Below are positions 1 through 64,000 of a stretch of 64,000 bases of DNA, piece by piece. The translations under genes and the position numbers were made by a program. The notes beneath the pieces were generated by a model. That model saw only the letters and a list, made by a program, of their open reading frames with translations, ran no database searches and was not told where the DNA came from. Source of the DNA: an uncultured Fibrobacter sp. (GTDB taxonomy: Bacteria > Fibrobacterota > Fibrobacteria > Fibrobacterales > Fibrobacteraceae); assembly GCA_900313675.1 (NCBI GenBank), contig OMSO01000003.1, positions 1-64,000 on the forward strand, read 5' to 3'. Every line of letters begins with the position of its first letter. Position 1 is the first letter of the stretch.

Positions 1-49
1 TAAGAACTCACAACTCATTACTAATCCCGTCTCATACTTTCTTACTCAA
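1..49. repeat. ACTCATT-type heptamer tract
   Basis: The opening bases (AACTCACAACTCATTACT and a nearby CTTACTCAAG) match the denser ACTCATT heptamer tract at 21449-21515. No gene is visible in 1-172; the stretch is built of repeats plus a promoter-like end. Confidence 0.5.
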
Positions 50-77
50 GCGGATCCTCGCCTTCGCGAGGATGACG
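50..77. repeat. dispersed palindromic element, copy 1
   Basis: A near-perfect inverted repeat of the form GGATCCTCGC-N-GCGAGGATGAC. In reverse complement it differs by one base from the copy inside the patatin gene at 15151-15180. Confidence 0.75.
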
Positions 78-93
78 TTTCTCGGGCTTCATT

Positions 94-134
94 CCCCAGC
101 CCCTAGCCCCTAGATCCTAACCACTAGCCACTAT
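94..134. repeat. CTAG/CCACT degenerate heptamer tract
   Basis: The sequence falls into 7-base units (AGCCCCT, AGCCCCT, AGATCCT, AACCACT, AGCCACT). A related tract lies just upstream of lysA at 54181-54232, and both run directly into a TATCTTT box. Confidence 0.6.
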
Positions 135-172
135 TTTACTATCTTTTGTTCTAACTTTTTGTGGGACGTGTA

Positions 173-3100
173 ATGGGGAAAAAGCTCTTAAGCTTGTTTT
201 TGCTGGTGGCGGCAGTCTGTTCTTTCGCCAACCTTACGGTGCATATTCAATCGCCCTGGCGTAATGACGCCTCGAAATCCGGGTATGTGTTGCACATACT
301 GGGCGGAACCTCTAGCTACAATGCGGAATACGGTTCTTCATCGAAGACCATCATGACCGACGAGGGAGACGGCTGGTTCAGCTATACCTGGAGCAAGGAC
401 GTCTCCGATTTTCAGGAGTGGGAGATTTTTAGCGTCGCGCTTTACCCTAATACTGCCGACCAGAATTTCAACAACAATAACAAGGTGGCTTGGACCGAAG
501 CTGGTGATATAAAGATTGTCCCGTTTTTCGGCACTGAAAAAGAACTCTGGCTCTACACGAATACGTCGGATATGTCTTACACGGTTTCCTTCGTGGCCCC
601 GGGTTCCAAGATGGTCTGGTTCAAGAGCCCCTGGGGCAACAAGGCCTTGCCCGATTTGGTCCTTGCCAAAGATACGGTGATGATGCGCTTTGCCATGGAC
701 GATGCCACCAAGTGCGGCTGGTTCTATGCGGCGTTGTCGCCAGCGGTGATGAAGCGGAATCCGTTGCAGTCTGGATTTTTTATGCGGCACTTGACTCCCT
801 ACATGACCACACCTGCAAAAGGTGTGCTGGACCTGGGCACGCATTTGAACGGCCACGACACGATTTTTGTAGACGGAACGGCTGCGACGCCGAAGGTTAC
901 CTATTCCATAGGGAGTCTCGGGACCTGTTTTGATTCAACTTACGTGCTGCACATCTACCACCCCTGGAGGACCAACACCAGTTTCCGCGACAGTGCGGTG
1001 TATATTTCCGTCGGCAATAACATCTTGAACAATCCCGTCGCGACGGAGAAGGATTCGTATCCTTATTGGTACCACTACGATTTTGCACCGGCGACAGTCA
1101 AGTCCGCAAATTGGGGTTCCCCGTCGGCCCTGTTCAATATTTACCGTCGTCAGAACGAATGGCCCCAGGTGGTGTATTTCTCGGACGCCCAGCGTCCGCA
1201 GGCGTCGACGCTGTTCCCGTTGGGTGTTTACGAGAGTTGGCTTTACACCTCTAGCGAAGGCCGGCTTGATTTGCAGTTCACTCCGCCGGAGCCCAAGGTG
1301 ATTCGCCTGATGAGCCCTTGGGACAACATGACGCCCTCGTTGATTGTGGAAAACGATACCATCAAGATGGGTCCGGTGGGAGCGAATCCTTACGATTCCA
1401 CCCAGACGGATACTTGCGGCTGGTACCAGGGCACCTATTACAAGCATGCGGATAGCTGGGATGTTCACTTTAAGCAGACCTTCGGGCTGGATAACTACAG
1501 CCTGGAAGGAACCATGGGCGAGGGCAACGGTCTCGGGACCCCGATTTCTTTGGATTCCATGATGGCTCTCCACGATACGGTCTGGGTTTACCCTTACCCG
1601 TTGTCTAGCAGCGGCCCCAGGTTCAGCGAAAAGTTCCCGGGTCGCCTGGGAATTTGCCCGACCCTGAAGATTTCGGCCATGGTGCTGGACTGGGCCGGTG
1701 AATCTTTCCATGACAGCATAGACGTGGACTTTGGCGGAATCTACGGTGGCAATGACTACACGAAGGTCTACGATTACAAGGATGGCAAGCTCGATACGCT
1801 CAAGACCTGCGGCGGTGTGGCGAAGGGTATGGTGAAGCCGGAACTGGTAAACGGGCATCCGGTGCGGGTGGATTCTACGGAATTTCCCTGGGCGATTTGT
1901 TCGGCAGCCCGCGAGATAGAGCGCTGGTTTGTTCCCGAGGTGGTGGCCACCGACAAGGCCGGCAAAAAATACACCAATGCGGTGTGTCGCGATATTGACC
2001 TGAAGTTGGATGAAGAAGGTTTCTGGCTTGCGGACATTACCAACCCCAACGATTGCAACGATCCCGTGAATCCGGGTTTCTACCCGATAGATGATTTGGA
2101 ATATCTGGATTCTGCAAGGACCGTCAAGAATCCGAAATACGACCATGATATCCAGGGCTGCAAGCACAACTACAGTTTCTCCATGAAGATTACGGCGAGT
2201 TTCAAGTATATCAAGGGCCAGTATTTCGAGTTCCGCGGTGACGATGACGTGTGGGTGTACATCAACAACAAGCTGGTGGTGGATATTGGCGGCTGCCACA
2301 ACCCCGAAGAAGGGGCGGTGAACCTGGATACCCTGAAACTCACCGAAGGCGAAGAATATCCCTTCCATATTTTCTTCTCGGAGCGTAACGCCACCGGTTC
2401 CAACTTCAAGATGCGCACCTCCATCAACCTGCAAACCCAGAAGACGTATTTCCCGGTAGAAAAGAAAAACGACAAGGGCATTATCGAGTACGAACTATTG
2501 CAGTTGTTGATGGACGAGTCCCTTAGTTGCGATGTGTCCAGCATTACAAAAATCGACACTACAGTTGCCCAGTCCATTTTCCGCCTGACAGGCGGTAGTC
2601 TGCCTATGGAAGGAGTTCTCTTGGAACCGGGACTGAATTACGGTGGTATTTTTATCAACGAAAACATGGCGGGGTTCTGGGTAGATACCAGCGCGTTTGT
2701 GAATTCGAGAACCCTTATGCCCGGTAACTATGTGCTGACCTGCTATCTGGCCTCTGACCTGACGCAAAAGCAGATTATCAAGTTCACGGTGCCGGAATAC
2801 CCCCTGCCGGACATCGCTTTTGTAAACGTGTTCCACCTGTCCGATTCCCTGCTGATGGATTCCAAGGGGCTTACCCTGCGGGGAGACTCCCTCGGGGCCG
2901 AAGGCCGCAAGAACGATACACTCTGGGCCTACGCCGCCTATCCGGATACGGTCCCGCTACAGATCGCCCTGCTGTTCGGCAAGACCCCCTGCGGGGAGAT
3001 GGAAGACCTGACCAAGGTGAACTGCAAGGAGAAGGTGATTTTCCATTCGGATTTTCCCATCAGCTTTATGAATGAAAAAATGGAACTGGTGGACACCCTT

Positions 3101-4453
3101 GAAACGGATTCTGCCGGATACGTGAAGTTCTACGTCATAGGCGATTCTGCCATGGTGGACGCTTACTTTACCGTGTCGGGCCCTGGAATCGGAAACCAGC
3201 TGGTGTGGCGGGAAATCCATTTCAAGGAACCTCCCGTGCCTATCGTGAAAAAATCCCAGATGTTCGACGTGGACGGCAACGGAATCCCCGACAGTCTGGT
3301 GATGTACTTTAGCAAGGCTTTCGAAGACGTGGTTCCCGATACCTTGACCTGGATTTTTGGCGGCGACGAGGAACACAAGGTCTCTAGCATGAAAAACGTG
3401 TGGCCCCTGGTGAAAAACGATTCTATTCTGGTGCTGTTTGACAAGAAGGGCTTGCGTAAAGACGTATTCACGGGCCTTACGGATCAGGTCTATTCGGGAA
3501 CATTGAAGTACCACTATACCTACATCGATGAAGATTCCGGAGACGAAGTCAAGCTCATAATGAGGGCGGGCATCGAAGACAAGGTGGCTCCAGTCATTCG
3601 GAGCGCCATGGTGCAGACGGTGAACGACAACAGCAGCATGGTGGTCATTAACCTGAGCGAAGGGACCGAAATAGAAAAACTGAATCCGGAATCTACATTC
3701 GTGTTCTTTAGGGGTGGCAAGAACTTTATGGATTCCCTGCTGATTTCTGGAGGGGATATTCGCGGTAACGGCAATGTGGCCAAGGTTTATTTCCGTCGGT
3801 CCGCTTCGGGAGTGCTGCCGGTCGTGGGTGATTCTGTCCGGCTGGTGCCCGGAGTATTTGGAGACCGCAGTGGCAACAAGGCACACCAGAACAATCCCAA
3901 GGTCCGTATCGAAGGGGAACAGCGTACCGAAATCAAGTCCCCTGGCGTAATCACGATTTCAAGCGACCTTGAAAAGTGGCCCTACAAAGAAAGCATTGTC
4001 CCTGTTTCTGTGCCGACGGACATGTCGGTGCACGATGTGATAGACAGTTTGGGCATGCCCGGATTCTTGCTGAGTTTCAACATGGGGGAGGTGGCGACCA
4101 CTCTGATTGCGAACCTGCCCAGCGATGCCGATCTGGATTCGGCTCTCTCGTTAATCAAGATGGAATGGGAAGGATATTATTTCTCTCATCTGGGAAGTTT
4201 TGTGAACAAGGCGAAGGGAACGGTGCGGTGTAACGACAAAGAGGTTTTCTACAACGCTTCGAATCCGGCAAGGTCCAACTGCCTCGAGAACCCGGGGAAC
4301 ATCTTCTTTGAATGGAACGCCCGCAGCGAAAACGGCCGCCTGGTCGGTACCGGCCCCTACATCTCGAAAATCAAGGTCAAGATTTATTCCGGAAAGAATG
4401 TGGAGGGCAAGAACGAAGACGTCTATACCCTGGGCATTCGCCGCGGGAAATAA
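173..4453 (+). CDS. fibro-slime domain surface protein
   Basis: Large secreted protein of about 1426 residues. I start at the ATG at 173, which gives a clean signal peptide (MGKKLLSLFLLVAAVCSFA); the in-frame GTG at 161 would add only four residues. The N-terminal ~480 residues hold two alternating modules marked by 'SPW' or 'HPW' motifs (IQSPWRN, FKSPWGN, YHPWRTN, MSPWDN), apparently an A-B-A-B duplication. Residues ~490-770 form a fibro-slime/PA14-like domain, with the core FRGDDDVWVYINNKLVVDIG and the hallmark FFSERNATGSNFKM. The rest looks like beta-sandwich modules. Fibro-slime proteins are expected at the cell surface or in the extracellular matrix, and sugar binding is an inference. 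The C-terminus shows no clear sorting tail. Confidence 0.85.
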   Translation: MGKKLLSLFLLVAAVCSFANLTVHIQSPWRNDASKSGYVLHILGGTSSYNAEYGSSSKTIMTDEGDGWFSYTWSKDVSDFQEWEIFSVALYPNTADQNFNNNNKVAWTEAGDIKIVPFFGTEKELWLYTNTSDMSYTVSFVAPGSKMVWFKSPWGNKALPDLVLAKDTVMMRFAMDDATKCGWFYAALSPAVMKRNPLQSGFFMRHLTPYMTTPAKGVLDLGTHLNGHDTIFVDGTAATPKVTYSIGSLGTCFDSTYVLHIYHPWRTNTSFRDSAVYISVGNNILNNPVATEKDSYPYWYHYDFAPATVKSANWGSPSALFNIYRRQNEWPQVVYFSDAQRPQASTLFPLGVYESWLYTSSEGRLDLQFTPPEPKVIRLMSPWDNMTPSLIVENDTIKMGPVGANPYDSTQTDTCGWYQGTYYKHADSWDVHFKQTFGLDNYSLEGTMGEGNGLGTPISLDSMMALHDTVWVYPYPLSSSGPRFSEKFPGRLGICPTLKISAMVLDWAGESFHDSIDVDFGGIYGGNDYTKVYDYKDGKLDTLKTCGGVAKGMVKPELVNGHPVRVDSTEFPWAICSAAREIERWFVPEVVATDKAGKKYTNAVCRDIDLKLDEEGFWLADITNPNDCNDPVNPGFYPIDDLEYLDSARTVKNPKYDHDIQGCKHNYSFSMKITASFKYIKGQYFEFRGDDDVWVYINNKLVVDIGGCHNPEEGAVNLDTLKLTEGEEYPFHIFFSERNATGSNFKMRTSINLQTQKTYFPVEKKNDKGIIEYELLQLLMDESLSCDVSSITKIDTTVAQSIFRLTGGSLPMEGVLLEPGLNYGGIFINENMAGFWVDTSAFVNSRTLMPGNYVLTCYLASDLTQKQIIKFTVPEYPLPDIAFVNVFHLSDSLLMDSKGLTLRGDSLGAEGRKNDTLWAYAAYPDTVPLQIALLFGKTPCGEMEDLTKVNCKEKVIFHSDFPISFMNEKMELVDTLETDSAGYVKFYVIGDSAMVDAYFTVSGPGIGNQLVWREIHFKEPPVPIVKKSQMFDVDGNGIPDSLVMYFSKAFEDVVPDTLTWIFGGDEEHKVSSMKNVWPLVKNDSILVLFDKKGLRKDVFTGLTDQVYSGTLKYHYTYIDEDSGDEVKLIMRAGIEDKVAPVIRSAMVQTVNDNSSMVVINLSEGTEIEKLNPESTFVFFRGGKNFMDSLLISGGDIRGNGNVAKVYFRRSASGVLPVVGDSVRLVPGVFGDRSGNKAHQNNPKVRIEGEQRTEIKSPGVITISSDLEKWPYKESIVPVSVPTDMSVHDVIDSLGMPGFLLSFNMGEVATTLIANLPSDADLDSALSLIKMEWEGYYFSHLGSFVNKAKGTVRCNDKEVFYNASNPARSNCLENPGNIFFEWNARSENGRLVGTGPYISKIKVKIYSGKNVEGKNEDVYTLGIRRGK

Positions 4454-4476
4454 GCCAAGCGCAAGCGGTCTGCTTA

Positions 4477-6375
4477 CTATATCGGGTACTTATCCTTCGC
4501 TGATTCCAGTTCAGCGGAAGTCTTTTCCCAGTCTTCGTAAAGGCTGTCCACGACTTTCTTGTTGTCGTCCATGTCTTTCGCGATAGCGGTAATGGCATTG
4601 CCGTCACCGCTTTCGGAGGCGGCTACCAGTTTCGCTTCCAGCTCGCCACCCAGGGCTTCGGCCTTGGCAATGTCTTCTTCGATTTTGGCAAGCTTCTTTT
4701 CCAGGGGTTTGATAACCTTGGAGCGCTCGGCGATATAGTCGGCACGGGCCTTGCGGTCTTCTTTGGCGCTGGGCGCGGCATTCTCTGAGTCGCCCTTCAC
4801 GTCGATGTTCGAGACCTTGATGTTTGCGGAATTTGCACCGCCGGGTTTCTTTTCGCTGGCCCAGCCCACCTTTTCCAAGAAGTCGGCGTATGTGCCTTCG
4901 AATATGCGGCAGGTCCCGCCGTCAAAAACCACAAGGCGGTTGGCGAAGGCGTGCAGAAGTTCCTCGTCGTGGGTCACCACTAGGGCGGTTCCTTCGTAAT
5001 CTTCCAGGGCGTCGATGAGGCTCTCGATAGATTCCATGTCCAGGTGGTTCGTGGGTTCGTCCAGCAACAGCATGTTGCAGGGGCTGGCCAGGATTTTCCC
5101 CAGCAAAACGCGGCTCCGCTCGCCACCACTCAGGACCTTTACCTTCTTTAAGGCGGCGTCGCCACTGAACATCATGAGGCCTGCAAGTCCTCGGGCGCGG
5201 CTCTTTTGCGAGACTTCTTCAATGGCCGAGGCGATTTCTTCTTCGACGGTGTTGTCCAGGTTCAGGCGGTTGATGTTGGTCTGCCCAAAATAGTTTATCT
5301 GTAAATTCGGATTGTAACTGATTTCGCCTGCGGTGGGCTGCAGTTCTTTGGCAATCAGGTTCAGGAGCGTCGTTTTACCGCGACCGTTGGGGCCGATGAC
5401 CGCAATGCGGTCCCCCTTGAAAACTTCCATGGTCAAATCGGTAATAAGTTCGGGACCCATTCCCTGCAGGTTGCCGTCTTCGCCCTTGTTCGGGTACGCA
5501 AACGAGAGCCCCTTGATTTGCAGCATTCTCTTGCCGGGGAATCCCGCCTCGGTAAAGCTGAATTCCAGATTGCGCTCGTGGGTGAGCCGCTCGCCGGTGG
5601 CAAGCTTTGCTGCCGCCTTGATTTTGGACTGCACCATGGCGGCCTTTGCGGCCTTGTAGCGGAAACGCTCGATGACTTTTTCCAGCTGTTCCTTTTTCTT
5701 GGCTTCGTTTTCTTGCGTGCGCTGGGCCACTTCCTCTTCTTCGGCGATGGTCTCCCGGAGTTTTTCCACCGTACCCTTTACCTTGCGGATTTTGTGGCGG
5801 AAAATCCCTGCGGTGTGGGTGCAGACCTCGTCCATAAAATGATGGTCGTGGGTGATCAGCAGAACTTCGCCCTTCCAGCTGCGCAGAAAGCGGCTGAGCC
5901 ATCGCATGGAGACGATGTCCAGGTAGTTGGTGGGTTCGTCAAGCAACAGCATGTCGGGTTCTGCGGCCAGCACTTTTGCCAGGTTCAGCCGAATCTGGAA
6001 ACCGCCCGAAAGGAGCATGGGGCTCTTGTGCATGGATTCTTCGTCGAAACCGAGGCCGAAGAGAATCGCCTCCACTTTGTGTTCTTCTAGCCAGCCGTCT
6101 TCGTTGGGTTTTAGAACGCTGCAGGCCTCTTCGTGGACGGTGGCGTGGGTAAAATTCAGATGCTGCTGCAGGTAGCCCAGGGTGTATTTCTTGGGAATGT
6201 CGATGTTTCCGCCGTCCAGGCATTCCTGGCCGAGAATCATCTTGAAAAGCGTCGATTTGCCGCAGCCGTTACGACCCACCAGGCCCACCCGCTCGTGGTC
6301 GCCTATGAGCAGGCTTGCACCGTCCAAAAGGACCTGGACTCCGAATGACTTGGAAACGTTCTGGATTTGAATCAC
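4477..6375 (-). CDS. ABC-F family ATP-binding protein
   Basis: A cytosolic protein of 632 residues with two ABC domains and no membrane segment, the ABC-F layout (ribosome-associated translation factors such as EttA/Uup). The N-terminal domain has Walker A GRNGCGKST and signature LSGGFQIRL; the second has GPNGRGKTT and LSGGERSRV, followed by DEPTNHLD. A charged inter-domain linker (about residues 210-265) and a C-terminal coiled coil (about 545-625) resemble Uup/YheS-type members. The start is a GTG at 6375, four bases after a TATTTTTG box, with no Shine-Dalgarno, so the transcript may be leaderless. The gene is divergent from the surface protein at 6472 and convergent with the fibro-slime gene. 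Which ABC-F subfamily it belongs to is not certain. Confidence 0.93.
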   Translation of the reverse strand: MIQIQNVSKSFGVQVLLDGASLLIGDHERVGLVGRNGCGKSTLFKMILGQECLDGGNIDIPKKYTLGYLQQHLNFTHATVHEEACSVLKPNEDGWLEEHKVEAILFGLGFDEESMHKSPMLLSGGFQIRLNLAKVLAAEPDMLLLDEPTNYLDIVSMRWLSRFLRSWKGEVLLITHDHHFMDEVCTHTAGIFRHKIRKVKGTVEKLRETIAEEEEVAQRTQENEAKKKEQLEKVIERFRYKAAKAAMVQSKIKAAAKLATGERLTHERNLEFSFTEAGFPGKRMLQIKGLSFAYPNKGEDGNLQGMGPELITDLTMEVFKGDRIAVIGPNGRGKTTLLNLIAKELQPTAGEISYNPNLQINYFGQTNINRLNLDNTVEEEIASAIEEVSQKSRARGLAGLMMFSGDAALKKVKVLSGGERSRVLLGKILASPCNMLLLDEPTNHLDMESIESLIDALEDYEGTALVVTHDEELLHAFANRLVVFDGGTCRIFEGTYADFLEKVGWASEKKPGGANSANIKVSNIDVKGDSENAAPSAKEDRKARADYIAERSKVIKPLEKKLAKIEEDIAKAEALGGELEAKLVAASESGDGNAITAIAKDMDDNKKVVDSLYEDWEKTSAELESAKDKYPI

Positions 6376-6379
6376 CGCC

Positions 6380-6387
6380 CAAAAATA
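6380..6387 (-). promoter_or_regulatory. -7-like box of ABC-F gene
   Basis: TATTTTTG lies four bases before the GTG start at 6375, the spacing expected for a leaderless transcript. Confidence 0.5.
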
Positions 6388-6404
6388 GCAAAAAAAGTTT
6401 TTTT

Positions 6405-6471
6405 TATATTTAATGCCAAGTAAGGTAATTATAAACTCGTGGCCCGGAAACGGGCTGCCAGGGGAGTAACT
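6405..6471 (+). promoter_or_regulatory. promoter and hairpin leader of InlB-repeat gene
   Basis: A TATATTTA box follows a run of T. The leader then contains a small GC hairpin (GCCCG, GAAA loop, CGGGC, about 6442-6455) and a strong Shine-Dalgarno AGGGGAG before the ATG at 6472. This contrasts with the leaderless pattern of the divergent gene. Confidence 0.45.
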
Positions 6472-9390
6472 ATGAAAAAAGCAACTTTAGGGCTTTCAAT
6501 ACTGTTGTGTGCGGGTGCGCTGACCCACGCTCTAGGGGGGTATTACTACGTAAGCGAATCAGACCGTTGGCAGTCTTACCATGGAATGAGTGGACTACCG
6601 CTTAATTCTTCACAACCGATTACGGTAAAGATTACAGGCCCAACGGATTCACAGGGCTACCCCACTGGAGAGATATACTATAACGACGTATTTGCGTGCG
6701 GAACCAGTTATTATCGCTATTTCCCATCCTTTGTGTCGCGTGTTGAAGGGCAGGGCTGGAGCCCTGATTTCGGTGATGAATTTATTCCAACGTCACTCAT
6801 TCAAGACGACAATGTAGGGTATGACTATGGTTGGGTTACTAGTGGTGCGGCTTCTTCTACATTGAGGGGGTGGGTTGATGGCGGAGCCATTACCTTTTAT
6901 GGTGGTTGCGGTTCCCACAAGTTGGGGGTTTCAATCAAGGATGTTTTAACGATTGTTAAAAATGGACGTGCCCGACTCACTATAGATCGCCTGCTGTATA
7001 GTTCTACAAATCTTGCAAATATGCACGATGGCTCTCCTATGTGGGTTGGTGATGTTTGGGATAATTGGGACAGGTATCGTATGAGTAGGGCCTATTATTA
7101 CTTATACCTGACCATATCAACGCGGTATGATGGCTATACTTGTGAAAACAATACTTGTACCAAAAATGCAACGAATACTTATAATCTTACCAAGGGTGGT
7201 AAACTGGATTTTTCCTTTGAAGAATTTGCACAGAGTTACGCAACTGTACGTGTATATGACCAACGTAGGCATTACACCCTGTCTAACGGGAAATACGTTG
7301 CCGGAGATTGGGCGACGACAACTGTTGGCTCTTGTTATGGATCATATGAAAGTGGAACACGGACAAAGTGTAATAGCCTTAGAGATGTAGCTATTACGTG
7401 GGATAATAGCGTTCACAAGGGAGATTCGCTGGTAGAATTCAGGCGGATGTGGGTGACCACGATTGCGACAGGACAATCCAATAGCGGCGCTCATGCCATG
7501 GAAGTCTACGATACCACTTATTCAGATGTCATCAAACTAGTGCCGAAGTACAAGATTGTAATCGGTACAACGGAATGGGGGAATCTGACCTATCCGATAG
7601 ATGAATTTTATGAGGCTGGAAGAATCTTTTTAGCAGAGGCTACTGCAAAAAATGGTCATAGATTCAAGTGCTGGTCAACGAACGAAGCGGGGACGAATTG
7701 CGTTTCTACGACAAACCCGTTGTGGGTGACAGCCCGCGGTGATACGTCTCTGTATGCGATATACGAACAAAAGCCTTACGAGGTGACATTGCAGGCAGAT
7801 GCTGCCACACAAGAGAAGTATAGCAATTACCTCTACCAGTATGTTTTGGGTCGAGACAACTTCAATTTTGTAGGCAACCTTTCTGGACCGAATGTGAAAG
7901 GTTATTTCGCACTTGAATATAATGATCATGGTAGTTGGACGCGTGTTGGTGATGTGAATACTATTGAAGCCTCGGATCTTGGCGCAGGAAAGCTGGTCAA
8001 CCTTAAAGTAACCAAGGATGGTTATGTTGGATTGTATAACGGTACTACCAGATTGGCAAGACAAAAAATTCCAAATGAGAATGTTTCGTCGTATCGTTTA
8101 GTCCTGTCTTATGACCCGGACATGGCGTCTCCTAGTTGCCGCTATTCTGAACAGGTAACCATTCGTTGGTCCCGTCAGATTGCTTTCTACGGCTATGACC
8201 TTGGATTGATTCACGACACGCTTCAGACATATGGGACAACAGTAAAATTCCCGACAGACAGGGCCTTGCTCAAGATTCCGGAGGACAGCCCGGGAGTTCG
8301 CTATGAGTACTATTGGCAGGATCAGGATAGAAAAACATACAAATCCAGCACGACGGAAATCGAAATGACAAAGGATTCCCTTATTCTGAATATGCAACTT
8401 TATGCGATGTACCGCGTTCAATTCGTTGATTATGACGGATCGGTGGTGAAGGACACTATGGTTAGGGAGAATTGGTATTCACCGGTGCCGGAACTACCTG
8501 CACATAAAGGACTTGAGTTCAAGGGCTGGAATCCGGAGGCCAATAGTTCTGGCAACATTACCGGGATTATGGAGCCCACGGTGGTCCAGGCGGTATATGA
8601 AGTAAAAGCCATGCCTGAATATGCGTTTACTGTATCTGGTTTTGGCTACGGAAGCAAGGAGGAAGATATCCAAGTGACGGGCCCCAATGATTGTTTTGAT
8701 GTTTCCCCGGCATTGTATCGGGGCGAAGTAGGAGGGGAATTGACAAAGGTGAACGCCGTAGAAATGTCGACGAAGCATTATGTGCAGTTGACCGCTTCTG
8801 TAATATGTGATGACGACAGTTTGGGAAATATTTGGGAATATCTTGCAAACGATAATCCTGAGGAGATTTCGGCTACGGTAAATGGAAAAGAAGTAGAAAG
8901 CCATTCTGGGTATGTGTATTACTATTTGTACTCTGTATCTTTCTGGGGACTTGATGGAAAAGTAATAGGCAGGCAAATGGTTGAAGAAGGAGAATCTGCT
9001 ACGCCTCCGAAGGCCCCTGAGGAGAAAGGTTATGTGTTTACGGGCTGGGACAGTGACGATTATAAAAAAGTGACCGATTCCAGGACAATACATGCGGAAT
9101 ACGAAAAGGTGGAGTCCAGTAGTTCTGCAGAAGGCAAGTCCAGTTCCAGCAAGGGGAAAACCGGTATTGTTCCTGTGGGACATGCCCCGCAGTTCTCACT
9201 TGCAGCCGTGGGTCGCAATATCCAGGTGTCTGGAGCTACCGTGGGTAGCGCTTATGCCGTATTCGATATGCAGGGCCGCGTGCTGAAACAGGGCCGTGTC
9301 GAATCGTCGAACTTCGACATGTCTTTTGCCAATGCCGGGACTTACCTGGTGCGTATTGCCGGCCAGACTGCGACGGTCCGGCTTAGATAA
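6472..9390 (+). CDS. secreted InlB/Listeria-Bacteroides repeat protein with C-terminal sorting-like tail
   Basis: About 972 residues. The ATG at 6472 is preferred over the upstream GTG because it has AGGGGAG eight bases upstream and opens directly into a signal peptide (MKKATLGLSILLCAGALTHA). The N-terminal half is not recognised; it is rich in Tyr, Trp and Gly and looks like an extracellular beta protein. From about residue 380 there are repeats of the Listeria-Bacteroides/InlB B-repeat type, each ending in a 'GW...YE' pattern (FKGWNPE...VYE, FTGWDSDD...EYE). A Ser-rich linker follows, then a ~75-residue C-terminal domain with VFDMQGRVLKQG and GTYLVRI, resembling type IX secretion sorting tails. 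The deacetylase downstream has a similar tail. The ligand is unknown. Confidence 0.8.
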   Translation: MKKATLGLSILLCAGALTHALGGYYYVSESDRWQSYHGMSGLPLNSSQPITVKITGPTDSQGYPTGEIYYNDVFACGTSYYRYFPSFVSRVEGQGWSPDFGDEFIPTSLIQDDNVGYDYGWVTSGAASSTLRGWVDGGAITFYGGCGSHKLGVSIKDVLTIVKNGRARLTIDRLLYSSTNLANMHDGSPMWVGDVWDNWDRYRMSRAYYYLYLTISTRYDGYTCENNTCTKNATNTYNLTKGGKLDFSFEEFAQSYATVRVYDQRRHYTLSNGKYVAGDWATTTVGSCYGSYESGTRTKCNSLRDVAITWDNSVHKGDSLVEFRRMWVTTIATGQSNSGAHAMEVYDTTYSDVIKLVPKYKIVIGTTEWGNLTYPIDEFYEAGRIFLAEATAKNGHRFKCWSTNEAGTNCVSTTNPLWVTARGDTSLYAIYEQKPYEVTLQADAATQEKYSNYLYQYVLGRDNFNFVGNLSGPNVKGYFALEYNDHGSWTRVGDVNTIEASDLGAGKLVNLKVTKDGYVGLYNGTTRLARQKIPNENVSSYRLVLSYDPDMASPSCRYSEQVTIRWSRQIAFYGYDLGLIHDTLQTYGTTVKFPTDRALLKIPEDSPGVRYEYYWQDQDRKTYKSSTTEIEMTKDSLILNMQLYAMYRVQFVDYDGSVVKDTMVRENWYSPVPELPAHKGLEFKGWNPEANSSGNITGIMEPTVVQAVYEVKAMPEYAFTVSGFGYGSKEEDIQVTGPNDCFDVSPALYRGEVGGELTKVNAVEMSTKHYVQLTASVICDDDSLGNIWEYLANDNPEEISATVNGKEVESHSGYVYYYLYSVSFWGLDGKVIGRQMVEEGESATPPKAPEEKGYVFTGWDSDDYKKVTDSRTIHAEYEKVESSSSAEGKSSSSKGKTGIVPVGHAPQFSLAAVGRNIQVSGATVGSAYAVFDMQGRVLKQGRVESSNFDMSFANAGTYLVRIAGQTATVRLR

Positions 9391-9413
9391 TCGCCCCCTT
9401 TTTTAAGAGAATG

Positions 9414-9452
9414 GCCCGTTTTTCTAAAAAAACGGGTCTTTTTCTTTTTTTT
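9414..9452 (+). terminator. rho-independent terminator
   Basis: A nine-pair stem (CCCGTTTTT with AAAAACGGG) is followed by a long T-rich run, 24 bases after the stop codon of the InlB-repeat gene. Confidence 0.85.
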
Positions 9453-9523
9453 ACAAAAAAGATTGCACCTTTTTGCAAAATTGGATGTATCTTTACTTGA
9501 TAGACATAACCAAAAGGTGAACC

Positions 9524-11311
9524 ATGAAAAAGAATCTTTCTTTTGTAATGGCGGTGGGTTGGGTGTTCTCACTATCCCTTGCGGGTCTAGCAGAAGCGCA
9601 AACCGTTGAAATCGGTACATGGGCAGGCTTTCGTACAGCCGCAGTTTCTTTCACGTTCGATGATGGTCCGCAAAGTGATGTTGATATCGCTATGCCCTTG
9701 TTCAAAAAGTACGGTTACAAGGCGACTTTCAATATCGTTACCAATTGGGCGGGCGGTAATATTAATGGGATGCTTACCTGGAGTGGAGTTAAGGAATTAG
9801 CCGCGGCCGGTCACGAAATTGCAAGTCATAGCGACAGTCATCCCGATGGAACGATGTCTGCTAACGAGATTTCTTCATCCAAGGGAAAAATCAACCAAAA
9901 TATTCAGCAGCCCTACGGTTGTGTAACGCTTGCATACCCGAACTGCAATACTCCCGGCGATGCCCAGGTTCTGCAGAATTATGTTGTCGGAAGAATTTGT
10001 AATTCTGGCTCTAGTATTATGGGTAAGAATGGCCCGAGCAACTGGGCTGCAGTCCCTGCGATGATGACGGGCAGTAATGGTACCAGCGATTTCAAGGGCA
10101 ATATGCAAACGGCCGTTCAGCAAGGCGGCTGGGTCGCGTTCCTCACCCATGGCTTTACAACGGGAACAAACGGCTATGCGAATTACTCTCCGACCAATGC
10201 AAGTGCTATGGAAGACGGCCTCCAGTATGCCAAGCAAAATGACAGTAAAATTTGGGTCGCTCCGATGGGTCATGTTGCCATGTACATCAAGGAACGCAAT
10301 GCTAGTACGGCAACGGCATCTACTAGCGGAAGTTCCATTACGGTCAAGCTGACCCATACTATTGCCAATGATGTTTCCAAATACGAGTATCCCCTTTCGC
10401 TCCGTATAAAGAACGACAATAATTGGACCGCTGCCAGCGGAACCCAGGGCGGCAAGGCCATTACTGTTTTCATCAAGGATGGCTACATCTACTTTGACGC
10501 TGTTCCCAATGGCGGCGATATTGTAATCTCTAGTGGCGGAAGCTCTACTAATCCCTCCAGCAGCGCCTCTACCCAGCCGGGCAGTTCTGCCGCGCAGCCT
10601 GCATCCAGTAACTCCAATTCCGGAGTTTCCGTTGAATACAAGCTTGAAATGGAAGATTACATGCCGGGCGGCGAGGGTGTTGGCTACAGCGCCTTGAACG
10701 ATGACAGCGAAGCCACCGGTTACCGCTCAGACGATGCCGGTATCGTGAAGGTGGGAACAGACGGCTACGGTGTCGGTTATACCATGGCCGGCGAGTGGTA
10801 TGCCTATTCGCTGGTTATTCCTTGCGAAGGTCAGTTCAGCGTGGTGGCCCGGGCGGCCACGGGGTCGGCAAATACCGCCCGGTTCACGGTATCTGCGGAC
10901 AATGTTGCCGGAGAGGTGGCGGTGGATGTTCCCAGCACGCCCGACGACTGGAATGCCTATGCCGAGGTTGACGGCAGCGGAACCCTGAATCTTGTTCCCG
11001 GGGACAATGTCATCAGGGTCCATTTTGACGATAGTTACATCAATGTGGACTGGATCAAGCTGACGTCGTCCAATGCCCAGTGCGCCTACGCGATTCCCGT
11101 GGCGAAAAACCTGCGGTTGAATTCCTTGTCGGGCCCTGTCCAGTACCAGGTTTTTGATATGAACGGTCACTTGCTCAAGTCCGGGACTGTCTCTGCCCAG
11201 GGTAGCGTGCAAAACCTGTGGAGCGCCGCCAACAGGGGCCTTTCTAAGGGGACATACGTATTGCGTTACGGGAACGGCGCTTCCATGGGGAGTGTCCAGG
11301 TCCGCAAGTGA
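9524..11311 (+). CDS. secreted polysaccharide deacetylase (CE4) with CBM6-like module
   Basis: 595 residues with AAAAGGTG as Shine-Dalgarno and a signal peptide ending near AEA. Residues ~35-250 are a NodB/CE4 deacetylase domain: motif 1 TFDDGPQ and motif 2 HEIASHSDSH supply the Asp and His metal ligands. A small beta domain and a Ser/Pro linker (about 340-365) lead to a CBM6-like module at ~370-510 (LEMEDYMPGG, AGEWYAYSLV, VDWIKL). A sorting-like tail (YQVFDMNGHLLKSG, GTYVLRYG) ends the protein. The family removes acetyl groups from xylan, chitin or peptidoglycan; with this binding module, acetyl-xylan is the best guess. It is likely exported and attached or released by the same route as its upstream neighbour. 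Confidence 0.9.
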   Translation: MKKNLSFVMAVGWVFSLSLAGLAEAQTVEIGTWAGFRTAAVSFTFDDGPQSDVDIAMPLFKKYGYKATFNIVTNWAGGNINGMLTWSGVKELAAAGHEIASHSDSHPDGTMSANEISSSKGKINQNIQQPYGCVTLAYPNCNTPGDAQVLQNYVVGRICNSGSSIMGKNGPSNWAAVPAMMTGSNGTSDFKGNMQTAVQQGGWVAFLTHGFTTGTNGYANYSPTNASAMEDGLQYAKQNDSKIWVAPMGHVAMYIKERNASTATASTSGSSITVKLTHTIANDVSKYEYPLSLRIKNDNNWTAASGTQGGKAITVFIKDGYIYFDAVPNGGDIVISSGGSSTNPSSSASTQPGSSAAQPASSNSNSGVSVEYKLEMEDYMPGGEGVGYSALNDDSEATGYRSDDAGIVKVGTDGYGVGYTMAGEWYAYSLVIPCEGQFSVVARAATGSANTARFTVSADNVAGEVAVDVPSTPDDWNAYAEVDGSGTLNLVPGDNVIRVHFDDSYINVDWIKLTSSNAQCAYAIPVAKNLRLNSLSGPVQYQVFDMNGHLLKSGTVSAQGSVQNLWSAANRGLSKGTYVLRYGNGASMGSVQVRK

Positions 11312-11334
11312 TAACTTGTCTGAACTGAAATTGT

Positions 11335-11342
11335 TATATTTG
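11335..11342 (+). promoter_or_regulatory. -7-like box TATATTTG
   Basis: A perfect TAnnTTTG box ends seven bases before the ATG at 11350. It overlaps the first base of the terminator stem that follows. Confidence 0.55.
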
Positions 11343-11366
11343 GCCCGCGATGATGCGGGCCTTTTT
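11342..11366 (+). terminator. terminator hairpin containing a start codon
   Basis: A seven-pair perfect stem (GGCCCGC at 11342-11348 with GCGGGCC at 11355-11361) and a five-T tail lie 30 bases after the deacetylase stop. The loop GATGAT holds the ATG of the next gene. Confidence 0.75.
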
Positions 11367-11676
11367 CATTATGCTTTTGTTCGTTTCGGCTGGTTTCTGT
11401 CAGCTGATGCCCAAACCCGCCTCATCTGGTACCGATTCGATTCTCTTGAAAGAAAAATCCGTGCCCAAGGTCTACGTGGATGCTCCGGATTCCGGCAAGA
11501 ATTCGGCTCTTTCCGGAGCGACGGCTACCATGGACAGCCGTCAGTTCTCCAATGACTCTACTATAGGGACTGTAATTGGCGTCGGTGCAGAATTTGTAGG
11601 CGACATGGTGAAAGGAATGCTTTCGCCCAATTCCCCCGAAACGGATGCGGTGGAGCTGGAACGCACTAGAAGGTAG
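11350..11676 (+). CDS. small exported protein of unknown function
   Basis: 108 residues, not recognised. The N-terminus has a hydrophobic signal (FFIMLLFVSAGFC) followed by a polar Ser/Thr/Asp-rich mature part and a hydrophobic patch near residues 75-100 (IGTVIGVGAEFVGDMVKGML). Possible starts are the ATGs at 11350, 11353 and 11371. The first is favoured because a TATATTTG box lies seven bases upstream, the arrangement seen at other probable leaderless genes in this window. The start codon lies in the loop of the terminator of the upstream gene. It could also be a lipoprotein-like product, but the Cys context is not a good lipobox. Confidence 0.55.
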   Translation: MMRAFFIMLLFVSAGFCQLMPKPASSGTDSILLKEKSVPKVYVDAPDSGKNSALSGATATMDSRQFSNDSTIGTVIGVGAEFVGDMVKGMLSPNSPETDAVELERTRR

Positions 11677-11811
11677 TGAGTGATGAGCGCGGACCTTATG
11701 GTCCTTTGAGGTCGCTTCCCTAACGGTCGCTTTGAGGTTTTATAATCGCGCTAGAGGCGCCTAATTACAACTCACTGCTCATGGCTCAAAGCCTTGCAAG
11801 GCAAGGCGTCC
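11677..11811. repeat. composite intergenic repeat region
   Basis: No gene is visible. The stretch contains short inverted repeats (GGACC-TTAT-GGTCC, GCGC-TAGAG-GCGC, GCCTTGCAAGGC) and ACTCA-type heptamers (ACAACTCACTGCTCATGG). The GGACC..GGTCC unit recurs inside the heptamer tract before lysA. Confidence 0.5.
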
Positions 11812-12654
11812 TCACTCCCCTAAGTATTTCTCGCCGCTTTCAACACTCTGATAGATGAGCGTGTTGATGGTCATGGGGCCCACGCCTCCCGGAACAGGGG
11901 TGTATGCGCTGGCCACGTCGTCGAGGCCCTTCTCGATGTCGCCCACGCCACCTGGATGGTAGCCGGCGTCCACCACGACTGCACCCTGCTTAATCCATTC
12001 CTTCTTGATGAACTCGGGCTTGCCGACCGCACCCACCAGGATGTCAGCCTGCTTCACGAATTCTGGGAGGTTTTCAGTCTTGCTGTGGCAGATGGTCACG
12101 GTGCAGTCCGCGTTCAGGAGCATCATGGCCATGGGCTTGCCGAGGATTGCGCTACGGCCCACCACGACGGCGTGCTTGCCTGCCAGCGGGATGTTGTATG
12201 CCTTCAACAGACGCATGATGCCTGCAGGAGTCGCACATCCGTAGGCGGGTTCGCCCATCGCCATACGTCCAAAGCCGAGGCAGGTCACTCCGTCTACGTC
12301 CTTGCGGGCGTCGATGGCTTCGAAGGCGGCGCGTTCGTCAATGTGGCGGGGAACCGGGTGCTGCAACAGAATGCCGTGCACGTCGCGATTCTCGTTCAGT
12401 TCCTGGATTTTGTTCAGCAGTTCTTCGGTGGTGGTGTTCTTGGGGAGAACCACGCGGATGCTTTCCATGCCCACCCGTGCGCAGGCGTTGCCCTTCATCT
12501 TCACGTAGGTGGCGCTGGCTGGGTCGTCGCCCACTAGGATAGTGGCGAGGATGGGGGTCTTGCCCGTCTTTTCCTTGAGTTTGGCCACGCGGGCGCTGAG
12601 TTCTTCTTCAGTGGTCTTGGCGAGTGCCTTGCCGTCGAGGATGAGTGCTGCCAT
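11812..12654 (-). CDS. folD: bifunctional methylenetetrahydrofolate dehydrogenase/cyclohydrolase
   Basis: 280 residues, the normal length for FolD, which interconverts 5,10-methylene-, methenyl- and 10-formyl-tetrahydrofolate in the cytosol with NADP. The catalytic Lys lies in [14 protein letters not shown] (about residue 54). The signatures [45 protein letters not shown] and [11 protein letters not shown] are all present. The loop usually written QLPLP reads QHPVP here. The start has GGAGA nine bases upstream. It lies 47 bases after the patatin gene and could be read through from that cluster, though its function is unrelated housekeeping. Confidence 0.97.
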
Positions 12655-12701
12655 AAAAGTTCTCCGTTAAAAACAAAAATAGAAATGCTGGGCGTCTGTG
12701 T

Positions 12702-15338
12702 TTACCACTGGTAATTCCCGATGCGGACAAAGAAGGTGTAGTCCATCACGTCGCCCAGCTCGTCGAGAGTTTCGCGGTCCACCAGGCGGGACATTCCCGC
12801 AGATACGGAGATGGACTTGTACGCAAAGCGTAGCGTAGGTTCCAGAATAAACTTGTCGGCCCCGAGGTGCGCCGTCGGATTCTCTTCGAAGTCCCGCACG
12901 TAGGCGCCAAACACCCACATGCCGAACATTCCCTTGTGGAGCCCGAGGTTTATACGGGCAAGGCCATAGTGATGGCTGAGCAGTTCCGGATTGTACCATT
13001 CCCCGGTCCAGGGCGTGGCCGCAACACGCCTGCGGTAGAAGTTATCCATGGGCTTGATACCCGTCGACTTTGGGTAGACATAGCCGTGTCCTTCGTCGTG
13101 GAACGTATCCAGGCCGCCGCCCAGGAAAAGCCCCAGCGTCAAGAAAGATACCGGTGAGCGGCTGGCGTACATTTCCAGAGAAAGCTTGTGGTATATGGGA
13201 ATCAGGTCCGCAATGTCAATCTTGTAACGCACGGACTGGAGTCCCCATTCCAGGAACAGGGACTGTCCGCCATAGGAGAAGAACGGATCGGTATCGCCTT
13301 CGGCGTAGCGGTATTGGAGAGACGGTGAAACGGGCCATGTTTCCAAATCGTCCATCCGATACACCTGGGCAAAATCAATAGTCCTGTCTCCCAACATGAA
13401 CGTAAGCGACGCCACCTGGTGGGCAGTCAGGTGATAATCCACCCACATATTAAAGTCGCTTCGTTTTTCACCGCGAGGCGTCGTGAAATACGCATTGTCT
13501 TCCAGGTAAGATTCAAAAGGCCGCAGGGTCTGCCAGTCATAGCGGAGCCCTACCGACCAGTCCCTGTTCCACAGGCGGGAAATTTCCAGCTTGGGACTTA
13601 CGCCGTATGACCTTGGGCCTACGAATCCCGAAACCCCGAGGGCGATATCCATCTGGTTCACGAAGGAGAGCGTCACATCGCCGTAAGCGTGTGGCCCGAT
13701 GGCGTTGGACCCGAAACCGCCCACAGAAACATCTACCGTCGGGGCGACCTTCGCTCCCACCAGCACGTTCCCCGTCGGCAACATGTCAAAGGAAACGGAA
13801 TCGTAGGCAGGTTCCTTGGAAATTTCTTTCAAGAAATTTTCGGGCGCCACCATGCCCGTGTCGCTTTCGTTCCAATAAGACGCTATGGTGGAATGGGTTT
13901 CTGCAGACAGGCTGTCAAATGACGGTTTGAACTTGAACCATGGGGCAGCCACCTTCTTGAAAGTCAAATAGTCCAGCGAGTCGTTCCTGAAAGGGATTAG
14001 TTCCGTAGCGTGGCGTTCCAAGGCAGAGAACCCCGCCTGAATCCATGCCGTATAAGCAGAATCCGTAGCGTAATGGGCGCGGAGCACTACACCGGACTCC
14101 TGGTAAGACAAATTCTGCAGGGGCTTTTCGAAAAGGATACGCTGCCAGGGGGAATTCCAGGACGACACTGAAGCAAGAGCCACCCGGGGAATTCCAACCG
14201 AAATAATGGGGACTTGCTCATAGACATCTTCAAAGGGCACAGCAAGCCCCGGACACAGTTCTCCGGAGTTGTAGTTTTCAACCAGCGGGAGACTCTTGAA
14301 CACATACTCTGAAGTATTCCATTGTTCGCCGTTACAGCCAAGCACCGTAAAGGGAATCACCGCCCCGCGAGGTACTCGGTTCATGGCCTCTTGCAGGCGG
14401 AGCTTTGCAAGGGCATACCTGTGGGCGGAAGTGTCGGGTTCAAAGGACTTGGGAATTTTCCGCAAGGTCATGGACGAATCCGGCTGCAACGCAAAACGGT
14501 AACGCAGGCTGGGCACGCCGTCGGGAGAAATGGGCCACCTGGCCTGTGACTGCTTTTTATTGTACAGGTCGTCGAACATGTTGTGGCCCACGTAGCCCTG
14601 TAGGTACGGGTCCAGAAGCACTCGCTGGATATCATCTAGCGTCATGCCGTGGGTCCAGAGGTAACCCACAAAAGCGCCCCACGACGTACCCACCACGGAA
14701 TCGATACGGACCTTGTAGGTTTCGATGGCATAGAGCACGCCCAGGTGGAACCAGGGAGAACGCTCGCCGCCACTGAGGTAGAGAACGGATTTTTGGGGGC
14801 CAGACGGAAGATGCGGTTCGACAGACTCTGTGTCCAGAGTCGTTTCTCTCCGAACAACGAAACGTCCAGAAACGCCGGACTCAGGGCACAAGAGAGAATC
14901 GGAAGGACTGATTTCGCCTGTCGACAAATCTATGGTTTCGCATTTCCACGATGTGTCGGGGGAAGCCTCCCCCTCGCTCCCGCCGCATGCCATCTCCGAC
15001 TTTCTCTTGTCATCCCCGCGACCTGTGGTGAGCGTAGCCGAACCAAGGCGGGGATCCCCTATCAGTTCTCCCTTTTCTGCGGCGTCCGCTACCCCCTCTG
15101 CGGGGGACACCCCCGCAACGCCCCCGCTGTCGGGGCTCGAGGCTCGAGGAACGTCATCCTCGCGTAGGCGAGGATCCGCTTGAGAGGATTGGGGTTCAGA
15201 TGTAGTGGGAACAAGACTATCCGCAGGGGCCTGCGCCGTAGAATCCTGGGCAGCAGTCATCTGCGACAGCAGACTGTCGGCTGGTTCTGCAGGCAACAGG
15301 GAAAAAGCGACCAACAGGATGGCCGCCACCTTCGGCAT
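12702..15338 (-). CDS. patatin-like phospholipase fused to an outer-membrane barrel-like region
   Basis: 878 residues from the ATG at 15338, which directly opens a signal peptide (MPKVAAILLVAFSLLPA). Residues ~183-500 are patatin-like: a glycine-rich oxyanion loop (SGGERSPWFHLG) and nucleophile elbow GTSWG with Ser219. The usual DG[GA] dyad motif is not obvious, so activity is uncertain. From about residue 560 the sequence alternates short beta strands and aromatic ends up to a terminal ...GNYQW, resembling the BamA/Omp85 barrel of type Vd patatin autotransporters (PlpD-like). Residues 53-130, between signal peptide and patatin, are encoded by several palindromic repeat elements read in frame (DPRLREDD and DPRLGSATLTTGRGDD). 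It is the last gene of a cluster with two PilT-like ATPases and an ABC-2 exporter. Confidence 0.8.
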   Translation of the reverse strand: MPKVAAILLVAFSLLPAEPADSLLSQMTAAQDSTAQAPADSLVPTTSEPQSSQADPRLREDDVPRASSPDSGGVAGVSPAEGVADAAEKGELIGDPRLGSATLTTGRGDDKRKSEMACGGSEGEASPDTSWKCETIDLSTGEISPSDSLLCPESGVSGRFVVRRETTLDTESVEPHLPSGPQKSVLYLSGGERSPWFHLGVLYAIETYKVRIDSVVGTSWGAFVGYLWTHGMTLDDIQRVLLDPYLQGYVGHNMFDDLYNKKQSQARWPISPDGVPSLRYRFALQPDSSMTLRKIPKSFEPDTSAHRYALAKLRLQEAMNRVPRGAVIPFTVLGCNGEQWNTSEYVFKSLPLVENYNSGELCPGLAVPFEDVYEQVPIISVGIPRVALASVSSWNSPWQRILFEKPLQNLSYQESGVVLRAHYATDSAYTAWIQAGFSALERHATELIPFRNDSLDYLTFKKVAAPWFKFKPSFDSLSAETHSTIASYWNESDTGMVAPENFLKEISKEPAYDSVSFDMLPTGNVLVGAKVAPTVDVSVGGFGSNAIGPHAYGDVTLSFVNQMDIALGVSGFVGPRSYGVSPKLEISRLWNRDWSVGLRYDWQTLRPFESYLEDNAYFTTPRGEKRSDFNMWVDYHLTAHQVASLTFMLGDRTIDFAQVYRMDDLETWPVSPSLQYRYAEGDTDPFFSYGGQSLFLEWGLQSVRYKIDIADLIPIYHKLSLEMYASRSPVSFLTLGLFLGGGLDTFHDEGHGYVYPKSTGIKPMDNFYRRRVAATPWTGEWYNPELLSHHYGLARINLGLHKGMFGMWVFGAYVRDFEENPTAHLGADKFILEPTLRFAYKSISVSAGMSRLVDRETLDELGDVMDYTFFVRIGNYQW
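14957..14974. repeat. GC-rich palindrome inside the patatin gene
   Basis: GGGGGAAGCCTCCCCC is a near-perfect palindrome in frame within the coding region. A similar GGGGGGAGCTCCCCC palindrome lies in intergenic DNA at 54047-54061. Confidence 0.5.
15010..15057. repeat. dispersed palindromic element inside CDS, copy 2
   Basis: Inverted arms TCATCCCCGC and GCGGGGATC flank a middle of about 27 bases (ACCTGTGGTGAGCGTAGCCG and further). The intergenic element at 53360-53413 is almost identical along its full length. Read on the minus strand it encodes DPRLGSATLTTGRGDD. Confidence 0.8.
15151..15180. repeat. dispersed palindromic element inside CDS, copy 3
   Basis: GTCATCCTCGC-GTA-GGCGAGGATCC, one base different from the reverse complement of the intergenic copy at 50-77. 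Read on the minus strand it encodes DPRLREDDV. Confidence 0.8.
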
Positions 15339-15345
15339 AAACCGC

Positions 15346-16353
15346 CTAGGCAAACCTTGCGGGATTGGCCACATACTTAGCCGCCACCTCTTGAGCCACG
15401 TATCCGGAACGCACCAGTTCTGCAAGACTGTCGTCCATCAGCATCATGCCTTCGGAAGCCGAAGCCGCAATGACCGACGGTAGCTTGAAATGGTCCCCCG
15501 TGCGGACACACATGGCCACGTTCTGGGAATTGAAAAGAACTTCCCAGGCGGCAACGGCACCGGAACCTTCGGCAGCTCCCGGAAGCAGGCGCTGCACCAC
15601 CACCGCTTTCAGTGCAGAAGAAAGCATGGTCCGGACCAAAGCCTTGTCTTCGGGCTTGGCGGCCGCCACAAGGGCGTCCAGGGCACCGGCGGAATTGCCG
15701 GCGGTCACGTTACACACCACCAGGGCACCTGCCTCGGCGGCCCGCAACATGGGCAGTAAAATGCTGGAATCGAAATCGCCCATCCACAGAAGGTCAACTC
15801 CGCTACGGATAGCCTGGTCCACTTTTTCGGCAACTCCACCCACGGAATCTTCGAGAATGAGACTGCTCCCCTGCTTTACAGGAAGTTCCTGGGCCTTGTC
15901 CAAGAAGCAGGCCCTTAAAATCCTGGATTCGCAAAGGGCGCCCACATAGGCTGTGGCGCTGGTGGTCTTGCCGGAGCATGCCGGACCTGCAAAAAGCACC
16001 AAACCGGAGCTAAAGCCCAGCATATTTTCCAGAACAGGAGGAATCCCGAGAGAGGTAAAATCCGGGCACTCGTTCAAGAGCGGACGGAATACGGCCCCGT
16101 TACCGAGAGCCTCACGAAAATACCGCACGCGCCAGCGCATGCCCTGCCAAGGGCCGCCAATTATGGAGCCGGATTCCCCTTCCAGGGAGCCCAAGAATTC
16201 AGCCAAGGAACCAAAGGGAATAACCGGAGCGTCGGGAACGGCGCAGACCTGCCCTGCCAAGCGAATTGCAGGGGCAGCCCCTTCGGTTATAATCAGTTCG
16301 CTACTGCCGGTATTGACGGCATATTCCAAAAGAGATTCAATTTCTGCAGCCAT
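15346..16353 (-). CDS. PilT-like type IV pilus retraction ATPase, Walker A intact
   Basis: 335 residues, close to the usual PilT length (about 345). It has Walker A GPACSGKTT, then a Walker-B-like stretch LLWMGDFDS where PilT normally has VGEMRD; the key Glu is replaced by Asp. The following AAEAGALVVCNV matches the PilT AAETGHLVFGTL segment, although the usual HTSS motif is absent. The C-terminal half (AVVVQRLLP, then LVRSGYVAQEVA) fits the PilT fold. The gene starts five bases after the preceding ATPase stops, behind GGCGGGGAGG. The role would be pilus retraction or another secretion-type motor, but no pilin is in the window, so the partner is unknown. Confidence 0.78.
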   Translation of the reverse strand: MAAEIESLLEYAVNTGSSELIITEGAAPAIRLAGQVCAVPDAPVIPFGSLAEFLGSLEGESGSIIGGPWQGMRWRVRYFREALGNGAVFRPLLNECPDFTSLGIPPVLENMLGFSSGLVLFAGPACSGKTTSATAYVGALCESRILRACFLDKAQELPVKQGSSLILEDSVGGVAEKVDQAIRSGVDLLWMGDFDSSILLPMLRAAEAGALVVCNVTAGNSAGALDALVAAAKPEDKALVRTMLSSALKAVVVQRLLPGAAEGSGAVAAWEVLFNSQNVAMCVRTGDHFKLPSVIAASASEGMMLMDDSLAELVRSGYVAQEVAAKYVANPARFA

Positions 16354-16355
16354 CT

Positions 16356-17981
16356 TTATGCCTCCCCGCCTGCAGGATGATACGCCGCAAAGCGTCTAAT
16401 GTCATTTGCCCGTTTCCAGGCCTCTACACCGTCGATGTAACCCGCTTCCACGCATTTCTGCAGGGAATCGTCCAGAGTAACGCCCTGGTCCCGCTGGCTA
16501 CTGATAGCGGCATTCAACTGTGACAGATCGCCCTTACGGATCATGCCCGCGATGGTAGGCGTCACCCGCACGGCTTCGGCGGCAAGAACCAGGCCCTGGT
16601 TGTCCACCACGGGAACCAAATGCTGCACGATAACGCCCTTCAGCTGGTCTGCCAGGGAACTGGCCAAAGAAGACCGCCCGCTTTCGGGAACAGAAACCAG
16701 GAGCCTCGAAAGCAGGGCATGGATGTTGTTCCCGCGGGTAACGGCAAACACCAGAGCGCCGGAATTGGCGGCCTGCAAAAGCAGGTTCAGTTCATCCACG
16801 TTTTCCAGATGGTCAAAGCAAATCACGTCGGCGCCGTCCCGCATGGCAAGTTCTATACCGTCCATACCCGTACGCACATGAAGTCCAACTTCTTTTTGGA
16901 CCAAGGCGCCGACACCGCCCTGAAGCAGGCGTTCGATAGGGCGTTCGATGGTCTGGATGTAGCACGGACGGTTTGCGGCAATGGTTTCGGCGAAGGCGTT
17001 CACCGTAGTGGTGCGCCCGCTGGCCGAAGGCCCAGCCACCAGCACCAGGCCACTGTTGAGTTCCGCAAACTGGGTGCAGAAAGGCGGCAGGTTCAAAGAA
17101 TCCAGAGCCGCCGCCTCCGTAGGAATCACCCGGATAGACACGCTGGGAACGACCCCGTTCCAGGTTACGGAAATGCGGGCACGGCCCACGCCGGCGAGAG
17201 CGATGGTTTTGCTGAAGTTCTTGCCCGCCACCACCTGGTAGCCGTCGGCAAAACCTTCGGAGGCTTCGGCCAAAAGTTCAGAGATGCGGGTCTTGTCCAC
17301 CACCTGTTCAGTAGCCGGGAATAGCGCACCGGACTGGCGCATGACCACCTGACGGTTGGAATAAAGGTAGATGTCCGTAGCGCCGTACTGGCGGGCAAAG
17401 GCAATCATCTTTTTCAAGGACATGATGGGGAGCAGAGTCTGGGGCGCTTCTACCGCCGTTCCCTCTCCAGAAGAAAGGGCGAACTGGCGGGGCAGTTCCT
17501 GCTCGCCTTCTTCTGCTGAATCTTCCCCAGTCTCTTCGGCAATGCTGATGGTCGAAATGCTGGTGGTTTCTAGACCGGATACCTTTTCTACCACCATGTT
17601 GGACGAAGAAGATTCACCATAAATGTTGTTGCCCTCGATCTGCAGGGCAGGTTCGTCATCCACAGGTTCGGCCACGGCGGGCTTTGCCTCTACAGGAGCG
17701 GGCTTGGGTGCCGGAGTTGCGGCTGGAGCTGGCTTCGGGGCAGGGGCCGCCGATTGAGCCTGCGCCGGTTGGGCCGCAGCGTTAGCGGCAGCATGCTTTG
17801 CCTCCAGGTTCTGCACAAAGGCAAGGACCTTCGCATACATGGACTGCTGTAAAATACCCGCCTTGACCAGAACCTGGCCAATGTCCATAGATTCCGTAAT
17901 TTCGCCCCAGTGGGCCTTGACCTGATCCTCCGTGACCACCTTGTTGTGGACGAGGACCTGTGCCATATACTGATTTCTCAT
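16356..17981 (-). CDS. PilT-like ATPase with N-terminal MshEN-like domain, altered Walker A
   Basis: 541 residues from the ATG at 17981, which overlaps the stop of the permease gene (ATGA) and has GGAGGG seven bases upstream. Residues 1-60 resemble the helical N-terminal domain of GspE/PilB ATPases (QVLVHNKVVTEDQVKAHW). An Ala/Pro/Lys linker (about 65-120) follows. The PilT-like core at ~180-540 has GPSASGRTTTVNAF, where the invariant Walker A Lys is Arg, and ADVICFDHLE in place of VGEMRD. It may be a non-hydrolysing or weakly active partner of the adjacent PilT-like protein, comparable to the PilT/PilU pair. That the two form a complex is inference. Confidence 0.75.
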   Translation of the reverse strand: MRNQYMAQVLVHNKVVTEDQVKAHWGEITESMDIGQVLVKAGILQQSMYAKVLAFVQNLEAKHAAANAAAQPAQAQSAAPAPKPAPAATPAPKPAPVEAKPAVAEPVDDEPALQIEGNNIYGESSSSNMVVEKVSGLETTSISTISIAEETGEDSAEEGEQELPRQFALSSGEGTAVEAPQTLLPIMSLKKMIAFARQYGATDIYLYSNRQVVMRQSGALFPATEQVVDKTRISELLAEASEGFADGYQVVAGKNFSKTIALAGVGRARISVTWNGVVPSVSIRVIPTEAAALDSLNLPPFCTQFAELNSGLVLVAGPSASGRTTTVNAFAETIAANRPCYIQTIERPIERLLQGGVGALVQKEVGLHVRTGMDGIELAMRDGADVICFDHLENVDELNLLLQAANSGALVFAVTRGNNIHALLSRLLVSVPESGRSSLASSLADQLKGVIVQHLVPVVDNQGLVLAAEAVRVTPTIAGMIRKGDLSQLNAAISSQRDQGVTLDDSLQKCVEAGYIDGVEAWKRANDIRRFAAYHPAGGEA

Positions 17982-18787
17982 AGGAAATCCCTCCGGCTGA
18001 ACCACCAACTAGCGATGGCCAAGAAAACACCAACATAACCGATTGCGTAAACCGTATTCCAGAAAAGATACATATCCGGCAAAGCAAGCCCGTGAACCAC
18101 GTAGCTGGTCACGTTGTAGCGGTACAGTCCCGGGAACACGGCGTGAATCACCACGGCTAGCTTTTCAAGCAGTGCCGTAGAAGTATCCCCCATCTCACCC
18201 ATGCGGCTAGCAAAACGGATCTGCTCCAAGAGCTGGTTGCTCAAGTGGCCTGCAAAATAAACGCCCAAGGTGAACAGCGCGCTCAGGATAGTGGAGCTGA
18301 AACTGCTGAACAGAAGCGCCACCGCAATCACAACCGCCAGTTCCCAGAAAATCAGGTAAATCGCCGTCAGCAAGCTTACCGTAGGCTCTGAATTCGTTAG
18401 GAACAGGATGGAGTAGTAGATGCAGGTGAGCAGCGCCAAATGGACGGCTACCACCGCCAACAGCCCAAGGTACTTGCCCACGATGAAGGTGGCGCGACTG
18501 ATGGGCTTGGACAACAGGGTGAGAACCGTCCGCCTCTGGATTTCCTTTTGCACCAGGCTGATACCCACGAAAATGGAAATCAAAAGCCCCGAAAGGCTCA
18601 TCACCGACAGAGTGGTGGACTTGATGACGTATGCCCGATCGAATACGGACCATTCGCCCAGCACAATGCTGAACAGGGCAAGGCCCACGGCCAAAAGACC
18701 GATATTGTAAAGAATCTTGTCGCGGATAGATTCACGGAAGGTATTGAGGGCAATAATGCCGATATGCTTAAGCGTCTGCACGGGCAA
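17978..18787 (-). CDS. ABC-2 type transporter permease
   Basis: 269 residues with about six hydrophobic segments. The N-terminal amphipathic start (LKHIGIIALNTFRESIRDKIL) and VQKEIQRRTVLTLLSKPISR are typical of NosY/GldF-like ABC-2 permeases. It overlaps the ATPase gene upstream by 20 bases and the PilT-like gene downstream by 4, so translation is probably coupled across all three. It probably exports an unknown lipid or polymer together with the ATPase. Confidence 0.88.
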   Translation of the reverse strand: MPVQTLKHIGIIALNTFRESIRDKILYNIGLLAVGLALFSIVLGEWSVFDRAYVIKSTTLSVMSLSGLLISIFVGISLVQKEIQRRTVLTLLSKPISRATFIVGKYLGLLAVVAVHLALLTCIYYSILFLTNSEPTVSLLTAIYLIFWELAVVIAVALLFSSFSSTILSALFTLGVYFAGHLSNQLLEQIRFASRMGEMGDTSTALLEKLAVVIHAVFPGLYRYNVTSYVVHGLALPDMYLFWNTVYAIGYVGVFLAIASWWFSRRDFL

Positions 18788-19679
18788 TCTCCTCGGTCAA
18801 AATGTCTTCTAGGCTCGGGCGCTTGTGGTCCATTTTCTCTACCGCGATGCCGTTGTCCAGGCAGTAGCGAAGCAGCCGGTCACGGGCGGCATCGTCGGCG
18901 CAGATGACTTCTTGGGGGTGCCCTGCCAGGGCGACGCCCTCGGGCAAGTCCTTAGCCGGAATAGCGGTGCGGGTCCGCACGTGGTATTCGATACCGCAGG
19001 AATCCGTAATCTCATCGACGGTTCCTTCACGAACGATACGGCCATCCACAATCATGGCCACTCGGTGGCTGATGGATTCCACGTCACTCAGGAGGTGGCT
19101 GGAATAGAAGATGGTGACGCCATCCCGGTTCAGTTCCAGAATGGCCTCTCGGACATCGCGACGGCCCATGGGGTCAAGACCGCTCATAGGTTCGTCCAGA
19201 ATCAACAGTTTGGGCTTGCCGAGAATGGCCTGGGCAATTCCCACACGCTGCATCATACCCTTGGAATAAGAGCGCAGACGGCGGTCAATCCAGTCCTTGT
19301 CGGCGTGGAGCAACTGCAACGCCCAGGTGATACGTTCGTTCAGAAGGTTCCCTTCTAGCCCCACCAGCTTGCCGTAGAACTGCAAAAGTTCCCGACCCGT
19401 AAGGTAGTCGTAGAAATAAGGTTGTTCCGGAGAGTATCCGATAAAACGACGGCTCTTGACATCGCGGGGGCTGATGCCGTTTACCAGCACCTTGCCGGAA
19501 TCAAAATTCAAAAGGCCGGTCAGCACCTTGATGGTGGTGGACTTGCCCGCCCCGTTGGGGCCGATAAAACCGTAAATCTGACCCGATTCCACATGAAGGC
19601 TCACATCCTTCAGCGCCAGTTTCGGTTTCATCAAGAAACCGCTCCTGTAGGTCTTGTGCAAATGCTCAATCTGAATCAT
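18768..19679 (-). CDS. ABC-2 type transporter ATP-binding protein
   Basis: 303 residues. The ABC domain occupies ~1-225: Walker A GPNGAGKST, Q-loop YSPEQPYF, signature YSKGMMQRV, Walker B LLILDEPMSGLDP. This is the NatA/GldA-like subgroup. A short C-terminal domain follows (about 225-303). It starts three bases after the small membrane protein and overlaps the permease. In Flavobacterium, GldA/GldFG are needed for gliding, but the subgroup is large and no gliding role can be claimed here. Confidence 0.93.
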   Translation of the reverse strand: MIQIEHLHKTYRSGFLMKPKLALKDVSLHVESGQIYGFIGPNGAGKSTTIKVLTGLLNFDSGKVLVNGISPRDVKSRRFIGYSPEQPYFYDYLTGRELLQFYGKLVGLEGNLLNERITWALQLLHADKDWIDRRLRSYSKGMMQRVGIAQAILGKPKLLILDEPMSGLDPMGRRDVREAILELNRDGVTIFYSSHLLSDVESISHRVAMIVDGRIVREGTVDEITDSCGIEYHVRTRTAIPAKDLPEGVALAGHPQEVICADDAARDRLLRYCLDNGIAVEKMDHKRPSLEDILTEEIARADA

Positions 19680-19682
19680 AAA

Positions 19683-19955
19683 CTACTCTTGATCGTCTTT
19701 CTTTCCAAAAATCCGGCTTTCGGTCTCTTCTATTTCGCGGCGGCGCTTGTCGGCACGGAGTTTCTTGTTCACAAAGAAATAGATGGTGGCGCCAACAAGG
19801 TACACCGCAAGGCCCGAATAGAAGAAGGGGTTGATGGAGGTTCCTTCTAACCCCGGGAAAAGGTTCAATAAAACGCTATGGCCAAAAAGGCTCAAAATCA
19901 CCAGCACAAAGCCCAAGCCACGCAGGACATAAGTCAAAACTATCAATTTGTTCAT
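19683..19955 (-). CDS. small membrane protein with two transmembrane segments
   Basis: 90 residues, family not recognised. It has two hydrophobic segments (about residues 5-30 and 43-63) and a highly charged C-terminal tail (RADKRRREIEETESRIF). A GAGGT Shine-Dalgarno lies eight bases before the ATG. It is the first gene of the cluster that continues with the ABC-2 ATPase, permease and PilT-like ATPases, so it may be an accessory of that exporter. Confidence 0.75.
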   Translation of the reverse strand: MNKLIVLTYVLRGLGFVLVILSLFGHSVLLNLFPGLEGTSINPFFYSGLAVYLVGATIYFFVNKKLRADKRRREIEETESRIFGKKDDQE

Positions 19956-19960
19956 TGATA

Positions 19961-20005
19961 CCTCAAAATGGTACTTTTCACCATTGAAAAATACACTTTT
20001 TGAGG
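19961..20005 (-). promoter_or_regulatory. nested inverted repeats over promoter/RBS of the PilT-ABC cluster
   Basis: An outer inverted repeat (CCTCAAAA at 19961-19968 with TTTTGAGG at 19998-20005) encloses an inner one (AATGGT 19967-19972 with ACCATT 19980-19985). The inner end of the outer arm is the GAGG Shine-Dalgarno of the first gene. A TATTTTTC box (19986-19993, minus strand) lies between. It could be an operator, or, if transcription begins upstream, an RNA fold hiding the ribosome binding site. Confidence 0.45.
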
Positions 20006-20065
20006 AATCATGATGTTAAAAATAAAGGCGTTCAACCCTTTTTGGGAGTAAAAACGAATAGGAAT

Positions 20066-21271
20066 CTACTCGTACCTTAGCGCTTCTATGGGGTCCAGCT
20101 TGCTGGCCTTGCGGGCCGGATACCACCCGAAAAAGACTCCCGTGGCAAAGCATACGGCAAAGCTGATGATTACACTTGCAAATGATACGATCATGGGCCA
20201 GCCCATAACCGTCTTTACAATCTGCGAAGCCGCCACCCCGAGTAGAATCCCGATGACGCCTCCCATAAGGCTGATGGTCACCGACTCAAACAGGAACTGC
20301 ATCAAAATGTCGCGACCGCGAGCGCCTATGGCCATGCGGAGCCCGATTTCCTTAGTGCGTTCGGTAACCGACACGTACATGATATTCATGATGCCGATAC
20401 CGCCTACAAACAAGCTAATGCCCGCGATAACGGTCAGCACCAGCGCCAGCATGTCCGAGGTGCTGGTGACCATGGTTATCATTTCTTCTTGCGTGAACAC
20501 CCGGAAGGGGTCCGTGGGCTTGGTCCAGTTACGGCGTTCCTTCAGTATGCCCATGATTTCTTCGGTGGCCTTTTGGGCATAGCCTTCGCCGATGGAGTTG
20601 GCGTAAATCTGCCGGATGTTGGTGGTGGCCGAGAACCTGCGCATTACGGTCTGGTAGGGCGTAAAAATCACGTCGTCGTTGTCTTGCCCGAAATCTCCGG
20701 AGCCTTTTGATTTCAAGGTGCCGATGACTTTCAGCGGAATGCTCTTGTAACGGATGGTCTTGCCGATGGGGTTTTCGCCTGCAAAGAGGTTTTTCACCAC
20801 AGTCTGGCCAATAACGCAGACCTTTGCCATGCGGTCGGCAGCGTCGTCGAACATCACGCCGTCTTCGATTTCGTAGTTGCGAATCTTGAGGTAGTCGGCG
20901 GAGATGCCGCTCAGGGTGGTGGGGGAGTTGTTGTTTCCTACGATGGCTTGCCCGTTCACGGTAATCATGGGAGACACGCCGTTAATGTAGGTTGCGTTTT
21001 CCCGGATGGCGATGACATCTTTTTCTTCTAACATCTCGGAAGATTCCGCCTGCACGCCGCCACGCCTGTTCCAGTTGGGCATGACGATGATGGCGTTGGT
21101 GCCCATGCTGGTCATCTGTTCCTTGATGGACTGGCGAGACCCTTCGCCCATGGCCACCATGGTAATCACCGCCGCTACGCCAATGACGATTCCCAGCACC
21201 GAAAGGAAGGTGCGCATGCGGTTACGCAGTAGGGCACGAAGAGAAATCTTTGCGAGGGTAAGTGGGTTCAT
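20066..21271 (-). CDS. MacB-like ABC transporter permease (FtsX domain)
   Basis: About 401 residues. The ATG at 21271 is chosen because MNPLTLAKISLRALLRNRMR is the standard MacB/LolC start; the longer frame reads into repeats. There is one N-terminal membrane helix (FLSVLGIVIGVAAVITM), a periplasmic MacB_PCD region (~50-260) and three C-terminal helices forming the FtsX domain, ending in the conserved WYPARKASKLDPIEALRYE. Such pairs power export of peptides or lipoproteins with an adaptor and TolC. No adaptor is adjacent, but a TolC-family gene lies at 51924. Confidence 0.93.
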   Translation of the reverse strand: MNPLTLAKISLRALLRNRMRTFLSVLGIVIGVAAVITMVAMGEGSRQSIKEQMTSMGTNAIIVMPNWNRRGGVQAESSEMLEEKDVIAIRENATYINGVSPMITVNGQAIVGNNNSPTTLSGISADYLKIRNYEIEDGVMFDDAADRMAKVCVIGQTVVKNLFAGENPIGKTIRYKSIPLKVIGTLKSKGSGDFGQDNDDVIFTPYQTVMRRFSATTNIRQIYANSIGEGYAQKATEEIMGILKERRNWTKPTDPFRVFTQEEMITMVTSTSDMLALVLTVIAGISLFVGGIGIMNIMYVSVTERTKEIGLRMAIGARGRDILMQFLFESVTISLMGGVIGILLGVAASQIVKTVMGWPMIVSFASVIISFAVCFATGVFFGWYPARKASKLDPIEALRYE

Positions 21272-21312
21272 AAGGGGTGTGGAGTGTGGAATGTGAGATG
21301 TTTGTTTCGAGA

Positions 21313-21340
21313 TGTCATTCTCGCGCAAGCGAGAATCTGC
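21313..21340. repeat. dispersed palindromic element, copy 4
   Basis: GTCATTCTCGC-GCAA-GCGAGAATC, located between the MacB permease and ATPase genes. Confidence 0.75.
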
Positions 21341-21353
21341 TAGAAAACGACCA

Positions 21354-21406
21354 GTGGATCCTCACCGGAGCCTGCCCTGAGCAAGGCCGAATGGGTGAGG
21401 ATGACG
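21354..21406. repeat. dispersed palindromic element, long form, copy 5
   Basis: GGATCCTCAC and GTGAGGATGAC arms separated by a ~30-base middle (GGAGCCTGCCCTGAGCAAGG...). This is the same long architecture as the elements at 15010 and 53360. Confidence 0.7.
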
Positions 21407-21448
21407 AAGATTGACTCATCTATCATTATTCGTTTTACATTATACATT

Positions 21449-21515
21449 GCTCACAACTCACAACTCATTACTCATAACTCATTACTCATTACTCATTACT
21501 CATTACTCATTACTC
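21449..21515. repeat. ACTCATT tandem heptamer array
   Basis: Roughly eight consecutive 7-base units of ACTCATT (one ACTCATA), preceded by CTCACAACTCACAACTC. The array runs up to the 3' end of the MacB-type ATPase gene, whose stop codon (read on the minus strand) lies within or next to the last unit. Confidence 0.85.
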
Positions 21516-22262
21516 AAATTCCTCCGGAGGGGGGAGTGCATCGAAGGCGGCTTTTGCGTCTTGCATTTCGTGGGTTTCGTCTTTCTTGACAAGGCCGTCT
21601 CGGAGTGTGATGGTGCGTTCGCTGAAGGTGGCGATGTCGGGTTCGTGGGTCACGAAGGCGATGGTTTTCCCCTGCCGGTGCAGTTCCTGGAAAATCATCA
21701 TGATTTCGTAACTGGTGCGGGTGTCCAGGTTTCCGGTAGCCTCGTCTGCCAAAATGATAACGGGGTCGTTCACCAGGGCCCGGGCTATAGCCACCCGCTG
21801 CTGCTGTCCGCCGGACATCTGGTTGGGCAGGTGGTTCACGCGGTCGGAAAGCCCCACCATATCGAGGGCTTCCAGGGCCCGGCGGCGGCGCTCCGCCGAA
21901 GACACTCCCGAGTTGTAAAGCAGGGGGAGCTCTACGTTCTCAATAGCGGTGGTTCGGCTTAGCAGGTTGTAGTTCTGGAATACGAACCCGATTTTTTTGC
22001 CCCGAATGCGGGCCAAAGCGTCTCGGGAAAGCCTTTCGGTGTGCTCCCCGTCCAGAATATAGTGGCCGGAGGTGGGCTTGTCCATGCAGCCCAATATGTT
22101 CAGCATGGTGGACTTGCCTGACCCGCTGGTGCCCATGATGGTCACGAACTGCCCCGGAAAAATGTCGAAAGACACGCCCCGCAGGGCGTGAACCGTCTCG
22201 GAACCCATCTTGAAGTCCCGACGCAAGTTCTCGATGGAAAGTATGGGCAAATCGCTTGACAT
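21510..22262 (-). CDS. MacB/LolD-like ABC transporter ATP-binding protein
   Basis: About 250 residues from the ATG at 22262 ([17 protein letters not shown]), a normal start for this family; the longer frame is not credible. It has Walker [10 protein letters not shown], signature [16 protein letters not shown] and Walker [14 protein letters not shown]. It pairs with the permease ~240 bases downstream. The gap is filled by two palindromic elements and a heptamer array, which is unusual within an ABC operon. The C-terminal tail [10 protein letters not shown] is encoded at the edge of the heptamer array. Confidence 0.93.
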
Positions 22263-22344
22263 TACCTTGTTTTGATTCCCGTAAATACCTTCAGGTTGCC
22301 GAAAACGCCTTAAAACCGCAGCATTCTTGGGCAAAGTTAAAATA

Positions 22345-22376
22345 TTGTGAGTAATAACTGAAAATTTTGCTATAAT
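22345..22376 (+). promoter_or_regulatory. possible promoter of OmpA/TSP3 gene
   Basis: A TATAAT box at 22371-22376, which can also be read as TATAATTTT, lies in AT-rich DNA with a TTGTGA about 20 bases upstream. The leader ends in AGGGGATTTATTC before the ATG at 22411. Confidence 0.4.
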
Positions 22377-22410
22377 TTTCCCTAAAGTTATAAATCTAGG
22401 GGATTTATTC

Positions 22411-24705
22411 ATGAAAAAGATAATAACTCTGTCGCTTTTGGCATGTAGCCTCGCGTTTGCACAGGCGGGCATCCAGGGTGGCACTGATGGTATCCATCAG
22501 TACAATACCAAGACTAATGGCCAGCTCGGGTTCTCTATCGGTACGGGTGGCAATATCGCTCTCGACGCTTGGTCCTTGAGCCGTGGCGGTAACTATACCT
22601 CCAATGGCAAGACTTATGGTTTTAATGACTGGTCTGCGTCTCTTTCTGGCAACGTGAACGCCTCCGTGGGCCTTTACGAGTTTGTGGATTTGGGCTTGAA
22701 TCTGCCCCTTTACTACGAACATGCCAAGTCCGATGGTCCTTCTGGCGCTAACAACATGTGGACTACTAGCCGTGGTGACTTGAACGTGTGGTTCAAGGTC
22801 CGTATGCCTTTCGACAGCCAAAAGAGACTGTTTACGGCAGCCATCCAGGTTGATGCCTACGTACCTTCTGGCGAAGAGTCCGCCGGTGTGCGTCCCCGCC
22901 ATGCCTGGTACCTGAATAGCAAGGGCGAAACGCACCCCTTCACTACTAACGCCTTCGGTATCGGTGGAAACTTGATCCTTACCTTGGATTTCGTGAACAT
23001 AGGCATCCCCGTCCGTTGGAACGGCAATGCCGGAATCGTTTATACGGTTGATCACGACCTGCCGGTGACAATGACCTATGGTACGGGTATCAATGTCATG
23101 CCCTTTGACTTCATGGACGCCTTTGTTGAATTCTCCGGCGAATTCCGCGTCGAAGATACCGGATATCCTCGTAGCCCCCTGGTTGACCCCATGTTGCTTA
23201 CCCCCGGTTTCCGTTTCCACCTGCCCTTCAACATCGACTTCGCTATGGGTCTTGATGTTGCCGTGCGCGCCCTCAGGAACTTCACCTTCGATGGCGACAA
23301 GGAAATGGAACACAGCAAGGATTACAAGCTCACGTTCTCTGGCGAAAATGACAACGTAAGCACGTATTACTACACTCCGACTCCGCTCTATGCCGGTACT
23401 GCCTCTCTCGTTTGGCGCTTTGACGGCAAGGACCGTTCCAAGCAGAAGGACGAAGACAAGGACGGCGTTCCCGATGTCAAGGATAAGTGCCTGCATACCT
23501 TGTCTGGCATTACCGTTGATGTGGATGGCTGCCCCCTGGATACCGACAAGGATGGTGTTCCTGACGGTGCGGACAAGTGCCCCAATACCGCAGCCGGCGT
23601 GACGGTTGATTCTGTGGGCTGCCCCATGGACACCGACAAGGATGGCGTTCCTGATGGCCTGGACAAGTGCCCGAACACCAAGGAAGGCCGCCAGATTGAC
23701 GCTACCGGATGCGAAAGCGACTTTGATAAGGACGGTATCCCCGATGCCGATGACCGCTGCCCCAACACCAAGGCCGGCGCCAAGGTCGATAGCACGGGTT
23801 GTGCCGCCGACACTGACAAGGACGGCGTTCCCGATGATTTGGACAAGTGCCCGAACACTCCGGAAGGTGCCGAAGTGAACTTTGAAGGTTGCGAAGGCGA
23901 CCGCGATGGTGACGGCGTTCCCGACGCTCAGGACAAGTGCCCCAACACCAAGGCCGGCACACCTGTGGACAGCACCGGTTGTACCGCCGATGCCGACAAG
24001 GACGGTGTTCCTGACGCTCTGGACAAGTGCCCCAACACTCCGGAAGGCACTTCCGTAGACAGCACGGGTTGCGTCTCTGACTTTGACAAGGACGGTGTGT
24101 CCGACGATTTGGACAAGTGCCCGAACACCAAGGAAGGAACCGTGGTTGACAGCACCGGCTGCCCCATCGATACCGACAGGGACGGCGTGTTTGACGGCCT
24201 TGACAAGTGCCCGAACACCGAAAAGGACATTCAGGTGGACAGCACCGGTTGCCCCATGGACATTGACCACGACGGCGTGCCCGACCATCAGGACAAGTGC
24301 CCCTACACCCTCGAAGGTGTGAAGGTCGACGCCAAGGGTTGCCCGCTGAACAAGAAGCAGGACCTGAACAAGCTGAAACAGGGTATCCAGTTCCAGACCA
24401 ATTCCACCAAGTTCACCAAGGACAGCTACGGCACCTTGAATGACATCGTGGCTCTCCTGAAGCAGATTCCGTCTGCTAACCTGGAAGTCCAGGGTCACAC
24501 CGACAACGTGGGTAAGCCCGAAAAGAACAAGGAACTGTCTCAGGCTCGTGCTCAGGCCGTGGTGGATTACTTCATCCAGCAGGGTGTTGAATCTGACCGT
24601 CTCCGTGCAGTTGGATTCGGCGACGAAAAGCCCATTGCCAGCAACGGAAGCAAGCACGGTCGTAAGCAGAACCGCCGCGTGGAACTGGTTCCTTTCGAAA
24701 AGTAA
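22411..24705 (+). CDS. OmpA-family outer-membrane protein with thrombospondin type-3 repeats
   Basis: 764 residues. The signal peptide is MKKIITLSLLACSLAFAQA. Residues ~25-340 form an N-terminal barrel-like region. Ten tandem TSP3-type calcium-binding repeats of about 29 residues follow at ~346-650 (core DTDKDGVPDGLDKCPNT, each ending in a TGC/VGC motif). The C-terminal OmpA domain (~655-764: VQGHTDNVGKPEKN, LSQARAQAVVDYF, GRKQNRRVEL) should bind peptidoglycan. The protein would tie the outer membrane to the wall, with a calcium-stiffened rod between. Strong promoter and terminator signals and biased codons suggest high expression. Confidence 0.95.
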   Translation: MKKIITLSLLACSLAFAQAGIQGGTDGIHQYNTKTNGQLGFSIGTGGNIALDAWSLSRGGNYTSNGKTYGFNDWSASLSGNVNASVGLYEFVDLGLNLPLYYEHAKSDGPSGANNMWTTSRGDLNVWFKVRMPFDSQKRLFTAAIQVDAYVPSGEESAGVRPRHAWYLNSKGETHPFTTNAFGIGGNLILTLDFVNIGIPVRWNGNAGIVYTVDHDLPVTMTYGTGINVMPFDFMDAFVEFSGEFRVEDTGYPRSPLVDPMLLTPGFRFHLPFNIDFAMGLDVAVRALRNFTFDGDKEMEHSKDYKLTFSGENDNVSTYYYTPTPLYAGTASLVWRFDGKDRSKQKDEDKDGVPDVKDKCLHTLSGITVDVDGCPLDTDKDGVPDGADKCPNTAAGVTVDSVGCPMDTDKDGVPDGLDKCPNTKEGRQIDATGCESDFDKDGIPDADDRCPNTKAGAKVDSTGCAADTDKDGVPDDLDKCPNTPEGAEVNFEGCEGDRDGDGVPDAQDKCPNTKAGTPVDSTGCTADADKDGVPDALDKCPNTPEGTSVDSTGCVSDFDKDGVSDDLDKCPNTKEGTVVDSTGCPIDTDRDGVFDGLDKCPNTEKDIQVDSTGCPMDIDHDGVPDHQDKCPYTLEGVKVDAKGCPLNKKQDLNKLKQGIQFQTNSTKFTKDSYGTLNDIVALLKQIPSANLEVQGHTDNVGKPEKNKELSQARAQAVVDYFIQQGVESDRLRAVGFGDEKPIASNGSKHGRKQNRRVELVPFEK

Positions 24706-24724
24706 TCAAACCCTTTTGAAAAAG

Positions 24725-24752
24725 AAGACGGTCGTAAAGGCCGTCTTTTTTT
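24725..24752 (+). terminator. rho-independent terminator after OmpA gene
   Basis: AAGACGG and CCGTCTT form a seven-pair stem followed by seven T. The T run leads directly into the TATATT box of the next gene. Confidence 0.9.
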
Positions 24753-24759
24753 ATATTAA
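24752..24759 (+). promoter_or_regulatory. -7-like box TATATTAA
   Basis: TATATTAA lies five bases before the ATG at 24765, without a Shine-Dalgarno. It shares its first bases with the T run of the preceding terminator. Confidence 0.4.
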
Positions 24760-24764
24760 TAATC

Positions 24765-25925
24765 ATGGGAGTGCGTTTTTTTACTCTAGTTTTATTCGTC
24801 ACTTTAGTGGTCTTTGTCGCATGTACGGACAATGCCCATCCCGTATCCCCCAAAGACGAAAATCTAACTTCATCTGCAAGCATCATCGAACTAGATTCGT
24901 CGTCAAGCATAGACAAAAAATCCAGTCCATCTGGAAAATCCGAAAATTCCAGCTCATCAAAGGCGTCAGACAAGTCCAGCTCGTCGGGAAAGTCCGATGA
25001 TTCTAGCTCATCCAGAAACACCAATGATTCCAGTTCATCCGAGAGCACCAGCAACTCCAGTTCATCAGAAAGCACTGGAGAATCGAGTTCCTCGAAAGAT
25101 GAGTCTAGCAGCTCAATAGTAGAGTCCAGCAGTTCTGAAGTGTCCAGCTTTTCAGAATCCAGTTCTTCTGAAGAATCCTCCAGTAGCGAGACATTGAGTT
25201 CGTCATCCGTAAAAAAGACTGCTTGGGGCTACTTGAACCAAGAAATGCTTGCCAACGGAAATTACGAGGAATTTACCGATACAAGAGATGGCCAGAAATA
25301 TAAAGCGATCAAGGTGGGCGACCTTACCTGGATGGCGCAGAACTTGAATTTTGAGTATAAAGACGTAAATGGAAAAACCATCCAAAATTACTGCTATAAA
25401 AACGAATTGGATAGTTGCGAAATTTATGGAAGACTGTATTATTGGAGCGCTGCCATGGACAGCCTAGGATTATATTCTGAAAAAACAAAGGGCTGTGGAT
25501 ACGAAGTAAAATGTAATCCCGAAGAACCAGTTCGTGGAATTTGTCCCGAAAATTGGCGACTCCCTACAGAAGGGGAATGGCATGATCTTATCTCTATTCA
25601 AAATGCACCTTATTCATTAATCTCTGATGTAATACAATATGATTATCCTAATTGGGAAAAAGCAACGAACACCACAGGTTTTTCTGTTTTGCCGGCAGGA
25701 TTGATTCCCAACGGCAATGAAGGCGATCAGGCACAAATGGTAGGAGAAAAAGGTTACTTTTGGAGCTCTACGGAATATGAATCATCCCAGCCGATATATC
25801 AGCTATATAGAGCCCATATGGTTATTTTTGGTTCTAACAATTATCAAGGCTATGTTTCTAACAGCACCGAAGAAGCTTTTTATGAAAAGAATTTTGCCTT
25901 GTCTATCCGTTGTGTAAAAAAATGA
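24765..25925 (+). CDS. FISUMP-domain lipoprotein
   Basis: 386 residues. A lipoprotein signal ends at FVAC (Cys20). Residues ~35-145 are a long Ser-rich linker with regular spacing (SSSS-x-x-S units), typical of Fibrobacter surface lipoproteins. Residues ~160-386 are one Fibrobacter succinogenes major domain (TIGR02145-like): DTRDGQKYKAIKVGDLTWMA, RLYYWSAAMDS, GICPENWRLPTEGEW, FWSSTEYE and a final SIRCVKK. Function is unknown; the domain resembles C-type-lectin-fold binding modules. The coding sequence is more AT-rich than the housekeeping genes around it. Confidence 0.9.
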   Translation: MGVRFFTLVLFVTLVVFVACTDNAHPVSPKDENLTSSASIIELDSSSSIDKKSSPSGKSENSSSSKASDKSSSSGKSDDSSSSRNTNDSSSSESTSNSSSSESTGESSSSKDESSSSIVESSSSEVSSFSESSSSEESSSSETLSSSSVKKTAWGYLNQEMLANGNYEEFTDTRDGQKYKAIKVGDLTWMAQNLNFEYKDVNGKTIQNYCYKNELDSCEIYGRLYYWSAAMDSLGLYSEKTKGCGYEVKCNPEEPVRGICPENWRLPTEGEWHDLISIQNAPYSLISDVIQYDYPNWEKATNTTGFSVLPAGLIPNGNEGDQAQMVGEKGYFWSSTEYESSQPIYQLYRAHMVIFGSNNYQGYVSNSTEEAFYEKNFALSIRCVKK

Positions 25926-25981
25926 ATGAGTAAAAAATCATTCTTTATTTCATGAATCAATCTTTTAGAGGATTTAACAAA

Positions 25982-26944
25982 ATGTCTCGCAAAATCTTGG
26001 TTACAGGTGCCGCAGGTTTTATCGGTTGCGAAGTTTCACTAATCCTTCTTTCTAAGGGTTATGAGGTCGTAGGTATCGACAACCTGAACGATTATTATCA
26101 GGTTTCGCTTAAAGAGGACCGCCTAAAACGCTTGGACAATCCGGATTTCCGTTTCGAGAAGATGGACCTTTCCGATGCCGCCTCCATCAAGGGACTCTTT
26201 GAACGGGAACATTTTGATGGTGTTATTCATTTGGGTGCCCAGGCGGGCGTGCGCTACAGCCTGGTAAACCCGCAGGCCTACATCGACAGCAACATTACCG
26301 GTTTTCTGAACATCCTGGAAGGCTGCAGGTTCAACCCGGTGGAGCACCTCACCTACGCCTCGTCCAGCAGCGTCTACGGGCGCAACACCAAGACCCCCTT
26401 CGCTACCGAAGACCCGGTCTGCATGCCCTCTAGCCTGTACGCCGCCACCAAGCGCAGCAACGAGCTGATGGCGGAAACCTACCACCATCTTTACAAGATT
26501 AACGCTACCGGCCTAAGGTTCTTTACTGTTTATGGCCCCTGGGGTAGGCCCGACATGGCGCCCTGGCTTTTTGCAGATGCCATTTTGCACGACAAGCCCA
26601 TCAAGATTTTCAACAACGGGAACATGATGCGGGACTTTACCTACATCGATGACATTGCCCAGGGGGTGGTCCGCGTGTTCGAGGCTGGAATCGGCAAGAA
26701 GGAATGCCGTCTGTACAACATCGGTCATGGCGATCCGGTGAACCTGCTGGACTTTGTAAAGACTCTCGAGAAGCATTTGGGAAAGACTGCCGAAAAGATT
26801 TACATGCCCATGCAGCCCGGCGACGTAGAGGTCACCTGGGCCGATACAAAAGCCCTGGAACAAGATGTTGGCTATACGGCAGATACCGATCTGGACACAG
26901 GCATCAAGGCCTTTGCCGAGTGGTTCAAGGGATATAACCGCTAG
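25982..26944 (+). CDS. UDP-glucuronate 4-epimerase-like NAD-dependent epimerase
   Basis: About 320 residues from the ATG at 25982, with AGAGGA nine bases upstream; an earlier in-frame ATG adds ten unlikely residues. It is an extended short-chain dehydrogenase: nucleotide-binding TGAAGFIG at the N-terminus, ASSSSVYG, the catalytic YAATK (Tyr-x-x-x-Lys) and MRDFTYIDDIAQGV. RFFTVYGPWGRPDMA is characteristic of the UDP-glucuronate 4-epimerase branch rather than GalE. It would provide UDP-galacturonate for surface polysaccharide. The stop codon overlaps that of the convergent gtrA-like gene. Confidence 0.88.
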   Translation: MSRKILVTGAAGFIGCEVSLILLSKGYEVVGIDNLNDYYQVSLKEDRLKRLDNPDFRFEKMDLSDAASIKGLFEREHFDGVIHLGAQAGVRYSLVNPQAYIDSNITGFLNILEGCRFNPVEHLTYASSSSVYGRNTKTPFATEDPVCMPSSLYAATKRSNELMAETYHHLYKINATGLRFFTVYGPWGRPDMAPWLFADAILHDKPIKIFNNGNMMRDFTYIDDIAQGVVRVFEAGIGKKECRLYNIGHGDPVNLLDFVKTLEKHLGKTAEKIYMPMQPGDVEVTWADTKALEQDVGYTADTDLDTGIKAFAEWFKGYNR

Positions 26945-27372
26945 CTCTGTTTTGGCGCGGCCTTGAATACCCACTTTTTATAAAGCGTAAAACTCACCAG
27001 CACGTAAACCACGTTGGCCACGATGTTGGCAAAATAGGTGGGTTTCATGAACTGCGAAATCCAAGCTGTAAAGCTTGCACACCAGGCGGCGTTTGCGAGG
27101 GTGTAGGCGGCAAGTTCCAGCACCAGCAGGTTCACGCCATAGGACACCAGGAACACGACTACGAACCGGATGATTTCTGCACGCTTCTTGTTGTGACTCT
27201 TGAAATTCCAGATGCGGTTGCACAGGTAGCTATTACAGCCTCCTGCTACGAATCCCAAGAAGTTGGAAAGTTCCACACCCCAGTCCAACATCTGGTGCAA
27301 AACCCAGACCACCGCAAGAGTGATGAGGGTGTTCAACACCCCGATGATATTGTACTTGAGAAAGTGGAGCAT
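26941..27372 (-). CDS. GtrA family membrane protein
   Basis: 143 residues with four hydrophobic helices. The start MLHFLKYNIIGVLNTLITL and NFLGFVAGGCNSYLCNRIWNF are typical of GtrA proteins, which are thought to help flip polyprenyl-linked sugars for surface polysaccharide modification. The positive C-terminus (LYKKWVFK) fits. A TACATTTT box sits five bases before the ATG, so the message may be leaderless. Convergent with the sugar-nucleotide epimerase, to which it is plausibly related in pathway. Confidence 0.88.
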   Translation of the reverse strand: MLHFLKYNIIGVLNTLITLAVVWVLHQMLDWGVELSNFLGFVAGGCNSYLCNRIWNFKSHNKKRAEIIRFVVVFLVSYGVNLLVLELAAYTLANAAWCASFTAWISQFMKPTYFANIVANVVYVLVSFTLYKKWVFKAAPKQS

Positions 27373-27377
27373 AGAAA

Positions 27378-27385
27378 AAAATGTA
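27378..27385 (-). promoter_or_regulatory. -7-like box TACATTTT
   Basis: Ends five bases before the gtrA-like ATG at 27372; no Shine-Dalgarno. Confidence 0.4.
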
Positions 27386-27421
27386 GGAAAAGAAATATGA
27401 CCCGTTCGGACCTGAAATAAC

Positions 27422-27429
27422 TATCTTTA
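27422..27429 (+). promoter_or_regulatory. -7-like box TATCTTTA
   Basis: Ends four bases before the CoA-transferase ATG at 27434; no Shine-Dalgarno. Divergent from the gtrA-like promoter 37 bases away. Confidence 0.5.
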
Positions 27430-27433
27430 CAAT

Positions 27434-28924
27434 ATGGACTGGATTGCAAGTAAAAAGTGTTCGGCGGCCGATGCCGCCGCAATGATCGAAAACGGTGACA
27501 TCCTGGGCATTTCGGGTTTTACGCTTGCCGGATACCCCAAGGCGGTACCAAGCGCGCTAGCCGCTCGGGCCGAAAAGCTCCACAGTGAAGGCAAGCCTTT
27601 CAAGGTGTCCCTTTTCTCGGGAGCTTCTACCGGCGACAGCTGCGACGGTGCGCTGGCTCGGGCAAACGCCATCGACTTACGCATGCCTTACCAGAGCAAT
27701 CCCAGCCTTCGCAAGGCCATCAATGACGGTTCTATCCGTTACATAGACGCCCACCTGGGCAAGATGGGTTACCTGGTTCGCACAGGAGCCGTGCCTACTC
27801 CGAAAATTGCCGTCATCGAGGTAAGCGCTGTTCTGCCCGATGGCCGTGTGTGCCTTTCTACCTCCGGCGGAAATTCCGTCTGTTACCTGGAACGCTCCGA
27901 AAAGATTATCCTGGAGTTGAACACCCGCCTGGGTGACAGCTATATGGGCATTCACGACAACGCCCTGCCGGAACTGCCTCCACACGCAAAGCCTCTCGCT
28001 ATTTACAGCGTAGGCGACCGCGTTGGAGAAAACCTTGTCCAGATTGACCCGAACAAGGTTATCGCCATCGTAGAAAATTCCGGCTACGATGAGGTGACAC
28101 CCTTCGTAGAGCCCGACAGCGTTTCTACCAACATCGCCGAACGTATTCTGGACTTTATCCGATTCGAAGAATCCAAGGGTAGGCTCCCCAAGGGAATGGC
28201 CTACCAGAGCGGCGTGGGCAAGGTGGCCAACGCCGTACTCACCGCCATGGCAAACGACGAACGCCTGGGGCAAATCGACATCTTTACCGAAGTCATCCAA
28301 GAAGCGGTTATCCCCCTGCTCAAAAAGGGCAAGCTGGGCGTAGCTAGCGGAACGGCTTTAACGCTTTCCCAGGGTGCGCAGGACGAATTTATCCGTAATG
28401 CAGCCGACTGGAAAAAACATTTTGTCATTCGGCAACAAGAGGTGAGCAACAGTCCCGACGTAATCCGTCGCGTTGGCGTCATCTCCATGAACACCGCCCT
28501 AGAAGCGGATATTTTCGGGAACGTGAACAGTTCTCTCGTGTGCGGGTCTTCTATGATGAACGGCATCGGCGGGGCGGCAGATTTTGCAAGGAACTGCGCT
28601 CTCGGATTTTTTTTGACGCCGTCGGTAGCCAAGGGCGGCGCCGTTTCCAGCATTGTGCCCTACGTGAGCCATGTGGACCAGACAGAACACGACACCCAGA
28701 TTTTTGTGACGGAGCAGGGACTTGCAGATTTGCGGGGCCTTGCCAGCGAAGAGCGGGCACGGCTTATCATCAAGGAATGCGCTCACCCTGATTTCAAGGA
28801 ACCGCTTACCGACTTCTTGGAATACAGCCTGAAGCACGCCAAGGGCGTGCACATGCCCCTTGCGCTGAGCAGAGCCTTCGAGATGCACAACCGCTACCTC
28901 GAAACCGGCAAGATGCTACCGTAA
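27434..28924 (+). CDS. acetyl-CoA hydrolase/transferase family CoA-transferase (succinyl-CoA:acetate type)
   Basis: 496 residues, the usual length for class I CoA-transferases of the Cat1/AarC/ScpC group. Motifs: ISGFTLAGYPKAVPSALA at the N-terminus, YQSGVGKVANAVL, the catalytic Glu in FTEVIQE (about residue 287), SSMMNGIGGAADFARN, and TEHDTQIFVTEQGLADLRGL. These enzymes move CoA between succinyl-, acetyl- or propionyl-CoA and free acids, which fits a succinate- and acetate-producing fermenter. The exact substrate pair cannot be read from sequence. Transcription looks monocistronic and leaderless. Confidence 0.92.
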   Translation: MDWIASKKCSAADAAAMIENGDILGISGFTLAGYPKAVPSALAARAEKLHSEGKPFKVSLFSGASTGDSCDGALARANAIDLRMPYQSNPSLRKAINDGSIRYIDAHLGKMGYLVRTGAVPTPKIAVIEVSAVLPDGRVCLSTSGGNSVCYLERSEKIILELNTRLGDSYMGIHDNALPELPPHAKPLAIYSVGDRVGENLVQIDPNKVIAIVENSGYDEVTPFVEPDSVSTNIAERILDFIRFEESKGRLPKGMAYQSGVGKVANAVLTAMANDERLGQIDIFTEVIQEAVIPLLKKGKLGVASGTALTLSQGAQDEFIRNAADWKKHFVIRQQEVSNSPDVIRRVGVISMNTALEADIFGNVNSSLVCGSSMMNGIGGAADFARNCALGFFLTPSVAKGGAVSSIVPYVSHVDQTEHDTQIFVTEQGLADLRGLASEERARLIIKECAHPDFKEPLTDFLEYSLKHAKGVHMPLALSRAFEMHNRYLETGKMLP

Positions 28925-28936
28925 AAAAAACGGGCC

Positions 28937-28976
28937 TAGATTCTTCGTTCCGGCTTCGCCTTCACTCAGAATGACA
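28937..28976. repeat. dispersed palindromic element, divergent copy 6
   Basis: GATTCTTCG...TCAGAATGACA, a weaker inverted repeat with the same GATTC/GAATGAC ends, between convergent genes. Confidence 0.5.
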
Positions 28977-28987
28977 ACAGCCGCTGC

Positions 28988-29227
28988 TTATTGTATAAGC
29001 GTGAACCGGTCCATGGTGCGGCCGTCGGGGAGCGTCACCGTGCTTTCGAAGTCCGACTTTTTGCGGACCCAGAGCGTTCCCTTGGGATGGTCTGGCGCCT
29101 CGTATTCGCTGCGGTAAATCACCAGAGGTTCAACCGTCTCGCAGTCCAAGGCAATTTCCACCACGGTATAGACCATGGTTTCTTTCTTGTAATGGCGGTA
29201 GCGCCTGCCTTTTTCTGCAACGGACAT
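28988..29227 (-). CDS. DUF1653 family protein
   Basis: 79 residues. It has the DUF1653 pattern: KGRRYRHYKKE at the start, then ALDCETVEPLVIYRSEY, GTLWVRKKSDFE and a final DRFTLI. The family is small, cytosolic and of unknown function. It is the last gene of a three-gene minus-strand cluster (NUDIX, patatin, this gene), 11 bases after the patatin gene. Confidence 0.88.
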   Translation of the reverse strand: MSVAEKGRRYRHYKKETMVYTVVEIALDCETVEPLVIYRSEYEAPDHPKGTLWVRKKSDFESTVTLPDGRTMDRFTLIQ

Positions 29228-29238
29228 AAAAACCCGAT

Positions 29239-30105
29239 TTACTTTTCCAAAAAATTCAGCAAGGCATCCAAGCGGGCGTTTACATCCTTGCGACCCAAGT
29301 TGTAAAGGTCCACCAGTTTGGACTTGTCCTTTTCCAGCCGGGAAATGTGCATGGCCTCGCTGGGTCGGAACACAAACACACTCCCTTCTTTTTCCTTTTC
29401 GGCAATCAAGTCCAGACAGGCGTTGTAACGCTCGTGCCGGTTGGCCGCCGCCTCGATAAACTTCGGGTACTTGCGGTAGAGCAGCTTGAACAGGGGAATC
29501 ATGGAGTTGGGTTTCTTGCGGAATCCTTCCGGTTGCGTCAAGAGAATCACGATCTTCTCGAACCCCTTCTTCTCCATAATCTCAAAGGGAATGCTGTCGG
29601 CGATACCGCCGTCCAAAAGCTTTTTGCCATCTAGTTCCACAATGTGGCTCATCAGCGGGAGCGACGCCGAGGCGCGAATGGCGTTCATGTCGTGAGCGTC
29701 GCGGTAGTCCATCACCCGCAGGTATTCCGCGCCGCCCGTTTCCAGGTTGGAACTGCAGGCGTAAAATTCCGTCGTCTTGCAGGCCTCGGCGAATTTTTCC
29801 ATGTCAAAAGGTTCTATCTCGTAGGGGATTTGCCTGTAACAATAATCCACCTCGAAAAATTCGCCGGTGCGAATCAGGTTTCCCCAGCCCATATATTTAC
29901 TGGACTTGGAATGCACCGTATCGATACGGAAATTTCGGCCAATCTGTTCTGACAAGAAACTGCACAGGTGGGTCACGCCGGCAGAAGTTCCGCAGGCGCC
30001 TCCAAAGCGGAGCCCCAGCTCGTTGAACACGTCCAGAATACCGCCCGTGTAGGCGCCGCGCATGCCGCCGCCTTCCACAACCACTGCCACTTTCTTGTAC
30101 ATCAT
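29239..30105 (-). CDS. patatin-like phospholipase (YjjU/RssA-like)
   Basis: 288 residues, cytosolic with no signal peptide. Patatin signatures are complete: oxyanion loop GGGMRGAYTGGIL, nucleophile elbow GTSAG (Ser about 42) and the dyad Asp in LLDGGIADSIPF (about residue 166). The C-terminal third resembles the extension found in YjjU-like proteins. It probably hydrolyses phospholipid or acylglycerol acyl chains. It starts three bases after the NUDIX gene stops. Confidence 0.92.
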   Translation of the reverse strand: MMYKKVAVVVEGGGMRGAYTGGILDVFNELGLRFGGACGTSAGVTHLCSFLSEQIGRNFRIDTVHSKSSKYMGWGNLIRTGEFFEVDYCYRQIPYEIEPFDMEKFAEACKTTEFYACSSNLETGGAEYLRVMDYRDAHDMNAIRASASLPLMSHIVELDGKKLLDGGIADSIPFEIMEKKGFEKIVILLTQPEGFRKKPNSMIPLFKLLYRKYPKFIEAAANRHERYNACLDLIAEKEKEGSVFVFRPSEAMHISRLEKDKSKLVDLYNLGRKDVNARLDALLNFLEK

Positions 30106-30108
30106 GGG

Positions 30109-30648
30109 CTACAATCTAGAAATACTTTCGAGCCAATGGTAATCCTTCGGGTGACTCACGAACCTTTCGGGGTGCTTGCGGTTCAGTTCCAGAAACTCCC
30201 CTACCGTCATCCACACGAAATCGTCCACCTCGCCAGGCTGCGGCACCAGATGGCGGGCCTCTTCGTCGGTAAGCGTTATTTTGTATGTATCGTAATATTC
30301 GTTGTCAAAATAAGTACCGTCGTTCAAGACACTTTCGTGGGTCGCTTCAAAGAGGTATTCCAAATCACCTGAATTTTTATGGACACCTAATTCCTCTTTC
30401 AGTTCTCGGACGGCGGCATTCCGGCTGGTGTCGCCAGCAGAGATGTGGCCCGCGCAGCTAGTATCCAGAAGGTTCGGGTTATTCTCTTTCAAATGACTGC
30501 GAAGCTGGAAAAGTACACGGCCCGCCCCGTCAAAGGCCCAGATGTGAACCGTGCGGTGCCAAAGCCCTTTGGCATGAACCTCCGTTCGCCCGCAAGAATA
30601 CCCTGCCGGGCTGCCGTCAGGGTTCAGGATGTCGATTTGTTCTTCCAT
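30109..30648 (-). CDS. NUDIX hydrolase, isopentenyl-diphosphate-isomerase-like
   Basis: 179 residues. The opening (EEQIDILNPDGSPAGYSCGR) and WHRTVHIWAFDG match the NUDIX group related to IPP isomerase; the box is GHISAGDTSRNAAVRELKEE followed by LG. The catalytic REL-EELG core is intact. The substrate is unknown; this group includes IDI and many uncharacterised pyrophosphohydrolases. A TATATTTC box lies five bases before the ATG with no Shine-Dalgarno. Confidence 0.88.
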   Translation of the reverse strand: MEEQIDILNPDGSPAGYSCGRTEVHAKGLWHRTVHIWAFDGAGRVLFQLRSHLKENNPNLLDTSCAGHISAGDTSRNAAVRELKEELGVHKNSGDLEYLFEATHESVLNDGTYFDNEYYDTYKITLTDEEARHLVPQPGEVDDFVWMTVGEFLELNRKHPERFVSHPKDYHWLESISRL

Positions 30649-30653
30649 AGATG

Positions 30654-30661
30654 GAAATATA
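30654..30661 (-). promoter_or_regulatory. -7-like box TATATTTC
   Basis: Ends five bases before the NUDIX ATG at 30648. Confidence 0.5.
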
Positions 30662-30666
30662 AAAAG

Positions 30667-30694
30667 GAGATGCCCGCCTGCGCGGGCATGACAA
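30667..30694. repeat. dispersed palindromic element, copy 7
   Basis: GATGCCCGCCTGCGCGGGCATGACA, between the GH9 stop and the NUDIX promoter; it may serve as the 3' hairpin of the GH9 message. Confidence 0.7.
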
Positions 30695-30713
30695 TGAAAG
30701 AGAACGGGGCTTG

Positions 30714-32486
30714 TCAGCGATTGTAAATCGCCTGGAGGGCGCCTGCCAAAAATGCCAAGGGAGCGTTCCAGTTGATGGCCACCTCGTTGGTAGCATAGCT
30801 GCAGCGGTCATCCAAGTAAGCCAGGGCCGGCTTGTCAGCAGCGGCGTAGTTCGGGCATTTCCAATGGTCCGTGCCATTCAGGTTAATATCCTGCTTGCCC
30901 AGGTGAGGACCACCCACCAGCATGCCGGGCACCGGATCGTCCACAAAGTCCGATTCGCTGGGACGATGGTGCGGATTGCGGGGGCTGCGGAAACCAAAGC
31001 CCGTCACGTAGGTAATGTCCATGGGGTTTTTACCCAGCAGGTAATCCAGGCACTGCTGCGCACCGTCCAAATAACTCTTGTCGTTAGTCAAGAGGTATGC
31101 CTGCAAAAGCACAATGCCGTTGTTCGCCACGGCGCTATTGCTGCCCCAGTTCCAGTTCCAGGGGTGCATGGGGAGCCTGTAGGCGCTGGTATCGCCGATG
31201 GAACGCAGGCTGTTCGCCTCGTCCAGCAAAATCTTCTTTGCCACCCCGGCAAGGCTATCGCCGAACGCCTTAGAAGCATTTGCCACGCGAAAAACCGCAA
31301 GCATGTTCAGGTCGCCCCACCAGGCCCCATTCTGGGTGAAGGGATTAGCTTTCAAGTCTTCCAGGTAAGCAGCCGTGGCCTTGTCCGTTGTCGGGTTTGC
31401 CCCGGACGCCACCTTCGCATTGAAAAGTTCAGCCGCCGCAAAACGGAATTCGTCCTTGCCGTCTTCGTTACCGGGGGCGTAGCTTCCCGTGTTCACGTCG
31501 GCGGGCTGCTTGTAGAACATTTCCGGATTCTTCTTCGCCCAGGCGTAGGCCGCTTCCGCCGCTTTCAGCATCTTAGAACTGTAAGCCTTGTCAAAAGGAG
31601 CATACACCACGCTGGCCTGGGCCATCACGCCTGCAAAATCCAGAGCCGCTGTCACGCTTTTCAGAATGGCGTAACGTGGTGCCGTATCTTTCTCAGGAGC
31701 CACGCTTCCGCAGAACTTGAGGGTCGAAATCTTGTGGAATACGCTGCCGTCCTTGTCCTGCAGGGTCAGCATCCAGTCCAAATTATAGCGGACTTCTTCC
31801 AACAGCAGGGGCAACTTCGCGTACTCCCGCGGGACATCCCAGCTCAGGGTGTCCGCATACTTCGGGAACTTTTCGTACAGGTCCAGCAGGGTCCATACCG
31901 TAATGCCGGAATTCACGATGTACTTGCCGTAGTCGCCGGCATCGTACCACCCGCGGGGGGACTTGATGGTCTTTCCCGCGCCCTTGCCGCCTGTGGCCTT
32001 GTCGGTACCGTAAACGGTAACCTTATCGTCCATGTGGCCTGCTGCGCGGACCCACTTGCCTGCGTAGGGGCTTTCCAAAGGCATGCTGGCCCGCTGGTAA
32101 TAGAACCACTTGAGCGCAGCCTTTGTCACGCCCTCGTAAACGTTCTTGCCCACAAAGAACGGGTTCCCCAGGTATTCGCCATTGCGATACAGGCGGTAGG
32201 TACCGGGGGCCTTGACCGCAGAAATGTCGTACACCTGGGTCTCTTCGCCGCTGTATTCCCATTCCCCTACGTTGGGGGCCTTCAGTTTCAAAACGGTTTT
32301 GCCCTTCAGGTCACGAACCTCTAGCCCGTTGGCATCGTTACCGGGAATCACCACCTGCTTTTCAGCAGCGGGGGCGTAACCCAAGTGGTTCATCAGGGGG
32401 CCCGCAAAGGCAGGGGTCAAAGAAAACGGGACGGCGGCAAAAGCCACCGCACAAACTTTAGCAATAGCGTTCTTATGAATATTCAT
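30714..32486 (-). CDS. secreted GH9 endoglucanase
   Basis: About 590 residues from the ATG at 32486 (signal peptide MNIHKNAIAKVC...TPAFA); the longer frame reads back through a terminator. Residues ~25-115 are an Ig-like CelD_N domain, then a GH9 catalytic domain at ~125-585. Catalytic residues are visible: DAGDYGKY (base Asp), NPHHRPSESD and the acid Glu in TNEVAINWNAPL. It would cleave beta-1,4-glucan with inversion. There is no CBM and no sorting tail, so it may be periplasmic or released by another route. A TATATTCA box lies four bases before the start. Confidence 0.95.
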   Translation of the reverse strand: MNIHKNAIAKVCAVAFAAVPFSLTPAFAGPLMNHLGYAPAAEKQVVIPGNDANGLEVRDLKGKTVLKLKAPNVGEWEYSGEETQVYDISAVKAPGTYRLYRNGEYLGNPFFVGKNVYEGVTKAALKWFYYQRASMPLESPYAGKWVRAAGHMDDKVTVYGTDKATGGKGAGKTIKSPRGWYDAGDYGKYIVNSGITVWTLLDLYEKFPKYADTLSWDVPREYAKLPLLLEEVRYNLDWMLTLQDKDGSVFHKISTLKFCGSVAPEKDTAPRYAILKSVTAALDFAGVMAQASVVYAPFDKAYSSKMLKAAEAAYAWAKKNPEMFYKQPADVNTGSYAPGNEDGKDEFRFAAAELFNAKVASGANPTTDKATAAYLEDLKANPFTQNGAWWGDLNMLAVFRVANASKAFGDSLAGVAKKILLDEANSLRSIGDTSAYRLPMHPWNWNWGSNSAVANNGIVLLQAYLLTNDKSYLDGAQQCLDYLLGKNPMDITYVTGFGFRSPRNPHHRPSESDFVDDPVPGMLVGGPHLGKQDINLNGTDHWKCPNYAAADKPALAYLDDRCSYATNEVAINWNAPLAFLAGALQAIYNR

Positions 32487-32490
32487 ACCC

Positions 32491-32498
32491 TGAATATA
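32491..32498 (-). promoter_or_regulatory. -7-like box TATATTCA
   Basis: Ends four bases before the GH9 ATG at 32486 and directly follows the upstream terminator. Confidence 0.45.
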
Positions 32499-32501
32499 CG
32501 T

Positions 32502-32529
32502 AAAAAAGCCCCGCAAAGGAGGCTTTTTT
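32502..32529 (-). terminator. terminator of FISUMP lipoprotein gene
   Basis: Nine-pair stem AAAAAAGCC with GGCTTTTTT, functional in either direction. On the minus strand it lies 34 bases after the two-domain FISUMP gene stop. Confidence 0.8.
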
Positions 32530-32562
32530 GGATAATTACTGTTTTCAGCAAGAAACAGCAGG

Positions 32563-33930
32563 TTATTCATCCTTTACGCAACGAACAGAAACGACGAAGC
32601 TACCTCCTCCCCCATACAGGCTGATTTCATCAGAATCATAAAAGAACACAAACCTGGTTCCCGTTGCACTCCAAAAGCTTGTGCTATAACCCAAATCATA
32701 GTTTATTGAAATTCCTGCAGGAATGGCAGAAAAACCAAACGCATCGACACCATTTCCTGACTCATTCCAACCATCTGTTGATTTCAGCACCCTGGCAGCA
32801 GTCTCTTTTCCACCTACTGTTTTAAACAACTGCTCCCATTCTGTTGAATCAGGCAAATGCCATTTTTCAGGGCAAATACCACGTACAGGATAAGTTGGAG
32901 AACAAGTCTTAGGATAGCCACAACCTTCTCCATTTGACGAAAAAACTCCCAAAGTATCCATTGCAGAAGACCACGTGTAAAGCCTTCCATATTTTTCGCA
33001 ATTATCCAAATCTAAATCATAACAAAAAGATCTCTCTTTCATAGTCGTTCTATTATAGTTTGTCGTATATTCGGCAAGATCCTCATAATTCAAATTTTCG
33101 GCCATCCAAGTTTGCGAACCCATTTTCACAGTCTTATATTCATGACCATCCCTCTCATCTATAAAACTGCCCATCTCTCCCAAAACAATGGAGGGGTCTT
33201 TCAAACACCGAATAGAAGCAAGTGTATATTTCTCCGTTTTACCCATTCCTACACTTGTCCCTATACCAGCCGAATATTCCAAAACATCACTGCCGACAGT
33301 AGAAGTCCAAAAGCTTGCGTGACTGTCTAATCCGTAAAACGTACCATCACGTGAAGTATATCCTGACATCACAGCATTCCATCCATCTTCTCGTTTAAGC
33401 TCTATTGCCGCCTTATCCAAGCCACCTACGGCGTCAAACAAAATTTTCCATTCCGTAGTATCAGGCAAGTACCAACCTGGAGGGCAGGCATATGCAGCCT
33501 CTTTCGCAGTGTAAAGACGTCCATACTTTTCGCAATTACTCTCATCGTTTTTATAACAACGGCCCGCCGATGCATAGTTCAAGTTTTCCGCCATCCACAC
33601 TTGCTCTCCAATTTGGACACTATTATAAACGTTGTCATCACGGCAATCTATAAAACTATCCTTTATATAAGAAAGAACCGACGACGAAGACACACTTGAA
33701 GAAGATTGGCTAGATTCAACCTCTTGCGAGCTACTGGAGGAATCATCTAAATGTTCCTCGCTAGACGAGGAAACTTTGCCTTCATCTTGATTTGTTTGAG
33801 AATTTGAAGAAAGCTGTTCTGCACCCCCATCCTCGCTCAAATCAACAGAACTACTGCTATCACCTCCGCAAGCAGCAAGAGCGAGGGCAAAGAAACACGC
33901 CACAATATTTTCATTTTTATACCAAGTCAT
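32563..33930 (-). CDS. lipoprotein with two FISUMP domains
   Basis: 455 residues. The lipoprotein signal ends at LAAC (about residue 20). A Ser/Glu-rich linker (about 22-90) precedes two FISUMP-like domains at ~95-245 and ~255-455. The first is shortened (IDCRDDNVYNSVQIGEQVWM, CPPGWYLPDTTEWKIL, IRCLKD). The second is full length (DERDGHEYKTVKMGSQTWM, RLYTWSSAMDT, GICPEKWHLPDSTEWEQL, VRCVKDE). Shine-Dalgarno AGGAGG precedes the ATG. It starts 11 bases after the next FISUMP gene, so the pair is co-transcribed. Function is unknown. Confidence 0.9.
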   Translation of the reverse strand: MTWYKNENIVACFFALALAACGGDSSSSVDLSEDGGAEQLSSNSQTNQDEGKVSSSSEEHLDDSSSSSQEVESSQSSSSVSSSSVLSYIKDSFIDCRDDNVYNSVQIGEQVWMAENLNYASAGRCYKNDESNCEKYGRLYTAKEAAYACPPGWYLPDTTEWKILFDAVGGLDKAAIELKREDGWNAVMSGYTSRDGTFYGLDSHASFWTSTVGSDVLEYSAGIGTSVGMGKTEKYTLASIRCLKDPSIVLGEMGSFIDERDGHEYKTVKMGSQTWMAENLNYEDLAEYTTNYNRTTMKERSFCYDLDLDNCEKYGRLYTWSSAMDTLGVFSSNGEGCGYPKTCSPTYPVRGICPEKWHLPDSTEWEQLFKTVGGKETAARVLKSTDGWNESGNGVDAFGFSAIPAGISINYDLGYSTSFWSATGTRFVFFYDSDEISLYGGGGSFVVSVRCVKDE

Positions 33931-33941
33931 GACAGCCTCCT

Positions 33942-35165
33942 CTAATCCATAACACAGCGGACAGCGTATTCAAAGCCTTTAAATTCGGACCACACATGCG
34001 TCTGGTGGTTTCTTGCAATATTAAGTGCACTAGCAGCGCCCTCGTCGTCGGGAGCTCCCCAGAAATTAGCCTGATTTCCTCTTCCATGATTATGATAGCC
34101 ATCCCCTGTAGGCAGGGCGTTAAAATGGTAGGTGTTGTCACCATTACCATCTTCTCCATTATAATCATTCCATCCATCCCTAGACTTGAGGAAATAACCA
34201 GCCTCCAAATATATCACCGAATAAATGAAAGCATCATCATGAGTTTTATAGTAATAATCAAATTCAGGATACTCATCGGCATGCTTTTCAGCGAAATAGT
34301 CATAGTTCTCATATGTTTGTAAAACTAGGCTATCAAAATCATCCTTTGTCGGCAAATGCCAACCTTCTGGGCAGATTCCCCTTACAGGATAAGTCGGGGA
34401 GCATACCGCCCCATTTCCACAGCCTTTACCACTTGTCGAATATAGCCCAGCGCTATCCATTGCGGCCGACCAGGTATATAGTCTTCCATAGCCATCTTCA
34501 CAGTTCCCAGGGTCATCACCATAGCAGAAACTACTGGAATCAAGTTCGTCTGTTCCCTGAAGATAACGGAAGTTCAAGTTTTCAGTCATCCACACCTTTT
34601 TACCAATGACCGATATCCAATACAGTTTCTTATCTCTACTATCACACATTTTAACATTCGAAACATAACGTAACGATGCGTCACATGAGTTAATTGAAGG
34701 GCCACCACAACATGCGAACAATGGAATGAGCTCATTTTTACTCTTATTACACCAATATTTAGAAGTCTCAAAAATCTGATCGCCACATTTACCCTTCAAC
34801 ATACCCGACACGCAAGCCCTATCTTCAGGATCATATTCCGTACCATTGCAAATAAATTTTTCAGAACTACTGGAAATCACGGAACTACTAGAACTTGTTT
34901 CCTGACTATCCGATGACTCCGTACTTGAACTTGAAAAGGAAGAACTAGAAGAGTCGCCGTTTTCGGCAGAAGTCCCAGAATCTGAAATGTCAGCATTATC
35001 AGACGAAGCAGGCTGCTCCGAAGAGGACAGGGGAATCACCTGTTCAGGATTATCCGAAATCTCTTCTGGAGAATTGGAACTGCCAGAATCCCCGCAACCG
35101 TAAAGCAGCAGGGCTAAAATTACCAGCAGGGCGAAATTGGAAAACGGGAACAGGTTGTTTTTCAT
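33942..35165 (-). CDS. FISUMP-domain lipoprotein
   Basis: About 407 residues. The ATG at 35165 is chosen because it gives a proper lipoprotein signal (MKNNLFPFSNFALLVILALL, lipobox YGC) and has GGAG eleven bases upstream. A Ser-rich linker (~25-105) is followed by a small Cys-rich insert (~108-170: YDPEDRACVSGML, LFACCGG), then a FISUMP domain (~180-407) with RLYTWSAAMDSAGL, GICPEGWHLPTKDDF and YAVRCVMD. The Cys-rich insert is absent from the other two lipoproteins. The coding region is AT-rich. First gene of a two-gene FISUMP operon. Confidence 0.9.
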   Translation of the reverse strand: MKNNLFPFSNFALLVILALLLYGCGDSGSSNSPEEISDNPEQVIPLSSSEQPASSDNADISDSGTSAENGDSSSSSFSSSSTESSDSQETSSSSSVISSSSEKFICNGTEYDPEDRACVSGMLKGKCGDQIFETSKYWCNKSKNELIPLFACCGGPSINSCDASLRYVSNVKMCDSRDKKLYWISVIGKKVWMTENLNFRYLQGTDELDSSSFCYGDDPGNCEDGYGRLYTWSAAMDSAGLYSTSGKGCGNGAVCSPTYPVRGICPEGWHLPTKDDFDSLVLQTYENYDYFAEKHADEYPEFDYYYKTHDDAFIYSVIYLEAGYFLKSRDGWNDYNGEDGNGDNTYHFNALPTGDGYHNHGRGNQANFWGAPDDEGAASALNIARNHQTHVWSEFKGFEYAVRCVMD

Positions 35166-35229
35166 TTGGGCATCTCCATTGTTAAATAACTGGAGTCCTG
35201 CCCCCCATTTTGCAAAGAGTTCTTGCCTT

Positions 35230-35487
35230 TCATAGAAAAGCGCGGGTCGATGCATTTATCCACGTGAGGCTCAGCAATGCCCAATGAACGATAAATGCAA
35301 ACGACCCACGCCCCGAAATGGGCTGTTGCCCTTGGTCTTTACAACCAACAATCAGCAAAAAGCTGATAAGACAAACTGAAACATACCGCAAAAACGGCAT
35401 GCCTGCGTGAGCGTTCGCCTTGTCCCCGTTCATTTGAAATTTGCTGATTTCACATGGAGAACAAGAGCAGAATCTCTTTAGTCTCAT
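35230..35487 (-). CDS. possible small lipoprotein-like ORF
   Basis: About 85 codons from the ATG at 35487. It contains VCLISFLLIVGCKDQG, which looks like a lipoprotein signal, followed by only ~35 residues of no clear character. It may be real, a remnant of a lipoprotein gene, or chance within a long leader for the FISUMP operon. The rest of the 459-base gap (35166-35624) holds an A/T-rich promoter-like TATATATT stretch, a terminator and a palindromic element. Confidence 0.25.
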   Translation of the reverse strand: MRLKRFCSCSPCEISKFQMNGDKANAHAGMPFLRYVSVCLISFLLIVGCKDQGQQPISGRGSFAFIVHWALLSLTWINASTRAFL

Positions 35488-35526
35488 TAATATATATTTT
35501 TTTTCTTGGCAGTGCAAAATAAAAGT

Positions 35527-35553
35527 AAAAAAACCGCAGCTTTGGACTGCGGC
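35527..35553 (-). terminator. terminator of the Opp/Dpp-type operon
   Basis: On the minus strand GCCGCAG and CTGCGG form the stem, followed by seven T. It lies ~70 bases after the last ABC gene. Confidence 0.85.
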
Positions 35554-35561
35554 TTTTTAGA

Positions 35562-35589
35562 GGAGATCCCCGCCTGCGCGGGGATGACA
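35562..35589. repeat. dispersed palindromic element, copy 8
   Basis: GATCCCCGCCTGCGCGGGGATGACA, a perfect-stem copy between the ABC operon stop and its terminator. Confidence 0.8.
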
Positions 35590-35624
35590 AATGCGGAGCA
35601 GGGCTTTTCACCCCAAACCACTGT

Positions 35625-36434
35625 TTATTTCTTAGAGCGATGGCTGTTCTTGATCCATTCGGTCTTGTGGACTTCGGGGATATCGTCCAGCAGGCGGAGC
35701 GTATGCGGTTCAGTGGTGTTGTCCAGCACTTCTGCAGGCGTTCCCTGGTTCACAATCTTTCCGTCGTGCATGATGAAGATACGGTCAGACACGTAGTTGG
35801 CAAGGCCGATATCGTGAGTCACGAACACCACGGTCATCTTCAGCTCGTCTTTCAACTTGCGGAGATAATCCAGGATGTTGGCGCGCACGCAGGCGTCCAC
35901 CATGGAGGTGGCTTCGTCGGCAATCAGCACCTTCGGGCGGAGCGCGAAGATACGGGCCAAAAGCATACGCTGCATCTGACCGCCCGAAAGTTCGAAGGGG
36001 TACTTGCCTTCGATATCGGAGGGCTTCACGTTCACGGCCATCAGGCCTTCGTCCACACGGCGGCGGACTTCTTCCTTGGAGGGCTTGTTCTTGAGCACGT
36101 TCAGTGCGTCTTCCAGCTGGCTACGGATAGTAAAGAACTGGTTGAAGCATCCGAACGGGTCCTGGAATACGAACTGAACCTCGTTCCAGTGGTCCTTCAA
36201 GTTCTTGATCTTGTGATCCCTGTAGAGGAACTGGCCGCGGGTGGGTTCGTAGAGGCCGAGCATAATTTTTGCCAGCACGGACTTGCCGCAACCGGAGCCG
36301 CCCACGATGGAGATGAATTCTTCGTCATAGATATCGAAGGAAACATCCTTCACGGCGGTCTTCAGGGTCTTGCCCGCGCCAAAGTCCTTGCTAATGCGCT
36401 TGGCAGAAAATACAACAGGCTTATCACTCAGCAT
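35625..36434 (-). CDS. Opp/Dpp-type ABC importer ATPase (OppF/DppF-like)
   Basis: 269 residues. Walker A GGSGCGKSV (Val after the Lys instead of Ser/Thr is an oddity), Q-loop FVFQDPFGCFN, signature LSGGQMQRMLLARIF and Walker B VLIADEATSMVD. The ABC signatures and layout fit OppF/DppF, but it lacks the C-terminal Fe-S/oligopeptide extension usual in longer members. The start overlaps the OppD-like gene by 11 bases. Last gene of a five-gene importer operon. Confidence 0.92.
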   Translation of the reverse strand: MLSDKPVVFSAKRISKDFGAGKTLKTAVKDVSFDIYDEEFISIVGGSGCGKSVLAKIMLGLYEPTRGQFLYRDHKIKNLKDHWNEVQFVFQDPFGCFNQFFTIRSQLEDALNVLKNKPSKEEVRRRVDEGLMAVNVKPSDIEGKYPFELSGGQMQRMLLARIFALRPKVLIADEATSMVDACVRANILDYLRKLKDELKMTVVFVTHDIGLANYVSDRIFIMHDGKIVNQGTPAEVLDNTTEPHTLRLLDDIPEVHKTEWIKNSHRSKK

Positions 36435-37425
36435 AATCGCACCTCACATCACGACCACCGACAACGCGGAGGTTCTGGGTATTCTTCTTGCAGTCGGGGC
36501 ATGCCTTTTTGCAACGGTCGGCAAAGCGGCAACCCGTAATCTTGTTACGCAGGCTCGGAGGTGCGCCTTCGATTGCCACCGGGTGGCGGTGACGCTGGCT
36601 GGCCTCGGTACTGAGCATGGCACCCATAAGAGCCTGGGTGTAGGGGTGACGGGGATCCTTCACCACCTGTTCTGCAGTGCCCTTTTCCACGAATTCGCCC
36701 GCGTACATGATGGCGATATTGTCGGCCACGTGGTACAGCAGCGGAAGTTCGTGGGTAATGAAAATCATGGTGCTGAAGATGCCCTTGTCCAGAAGGTCAA
36801 AGATCAACTTGATCACTTCTTTCTGGGTAGAAACGTCCAGGGCGGAAGTGGGTTCGTCGGCAATCACCATCTGGGGGTTCAAAAGCGTAGAGATACCGAT
36901 CACGGAACGCTGGCGTTCACCGGCGGTAAGCTGGATGGGGTAAGAATCCAGCACGCGCTTGGTGTCCATGCCAAACAGGTCGAAGCGCTCGCAAAGGCGG
37001 TCATAGACTTCCTTCTTGTCCAGGTGCTTGCCGGGCTGCTGGTGGGCGCCAATCACGTCGGCGGCGATATCCTTGATTTTGCGGACCGGGTTCAGGGCGT
37101 TAAAAGCGCCCTGGGGAATCATGGAAACCTTCTGGGCGAGCACGTTCTTGCGAACATCCTCGATAGAGCGGTTCATCAAAGATTCCATCTTGTCGCCGCT
37201 CTTTACGCGCACGTCACCGTCGCCTTCGGGATAGAGAGGCGGGATGCACATGCCCATAAGGCCGGACACCAAAGTGGACTTACCGCAGCCGGATTCACCG
37301 GCGATACCCAGGATTTCACCCTGCTTCATGGAGAAGCTCACATTGGTCACCGCGTGGGTCTTGTCGCCAAAGCGGCCCAGGTAGTAGAGGCTCAGGTTTT
37401 CGACTTCAAATACATTTTCAGACAT
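36424..37425 (-). CDS. Opp/Dpp-type ABC importer ATPase (OppD/DppD-like)
   Basis: 333 residues. Walker A GESGCGKST, Q-loop MIPQGAFNAL, signature LTAGERQRSVIGIS and Walker B VIADEPTSALD. The C-terminal oligo-HPY extension (HPYTQALMGAML) with Cys-rich residues (CRFADRCKKACPDC) is the usual OppD/DppD metal-binding tail. The signature reads LTAGE where LSGGQ is usual. Cytosolic, energising uptake with the DppF-like partner. Confidence 0.94.
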   Translation of the reverse strand: MSENVFEVENLSLYYLGRFGDKTHAVTNVSFSMKQGEILGIAGESGCGKSTLVSGLMGMCIPPLYPEGDGDVRVKSGDKMESLMNRSIEDVRKNVLAQKVSMIPQGAFNALNPVRKIKDIAADVIGAHQQPGKHLDKKEVYDRLCERFDLFGMDTKRVLDSYPIQLTAGERQRSVIGISTLLNPQMVIADEPTSALDVSTQKEVIKLIFDLLDKGIFSTMIFITHELPLLYHVADNIAIMYAGEFVEKGTAEQVVKDPRHPYTQALMGAMLSTEASQRHRHPVAIEGAPPSLRNKITGCRFADRCKKACPDCKKNTQNLRVVGGRDVRCDYAE

Positions 37426-37437
37426 TTTCTAAACCTC

Positions 37438-38283
37438 CTACTTGCGAAGACGCGGGTTAAAGACGCCTTCCATGGAAGTATTGATCAGGAACAGCGCAAA
37501 CACCGTCAGGGTAATGATGATGGTGGCGGGCAAGAAGGCGATCCAGATGCCGTCGGAAAGGGCACCGTTGTCCTTCGCCTGGTTCAAGATGATACCCAGA
37601 GAAGTGGAATCCAGAGGACCAAGGCCGATCATGGAGATGGAGGCTTCGGAAAGGATGCCGGAGGACACCTGCATGATGAACACCATGAACACGTAAGAAA
37701 GCAGGTACGGAAGCACATGCTTGATAACGATCGTGAGCGTAGACGCTCCGTTAATCTTTGCAAGGGAGATATGGTCACGGCTGCGCAGCGAAGAAGCCTG
37801 GGCACGCACCGCACGGGCAGACCAGCTCCAAGCCGTAAGGCCGATGATAAGACCAATCAGCGTCAAAGAACGACCGTCCTTAACAGCAGAGCTGATAAGC
37901 ACGAGAATCACGAACTGCGGAATCACGATGAAGATGTTGGTGAGCATGTTCAACACTTCGTCGATCCATCCGCCGCGGAAACCGCCAAAGAGGCCGATAA
38001 GCACACCGATGGTGGTAGCGATGATGCCCGCCACAAGACCCACATAGAGGGAGCTGCGGAGGCCTTCGATCAAGAGAGACACGTAGTCACGGCCCAGGTG
38101 GTCGGTACCCAGCAGGTGATCGCCGCTGGAGCCCGCATAGGGGCCAGCCACGATGTCACGAGCGTTGATGTCCACATGGTAGAACACGGGGCCAAACAGC
38201 GCAATCAACAGGGTAATAATGAAAATCGAGATACCGATGACAAACATCGGGGACTTGAGAAGGTTTCTTATTAGTTTTCCCAT
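37438..38283 (-). CDS. Opp/Dpp-type ABC importer permease (OppC/DppC-like)
   Basis: 281 residues and about six membrane helices. Typical DppC features: an N-terminal helix (MFVIGISIFIITLLIALFGP), HLLGTDHLGRDYVS and the cytoplasmic EAA-like loop (KINGASTLTIVIKHVLP). It starts three bases after the DppB-like gene stops. Confidence 0.94.
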   Translation of the reverse strand: MGKLIRNLLKSPMFVIGISIFIITLLIALFGPVFYHVDINARDIVAGPYAGSSGDHLLGTDHLGRDYVSLLIEGLRSSLYVGLVAGIIATTIGVLIGLFGGFRGGWIDEVLNMLTNIFIVIPQFVILVLISSAVKDGRSLTLIGLIIGLTAWSWSARAVRAQASSLRSRDHISLAKINGASTLTIVIKHVLPYLLSYVFMVFIMQVSSGILSEASISMIGLGPLDSTSLGIILNQAKDNGALSDGIWIAFLPATIIITLTVFALFLINTSMEGVFNPRLRK

Positions 38284-38285
38284 GA

Positions 38286-39671
38286 TTACTTACCTCCCAT
38301 CTGGAGACCGGCCTTGACACGGGGGTCAAACACCGCAATCAAAACGTCAACGGCAAAGTTAGCCACGAGCACGCAGGTCGAAATCATCAAGGTACAACCC
38401 TGAATGGTCGCGTAGTCGTTCTGCTGGATAGCGGTAAGCATCGCCATACCGAGACCCGGGTAAGAGAAGATCATTTCGGTAATGAGGGCGCCGCCCACCA
38501 TGGTACCGAGGCTCTGGGCAAGGCCGGTGAGCTGCGGGAGCATGGCGTTACGGAACACGTAGCTGATAATCTTGCCTTCGCGAAGTCCAAGCCACTTGGC
38601 GTACTTCATATAGTCGGTACCCAGTTCGTAGATGGACATGGAACGCATACCCGTTGCCTGACCAGAAAGCAGGATCGGGAACACCGAGAAGAAGGGCAGA
38701 ATGTAGTACCAGCCCACACTCTTGATGCAACCCCAGGAGAAGCTCAGCTCCGTAATGTCGGGGCTGTAGGCGCCCATGGCTGGGAACCAGCCGAGAGTGA
38801 TGGAGAAGAGCGCCACCAGAAGCATACCGAACACGAAGAAGGGAATGCCGTTTAAGAACATGGCGCAGGGGAAGAACACCTTGTCGAAGATGCCGCGCTT
38901 GTAGGCAGCGAAGGCACCCAGCAGGTTACCGATAATCCAGCCGAGGATAATGGTGGGAGCCTGGATAAGGAGCGTCCAAGGAACGGATTCCTTGATGATG
39001 TCCACCACCGGCTTCGGGTACTGGCTGTAAGAGATACCAAGGTCACCCTTGAACACGTTCTTGATGTAGACCAGGAACTGGGAGAATCCAGAAGCAAGGC
39101 GGGGGTCGGCCTTCTTGACCACTTCGTCCACCATGACGGTGTCCTGGCGTTCGGCCTGGTACTGTTCCATCACCGGAACCTGTTCCACCTTGGCCACCTT
39201 CTTCTTGGTCTTCGGGTCCTTTTCCATCACAGGCTTACCCTTTTCGTCGAGCACCGGCTTTTCTTCGAACACCGGGTTACCCTCGGCGTCCACCACCTGG
39301 CGCTCCAGCATCTTGGGCGTGCCGTCTTCGTTCACTTCCTTGACGGTCTTCAGCACAGGGGCGCCGTTTTCGTCCAACTTTGCCACCTTGATGGTCTTCA
39401 TCTGGCCGTTGGCATCCACCTCGGGGTCGTAGATCACGTTACCCTGGTCGTCCAGTTCGGCCATACCGAAAGCCTTGAGCAGGCCTTCTTTCTTGAGCTT
39501 GGCTTCTTCGGGCGAAAGACCCTGTGCGGCCTTACCCATAATGATGTCCACAGGGTTGTTCTCACCCATACGGGGCAACGTAAAGTTAATCGCCACGGCG
39601 ACAACAAACGTCAAGAGATACCAGAATCCCTTCTGCAGGACATAGCGCAACATTGGATATTGTTTAAGCAT
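38286..39671 (-). CDS. Opp/Dpp-type ABC importer permease (OppB/DppB-like) with long insert
   Basis: 461 residues against a normal 305-340. The N-terminal helix and NFTLPRMGENNPVDIIMGKAA are standard DppB, as are FLVYIKNVFKGDLGISYSQY and the C-terminal permease helices with the EAA loop (RNAMLPQLTGLAQSLG). Between them, residues ~78-190 are a charged, repetitive insert made of units such as VLDEKGKPVMEKDP, VVDAEGNPVFEEKP and LDENGAPVLKT. By topology the insert lies on the periplasmic side, where it could contact the binding protein. The reading frame is intact, so this is not a frameshift artefact. Confidence 0.9.
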   Translation of the reverse strand: MLKQYPMLRYVLQKGFWYLLTFVVAVAINFTLPRMGENNPVDIIMGKAAQGLSPEEAKLKKEGLLKAFGMAELDDQGNVIYDPEVDANGQMKTIKVAKLDENGAPVLKTVKEVNEDGTPKMLERQVVDAEGNPVFEEKPVLDEKGKPVMEKDPKTKKKVAKVEQVPVMEQYQAERQDTVMVDEVVKKADPRLASGFSQFLVYIKNVFKGDLGISYSQYPKPVVDIIKESVPWTLLIQAPTIILGWIIGNLLGAFAAYKRGIFDKVFFPCAMFLNGIPFFVFGMLLVALFSITLGWFPAMGAYSPDITELSFSWGCIKSVGWYYILPFFSVFPILLSGQATGMRSMSIYELGTDYMKYAKWLGLREGKIISYVFRNAMLPQLTGLAQSLGTMVGGALITEMIFSYPGLGMAMLTAIQQNDYATIQGCTLMISTCVLVANFAVDVLIAVFDPRVKAGLQMGGK

Positions 39672-39682
39672 TTGTCGTCCTT

Positions 39683-41515
39683 TTATTTAGCAAGCTTGAG
39701 GTTCCAAAGAATCTTGGTGCCGGAGGCAATCCACGGGAGCTGCGGCGGAGCGTAGGGGTTTTCGGCAGTGGGCCAGTTGGTCCATACGCGGTCGCTGAAT
39801 TCGTAGAACTGTTCGGGCAGGTAAACCAGCGGAATGGAGGGCTGGTCTTCCATGAAAATCTTGTTGAGTTCGCGGTAAGCCTTCGCGATTTCTTCGGGGT
39901 CGTTCATCAGGGGGATCGCCGACAGGAGCTGGTCCACTTCGGGGCGGAACTCAGGAGTGCCCGGCTGGTTGTAACGGCCGATGTTGGTACCGGCCCAGGC
40001 GCCAAGAGGCTGCCAGTCGCGGCTGGACATAACTTCGTTGAAACGGCTCCACGGCAGAGACGGGGACACGTCGGCAGAGGGCTTGTCCATGAGCAGGTCA
40101 AAGTTACCCGTACCCTTGGCAGGCCAGTACTGACCGCCATCTACAAAGCCTTCACGCACGTCGATACCGGCCTTACGCATGCCTTCTACGGCGATGGTCA
40201 CCATGGCTTCCCAGTCGGTCCAACCGGCAGGGCTCGTGATGAACAGCGTGGGGAGCTTTTCTCCCTTGGCGTTTTCCATGTGGTCAAGAGTTCCGTCGCT
40301 CTTCCATACAGACTTGAAGCCCGCTTCGGAAAGCATCTGCTTCACCGTGTTCAAACGTTCGTTCTCGTCGGTAATGGCGAGGTTCACGCCGTACTTCTGG
40401 GCGTCTTCGTCATTGATGTACTTACCTTCAAGACCGGTAGGCATAATCAGGCCCGGCTTCAGGGTAGAGGTGTAGTTGGAAACGGCGAACTGGCGGATAG
40501 CGGTGTAGTCGATAGCCGTTGCCAGAGCCCTACGGAAACGCTTGTCGTTGAGCGGTTCCTTCATGGTGTTGATCATGAGCATGGGCATGGCGCCAGGTGC
40601 AAAGTAAGGCGGTTCGTTGAACCAGGTATGCACGCCGCGCTTGCGCCAAATGCGGGTCACGAAGCTCATAGAAGCATCGAGGTTACCCGTGGTGAGAGCG
40701 ATGGTGTTAGCATCGTTGCTCTTGTAAATGGGGTGAACCACGTACTTAGGAGCGGGGAGCTTGCCGTCGTGGAGGGCGGCATTGCCCCAGTAGTCGTCAC
40801 GACGCTGCAAGATAATCTTGTTGGGGTCGGCGGACATGATATTGTAGGGGCCAGAAACCACCGGGTTCTTGTCCATGGTGAGTTTCTTGACTTCGTCGAG
40901 ACCCTTTTCGGCAATCAGTGGCTCGAACACGTGGGCCGGAGCGATACGGATTGCCTGAAGCAGGTCGCGCACAGACAGCGGGTTGTTCCTCTGGGCCTTG
41001 TTCACGATAAAGGCCAGACGTTCGCCAATCATCTTGCGTTCGGCGGTGGAGTCCTCGGATGCCGGTTCGGCGTAAAGGGTGTCCACATGAATGTCGGAAA
41101 TCTGTTCGGAGGTGTTGATAGATCCCTTGGTGAAAATGAACTTCACGTCGTTGGAGTTCACCTGCACACCGTCGCTCCACTTGGCAGCGGGGTTCAGGGT
41201 AACCACGATGCTGTCGTTATTGGAGAGGTCTTCGTCCAGGTGTCCCAGAAGGTCCTCGATCTGGCCGTTCAAGGTGTTATAGGTAATAAGCGGTTCGTAA
41301 ACCAGGTTAAAACGACCACCCACGGGCCAGGCAGCCATCCAGCTTTCGGCAAGGGGGTTGAATGTCGCGGGAGCGCCCCATTGCTGACCGGACAGGTAGA
41401 GCGTCTCCTGGCGGGGAAGCGCACCTTCGACCTGGTCGCTTCCGCAGCCCGAAAAGACGATACCACTTGCCGAGAGAGCCAAAAGCATCTTGGCAGTAGA
41501 TTTCATAGCAATCAT
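39683..41515 (-). CDS. family 5 extracellular solute-binding lipoprotein of Opp/Dpp-type importer
   Basis: 610 residues. The ATG at 41515 has GAGGA close upstream; a second ATG three codons in would also work. The lipoprotein signal ends at VFSGC. SBP family 5 features: WGAPATFNPLAESW, LVYEPLITYN, AAKWSDGVQVNSNDVKF, DKRFRRALATAIDYTAI and LNKIFMEDQPSIPLVYLPEQ. The opening resembles binding proteins that take up cello-oligosaccharides in Thermotoga as much as peptide-binding ones, so beta-glucan oligomers are a possible ligand in this cellulolytic organism (inference). First gene of the importer operon. Confidence 0.93.
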   Translation of the reverse strand: MIAMKSTAKMLLALSASGIVFSGCGSDQVEGALPRQETLYLSGQQWGAPATFNPLAESWMAAWPVGGRFNLVYEPLITYNTLNGQIEDLLGHLDEDLSNNDSIVVTLNPAAKWSDGVQVNSNDVKFIFTKGSINTSEQISDIHVDTLYAEPASEDSTAERKMIGERLAFIVNKAQRNNPLSVRDLLQAIRIAPAHVFEPLIAEKGLDEVKKLTMDKNPVVSGPYNIMSADPNKIILQRRDDYWGNAALHDGKLPAPKYVVHPIYKSNDANTIALTTGNLDASMSFVTRIWRKRGVHTWFNEPPYFAPGAMPMLMINTMKEPLNDKRFRRALATAIDYTAIRQFAVSNYTSTLKPGLIMPTGLEGKYINDEDAQKYGVNLAITDENERLNTVKQMLSEAGFKSVWKSDGTLDHMENAKGEKLPTLFITSPAGWTDWEAMVTIAVEGMRKAGIDVREGFVDGGQYWPAKGTGNFDLLMDKPSADVSPSLPWSRFNEVMSSRDWQPLGAWAGTNIGRYNQPGTPEFRPEVDQLLSAIPLMNDPEEIAKAYRELNKIFMEDQPSIPLVYLPEQFYEFSDRVWTNWPTAENPYAPPQLPWIASGTKILWNLKLAK

Positions 41516-41689
41516 TATATCCTCATTTTATATAGCCAAAAACGGCATCGATGAAAATCGTTTTTAATCTAGTTTATTTATGGCCAAAAATTCACGGCAA
41601 AAAAAATTTTTCTGTTTACAAGGCGTTGAGCATCGGGGCGTTGGGAAAGTTTGTTTAGGAATGTTTACAAAGCTTCTTCTGTTTTTTGC
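41516..41689. promoter_or_regulatory. divergent control region with repeated motifs
   Basis: Between the importer operon and eda. TGTTTACAA-GC occurs twice (about 41613 and 41662), and GGCCAAAAA/GCCAAAAA followed by CGGC twice (about 41537 and 41583). A TATATAAAATG stretch (41531-41541, minus strand) may be the importer promoter. These repeats could be operators. Confidence 0.35.
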
Positions 41690-41697
41690 TATTTTCC
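41690..41697 (+). promoter_or_regulatory. -7-like box TATTTTCC
   Basis: Ends four bases before the eda ATG at 41702; no Shine-Dalgarno. Confidence 0.4.
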
Positions 41698-41701
41698 TGC
41701 C

Positions 41702-42328
41702 ATGGATCTTCTCGAATTTCTAAAACCGATGCCGGTCGTGGGCATTCTCCGCGACATTCCCCAAGGAGCCGAAGAAGCCTGCGTAGAAACCGCCGCCAAG
41801 TGCGGACTCAAGGCCATCGAGGTCACCATGAACACCGCCGGTGCTACAAGCATTATCAAGAAGCTCAAGGATTGCGCCGGTTCCTATGGAATCTTGGTAG
41901 GGGCGGGCACGGTCCGTCACGAGAGCGACCTGGAAAAGGCCGTAAATGCCGGGGCAGAATTCATCGTGACCCCCAACACCCGCAAAGAAATTATCCGGCT
42001 TTCCAATACCGCAGGAATCCCCATCATTCCGGGGGCGCTATCCCCTACAGAAGTCCAGAAGGCCTACGACCTGGGCGCTGCCGCCGTGAAGGTTTTCCCG
42101 GTGAACTGCGTGGGCGGGCCCGATTACATCAAGGCCCTGCGAGGGCCCTTCCGTGATATTCCCTTGATGGCCTGTGGCGGCGTAAATCCGCAGAATGCCA
42201 AGGCCTACATGGAAGCGGGAGCAAACCTGGTTTCTTTCGGCGGGAGCATCTTTAATCCGACACTCATGTCAAGTGGCAACTGGGACGAAATAGAAATTCG
42301 CCTGACAGCACTGCTGCAGGCGATCTAA
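41702..42328 (+). CDS. eda: 2-keto-3-deoxy-6-phosphogluconate aldolase
   Basis: 208 residues from the ATG at 41702, the normal length for Eda, a class I aldolase that splits KDPG (and often 2-keto-4-hydroxyglutarate) into pyruvate and glyceraldehyde 3-phosphate. VVGILRD, the active-site Glu in AIEVTMNT, LVGAGTVRHE, FIVTPNT, the Schiff-base Lys in AVKVFPVN and MACGGVNPQNAKAYM are all present. No other Entner-Doudoroff or uronate gene is adjacent, but the epimerase and importer suggest sugar-acid handling elsewhere. The box four bases upstream suggests a leaderless message. Confidence 0.94.
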   Translation: MDLLEFLKPMPVVGILRDIPQGAEEACVETAAKCGLKAIEVTMNTAGATSIIKKLKDCAGSYGILVGAGTVRHESDLEKAVNAGAEFIVTPNTRKEIIRLSNTAGIPIIPGALSPTEVQKAYDLGAAAVKVFPVNCVGGPDYIKALRGPFRDIPLMACGGVNPQNAKAYMEAGANLVSFGGSIFNPTLMSSGNWDEIEIRLTALLQAI

Positions 42329-42360
42329 CAGATAGGTAATAATCTTTTAATGCATGCTGC

Positions 42361-43230
42361 CTACTTTCGAGCGGCGTGCATCTTCTTTTTGCACTCATAC
42401 ATGGAGGCGTCGGCGCTGTGGAGCATCTCGTCCATGTCCTTATAGACCTCGCCGGAATAGGCGATACCGTAGGCAAAGGAGACTTTCTGATCTACGATGG
42501 TGATGTCGCCCACCGCCTTCTGCATGCGTTCCGCACAAATTAACGCCCCCGCCTTGTCGGTATCGGGGCAAAGCACCATGAATTCGTCGCCACCCATGCG
42601 GAACAGCACATCGGATTCGCGAAGCAGATCCTTGCAGGCCTTGACCACGGCGCGGAGCAGCAGGTCCCCGGCCTGGTGACCGAATTTGTCATTGACCGTT
42701 TTGAGACCGTTCAGGTCAAAATAAACCATGGAGAAGTGCGTCCCATAACGCTTGCTGCGGGAGAACCATTCGCGCAGGGTGTAAATGGCGTGCCTGCGGT
42801 TGTAACTCTGGGTCAGGTCATCAGTGAGGGAAATGTCACGCAGGTACTTGAGGGTACGGCAAAGACGGATATGCACGTTGATACGGGCAAGCAAAATCTC
42901 GGTAGGCGAATGCTTGCACACAAAATCAGAAGCGCCGGCATGGAATCCCTTGGTAATGCTGTCGGAATCTTCCCTGCTGGTGAGGAATATGATGGGTAAA
43001 TCATCCAGGGCGTGCTTTTCTCGGATACGCAGGCACACCTCGTAGCCGTTTAGGCTAGGCATGTTAATGTCCAGGAGTACCAAATCGAAGGTTCCCTTTT
43101 CCAACAGGGCCAGTGCTTCTTCGCCGGAGGTTGCGGCCACCACCTTGTAACCCACCTGGGTCAAAAGTTCTCCGTTCTTTTCCAGGATTTCGGTGCTGTC
43201 GTCTACGATGAGAATCTTTTCTTCTTTCAT
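42361..43230 (-). CDS. response regulator with GGDEF diguanylate cyclase domain
   Basis: 289 residues. The receiver domain (1-120) has the acidic pocket VDDS, the phosphoacceptor Asp in LVLLDINMP (about 54) and conserved FLTSR and K (FVCKHSP). The GGDEF domain (~125-285) has an intact MGGDEFMVL active site and a canonical inhibitory site RESD five residues before it, so it should make cyclic di-GMP with feedback control. This is the PleD/WspR-like layout with a single receiver. It starts nine bases after the mqnA stop, behind GGGGGAG. No partner kinase is nearby. Confidence 0.94.
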   Translation of the reverse strand: MKEEKILIVDDSTEILEKNGELLTQVGYKVVAATSGEEALALLEKGTFDLVLLDINMPSLNGYEVCLRIREKHALDDLPIIFLTSREDSDSITKGFHAGASDFVCKHSPTEILLARINVHIRLCRTLKYLRDISLTDDLTQSYNRRHAIYTLREWFSRSKRYGTHFSMVYFDLNGLKTVNDKFGHQAGDLLLRAVVKACKDLLRESDVLFRMGGDEFMVLCPDTDKAGALICAERMQKAVGDITIVDQKVSFAYGIAYSGEVYKDMDEMLHSADASMYECKKKMHAARK

Positions 43231-43239
43231 ATACTCCCC

Positions 43240-44058
43240 CTATAAAAATTCCAAGGTTGGAGCCTTTTCGATTAGGCCAAGCTTTGCGGCATATCCAAAA
43301 AAACACTCCAAGGATTTTTTTCGTTCGTCTGTAAAATGATAATCTATAATTTTATAGTAATCAAGTAGCGACTTCTTGTCCAGATTCACGGGAAATCTTG
43401 AAATCCAGCGGTCTAGGGCGGCTGCGGGGTCGGCACGGAAGGCCTCAACGCTTTTTTCCGTTTCTTGTAGATATTGCTCCAGAACGGGCCGAAGCTCCGG
43501 CTTTAAAGCCGACTTCTCGATAATCCACGCCCCAAATACAAAAGGCATGCCCTGCCAGTCCTGCCACAAAGTTCCCAAATCGCAACTGAAGGGGAATCGA
43601 CCGCGTTCCGCTTCTTCTAGAGCCAAGTCCCCGATAAGCAGACAGGCATCGTCGGTGGCTTCGGCGGCAAGACCGGCGGTATATTCGGTGCGCACCCGGA
43701 AACGTTCCGAAAGCAGAATCTTCAGCAGGGCCACCGAGGTCTGGCTCTGGGAGGTAAGCCGCACCGTCTTGCCGTCAAGGTCTTCGATGGGGAACCTGGA
43801 AAAGAGCTTTACGGAACGGACCTCGAAGGAGCAAGAGGTACAAAGCCTGGGCGACAAGACAAAGGCGCCCGGTTTCTGGGCAAAAGTAATCGAAGAGGCT
43901 GGGGACAAATGAATCGCGCCCTCCCTAAGCCCTCTGCTGTGCTTGCTGGGCGGACCGTCCACAAAACGCACACGGGGGAATTCCTGCTCACGACCCAAAA
44001 AGCCGTGAAAGAACGGCGCACAGACCAAAAAAGGAATTCGACCCACCAATAAATCCAT
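43240..44058 (-). CDS. mqnA: MqnA-like chorismate dehydratase (futalosine menaquinone pathway)
   Basis: 272 residues of the MqnA/MqnD periplasmic-binding-like fold, with VGRIPFLVCAPFFHGF, HLSPASSITFA, LCTSCSFEVRSVKLFS, LTSQSQTSVALLKILL and TDDACLLIGDLALEE. MqnA removes water from chorismate to give 3-enolpyruvylbenzoate, the first step of menaquinone synthesis by the futalosine route. Assignment to MqnA rather than MqnD rests on the SPASSI and TSxxLLKILL patterns. The protein is cytosolic. A TAATTTTT box lies four bases before the ATG. Confidence 0.85.
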   Translation of the reverse strand: MDLLVGRIPFLVCAPFFHGFLGREQEFPRVRFVDGPPSKHSRGLREGAIHLSPASSITFAQKPGAFVLSPRLCTSCSFEVRSVKLFSRFPIEDLDGKTVRLTSQSQTSVALLKILLSERFRVRTEYTAGLAAEATDDACLLIGDLALEEAERGRFPFSCDLGTLWQDWQGMPFVFGAWIIEKSALKPELRPVLEQYLQETEKSVEAFRADPAAALDRWISRFPVNLDKKSLLDYYKIIDYHFTDERKKSLECFFGYAAKLGLIEKAPTLEFL

Positions 44059-44062
44059 GGAA

Positions 44063-44070
44063 AAAAATTA
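44063..44070 (-). promoter_or_regulatory. -7-like box TAATTTTT
   Basis: Ends four bases before the mqnA ATG at 44058. Confidence 0.4.
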
Positions 44071-44141
44071 ACTTTTGGCGGTGGCGTTTTGTAGGCCGCA
44101 AAACAATTAACCGAAAAATAAAAGATATTGGCTAAGGAATA

Positions 44142-44432
44142 ATGGCTGTATTTCACGTGAAAAAGACGTCCCTGGGCGAAGACAAGACCAGTCTCGTGTT
44201 CAAGGGCAAGATTATCGAAGGGCCCATCAGCAAGGGCATGACCATGGAAATCCCCGTTACGGGCGAAACCGTGATCAAGATGAAGATTTACGATGTGGTC
44301 CAGTTCGACAAGCAGAAGGACGAAGACAAGAAGGTGGGACTGGTGGTTGACTTTTACAACCTGCCCGACGACCTGGAAGTGGTCCAGGACCTGAACATCG
44401 CCGACGAAGACCTGAACATCGTCAACGAATAA
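44142..44432 (+). CDS. small beta-rich protein of unknown function
   Basis: 96 residues, family not recognised. AAGGA lies before the ATG. FKGKIIEGPISKGMTMEIPV resembles the beta-barrel domain II of translation GTPases, and the predicted content is mostly strands with an acidic C-terminus (DEDLNIVNE). No membrane segment or signal. It is 43 bases upstream of the intracellular GH5 gene and may share its transcript. Confidence 0.7.
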   Translation: MAVFHVKKTSLGEDKTSLVFKGKIIEGPISKGMTMEIPVTGETVIKMKIYDVVQFDKQKDEDKKVGLVVDFYNLPDDLEVVQDLNIADEDLNIVNE

Positions 44433-44475
44433 CTTTACGCCGTCAATTCCGGCGGCATAACCAACAGAGCAAAAG

Positions 44476-45552
44476 ATGAAAAAAGAAAGGCTACGGGGAG
44501 TGAATTTGGGTGGCTGGTTCAGTCAGGTAGACTGTATCGAAGAAAAGGACCCTGTAGGTTTTCCGGGACTCGTGCCCCACATCAAGACTTTCCTCGGGGT
44601 GGAAGACTTCAAGCGCATCCGCGAGGCGGGGTTCAACCACGTGCGCCTGCCCGTGGACTACTTCAACCTTTTCGAGACCGACGATGCCAGCAAGCCAAAC
44701 GAAGAAGTGTTCGGCCTTCTGGACAAGGCCCTCAAAGAAATCCAGGCCGCAGACCTGGACGTGATTCTGGACCTGCACAAGTGCCCCGGTCATGACTTTC
44801 ACCTGGGATGCTCTACGGAACAGGCCTTCTTTGCAGACCCAGCCGCCCGTAAAAAGACCTGCGACATCTGGGCCTACATGGCCGAACGCTACAGCGGCGA
44901 GTCCCGCGTGATGATGGAACTTTTGAACGAACCCGCCGGAAGCGATTCCAAGGTATGGGACAAGGTGAAAGACGAAATCTTTTGGGCTATCCGCAAGCAC
45001 GCTCCCAAGAACACCATCGTGGTGGGCAGCAACAAGTGGAACAGCGCCAAGGAATTCGAGTTCCTGACTCCCATGGACGACGACAACGCCATTTACAGTT
45101 TCCACACCTACACTCCGGTGACGTTCACCCACCAGGGGGCTGCCTGGATCCAGGACCCGTTCTTCCACATTGAACGCCCTTGGCCGGGCGACTATGCCGC
45201 TCCCGAAGCAGACGCCACCACGCGCCTGAACGTGGAATACGGCAAGTGGGACAAGGCCCGCCTGCAGGCGAGCATCCAGAACGCTCTGGATTTCCGCGCC
45301 AAGTACGACCTGCCGGTAAGTTGCAACGAGTTCGGCGTGTACGTGCAGGTACCCCGTCAATACCAGCTTGCCTGGATGCGGGATTTCCTCGACATTCTGC
45401 GTGAAGCCGACGTGGGCTTTAGCTACTGGAACTACAAGAACCTTGACTTTGGCCTGGTGTCGAAGGGCGAGTCGCTGCACAACAACCTTGCGCAGTACAA
45501 CAACCCGGAACGCCTGGACAAGGAACTGATGGAGATGCTTGCCCGCGGGTAG
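44476..45552 (+). CDS. intracellular GH5 family glycoside hydrolase
   Basis: 358 residues with no signal peptide. The (beta/alpha)8 GH5 signatures are clear: LRGVNLGGWF, NHVRLPVDY, ILDLHKCPGHD, the acid/base Glu in MELLNEPAG, YSFHTYTP and the nucleophile Glu in SCNEFGVY, then FSYWNYKN. The pattern resembles the exo-glucanase-like end of GH5. Cytosolic placement suggests it trims imported cello- or gluco-oligosaccharides rather than attacking fibre. The Shine-Dalgarno is weak (GAGC), so coupling to the small gene upstream is possible. Confidence 0.93.
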   Translation: MKKERLRGVNLGGWFSQVDCIEEKDPVGFPGLVPHIKTFLGVEDFKRIREAGFNHVRLPVDYFNLFETDDASKPNEEVFGLLDKALKEIQAADLDVILDLHKCPGHDFHLGCSTEQAFFADPAARKKTCDIWAYMAERYSGESRVMMELLNEPAGSDSKVWDKVKDEIFWAIRKHAPKNTIVVGSNKWNSAKEFEFLTPMDDDNAIYSFHTYTPVTFTHQGAAWIQDPFFHIERPWPGDYAAPEADATTRLNVEYGKWDKARLQASIQNALDFRAKYDLPVSCNEFGVYVQVPRQYQLAWMRDFLDILREADVGFSYWNYKNLDFGLVSKGESLHNNLAQYNNPERLDKELMEMLARG

Positions 45553-45584
45553 CTAAGAATAAACGAAATCGTCTTAATCAAGAA

Positions 45585-46358
45585 TTAGACAATCAAATCT
45601 ACGACTAGGTAGATCGCAAGAGCGATGCTACAGACGCTGATGAAGTTCTCGATGAACTTGTTGCCTTTTTTGCGCTGCAAAAAACTGCCGCAATAGCCGC
45701 CGAACCAGGCTCCTACCGCCATGATGATGGCGATGGGCCAGTCGATCTTGCCCGCGAGTCCGAGAGCGATGGTGCTCATGCAGAGGAACACGGTGGTGAG
45801 GGCGTTCTTGAGGGCGTTCACGTGGATAGGGTCGAGGCCGGTGTACCGCGTGAGGCTGAAAATCTGGACAAAGCCAACTCCCACCTGGACGATGCAGCCA
45901 TAGATGGCCACACAGCAAAAACCCAAGGCTCCCTTCCAGGTGAGTTTTTCGGGAGGGGTTGCGGGGGGCTTGCCGAAGATGTCTTTACGGAGGCGGCTCA
46001 TGACCACCACGAGGCAGATGACTGCGGCGAGGATGGCCTGGAAAGCCTTGTCGCCGATGCGAACCAGGAAGAGGATGCCGATGCAGGCCCCGACGATGGT
46101 GGGAATCAACAACTGGAAGAAAATTTTCTTGTTGAGGTAGCCGTGACGGGCGAGGCTTGCCACGGAACTGATGTTGCCGATGATGAGACCGATGCGGTTG
46201 GTGCCGTTTGCCACCGTGGCGGGCATGCCAAGGAATATCATAATGGGCAAACTCAGGGTGCTTCCGCCCCCTGCGATGCTGTTGATGAGGCTAACGATTG
46301 CGCCGAGCACGAAAAAAGCGGGATACTGGCCGTATTCCCACCAGGTGGCGTCCATCAT
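45585..46358 (-). CDS. TauE/SafE family membrane transporter
   Basis: 257 residues with about eight hydrophobic helices. Diagnostic: SLINSIAGGGSTLSLPIMIFLG, ANGTNRIGLIIGN and GAWFGGYCGSFLQRK. The family exports sulfite, sulfoacetate or related organosulfur anions; the substrate here is unknown. Its start overlaps the stop of the upstream lipoprotein gene by four bases (ATGA). Third gene of the penicillin-binding protein operon. Confidence 0.92.
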   Translation of the reverse strand: MMDATWWEYGQYPAFFVLGAIVSLINSIAGGGSTLSLPIMIFLGMPATVANGTNRIGLIIGNISSVASLARHGYLNKKIFFQLLIPTIVGACIGILFLVRIGDKAFQAILAAVICLVVVMSRLRKDIFGKPPATPPEKLTWKGALGFCCVAIYGCIVQVGVGFVQIFSLTRYTGLDPIHVNALKNALTTVFLCMSTIALGLAGKIDWPIAIIMAVGAWFGGYCGSFLQRKKGNKFIENFISVCSIALAIYLVVDLIV

Positions 46359-47665
46359 TTGGCAAATTCCTTTTTCAGAAATTCCATATTGTCAAGAACC
46401 TTCTGCTTTTGGCTATAGTCGGGGTATTCCACCAGGCAGTTGTCCAGGGAATCGATGGCGTCCTTGAGCAGGGACTTTTTGTTCTGTTCATCTTTCTGCT
46501 TTTGGGACTTGGTGAACAGCTGGCTTGTCACCTTGCGCTGCTTGTTGCAGTAGGCGTCGGCCAGGGCGTTGTATTTTTCGAGGGCCTGTTGGCGCAAGTT
46601 GCTGAACATTAACTTGTTCAAAAGTTCCTTGGCCTGGGGGAATTTTTCTTGACGGGTCAGGGTGTCGGCCTGGGCGAGGGCCTGGGCGGGGTCGTGCTTT
46701 GCCCAATAATCCTTGGCCACGGAATCGGCGACGGCGGCAAGTTCTGCGATTCTTGCGGCGAGGGCTACGGTCTGCAGGGAATCTTCGAAGTCCCGGTAGC
46801 GCAACTGGAACTCTTTCAGCTTTGCCTGTGCCGCATTGAATTCGGCATGGCTTTCGGCAAGAACCCTGATTTCGGAAAGTTCGCGACGGGCCTTTTGCAG
46901 AGTGTTGGTGTAAGCCAGCTTTTTCTGTTCGCCAGCCCATACCACTAGAGAGTCGCCAGGAGCGAGGGCAATGAGGCTGTCGGCGGTTTCGGCCACGAGG
47001 CTGTAGGCGGACTGGGCCCGGTTCATGTTCTGGATTTTAAGGACCATGGGGTCGAACTGCTTGGACTTTTCGGCGCGGGTCTTGCCGAACTCGTTGAGCA
47101 GGGAATCGGCGCGACGCTCCCACTGGAGCCAGAGGGGCTTGATGACGCGGAAACGCTCCAGGTAGGCGGTGGCGGAATCCGTGTAGCCTGCACGGTACAG
47201 GGAGTCGGCGAAGGCGAAGACCTCATCGACCAGGGCAGGGAACGCCATGTAGGGGTCCAGAGGCCGCGACGCTGTTTCGGCGGGCTGGTTCATGTTCTGA
47301 GAGCCGGTTTGATCTGCGCCGAACTGGGCAGACGATGTTTCTACCCCGGGGATGTTCTCGGGCGTGGAGAGACGGTAATTGTCCAGCTGCTGGGAGTTGA
47401 ACATGACAGCGGACTGCTGAGCCGCCTGTTGTCCGGAAGGTCTCGATTCAGTTGAGGAAGGTGCGGACGCCTCGGACGAAGGTTGCTCCGTCGCAGCGGC
47501 CGGTGCGGACGCTTCCAAAGCAGGTGCAGGCGTTTCTGATGCTTGCGAGGACGGTGCAGATGCAGGCGAGGAAGGCCCATTCTCAGGCGAGGACGGTGCC
47601 GGGGCCGTTCCTGCGCAGGCGGCAAGGAGCGAGAGAAAAAGAGCAGATGCAAGCAGTCGTTTCAT
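46355..47665 (-). CDS. Ala/Pro/Ser-rich lipoprotein with long coiled-coil region
   Basis: About 436 residues from the ATG at 47665. The lipoprotein signal MKRLLASALFLSLLAAC is followed by a low-complexity Pro/Ala/Ser/Glu stretch (~20-90), then a mostly helical domain with coiled-coil or TPR-like character (~130-436). Not recognised. It lies 18 bases after a penicillin-binding protein gene and is translationally coupled to the TauE gene. It may act in envelope assembly, perhaps as a factor of the penicillin-binding protein (LpoA-like role, inference only). Confidence 0.8.
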   Translation of the reverse strand: MKRLLASALFLSLLAACAGTAPAPSSPENGPSSPASAPSSQASETPAPALEASAPAAATEQPSSEASAPSSTESRPSGQQAAQQSAVMFNSQQLDNYRLSTPENIPGVETSSAQFGADQTGSQNMNQPAETASRPLDPYMAFPALVDEVFAFADSLYRAGYTDSATAYLERFRVIKPLWLQWERRADSLLNEFGKTRAEKSKQFDPMVLKIQNMNRAQSAYSLVAETADSLIALAPGDSLVVWAGEQKKLAYTNTLQKARRELSEIRVLAESHAEFNAAQAKLKEFQLRYRDFEDSLQTVALAARIAELAAVADSVAKDYWAKHDPAQALAQADTLTRQEKFPQAKELLNKLMFSNLRQQALEKYNALADAYCNKQRKVTSQLFTKSQKQKDEQNKKSLLKDAIDSLDNCLVEYPDYSQKQKVLDNMEFLKKEFAK

Positions 47666-47683
47666 AGTCAAATTTCTCGGTTT

Positions 47684-50600
47684 TTATTCCCCGGCTTCCA
47701 GCGGGACGAAGGCGTTGTTTCCGTCCAGGTCGGCAGGCAAATCCCAGTCGTCGTCCTTGGGCATGGCGACAGGAGCGGGGGCTACCGGAGGTTGCTCCGT
47801 CGCAGCGGCTGGAGCTTGAACGCCGGACGGTTCTGCGACCGCCCCGGATTGCGCAGGTGCGGCCGAAGCTTCGGTCTGTGCAGCCTCGCCGTCTTCGACG
47901 GGGACGATGGAAAGCTCCGGCGTGGGTGCAGACTCTGCAGAGGCAGTGCTGTCTGTGGCGGCCTCGGCAACGGCGGCCCTGAAACCGGGAACCTCCAGCC
48001 ACGGGAGGGTGCGGCCTGCAGAAGCTTCGGATTCCGGAAGGACAAAGCCCGTCATGGGGTCCACCTTCAGCTCGCCACGCTCGTTAGGCAGCACCAGCGG
48101 GACCTCGCCCGTGGCCAGCATGGAAATGTCAAAAAAGTCGATGTGCTCGGGAATGCCCTGAATGTCGATTTCTTCTTTGGCGAAGGCCGCCCATTGCGGC
48201 AGGCCACCCGATGCACCTGCGATGCGGGTGCGTCCCGACTTTAGCGGTTTGTTGTCGTCAAAGCCCACGTAGCTTCCGATAGCCACTACGGAATCTAACG
48301 CAATGCCGTTCTGTTCTGTCACGTAAGTGGGGAGCGCTCCCATGAAGGCCACGTTGCGGTAATCGTTGGTAGTACCCGTCTTGCCCATCACCGGGAAACG
48401 AAGCGTAGTGGAACGGTCTTCGCTTGAAACGGAAAGGTTTGCCACCTGGCTCCTGGCCGTACCGTTGGTGAACACGGAGCGAAGCATCACCGCCATCTGG
48501 GAAGTAACTGTATCAGAAAGCACCTGCTTGGCTTCTACCTCGTTCTTGAAAATCACGCGACCGTCACGATTCTTGATTTCCTTGATAAAGCATGGGTCGG
48601 CCCAGTCGGCATCCAGGCACTTGTAAACCTTCCCGGTGAGCAAGGTCTGGTAGGCCGTGGTGATTTCGCCAAGAGTAATCTCGTTTACGCCCAGGGGCAT
48701 GCTGAATACTTTTTGCAGTTTCTGATGAATGCCGATTTCGTTTGCGAAGCGGGCGTATTCTGCCATGGAAAGCGCCCTGCGGAAATCGGGCCAGTAACGG
48801 AGCTGGCTCAATTCCAGGTAATCCTTTTCGGAATCTACGGGCTCCATCATGGTGGTGAGCCGCTTGAAATCGGCCAGGCTGAAATTCGGGAAAAGCGTCA
48901 CCGAATCCATGGGCGGGAGCGTGGCCTCTACATCGGGGTCCAGGCTCTTGGCTTCGCGGGCACGCAAAATTTCGGCGTAGTTCTTGTAGTTGTGGTTCAG
49001 GTACTTGATGAGGGTTTCGTCTTTCTTGGCCTGCTTGACGCCTATATCCGTAAAGGTTCCGTAGCGCAAGTTCAGCACCGCACGAGCGCGGGCGGACTTG
49101 CCTTCTAGCCTGTAGCGCTCTGCAAGAGCATCGCGGGCGCGGGTGAACTCGATTTCCCGCTTGGATTCTTCTTTCAGGGTGAGGCCGAACTTGTCACGAA
49201 GCCGCTCAAAATATTCCTTGCGTTCTTCGTCGGCATCTTGGGCAAAGCCGTTCTGGGCCGCCACTTCGGCAAACTCGCTACTGTCCAGCTTGTCTAGCAA
49301 GTGTTCCAACAGCCAAATGCTGGCGATGTTTTCGGAACGGGTGGTAGCCCAGGCGATGGTCACCACGTCGCCCTTGTTCTTGTGGTCGGGCCGGGGGAAA
49401 TAGAACTGGTTCACGTACTGGAACACGTTGAACTCGTTTTCCAGCTCGTCCATATAGTTCCAGTGGTGTTGCAGGGCCAGCGCATAGAGCAGGGGTTTCC
49501 AGCTAGAACCAAGCTGACGAACCGCCTTGAAGCTACGGTCATAACCCGTGTTGTGGAAACCGCCCTGGCTTGCAAGCACCATGCCGTTCTGGATAGCCAC
49601 GAGACCGCCCTGCAGCACCGGTTCTGTTTCGATCTTGCAGGGGGCGTAGCCCTCGATCTTGTTTTCGTCCAGCACGCTCACCAGAAGGATGGCTCCCGGT
49701 TTCAGCTGGGAGGCCAGAATCTTGTTCACGTCGCCGCCCACCTGGGCTGCAAATTCCTTGACCGCGGCCTCCGTGACGACACCCTTCAACTGGCCAAAGT
49801 CCAGCTTCAGGGATTTCAGCTTGCCCTTGTCGTCGTAGAAAACGCTATCTACGGCACCGTAAAGGTAATCGCCCTTGCGGGCACTCTGGGCCCGATTTGC
49901 AAACTGGGCCTTGGGGAGCACGAACCCGCCCAACTGCATCTGGAGGTTGCTGATATTGTTCTGCAGGGCACGCTTCGCCGCGTCCTGGCTCCGAGCATCC
50001 AGCGTGGTCACGATTTCCAGCTGGGCCTTGCGCCAGTCGTCGATTCCTTCGCCCTCGAAAAGTTCCTTGAAATATTCGCTGTCCAGGCGCTCTTCCAGCC
50101 GCTCCAGCGTGGTGCTCATGCTGAAGCGGAAATTCCCGTGGTTGAATTCCAGCGGACTCGCGAGGGCCTTGTCCATGTCCTCTTGCTCAATGTAGCCTTC
50201 TTCTACCATGCGGCCAAGCACGTATTGCAGGCGTTCTGCTCCGCGGGCAATGGCCCGGTCACGGCGTTCCTTGTTGCGCTGGATAAAGGGGTCGTAGTTG
50301 AAGGGGCCCTTCACGGAGCCTGCGATAAAGGCACATTCGGCCAGGGTCAGGTCCTTCAGTTCCTTGTTGAAGAAATACTGGGCGGCAATGGCAACTCCCT
50401 TGCCCGTGCCCGAAACGTGGAACTGGTTCAGGTAGAACTCTAGGATTTCTTCCTTGGAAAAATGCTTTTCCATGCGGAGCGCGTTGATCAGTTCCTTGCC
50501 CTTTTCCTTGACAGAACGTTCCTCGCGGCCAAAGATGTTCTTGACCGCCTGCTGAGTGAGGGTGGAGCCGCCCTGCCGCATGTGCCCGCTTTTCAGGTTC

Positions 50601-50950
50601 GAGACCATGGCGCGGGTAAAGCCGTACAGGCTGAAACCGTCGTGGTTCCAGTAGCCCGCGTCTTCGGCGGCCACCAGGGCGTTCACGATGTTCACGGGGA
50701 TGTCGCCGTAGGGCACATACACGCGGTGGTTGGCGTCGAAAAATGCCCCCAGGAGATTGTCACCGTCGCGGTAGAACACACGGGTCTCGCCGGAGAGCAC
50801 CTGCAGGATAGTCTTGCGGTTGAACTGGTTGTCGGGGTCCTTTTCGGGCAGAATCTTGAAAACGACAATGTAGAGGGGGATGCAGCAGATGAGGCCCACC
50901 AGGGCAAATGCCGCCATAATCTTGAGTAATTTTATTAGAAGCCGCATCAT
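47684..50950 (-). CDS. bifunctional penicillin-binding protein 1A-like (GT51 and transpeptidase)
   Basis: 1088 residues with one N-terminal membrane anchor (MAAFALVGLICCIPLYIVVF). The GT51 domain (~60-240) has EDAGYWNHDGFS, RQGGSTLTQQAVKN and KEEILEFYLNQ, with the usual two catalytic Glu. The transpeptidase domain (~430-960) has SxxK (GSSWKPLL), SxN (RSENIAS) and KTG (GKTGTTND). A Pro/Ala-rich tail (~1000-1088) ends the protein and shares a 21-base identical stretch with the next gene. It polymerises and cross-links peptidoglycan. The start is uncertain: two adjacent ATGs overlap a TATAAT, and an ATG at 50917 is possible. An in-frame helix-rich insert lies between SxN and KTG (~560-760). Confidence 0.94.
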   Translation of the reverse strand: MMRLLIKLLKIMAAFALVGLICCIPLYIVVFKILPEKDPDNQFNRKTILQVLSGETRVFYRDGDNLLGAFFDANHRVYVPYGDIPVNIVNALVAAEDAGYWNHDGFSLYGFTRAMVSNLKSGHMRQGGSTLTQQAVKNIFGREERSVKEKGKELINALRMEKHFSKEEILEFYLNQFHVSGTGKGVAIAAQYFFNKELKDLTLAECAFIAGSVKGPFNYDPFIQRNKERRDRAIARGAERLQYVLGRMVEEGYIEQEDMDKALASPLEFNHGNFRFSMSTTLERLEERLDSEYFKELFEGEGIDDWRKAQLEIVTTLDARSQDAAKRALQNNISNLQMQLGGFVLPKAQFANRAQSARKGDYLYGAVDSVFYDDKGKLKSLKLDFGQLKGVVTEAAVKEFAAQVGGDVNKILASQLKPGAILLVSVLDENKIEGYAPCKIETEPVLQGGLVAIQNGMVLASQGGFHNTGYDRSFKAVRQLGSSWKPLLYALALQHHWNYMDELENEFNVFQYVNQFYFPRPDHKNKGDVVTIAWATTRSENIASIWLLEHLLDKLDSSEFAEVAAQNGFAQDADEERKEYFERLRDKFGLTLKEESKREIEFTRARDALAERYRLEGKSARARAVLNLRYGTFTDIGVKQAKKDETLIKYLNHNYKNYAEILRAREAKSLDPDVEATLPPMDSVTLFPNFSLADFKRLTTMMEPVDSEKDYLELSQLRYWPDFRRALSMAEYARFANEIGIHQKLQKVFSMPLGVNEITLGEITTAYQTLLTGKVYKCLDADWADPCFIKEIKNRDGRVIFKNEVEAKQVLSDTVTSQMAVMLRSVFTNGTARSQVANLSVSSEDRSTTLRFPVMGKTGTTNDYRNVAFMGALPTYVTEQNGIALDSVVAIGSYVGFDDNKPLKSGRTRIAGASGGLPQWAAFAKEEIDIQGIPEHIDFFDISMLATGEVPLVLPNERGELKVDPMTGFVLPESEASAGRTLPWLEVPGFRAAVAEAATDSTASAESAPTPELSIVPVEDGEAAQTEASAAPAQSGAVAEPSGVQAPAAATEQPPVAPAPVAMPKDDDWDLPADLDGNNAFVPLEAGE

Positions 50951-51052
50951 TATAGCCGCAATTTAGCTTTTTTGGCGGGCTTTTTTGGGCAATTTTGGGC
51001 ATTCACCCTTGAAAAACTGCGGATTTTTATGTAAAATTGGAGTCCCCGAGAT

Positions 51053-51141
51053 GGGAAGGTGGCCGAGCTGGCCGAAGGCGCGTCCCTGCTAAGGACGTAT
51101 AGGACTTAATCCTATCGCGAGTTCGAATCTCGCCCTTCCCG
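51053..51141 (+). tRNA. tRNA-Ser (anticodon GCT)
   Basis: An 89-base cloverleaf with acceptor GGGAAGG/CCTTCCC, D-arm, anticodon loop CTGCTAA, a long class II variable arm and T-arm GCGAG-TTCGAAT-CTCGC. Discriminator G; no encoded CCA. It reads AGC/AGT codons. Confidence 0.97.
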
Positions 51142-51144
51142 CTG

Positions 51145-51186
51145 AAAGCCCCGGACTTGAGAAATCAGGCCCGGGGTTTTCTTTTT
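51145..51186 (+). terminator. terminator after tRNA-Ser
   Basis: AAAGCCCCGG pairs with CCGGGGTTTT across a 16-base loop, followed by CTTTTT. Confidence 0.8.
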
Positions 51187-51221
51187 GGGAGCGAATGCGC
51201 GGGCTTTTTCGCGAACTTTCC

Positions 51222-51229
51222 TATATTTT
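51222..51229 (+). promoter_or_regulatory. -7-like box TATATTTT
   Basis: Ends four bases before the rpe ATG at 51234; no Shine-Dalgarno. Confidence 0.5.
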
Positions 51230-51233
51230 GGGC

Positions 51234-51887
51234 ATGAGTCTAAAGCAAATTATCGCTCCCAGCGTGTTGAACGCGAACTTTTTGGAACTGGGCAAGGGCC
51301 TGAACGCCATCGAGAACGGCGGCGCGGGTCTTGTGCACCTGGACATCATGGACGGACACTTTGTGCCCAACATCAGCTTTGGTCCGGGCATTTCGGCCTG
51401 CGTGGGTAAGGGTACCAAGCTCCCGCTGGATTGTCACCTGATGATCGAGAATCCCGAAAAGTACGTGGGCGAATTTGCGAAGGCGGGGGCAAGCATCATC
51501 AGCGTGCACGCCGAGACCACCAACCACCTGGACCGCTTGCTGCACCAGATAAAGGAACTTGGCGTAAAGCCCGCCGTGGCCATCAACCCGGCAACTCCCC
51601 TGGAAAGCATCAAGTGGGTGCTGGACATCGTGGATATGGTGCTCATCATGTCGGTGAACCCCGGCTTTGGCGGCCAGAGCCTGATTCCCTATTGCCTGGA
51701 CAAGATCCGCGAACTGCGCCAGCTGAAGCCGGAACTGGATATCCAGATTGACGGCGGCGTAAAGCTGGACAACATTCTCGCCTGCAAGGAAGCGGGTGCC
51801 AACGTGTTCGTGGTGGGTAGCGCCATCTTCGGCACCGCCGACCCCGAGGCCACCTGCCGGGAATTCGTGAAGAAAGTTTCTGTGTAA
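51234..51887 (+). CDS. rpe: ribulose-phosphate 3-epimerase
   Basis: 217 residues from the ATG at 51234. The start MSLKQIIAPSVLNANFLELG is standard; the longer frame would include the promoter. Catalytic and metal residues are present: the Asp in HLDIMDGHFVPN, LDCHLMIENP, ISVHAE, MVLIMSVNPGFGGQ and DIQIDGGVKLDN, ending in FVVGSAIFG. It interconverts ribulose 5-phosphate and xylulose 5-phosphate in the pentose phosphate pathway. Probably leaderless. The TolC-family gene follows 36 bases later and may be partly co-transcribed. Confidence 0.97.
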   Translation: MSLKQIIAPSVLNANFLELGKGLNAIENGGAGLVHLDIMDGHFVPNISFGPGISACVGKGTKLPLDCHLMIENPEKYVGEFAKAGASIISVHAETTNHLDRLLHQIKELGVKPAVAINPATPLESIKWVLDIVDMVLIMSVNPGFGGQSLIPYCLDKIRELRQLKPELDIQIDGGVKLDNILACKEAGANVFVVGSAIFGTADPEATCREFVKKVSV

Positions 51888-51923
51888 GAGCAACCCACTG
51901 CCCTTAAAAAGCATCTAAAGGTC

Positions 51924-53219
51924 ATGAATATCACGAAAGCCTCCTTGTTTGGGATTTTAGCGGCAGCGACATTTTTGCATGCCGGTACGTCTTGGACTTT
52001 GGAGGCCTGCCTCAAGCAGGCGGCAGAAAAGAGCCTTTCGCTGGAGACGGCTAAGCTTCGGGAGCAGCAGGCTCAGGTAAATGTCAAGCAGGCAAAAATC
52101 GGGCATTACCCCACGGTTTCGGCCAGTATCCAGAATACCCTTTACGACCACCCCTTTGTAGATCAAGAAGACCATTACCGCCTGAATCTGGGTTTGAACG
52201 GCTCCGTGACCCTGTGGGACGGTGGCGCTACCAGCTTGAACGTAGAGGCCAAGGAACTGAGCCGGGAGGCGGCGGAACTTTCTACCCTGCAGACCAAACG
52301 CACCGTACAAGAAAACGTGCTGAACGCCTACATGAGCCTGCTTCTGGCCAAGGAAAATCTGCGGACGGCGGATTACGCGGTAGAAGTGGCCCAGGCGGAA
52401 TTCGAATACTTTACGAACCTCTATGGGGTAGGCTCCGTGACCAAGAAGGACCTGACCCAGTCCGAGGCCAGCGTGCTCCAGAAACAGGCGGCAAAGATTA
52501 CGGCCGAACTGAAGGTCTCTACCGCAAGGACCACGCTCCGGCAGCTGCTGGAACTGCCCGAGACCGAAGAGTTCGACGTGTCCGCTCCCGAAATCAGCAT
52601 GAACAATCCGGATTCCTTGCCGCCCCTGCCGGAATACGGCGAGCTGCAGGCCCGCATCAGGGCTGCACATCCGGGACTCAAGTCCGACAGTATTTCTGTG
52701 AAGGCCGCCCAGAAGAACACCAAGGTGGCGGGCAAGAACAGCTCTATCTCCGTGACCCTGGGGGCAAATTCCAGCACAGGCTTGCAAGCCTGGGAATCCA
52801 AGGGCTACAAGAACCAGCTCAAGTATGGCTGGCAGAACTCCTTGACCCTCGGGATTAACATTCCCATCATTGACGCGGGGGCTACCGCCAACAAGGTGCT
52901 GCTGGCCCAGGTGAACGAGGCGGAGACCCAGGTTGGCCTGCAGGAGACGGCAAAGAACCTTGAAAACAACATCGAGAAGCTTTACCTGAACGCCCTTAGC
53001 GCCGATCTGCAGTGGAAAGCTGCCGTCTTGCAGGTGGCCGCCGAGCAGGAGGCCCTGAAGGTGGCCGAAGAGCAGCGCAGGCTGGGGGCGCTGACCTACA
53101 CCGACTACCTGAATCAGAAAAACAGCCTAGAGTCGGCCCAGGTCGCCCTGAACAACGCCAAGTACACGAGCCTCCTTTCCCGCAAGCTTCTGGACCTGTA
53201 CCAGGGCCTGCTGGACTAA
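51924..53219 (+). CDS. TolC family outer-membrane efflux protein
   Basis: 431 residues, within the family range. Shine-Dalgarno AAAGG. Signal peptide MNITKASLFGILAAATFLHA. Two OEP repeats: LEACLKQAAEKSLSLETAKL opens the first, long helices with Gln/Ala/Glu follow, and SLTLGINIPIIDAGATANKV begins the last segment of the second, ending ALTYTDYLNQKNSLESAQ. It would form a trimeric channel for type I or MacAB-like export. No adaptor is adjacent; the MacB-like pair at 20-22 kb is a possible partner. Confidence 0.93.
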   Translation: MNITKASLFGILAAATFLHAGTSWTLEACLKQAAEKSLSLETAKLREQQAQVNVKQAKIGHYPTVSASIQNTLYDHPFVDQEDHYRLNLGLNGSVTLWDGGATSLNVEAKELSREAAELSTLQTKRTVQENVLNAYMSLLLAKENLRTADYAVEVAQAEFEYFTNLYGVGSVTKKDLTQSEASVLQKQAAKITAELKVSTARTTLRQLLELPETEEFDVSAPEISMNNPDSLPPLPEYGELQARIRAAHPGLKSDSISVKAAQKNTKVAGKNSSISVTLGANSSTGLQAWESKGYKNQLKYGWQNSLTLGINIPIIDAGATANKVLLAQVNEAETQVGLQETAKNLENNIEKLYLNALSADLQWKAAVLQVAAEQEALKVAEEQRRLGALTYTDYLNQKNSLESAQVALNNAKYTSLLSRKLLDLYQGLLD

Positions 53220-53248
53220 TCCAACCTATTTATCACCGCACCCTTCAT

Positions 53249-53277
53249 TTGTCATCCCCGCGAAGGCGGGGATCTCC
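53249..53277. repeat. dispersed palindromic element, copy 9
   Basis: TGTCATCCCCGC-GAAG-GCGGGGATC, directly after the TolC-family gene. Confidence 0.8.
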
Positions 53278-53306
53278 TTTTCTCGCCTGCTTAAAAACAA
53301 AACGTC

Positions 53307-53341
53307 CCCCTGTTTCCTGTGTGAAACAGGGGTGTTTCTTA
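53307..53341 (+). terminator. terminator after TolC-family gene
   Basis: A ten-pair stem (CCCCTGTTTC with GAAACAGGGG), loop CTGTGT, followed by TGTTTCTT. Confidence 0.75.
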
Positions 53342-53359
53342 TTGAAAGGAATGTCCGCA

Positions 53360-53413
53360 TTGTCATCCCCGCGACCTGTGGTGAGCGAAGTCGAACCAAG
53401 GCGGGGATCTCCC
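53360..53413. repeat. dispersed palindromic element, long form, copy 10
   Basis: TCATCCCCGC and GCGGGGATC arms with a middle of about 27 bases. It is the sister of the in-frame copy at 15010-15057, with about four differences. Confidence 0.8.
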
Positions 53414-53488
53414 ATTTTTACCCCAAAAACGCCGTTTTTTGCCGTTTCATGGCCATTTTTTCCGAATGGGTGTCGTCTTCTGCAAAAG

Positions 53489-53506
53489 TTGGCACGGCCT
53501 TTGCAT
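53489..53506 (+). promoter_or_regulatory. sigma-54 (RpoN) promoter of hsp20
   Basis: TTGGCACGGCCTTTGCAT matches the -24/-12 consensus TTGGCACG-N4-TTGCA. The invariant GG and GC are ten bases apart. The predicted start is near 53516, about 75 bases before the hsp20 ATG. Confidence 0.75.
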
Positions 53507-53589
53507 ATAGGAGTGTGAAAACAAAAAACGGGTTCCCGGCCAAGGCAAACCGCCAAGGCCAGGGATCCACAACCAGTGAGGTTAAAATT

Positions 53590-53967
53590 ATGCTCAATAC
53601 TCAGATTCTTCCTTCTGCTTTCTATGGTCTCCAGAACTTCCTCGACAACTTTAACGCCTGCAACGCTCAGGGCGAATGCGCCTACACTCCCAAGGCCGAC
53701 TACTACGAAGTGGACAACGGCTTTGTGCTAGAGGTGGAGCTGCCGGGCGTCAAGAAAGAAGACCTGGACGTGCAGGTAGAAAAGAACATCATCACCGTCA
53801 AGGCCACCCGTGCCCGCAAGGATAGCAAGTACACCTACGAACGGAGCTTCCGCCTGGCCGACGACATCGACCCCGAGAACATCAAGGTCTCGTTTGAAAA
53901 CGGCGTGTTGACCTTCTCGCTAGCCAAGAAGCAGCAGGCCTCCGCACGCAAGTTGACCGTGGACTAA
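53590..53967 (+). CDS. Hsp20 family small heat shock protein
   Basis: 125 residues from the ATG at 53590 (GAGG ten bases upstream). The alpha-crystallin domain (~33-125) has FVLEVELPGVKKEDLDVQVE, the YERSFRLADDID strand and FENGVLTFSLAK, with the usual GxLT-type turn. A holdase chaperone that binds unfolding proteins in the cytosol. Transcription from a sigma-54 promoter is unusual for this family, which is usually under sigma-32 or CIRCE/HrcA control. It has its own terminator. Confidence 0.96.
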   Translation: MLNTQILPSAFYGLQNFLDNFNACNAQGECAYTPKADYYEVDNGFVLEVELPGVKKEDLDVQVEKNIITVKATRARKDSKYTYERSFRLADDIDPENIKVSFENGVLTFSLAKKQQASARKLTVD

Positions 53968-54009
53968 CTCGGCGATTGTAACGATTCTTCATTGTGCTCC
54001 TTAAACACC

Positions 54010-54039
54010 AGGGACATCCGCAAGGGTGTCCCTTCTTTT
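54010..54039 (+). terminator. terminator after hsp20
   Basis: AGGGACA and TGTCCCT stem with a ten-base loop, followed by TCTTTT. Confidence 0.8.
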
Positions 54040-54046
54040 GTGTTGA

Positions 54047-54061
54047 GGGGGGAGCTCCCCC
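54047..54061. repeat. GC-rich palindrome
   Basis: GGGGGGAGCTCCCCC; related to the in-frame palindrome at 14957-14974. Confidence 0.45.
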
Positions 54062-54127
54062 TTCTAATGCCAGCAAGGCGTTTTTCATTTTGTGTAAAAA
54101 AGGCCGCAGGGTCGCAAATCATTCAGG

Positions 54128-54160
54128 TCTGGATCCTTCGCCCTGCGGGCTCAGGATGAC
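54128..54160. repeat. dispersed palindromic element, copy 11
   Basis: GGATCCTTCGCCCTGCGGGC followed by TCAGGATGAC; the same ends as other copies, with a diverged middle. Confidence 0.6.
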
Positions 54161-54180
54161 ACTCCTGAGACTAGCCTCAC

Positions 54181-54232
54181 TAAATCCTAGATCCTAACCA
54201 CTAACCACGGACCTTCGGTCCTAACCACTATT
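54181..54232. repeat. CTAACCA degenerate heptamer tract
   Basis: Units CTAGATC, CTAACCA, CTAACCA, then a GGACC-TTC-GGTCC hairpin, then CTAACCA and CTATTTT. It parallels the tract at 94-134 and leads into the lysA promoter box. Confidence 0.6.
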
Positions 54233-54235
54233 TTC

Positions 54236-54243
54236 TATCTTTC
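54236..54243 (+). promoter_or_regulatory. -7-like box TATCTTTC
   Basis: Ends five bases before the lysA ATG at 54249; no Shine-Dalgarno. Confidence 0.45.
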
Positions 54244-54248
54244 CCCCT

Positions 54249-55508
54249 ATGAACTATTCCATCCCTCAAGAAGTTTTCGTGAAGGCTGCCGAACAGTACG
54301 GCACCCCCCTCTGGATTTATGACCGCGCCACCATCGAGAAGCGCGTCAAGGAAGTCCAGGTTTTCGACACCGTGCGCTTTGCCCAGAAGGCATGCCCGAA
54401 CCTCTCCATCGTAGCGCTGGTGCGCAAGCTGGGCGGCGTGGTGGATGCCGTTTCTGCAGGCGAAATCGTCCGCGCATTGAAGGCGGGTTTCAAGGGCGGC
54501 CAGCAGAAGGGCAAGGCTCCCGAGATTGTCTACACCGCAGATATTTTTGACCGCGACGCGCTTGAACTCGTGAAGAAGTACGACATCGCGGTGAACGTGG
54601 GTTCGCCCGACATGATCCAGCAGCTGGCCGATTTCGGCGTGAAGTCGGAACTCACGCTCCGCGTGAATCCGGGCTTTGGTCACGGGCATTCCAGCAAGGT
54701 GAATACCGGTGGCCCGCTCAGCAAGCACGGCGTGTGGCACGAGCAGATTAAGGACTGCGTCAAGCTCGCGCAGGCAAACGGCATGTGGATTACAGGACTC
54801 CACATGCACATCGGTTCCGGCTCCGACTTCGAGCACCTCTCGCAGGTTTGCGACGCCATGGTGGACGCTAGCCGCCGCCTGGGCAGCCATCTCCGCACCA
54901 TCAGCGCAGGGGGCGGCCTCCCGATTCCGTACCACGAAGAAGACAAGGGCAACCGCATCGACATGCAGGCCTACTACGACCTGTGGGACAAGGCCCGCAA
55001 GAACATCCAGCAGAGCATCGGCCACGAGGTTCACCTGGAAGTCGAACCCGGTCGCTACCTGGTGGCCGAAAGCGGTTACCTGATGGCCGAAATCCGCGCC
55101 GTCAAGAAGCAGGGCGATAATTTGTTCTACCTGCTTGACGCCGGCTTTACCGACCTGGTGCGCCCGAGCTTCTACGGCAGCTATCACGGCATCTCTATCA
55201 TCGCCCGCGACGGCCGCGAGATGAACGAGATGGTCGACGCAGTGGTGGCGGGCCCGCTCTGCGAATCCGGTGACGTGTTCACGCAGGAAGAAGGCGGATT
55301 CGTGGTGACCCGCAAGCTCCCGAAGGCGAAGGTCGGCGACTTGCTGATTCTCCATGACGCAGGCGCCTATGGTGCCGCTATGAGCAGCAACTACAACAGC
55401 CGCCGCTATGCCGCCGAGACCATGTACACGAACGGTGAACTGAAGGTCATCCGCGAAAGACAGACTTTCGAACAGCTGCTGCAGAACGACAGGGTTATTG
55501 ACCTGTAA
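54249..55508 (+). CDS. lysA: diaminopimelate decarboxylase
   Basis: 419 residues, normal for LysA. A fold III PLP enzyme: the PLP Lys is in RFAQKACPN (about residue 46), with VDAVSAGEI, HMHIGSGSD, ISAGGGLPIPY, LEVEPGRYLV, GPLCESGD and DAGAYGAAMSSNYN. It makes lysine from meso-diaminopimelate. A related carboxynorspermidine or ornithine enzyme is less likely given GPLCESGD and the length. Single gene with its own promoter and a strong terminator. Confidence 0.95.
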   Translation: MNYSIPQEVFVKAAEQYGTPLWIYDRATIEKRVKEVQVFDTVRFAQKACPNLSIVALVRKLGGVVDAVSAGEIVRALKAGFKGGQQKGKAPEIVYTADIFDRDALELVKKYDIAVNVGSPDMIQQLADFGVKSELTLRVNPGFGHGHSSKVNTGGPLSKHGVWHEQIKDCVKLAQANGMWITGLHMHIGSGSDFEHLSQVCDAMVDASRRLGSHLRTISAGGGLPIPYHEEDKGNRIDMQAYYDLWDKARKNIQQSIGHEVHLEVEPGRYLVAESGYLMAEIRAVKKQGDNLFYLLDAGFTDLVRPSFYGSYHGISIIARDGREMNEMVDAVVAGPLCESGDVFTQEEGGFVVTRKLPKAKVGDLLILHDAGAYGAAMSSNYNSRRYAAETMYTNGELKVIRERQTFEQLLQNDRVIDL

Positions 55509-55560
55509 GCAAATGTCACCCTGGAGGGAGAGCTACGCTCGACCGATAGGGACCACAAGA

Positions 55561-55593
55561 AAAGCCCGCGGAATAAACATCCGCGGGCTTTTA
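55561..55593. terminator. bidirectional terminator
   Basis: An 11-pair perfect stem (AAAGCCCGCGG with CCGCGGGCTTT), A-rich before and T-rich after. It serves both lysA and the convergent zinc-ribbon gene. Confidence 0.9.
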
Positions 55594-55611
55594 AACATTC
55601 TGGTTACCGGT

Positions 55612-55890
55612 TCATTTGTCCAGGTAGTATTCCTTCACGAGTGCGTCCCAAGCGCTGACTCCGTCCTCGATTTTTATGCTCCGGATGGTGTCGATGACAA
55701 AGTCCATACCGTAGTCATCGATGAATGAGTAGATGGAAAATTTGATATTCTTCTGAACCTCGTCAATGGGCAGATTGCAGCGGGCCCCACAGAAAGGGCA
55801 GTGTTGTATTGTTTTCACGAGAAACTTGGGCAGTTCAGCTTCAATTTTACACTTGTTGCAAACGAATGTGGAAGTTTCCGATTTTGCCAT
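55612..55890 (-). CDS. small zinc-ribbon protein
   Basis: 92 residues from the ATG at 55890, where AAGGA lies upstream; the longer frame lacks support. Two Cys pairs form a zinc ribbon (FVCNKCKIE and HCPFCGARC). The C-terminal half is helical (IYSFIDDYGMDFVIDTIRSI). Not recognised. It is divergent from the dynamin operon with a 214-base gap, so it could be a regulator of it or simply a neighbour. That gap (55891-56104) holds a long AT-rich stretch and the dynamin promoter. Confidence 0.75.
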   Translation of the reverse strand: MAKSETSTFVCNKCKIEAELPKFLVKTIQHCPFCGARCNLPIDEVQKNIKFSIYSFIDDYGMDFVIDTIRSIKIEDGVSAWDALVKEYYLDK

Positions 55891-56041
55891 AGGGGATCCT
55901 TTTTTAAGCAAATATACTCTCGGTAGCAAGTCCTCCCCAGACTCAAAATTTCGAGGTTCCAGAAAGTGGAACTTTTGGGGCTGAATGTTCATTTGCGTGA
56001 ATATTCCAAGTTGGAATAGGAAAATTCAAAAAAAGATTTTT

Positions 56042-56074
56042 TTTGAGCTTTTAGAATAAAATCATTATATTTTG
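56042..56074 (+). promoter_or_regulatory. promoter of dynamin operon
   Basis: TTTG at 56042-56045 and TATATTTTG at 56066-56074 are 20 bases apart, the spacing of the Bacteroidota -33/-7 promoter. A ~25-base leader with AAGGAG follows. Confidence 0.6.
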
Positions 56075-56104
56075 TAGTGTAAATTATGAATCAAGGAGAA
56101 AAAA

Positions 56105-57823
56105 ATGTCCTCGCTGAAGACTAAAGAACTATATACTAGCATTGTAGATGAAATGATCAAAATCGCCTCGAATATAGAATACCCCAACGAAAAAGCGGAA
56201 ATCTTAAAGAAAACCATAAAAGACTATGAACTCCTGATTCCCGTAGTTGGCGAATTCAGCGCAGGCAAAAGCACCTTCTTGAACTCCTTTATCGGTCGTA
56301 AGGTCCTTTCTGTCGCTGTAACCCCAGAAACTGCAGTAGCAACGGAATTACGCTACTCATCGGAAGAATATGCCGAAGTACTTATCGATAAGGGCGAATC
56401 TCTCGATAGCAAGCGCATCCCCATCGCTGATATTTCCAAGGTCCAAAAAGATTGGCGCTGCATAAGGCTCTATCTCAATTCCGAAAATCTCAAAAAAATT
56501 GAGCCATTGGTTATGGTTGATATGCCGGGGTTTGATTCTCCACGTGACGACCACAACAGGGCAATCGCTAGTTACCTGAACCGCGGTGTGCATTACGTGG
56601 TCTTGACTAGTGTGGATAGCGGAACCGTTACCGCCTCGATGAAACGTCAAATCCAAGACATCCAGAATATGGGACGTACCTGCTCGTTCTTTGTCAGCAA
56701 AGCAAACCTGCGTAACGAAGAAGACGTGAAGGACGTCTGTGCAGAAGTCCAAGAACAGGTTGAAGACATTCTCGGCGAATCTGTAGAAGTGAAACCCCTG
56801 TACAAAGATGCGGGAGCCGAGCTCAAAAAACTGGTCGATTCCATTGATCCGGAAAAGCTCTTCAGTAAAGTGTTCAAAGACGCATTACTCCAGCTGATTG
56901 ACGAACTGAATTCCACCGTGATGACAAAGATCGCGGCCCTCAAAAGCGACCGCGAAAAGAATAAAAGTGCGATTCGCGACATGCAGGATGCTCTCGACAA
57001 GCTCCTAAGAAAGCGCGACAGGATGATTGCCGAAGCCAAGAACAACCATTTTGAAGATGATATTGACTCCATCACCTCTGCTGCAGGCAACGCTATCAAC
57101 TCTGAAATTGACCGATTGGTCGATATGGCTATGCACGGTTCTAGCAGTGAAGTCATATCCCAAGAAATGAATTCCATTGTCCGTTCAGCAGTTATTCCCG
57201 CAGTCAATACCGTTGCAAAAAACATCACAGAAAAAATATCGAGCAACTTCCAGATGGAACTGCAGGAATACCAAAAGACATTCAACCTTTTTGATAACCC
57301 AGAACTCGTTGCAAAAGTAGGGTCTGCAACAGCTCACCTGGGCGACATGGCAAAAGTTGCAATTAATGGAATTTCAACGGCAGCAAAGACAGCAGCATCC
57401 AAAACAGGACTGAACGCGGCATATAAAGCCATTGCAGGTGCCATTGGCATTGCCTCCAATGTTTTCGCACCCGTTGTTGAAATTGTCCTCCTCTTCTTGC
57501 CTGAAATTTTAGGGCTCCTTTTTGGTTCCATATCCAAAAAAAAGCAGGAACAAGAACAACGTCAAAACATTCGCAACCAAATTTTAAACACTATTCCGCG
57601 TATGAAGCGAGACTTGCGTAGCAAGATTGAACCAGAATTGCAAAAACAAAACGAAGCAGCAATCAACGCCATTTCGGAACAGTTCAATGAACGCGTGAAA
57701 GACCTCGCAGACAACATTCAAAAAGCCAACGAGACTCTTGAAAATAACGCAGATGTCGTCGAAAAAATGCAGAAACTCGAATCAGCTAAGGTTGAACTCA
57801 ACCAGCTCAAGGACAAAGTTTAA
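56105..57823 (+). CDS. dynamin-like GTPase 1
   Basis: 572 residues. The N-terminal GTPase domain has G1 GEFSAGKST (49-57), a G2 Thr in VTPETA (72-77), G3 DMPGFDSP (139-146) and a G4 region SKANL (~198-202; the consensus Asp is missing). Long helical stalk regions follow (~270-420 and ~490-570). A hydrophobic stretch at ~450-478 (APVVEIVLLFLPEILGLLFG) could be a membrane paddle, as in bacterial dynamins. AAGGAG precedes the ATG. It heads an operon of three different dynamin-like proteins. Length and layout resemble LeoA of E. coli. A membrane-remodelling or defence role is inferred from the family. Confidence 0.9.
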   Translation: MSSLKTKELYTSIVDEMIKIASNIEYPNEKAEILKKTIKDYELLIPVVGEFSAGKSTFLNSFIGRKVLSVAVTPETAVATELRYSSEEYAEVLIDKGESLDSKRIPIADISKVQKDWRCIRLYLNSENLKKIEPLVMVDMPGFDSPRDDHNRAIASYLNRGVHYVVLTSVDSGTVTASMKRQIQDIQNMGRTCSFFVSKANLRNEEDVKDVCAEVQEQVEDILGESVEVKPLYKDAGAELKKLVDSIDPEKLFSKVFKDALLQLIDELNSTVMTKIAALKSDREKNKSAIRDMQDALDKLLRKRDRMIAEAKNNHFEDDIDSITSAAGNAINSEIDRLVDMAMHGSSSEVISQEMNSIVRSAVIPAVNTVAKNITEKISSNFQMELQEYQKTFNLFDNPELVAKVGSATAHLGDMAKVAINGISTAAKTAASKTGLNAAYKAIAGAIGIASNVFAPVVEIVLLFLPEILGLLFGSISKKKQEQEQRQNIRNQILNTIPRMKRDLRSKIEPELQKQNEAAINAISEQFNERVKDLADNIQKANETLENNADVVEKMQKLESAKVELNQLKDKV

Positions 57824-57837
57824 TAAGGGAACGTATA

Positions 57838-60063
57838 ATGTCTACAGAACGTCTTGAAAAAATTATCGAGAAACGCAACACTTTGGAATCTTTGGCTATC
57901 AAGCACAAAGAGATTTTACACGATGCATTTTTAAACAAGTGCAGCGACTTAAAAGATGAGCAATATCTTCGCAGGGAGTACGAGCAACAAATTGACGCCA
58001 ACCGCGATTTGCAAATTGGCATTGTCGGGCGCGTAAAGGCAGGCAAATCTTCTTTGCTGAACGCACTCCTTTTTGGCGGATCTACAATACTCCCCAAAGC
58101 GGCAACGCCCATGACCGCAGCATTGACCGTATTGTCCTATTCCGACAAACTGAAAGTAACCGTGCGATTCTTTGAGCCAGGAGACTTTACAAAGCTCAAG
58201 GAAAAAAGTGACGCTTACGAAAACAAGCTCCGCAAACTCGAAAACGAACTTTTCGAAAAAGCTCGGAAAGAAGCAGAAATCAAAGCAGGCGGATTTACTA
58301 AAGCCATCTTCGACGAAGCCAAGGCTCGTAATAGGGCGGCTTGCGATGCCAAAAGAACCCTGCGCGAAGACATAGGGCTTTCTGGCGCATTTGACCAATA
58401 CCAGAAAATAAAAGCATCACCAATCTCGCAAAACGAAGTTGCAGGCCAAATCAAAGAACTCTACCCCAATTCCGTTGAAGATATATCTACAATGCTTGCC
58501 GATTACGTTGGTTCCGAAGGCAAGTACATGCCTTTTACGCAGAGCGTCGAAATTGCATACCCCAATGAAAAACTGAAGGGCATCCGCATTGTCGATACTC
58601 CGGGGTTCAACGATCCGGTCCCCTCGCGAGAAGAACGCGCCTACCAGCTCTTAAAAATAAGTGATGTTGTCTTGATTCTCAGCCAAGCCGGCCGCTTTTT
58701 AGATGCCAATGACAAAGCAGTCCTTGACAAGATTACAGTCAAAGACGGGCTCCGTGAACTGTTTGTTGTTGCAAGCCAAGTGGATACGCAACTTTTGGGT
58801 GACGAATACTTCGGCATGTCCCTAGAAGATGTATATAGCGATATCGCAAGCAGGCTTTCACAGCAAGCACGTTCTGTCCTTACGACTTGTAACGAAAGCG
58901 GGGCTTTCGACCAGCTAATCCATGACGATGGCAGCCGCGTTATCTTGGTTTCTGGCGATTGCGAGTCTATGTACTTGACATTTGCCAACAAAAATTCTTG
59001 GGACAAAGACAAGGTAACCATTTGGAAAAACCTTTGCGATAACTTTAGAGATTACTTTTCCGATAAGGATGAAGCGACATCCAAAGCGTCACTGAGACGT
59101 CTTAGCAATATTGATGTCGTTGAATCAAAAATCGAAACCGTCAAGCAAAAGAAAAACGAAATACTGGCTGATAGCGCGAACAAGATTTGTACCTCGTGGG
59201 AAAACGCCGCAGAAGATTTAAAACGAGGAATGAAAGATGCTGCAGAACAGCAAATTAAACGAATTAATGAATGCAACATCAACAGCCTGCAAAACGAAAA
59301 GAACTCCATCGAAAGCTTCTGCATGAAGGTTGAAGCAGGCATCTCAAATGCGGTCATCAGTGCTGTTGACGATTGGCGTTCCGAAACAACAAAAGAAATG
59401 ATGTCGTTCGTAAACGACTTACAGGCCGATGCAAAAAATGATGCAAAAAATGCAAGAACAGAATTTACCAGACATCACACATACACGACAGGATGGATTT
59501 TTAAAGATTACCATGAATACACTACCCAACATACCCGCGTAAACCCAGTTCAGCTCAGGGCCGCTGTTGAAGATTACACAGGAAAGGTAAACAACAACCT
59601 CAAAAACGAAATTCTGTACGAACTTTCACAGCTGAAACGCAAAATTTCCTCCAAAGTTGCAATCGTATGGGCAACAAAAGCGGCAGAACAGAACATGGAT
59701 GAAGATGCCGTCGCCGTCAAAATCAACGCCATTATCGAAAGCCTGAACATTCCCGACTTCAAATTGCCCGAAGACACACTCCCGAAAGAACTTCGTGAAT
59801 CTGGAGCCAAGGAAGACGAAGCCGGCGACCATCTGCTCGCCGTTTGCCGTTCCTACCTCAACGAACTCGCAAACAAGATGAGCAGCCAGCTGATTGATGA
59901 AATCGCCCGTTACGCAGGTGCCATCAAAAAAGCAGATTTAGCGTCGAAGCTCCTGGAAAAGTATCGCAAGGACTTGGATAATCTTATCCACGATATTCAA
60001 AACAAGGAGCAGTCCATTAACCTGTACGAAAAGGTTATTGAGGAATTGGAGGTCATTGCCTAA
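57838..60063 (+). CDS. dynamin-like GTPase 2
   Basis: 741 residues. G1 GRVKAGKSS (64-72), a Thr-rich G2 (KAATPMTA, about 87-94), G3 DTPGFNDP (~252-259) and a G4-like region VVASQVDTQ (~308-316). Between G2 and G3 lies a ~100-residue charged helical insertion (EKSDAYENKLRKLENELFEK and onward), unusual for a dynamin GTPase domain. The C-terminal half (~430-741) is long helices with no clear membrane segment. It starts 14 bases after gene 1 and overlaps gene 3 (TAATG). Compare LeoB/LeoC-type partner GTPases. Confidence 0.88.
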   Translation: MSTERLEKIIEKRNTLESLAIKHKEILHDAFLNKCSDLKDEQYLRREYEQQIDANRDLQIGIVGRVKAGKSSLLNALLFGGSTILPKAATPMTAALTVLSYSDKLKVTVRFFEPGDFTKLKEKSDAYENKLRKLENELFEKARKEAEIKAGGFTKAIFDEAKARNRAACDAKRTLREDIGLSGAFDQYQKIKASPISQNEVAGQIKELYPNSVEDISTMLADYVGSEGKYMPFTQSVEIAYPNEKLKGIRIVDTPGFNDPVPSREERAYQLLKISDVVLILSQAGRFLDANDKAVLDKITVKDGLRELFVVASQVDTQLLGDEYFGMSLEDVYSDIASRLSQQARSVLTTCNESGAFDQLIHDDGSRVILVSGDCESMYLTFANKNSWDKDKVTIWKNLCDNFRDYFSDKDEATSKASLRRLSNIDVVESKIETVKQKKNEILADSANKICTSWENAAEDLKRGMKDAAEQQIKRINECNINSLQNEKNSIESFCMKVEAGISNAVISAVDDWRSETTKEMMSFVNDLQADAKNDAKNARTEFTRHHTYTTGWIFKDYHEYTTQHTRVNPVQLRAAVEDYTGKVNNNLKNEILYELSQLKRKISSKVAIVWATKAAEQNMDEDAVAVKINAIIESLNIPDFKLPEDTLPKELRESGAKEDEAGDHLLAVCRSYLNELANKMSSQLIDEIARYAGAIKKADLASKLLEKYRKDLDNLIHDIQNKEQSINLYEKVIEELEVIA

Positions 60064-62072
60064 TGCAGTTAAACGACTTAGAAGGAAAATTCAACCTCGT
60101 CTCCCAACTTTTGTCCGCAAAGCCTACAGCCGACGAGGCATTAAGCAAATTCCAGCAGCTGATGGACAAGGACTACATCGAATACGCCAAAGTCGACGAC
60201 GCCCTCCCCGAAGAAGCCGAAGCATTGCTCGAACTGCAAGATATCCGCAGAAGCCTTGAAACATTCATCCACAACAAGGATGTCTATAGCAAGAACGCCA
60301 TCGCGCTTGCAGGTGGTTTTAGTAGCGGTAAATCGACTTTCTGCAACCATATCTTTAGCACAAGAGAAATTCTGCTTCCTGTAAGCATCAACCCCGAAAC
60401 TGCAATCCCCGCTTATGTCATCAGTGGCAATAAAGCTCCAAACGCTTTCGGTTTAACATCTGCAGGAGGCGTAGTCGAACTCGGTGCAGATTCTTACAAG
60501 CAAATGAACCACAACTTCCTTAAGTCTTTCGGCTTCAACCTGAAGGACTTGATGCCATCCGTTGTGATTCACGCCAAGATGCCGCAGGAATACGAACACA
60601 TCTGCTTTATCGATACTCCGGGCTACAATTCCAGTGAAACAAAGGATTCCTTCACAAACCGCGACTACGAAACCTCGCTCATGTTTATCAAGCAGGCGAA
60701 AGTCCTGTTCTGGTTTGTAGGCATGGATGGTAACGGGACACTGATAAATACCGACGTAGAATTCCTACAAGACGTCTTGAAAACCGCACCTGACAAAAAA
60801 ATCGTTGTGATATGCAACAAGGCAGAATTGAAAGCCCAAGAGGACCTGGAAGACATCCTGGACCATTTTGCAGACATTCTAGACGATAATGACATACCTT
60901 ACGAAGGCATCATCGCCTACAGTTCAAAGCAGCACAAGGAATACGGTTATCGCAAAAATTCGCTAGACAAAATCATCAGCGATTTAAACCGCCAAAATAC
61001 AGACAAGAAAAAAGAACTGCAAAAACGGCTCAAAAAACTTTTCAACAAACACGTCATTGCCGATGCTAATAGGATCCAGACAATAACCGAAAAAATCAAG
61101 ACCTTGAACCAGATTTTGTTGCACTTCAAATCGTTGATGGACAATGTTGAATCAAAATTCAGCCAAGAAGCCGCATACGCACGGCGCGAAGCCATTCGTC
61201 AAGGTAGCAAATACGAAAAGAAGAACGAACTTGGAACAGAATCTATCGCGCTGATTACCAAGAACATCTCGAAACTAAAGACTGACTTGGAAAAAGATGT
61301 TGAAAAGTACAAGCATAACAAAGACACGATTTCTGAAATAGCATCGAAAATGGAAGAAATCGTAAAGGAAATTTTCAAGGGATTTGAAGATTCATCCGAC
61401 GATGCTTACGTCAACATACCCGCTGGCACATTTACCATGGGATCCGATAACGGTCCAAGAGACTCCAAGCCCGCCCACAGCGTCACGCTTGATGATTTCA
61501 AGATGAAGGCAACGCTTGTTACTCAAGCCGAATGGAAATCCATCATGGGCGACGTGAATCCGTCAAAATTCAAGGGCAACTTGCTGCCAGTCCACAACGT
61601 ATCCTTTGCAAAAGCCGTGGAATACTGCAACAATCTCAGCACTCGCGAAGGATTGACACCATGCTACAACGCAAAAGGCGTTTGCGACTTTTCCGCTAAC
61701 GGATACCGCCTGCCTACCGAAGCAGAATGGGAATACGCGGCAAGTTCTTTTGCCGAAAAGCCTTTGCAAAACTGCGCATGGTACAAGGGGAACGCGTCCG
61801 AAACAATCCAACCGGTCGCCCAAAAAGAAGAAAACTCTTTGGGTCTTTATGACATGCTCGGAAACGTCTATGAATGGACCAACGACTACTGGGACGACTA
61901 TTCAAAAATCGCCCAGCAAAATCCGCACGGTCCCTCCAGCGGCGATGAACGCGTGATTCGCGGCGGTTCATTCAAGAGTACTGAAAACAACTGCACCGTA
62001 TTCGCAAGGAATATGGCCGAAGAAGACGATGCTCTGCAACCTATCGGATTTAGAGTTGTGAAGAGGGGGTAG
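60063..62072 (+). CDS. dynamin-like GTPase 3 fused to a formylglycine-generating-enzyme-like domain
   Basis: 669 residues. The GTPase domain has G1 GGFSSGKST (84-92), G2 NPETAIPAY, G3 DTPGYNSS (~184-191) and G4 CNKAEL (~251-256). A helical region spans ~310-445. Residues ~448-669 are a SUMF1/FGE-like C-type-lectin-fold domain: VNIPAGTFTMGSDNG, RLPTEAEWEYAA, GLYDMLGNVYEWTNDYW and VIRGGSFKS ending in FRVVKRG. After RGGSF, where active FGE enzymes carry a Cys pair, only one Cys is visible (ENNCTVFAR), so it is more likely a binding or scaffold domain than an enzyme. The fusion of dynamin and FGE folds is the most unusual protein in the window. Confidence 0.9.
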   Translation: MQLNDLEGKFNLVSQLLSAKPTADEALSKFQQLMDKDYIEYAKVDDALPEEAEALLELQDIRRSLETFIHNKDVYSKNAIALAGGFSSGKSTFCNHIFSTREILLPVSINPETAIPAYVISGNKAPNAFGLTSAGGVVELGADSYKQMNHNFLKSFGFNLKDLMPSVVIHAKMPQEYEHICFIDTPGYNSSETKDSFTNRDYETSLMFIKQAKVLFWFVGMDGNGTLINTDVEFLQDVLKTAPDKKIVVICNKAELKAQEDLEDILDHFADILDDNDIPYEGIIAYSSKQHKEYGYRKNSLDKIISDLNRQNTDKKKELQKRLKKLFNKHVIADANRIQTITEKIKTLNQILLHFKSLMDNVESKFSQEAAYARREAIRQGSKYEKKNELGTESIALITKNISKLKTDLEKDVEKYKHNKDTISEIASKMEEIVKEIFKGFEDSSDDAYVNIPAGTFTMGSDNGPRDSKPAHSVTLDDFKMKATLVTQAEWKSIMGDVNPSKFKGNLLPVHNVSFAKAVEYCNNLSTREGLTPCYNAKGVCDFSANGYRLPTEAEWEYAASSFAEKPLQNCAWYKGNASETIQPVAQKEENSLGLYDMLGNVYEWTNDYWDDYSKIAQQNPHGPSSGDERVIRGGSFKSTENNCTVFARNMAEEDDALQPIGFRVVKRG

Positions 62073-62076
62073 GGGA

Positions 62077-62508
62077 ATGGCAGAAATAAATGATAAAGAT
62101 TTTAAAGGCATGAATCATCATTTTCCTAGTATCTATAAATCCGTTAAATTAGATAATTATCGTCCAGATGTTTGTTTCGCAAAAAATAACGAAGAGTTAA
62201 TAGTTTTAGAATTAGAAAATAAAACAGATAGAAAACCATATATAGGAGCCTTATTAGAAGCGTGTGTACATGCTGAAAAAGAAAGTTATAGAATACTGAA
62301 AATTTATTTTATAATGATTGAAAAAGAAACACAAATCAATGTTGGTCAAATGGCTAATTACGCAAAACCTTATGTTGATTGGTTAAAAAGGAAATTAGAG
62401 GGAATTATATTGATACAAGTTTTTTGCATTTCTCAACAGGACTATCAACGAATAAATAGTGATGGCGTTTGTATATTAAGTTGTGAAGAATGTGTAGAAA
62501 TTGAATAA
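62077..62508 (+). CDS. small PD-(D/E)XK-like protein of unknown function
   Basis: 143 residues, AT-rich codons. RPDVCFAKNNEELIVLELEN has the D-x(n)-E-x-E spacing of a PD-(D/E)XK nuclease core, but Asn stands where Lys is expected, so nuclease activity is doubtful. The rest is helical with an amphipathic region. It starts five bases after the dynamin 3 stop, with GGGGTAGGGG across the junction as Shine-Dalgarno, which ties it to the dynamin operon. Confidence 0.7.
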   Translation: MAEINDKDFKGMNHHFPSIYKSVKLDNYRPDVCFAKNNEELIVLELENKTDRKPYIGALLEACVHAEKESYRILKIYFIMIEKETQINVGQMANYAKPYVDWLKRKLEGIILIQVFCISQQDYQRINSDGVCILSCEECVEIE

Positions 62509-62556
62509 TATAGCATACTATGTTTTGTGCCACAAAAATTAGGAAGGTTTTAAAAT

Positions 62557-63546
62557 ATGCGCTACTCAAAAACTAAAAATGAATCGAAACAGAAAAAAAG
62601 AAACCTCAAAAAAACGGATCCACTCAGCTTAATCATAGCTGAATACGGTGGTGAAGAAATATTTGACGAGGGTAACTATTCTCGTTTAAATAAAGCATTA
62701 ATGGCTCTTGATGATTCTTATGGTCAGGCAAAAGATTGGTTGCTAATCGCCAATATGAAGCATATTCCGCAAAAAATGTATTCAGTTCGCAATTCAACTC
62801 AACGTGAAAAACAGCAAACAGCAGAAGAGTGTAGAGACATATTAAGTGCTTTAATTTTAGATAAAAAAACAAGCGAAGAAATCATTATTTATATTACATC
62901 AATTCTAAATATCAATGTTGCTGTAGAACAAAAGATAGAAATTGAAAAAATAATAGACTCGTTTGAGTATGGCGATTACGAATATAAAACCTGCCAAATA
63001 GACGATAAGATATGGTTTGCGGAAAACTGTAATTTTAGTGAAAACCCTATTCTTCTAAAAAGAAGAAAAAATGACAGAAAAGCATTTCCAACATTGACGT
63101 TTCTTGAAACAATAGCATCAGCATTAAATGGAAATATTATTGGGCAAAGTGTAGATAATAATAAATTTGGACGATCTTATAAGTGGAATGAAGCAAACAT
63201 GTATATACCATCTGGTTGGCGGTTACCAACTGTTGAAGACTATCAAGATTTAATAGCTCATATTAAATCTTTGGATTACGATGCAGGAACAGTATTAAAA
63301 TCAACCAATCAATGGCATGGTAGTGCAGAAAAAGGATTAGATTTATTCGGTTTTTGCGCTTGTCCAACAACAAGAAATTCCGAAACAGGGGCATCGCAGA
63401 CATGGTTTTGGACATCCTCGGAAACAAATGATTCTACATATCCTCATCATTGTATTTGCATTGATGCTAATAGTAATGATGTTATAATCGGCAGTGCTGG
63501 AGATGCATGTCGGGCTTGCGTTCGTTTTGTAAAGGATGTGGAATAA
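62557..63546 (+). CDS. cytoplasmic protein with new helical domain and FISUMP domain
   Basis: 329 residues with no signal peptide or lipobox, unlike the other FISUMP proteins here. After a Lys-rich start, residues ~25-130 form a helical domain shared with the next gene (ALMALD, LLIANMKHIPQKMYSVRNST, then VAVEQKIEIE). Residues ~135-329 are a FISUMP domain: YEYKTCQIDDKIWFAENCNF, SYKWNEANMYIPSGWRLPTV, FWTSSETND and ending ACVRFVKD. AGGAAGG precedes the ATG. Strongly AT-rich, with AAA and TTA codons common. Probably an intracellular sensor or scaffold; function unknown. Confidence 0.8.
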   Translation: MRYSKTKNESKQKKRNLKKTDPLSLIIAEYGGEEIFDEGNYSRLNKALMALDDSYGQAKDWLLIANMKHIPQKMYSVRNSTQREKQQTAEECRDILSALILDKKTSEEIIIYITSILNINVAVEQKIEIEKIIDSFEYGDYEYKTCQIDDKIWFAENCNFSENPILLKRRKNDRKAFPTLTFLETIASALNGNIIGQSVDNNKFGRSYKWNEANMYIPSGWRLPTVEDYQDLIAHIKSLDYDAGTVLKSTNQWHGSAEKGLDLFGFCACPTTRNSETGASQTWFWTSSETNDSTYPHHCICIDANSNDVIIGSAGDACRACVRFVKDVE

Positions 63547-63579
63547 TCTTGCGATAAAAAATTGGCAATAGGTGAAAAA

Positions 63580-64000
63580 ATGGCGACGGAAGAAATATCT
63601 TTAAGGAGTGTTACAAAATGTCCCTTATGTGGGGCGTTTTTGTCGAATTCTTTGCCATCAATTGAAAATGAAACGATTGTATCTGAATTGAAACATCTTG
63701 TAGATGCTTTTGGTGGAATAGAAATACTTAGTGAAGAAAACGCATCTCGATTTACGAAAGCGTTGATGAAACTTTCTTCGCCATTTGATGTAGTTCGTGA
63801 CAAATTGCTTGTTGCTAATATTCGGAATGTCCCTCAAAAATTATATTCTGTTTTAGAATCCACACAAAGTGAACAACAGCGGATGGTTGATCAATGTTTT
63901 GATGAATTGATGTTTTTGGGAATCCAAGAAAAGTTTGCAGAAGAAGTAATTTCTTGGATTGTTAATATTTTGCAAATGCCTGTTTCAGTGGAACGAAAAG
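63580..64000 (+). CDS. partial gene: CPLCG motif plus the same new helical domain
   Basis: Open to the window edge, 140 codons visible. AGGTG five bases before the ATG. A zinc-ribbon-like half motif (KCPLCGAF) is followed by a domain collinear with residues ~25-130 of the previous protein: ALMKLS, LLVANIRNVPQKLYSVLEST, then MPVSVERK. About 40% of positions agree by eye. The C-terminal part lies outside the window and by analogy may be another FISUMP or effector domain. AT-rich like its neighbour. Confidence 0.8.
   Translation, partial: MATEEISLRSVTKCPLCGAFLSNSLPSIENETIVSELKHLVDAFGGIEILSEENASRFTKALMKLSSPFDVVRDKLLVANIRNVPQKLYSVLESTQSEQQRMVDQCFDELMFLGIQEKFAEEVISWIVNILQMPVSVERK

What the first reader, a model, noticed from the sequence alone, without database searches (positions are those of the whole stretch)
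56105..62072. Three different dynamin-like GTPases in one operon, the third fused to an FGE-like fold
Seen: three consecutive ORFs with complete G1 and G3 motifs, 14-base and overlapping junctions, and a single upstream promoter. The three are not recent duplicates: G1 contexts, lengths and insertions differ. Known: bacterial dynamins often work in pairs or triplets (LeoABC; the Eleos defence system LeoA/LeoBC). Inference: a membrane-surveillance or abortive defence module of Eleos type, with an added C-type-lectin-fold domain that could recognise a ligand. I know of no described system with this exact set.
Basis: partly seen in the sequence, partly recalled or inferred. Interest (0 to 1): 0.85.

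Follow-up and report, generated by a model that had tools for sequence, protein, structure and literature searches.

The report
Three-dynamin operon with lectin-fold sensors
A Fibrobacter genome carries a mobile gene island in which three ancient, co-inherited dynamin-like GTPases sit beside a row of exchangeable lectin-fold proteins; it is best read as an undescribed membrane-acting bacterial defence system, but no function has been shown.

Summary
Three complete, clearly different dynamin-family GTPases (A, B, C) lie in one operon, and C carries an FGE-like domain. The Eleos reading does not hold: A and B give only weak, partial matches to the LeoBC model, while true full-length LeoBC genes exist elsewhere in the same phylum. 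A and B are closest to the Campylobacter membrane-tethering pair Cj-DLP2/Cj-DLP1; C is a third type. A, B and C form three orthologous clades that recur together in Fibrobacterota and on plasmids of Deferribacterota and Gammaproteobacteria (15 of 15 plasmid records with C also carry A and B). In Fibrobacteraceae the operon goes on past the reported end, into up to eight tandem genes that join a helical domain to a lectin-fold domain, then an LRAT-type lipid enzyme. The FGE domain lacks one catalytic cysteine and is nearest to the lectin-fold protein TvpA. The ~16.5 kb island is absent from the same site in a close relative, and another relative carries different dynamin cargo there. Best explanation: a horizontally spread conflict (probably anti-phage) system with lectin-fold sensors and a membrane-acting dynamin effector. 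No function was tested.

The parts
56105..57823 (+). Gene A: dynamin-like GTPase (572 aa) with a hydrophobic, probably membrane-inserting tip at about residues 450-475
   Evidence: Dynamin_N 1.1e-17; hydropathy 2.0-2.35 at the corresponding place in seven orthologues; best solved relative Cj-DLP2, 3.9e-17
57838..60063 (+). Gene B: dynamin-like GTPase (741 aa), no hydrophobic tip
   Evidence: Dynamin_N 4.7e-18; best solved relative Cj-DLP1, 5.9e-19
60063..62072 (+). Gene C: third dynamin-type GTPase (residues ~80-310), coiled coil (~311-445) and FGE-like C-type-lectin-fold domain (448-667)
   Evidence: Dynamin_N 2.5e-13, FGE-sulfatase 8.5e-42; TvpA 2Y3C 2.9e-28; first catalytic Cys of FGE is Ser in all six homologues
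62077..62508 (+). Gene D: 143-aa protein of unknown family, found in no other Fibrobacterota genome held; possible PD-(D/E)XK-like motif seen by eye only
62557..63546 (+). Gene E, first array member: seven-helix domain (HD, residues 22-116) joined to a Fib_succ_major (FISUMP) C-type-lectin-fold domain
   Evidence: Fib_succ_major 2.2e-13; AlphaFold2 model pLDDT 79; Z 10.2 to TvpA
63562..64000 (+). Second array member (zinc ribbon + HD + FISUMP), cut by the window end; the array goes on in contig C51 to about 69800 with five more members, then an LRAT-domain gene (69880-70449) and a WYL-family gene on the other strand (from 70496)
   Evidence: L037 = C51:62001-71137; LRAT 3.9e-23
55612..55992 (-). 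Small zinc-ribbon gene that marks the left border of the exchangeable island; not thought to be part of the system
   Evidence: 84% identical DNA at the same site in G103 with other cargo next to it

Best explanation
A horizontally spread, modular conflict system, probably anti-phage. A and B form a heterotypic dynamin pair of the Campylobacter DLP type; A carries the only membrane-inserting tip. C is a third GTPase with a ligand-binding lectin-fold domain; the row of HD-lectin-fold proteins gives further, exchangeable recognition subunits whose shared helical domain docks them on a common partner, most likely the dynamin assembly. Ligand binding would switch the GTPases to assemble on the membrane, where they would tether, remodel or permeabilise it, perhaps with the LRAT-type enzyme altering lipids, and so block phage spread. 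Shown by sequence: the parts, their co-inheritance, mobility and lectin fold. Inferred: complex formation, ligand, membrane action and benefit.
For: Three orthologous clades A, B, C with matching branching order inside each, across Fibrobacterota, Deferribacterota and Gammaproteobacteria; 15 of 15 plasmid records with C also carry A and B. Full trio in only 5 of 168 Fibrobacterota genomes, plus a decayed copy; in E. coli 5 of 5426 genomes, all on plasmids. Occupied and empty site: ~16.5 kb here against 1.25 kb in G114; G103 has other cargo with a dynamin and a HerA-like ATPase between the same flanking genes. Defence neighbours: ThiF/E1 and JAB genes just upstream in G150, an IetA-like AAA ATPase downstream in G139. 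Hydrophobic tip in A only. FGE domain and FISUMP domain both nearest to TvpA. Strong HD hits only in trio genomes, one C+HD remnant and one orphan gene next to the remnant's neighbour. One array pair shows HD 85% but lectin domain 37% identical between genomes. Purifying selection on B and C.
Against: No experiment and no known ligand. The window's own island flanks are ordinary genes (lysA, hsp20), not known defence genes. FISUMP domains are very common in this genome (75), so their presence alone means little. No contact between HD or lectin domains and the GTPases was shown; AlphaFold2 on C alone failed. FGE fusion and HD array are seen only in Fibrobacteraceae, so they are not needed by the trio as such.
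Confidence: 0.5

Rival explanations
1. Envelope maintenance or vesicle formation: the trio repairs or remodels membranes under stress, as proposed for the Campylobacter pair and LeoABC, and the lectin-fold proteins sense damaged envelope or cell-wall pieces.
For: A and B are closest to Cj-DLP2/Cj-DLP1, for which membrane repair is suggested; LeoABC affects vesicle release.
Against: Patchy presence (5 of 168), carriage on plasmids and on an exchangeable island do not fit a maintenance role; no strongly hydrophobic segment was seen in the lectin-fold proteins, which therefore look cytosolic.
Confidence: 0.2
2. Lysis delay at the population level, as for DynA of Bacillus: the GTPases hold the membrane together late in infection; recognition parts only tune recruitment.
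For: DynA delays lysis and slows phage release (PMC8844932); A has a conserved membrane tip.
Against: DynA works without sensor proteins; here up to eight sensor-like genes stand beside the trio.
Confidence: 0.15
3. Anti-plasmid or inter-bacterial competition system: the trio acts against incoming conjugation or plasmids rather than phage.
For: Trio genes on plasmids, once inside a conjugation gene cluster in Photobacterium.
Against: No delivery or immunity genes recognised beside the trio.
Confidence: 0.1
4. Eleos/LeoABC member.
For: Weak PADLOC matches of A, B and C to LeoBC/LeoA.
Against: Partial, low-scoring matches against 154-325 bits for true LeoBC genes in the phylum; LeoA not among solved relatives; LeoC is a 206-aa split GTPase, whereas all three here are complete.
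Confidence: 0.03

Closest known systems
Cj-DLP1/Cj-DLP2 pair of Campylobacter jejuni (PDB 5OWV; PMC6104087)
   Same: Adjacent, different dynamin genes; profile of B best matches DLP1, profile of A best matches DLP2
   Different: A third GTPase with a lectin-fold domain, sensor array, mobile island; the 119-aa assembly domain of DLP1 is not evident in B, which has only about 60 residues before G1
Eleos (LeoA + LeoBC) and ETEC LeoABC
   Same: Operon of dynamin-like GTPases, mobile, candidate defence system
   Different: Sequence models not matched over full length; three complete GTPases instead of two or a split one
TvpA and other diversity-generating-retroelement variable proteins
   Same: FGE-like and FISUMP C-type-lectin-fold domains, catalytic cysteine missing
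   Different: No reverse transcriptase found in the genome; last 40 residues of C are not hypervariable between genomes
NTP-dependent conflict systems of Kaur et al. 2020 (vWA-MoxR ternary, DO-GTPase systems; PMC7159879)
   Same: GTPase or ATPase switch, FGE-like lectin domain, small helical adaptor domains and variable recognition parts
   Different: Switch is a dynamin trio; the word dynamin does not occur in that paper
DynA of Bacillus subtilis (PMC8844932)
   Same: Bacterial dynamin with an anti-phage effect at the membrane
   Different: One two-headed protein without sensors

Membership tests
Bacterial dynamin-like proteins | Dynamin_N GTPase domain with G1 and G3 motifs | tested here: met
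   all three genes
Bacterial dynamin-like proteins | Membrane-binding hydrophobic trunk tip | tested here: met
   in A only; B and C lack it
Cj-DLP1/2-type pair | Sequence relation of A and B to the two members of the pair | tested here: met
   best solved hits 5owv_C (3.9e-17) and 5owv_A (5.9e-19), mostly over the GTPase domains
Cj-DLP1/2-type pair | N-terminal assembly domain in one member and docking helix in the other | tested here: inconclusive
   B has about 60 residues before G1; the N-termini of A and B evolve faster than their other parts, the tip of A excepted
Cj-DLP1/2-type pair | 2:2 hetero-tetramer that tethers membranes | not testable with these tools
   needs purified proteins
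Eleos (LeoA/LeoBC) | Full-length match to LeoBC | tested here: not met
   A 40 bits over 303-591, B 30 bits over 24-171 of 601; true members in the phylum 154-325 bits over most of the model
ETEC LeoABC | Second dynamin split into LeoC (206 aa) and LeoB | tested here: not met
   all three genes encode complete GTPase domains
Active formylglycine-generating enzyme | Catalytic cysteine pair | tested here: not met
   first Cys is Ser in all six homologues
Diversity-generating retroelement target | C-type-lectin-fold variable domain | tested here: met
   nearest solved relative TvpA for both domains
Diversity-generating retroelement target | Reverse transcriptase and template repeat | tested here: not met
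   no RVT_1 in the 81%-complete genome; template repeat itself not searched
Housekeeping gene trio | Present in most related genomes | tested here: not met
   full trio in 5 of 168 genomes of the phylum
Anti-phage defence system | Protects against phage | not testable with these tools
   only genomic context: mobile island, hotspot, defence neighbours at two of five loci

The most novel reading that the evidence does not exclude
A previously undescribed kind of bacterial immunity in which a co-inherited trio of dynamin GTPases is switched by a genomic array of exchangeable adaptor-lectin recognition proteins, comparable in plan to the dynamin-family GTPases of animal immunity coupled to a repertoire of receptors.
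Probability: 0.3. Interest if true: 0.9.

Novelty: new variant of a known kind. Interest (0 to 1): 0.7.

Why it matters
Bacterial dynamins are usually described singly or in pairs and their trigger is unknown. Here a third GTPase and a row of lectin-fold proteins travel with the pair, which offers a direct way to ask what switches a bacterial dynamin. If the trio is a defence system, it also exists on E. coli plasmids and can be tested in laboratory strains, and it would be a bacterial counterpart, in plan, of the dynamin-family GTPases of animal immunity.

Tried and rejected
Eleos/LeoABC membership: rejected on score and coverage. Active FGE: rejected, catalytic Cys missing. DGR diversification: no reverse transcriptase found, C-terminus conserved between genomes. 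HD domain in the dynamins or in the E. coli CFI-box protein: not found by profile search. HD against solved structures: nothing significant by sequence; the fold comparison of the E model covered mainly the lectin domain, so the HD fold remains untested. D: no relatives; a PD-(D/E)XK reading is by eye only. AlphaFold2 of C without an alignment failed (pLDDT 37.5) and was not used. Viral contigs: the listed C hits cover only the FGE end and B has no relative there, nor in phages. Promoter scan no better than chance. Array mosaicism: only one member pair shows a clear swap; the general test was weak. MoxR/DUF58/transglutaminase genes beside a distant HD gene (L103) are, to my knowledge, a common operon, so not used as defence evidence.

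Full report
OBSERVATION. The three ORFs are at the stated coordinates, each with a Dynamin_N domain above the Pfam cut-off, and the third is joined to an FGE-sulfatase domain. G1 and G3 motifs are complete. Junctions are 14 bases and a 1-base overlap; the next gene, D, starts 4 bases after C, and E 48 bases after D. The claim of a single upstream promoter cannot be supported: consensus sites are no more frequent than in shuffles.

WHAT LIES BEYOND THE REPORTED END. The window is the first 64 kb of a 71-kb contig of an unnamed Fibrobacter genome (closest named match F. succinogenes RUG10152). After C come D (143 aa, no relative in 168 genomes) and seven tandem genes, of which the window holds E and part of the next. 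Each has a helical domain of about 100 residues (here called HD), some with a zinc ribbon in front, joined to a FISUMP domain in six of seven and to a CFI-box-CTERM domain in one. After the array comes an LRAT-domain gene (3.9e-23) with two His and an NNCE[DN]F motif, 48% identical to its counterpart in G099. In G099 (= L006) the array has eight members.

STRUCTURE OF THE PARTS. The AlphaFold2 model of E (pLDDT 79) has seven helices at 22-116 and a lectin-type domain at about 130-329, whose best match by structure is TvpA, the Treponema variable protein (Z 10.2, rmsd 3.8, 155 residues), above the level that the tool calls common. The FGE domain of C has the same nearest relative by sequence (2.9e-28) and has Ser at the first of the two catalytic cysteines of human FGE in all six homologues, so an FGE activity is unlikely (the role of the cysteine pair is from general knowledge). 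Only A has a hydrophobic segment of the kind that dynamins insert in membranes, and all seven A orthologues tested have it. No other protein of the set has a strongly hydrophobic segment, so the system looks cytosolic.

CONSERVATION. A-B-C in this order occurs in G000, G099, G150, G139 and G083 (47-87% identity), with an HD gene directly after C in four and after D in the window. G077 keeps only C and one HD-FISUMP gene, and G120 one HD-FISUMP gene next to the same neighbour: remnants. Strong HD hits are otherwise absent from 168 genomes. On plasmids, the 15 records with C are all among the 18 with B and the 20 with A: Calditerrivibrio, P. aeruginosa, E. coli/albertii, Photobacterium, Moraxella. 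A tree of 43 GTPase domains gives three supported clades for A (7 rows), B (11) and C (12), with the same order of branching inside each. The trio is therefore an old unit that has moved between phyla together. The C homologues examined outside Fibrobacteraceae lack the FGE domain; those of Calditerrivibrio and P. aeruginosa have a long stretch, probably coiled coil, in front of the GTPase.

In E. coli the trio is rare (5 of 5426 complete genomes, all on plasmids) and is followed by an 829-aa CFI-box-CTERM protein whose N-terminal part looks, by eye, like a decayed GTPase. CFI-box domains thus occur beside the trio in two phyla.

MOBILITY AND CONTEXT. The end of the window's contig C51 overlaps contig C21 by exactly 99 bases, so the two are taken as neighbours. 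From lysA to the C21 block the distance is about 16.5 kb here; in G114 the same two flanks (94% and 89% DNA identity) are 1.25 kb apart with one other gene between them. In G103 the zinc-ribbon gene and the WYL gene that bound the island here enclose other cargo: a different dynamin and a HerA-like ATPase. G099 carries the module at another place, beside lon and again with a WYL gene on the array side. In G150 the trio follows a ThiF/E1 gene (1.5e-29 to PADLOC E1-E2) and a JAB gene; in G139 it is followed by an HD gene and an IetA-like AAA ATPase (3.4e-35) and has a WYL-family gene upstream. This is the pattern expected of a defence cargo, though the counts are small and no enrichment statistic was computed.

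SELECTION. Between the window and G099, B and C are under purifying selection (dN 0.073 against dS 0.68; 0.081 against 1.48). A is less conserved (75%), mostly in the membrane-tip region (55%); dS for A as a whole is saturated. In one array pair the N-terminal part is 85% identical and the lectin part 37%, which suggests exchange of recognition domains; other pairs do not show it clearly.

RELATION TO KNOWN SYSTEMS. PADLOC models for LeoBC and LeoA match weakly. In the phylum-wide scan, seven genomes have true LeoBC genes (154-325 bits over most of the model), while A and B score 40 and 30 bits over parts. Profiles of A and B match the two chains of the Campylobacter pair best, which form a 2:2 tetramer that tethers membranes (PMC6104087). 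LeoABC is in fact two dynamins, one of them split (PMC4159319). FGE-like lectin domains and helical adaptors are known in NTP-driven conflict systems (PMC7159879), and lectin-fold domains as putative antigen sensors (PMC10907252), but no dynamin is mentioned in either. DynA of B. subtilis delays phage lysis (PMC8844932). Full-text searches found no description of this trio; the library holds open-licence papers only, so an earlier description elsewhere cannot be excluded.

MECHANISM. Most likely, in order of support: (1) A+B act as a heterotypic dynamin pair at the inner membrane (inferred from relatives and the tip of A); (2) C joins them as a regulatory GTPase (inferred from strict co-inheritance); (3) lectin-fold domains on C and on the array proteins bind ligands of an invader (inferred from fold, missing catalysis and one domain exchange); (4) HD docks array proteins on the GTPases or on each other (inferred from shared HD and restriction to trio loci); (5) assembly acts on the membrane and stops phage spread (inferred). 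None of these steps has direct evidence; only the parts, their fold, co-inheritance and mobility are shown.

VERDICT. A real, conserved and apparently undescribed module; a new variant of known bacterial dynamin operons, not an Eleos member. Interest 0.7.

Noticed in passing
L046 6149-11444, L047 8205-13375, L048 8879-13462: A second kind of three-dynamin operon in other Fibrobacter genomes; its members fall outside the A, B and C clades.
   Followed up: partly
G141:C26, G056:C8, G105:C2, G108:C4, G060:C5, G097:C16, G118:C4 (six of them L189-L194): True, high-scoring LeoBC (Eleos) genes in the same phylum, separate from the trio.
   Followed up: partly
L051 11312-13801: 829-aa CFI-box-CTERM protein after the E. 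coli plasmid trio; its N-terminal part looks like a decayed GTPase, with a weak Sel1-like match behind it.
   Followed up: partly
L102 7700-8779, L103 5728-6732, L104 7888-8826, L105 7288-9249, L109 8878-9816: A more distant family of zinc-ribbon + HD + FISUMP genes in many Fibrobacter genomes, beside kinase/phosphoesterase, AAA, MoxR/DUF58/transglutaminase or SIR2/transporter genes.
   Followed up: partly
L039 12155-13853 and L050 8138-9849: Gene A is broken in two in G150 and on P. aeruginosa plasmid pPAG5; assembly error or decay not told apart.
   Followed up: no
L198 5450-13031: At the same chromosomal site in G103, other cargo: a single dynamin (681 aa), a 211-aa protein and a HerA-like ATPase (1048 aa); possibly another dynamin-based system.
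   Followed up: partly
L053 3295-10589: Moraxella plasmid with B, a 317-aa protein and a 1291-aa dynamin protein related to C.
   Followed up: no
window 24765-25925 and 32563-35255: Further FISUMP-domain genes in the window; the genome holds 75 such domains.
   Followed up: no
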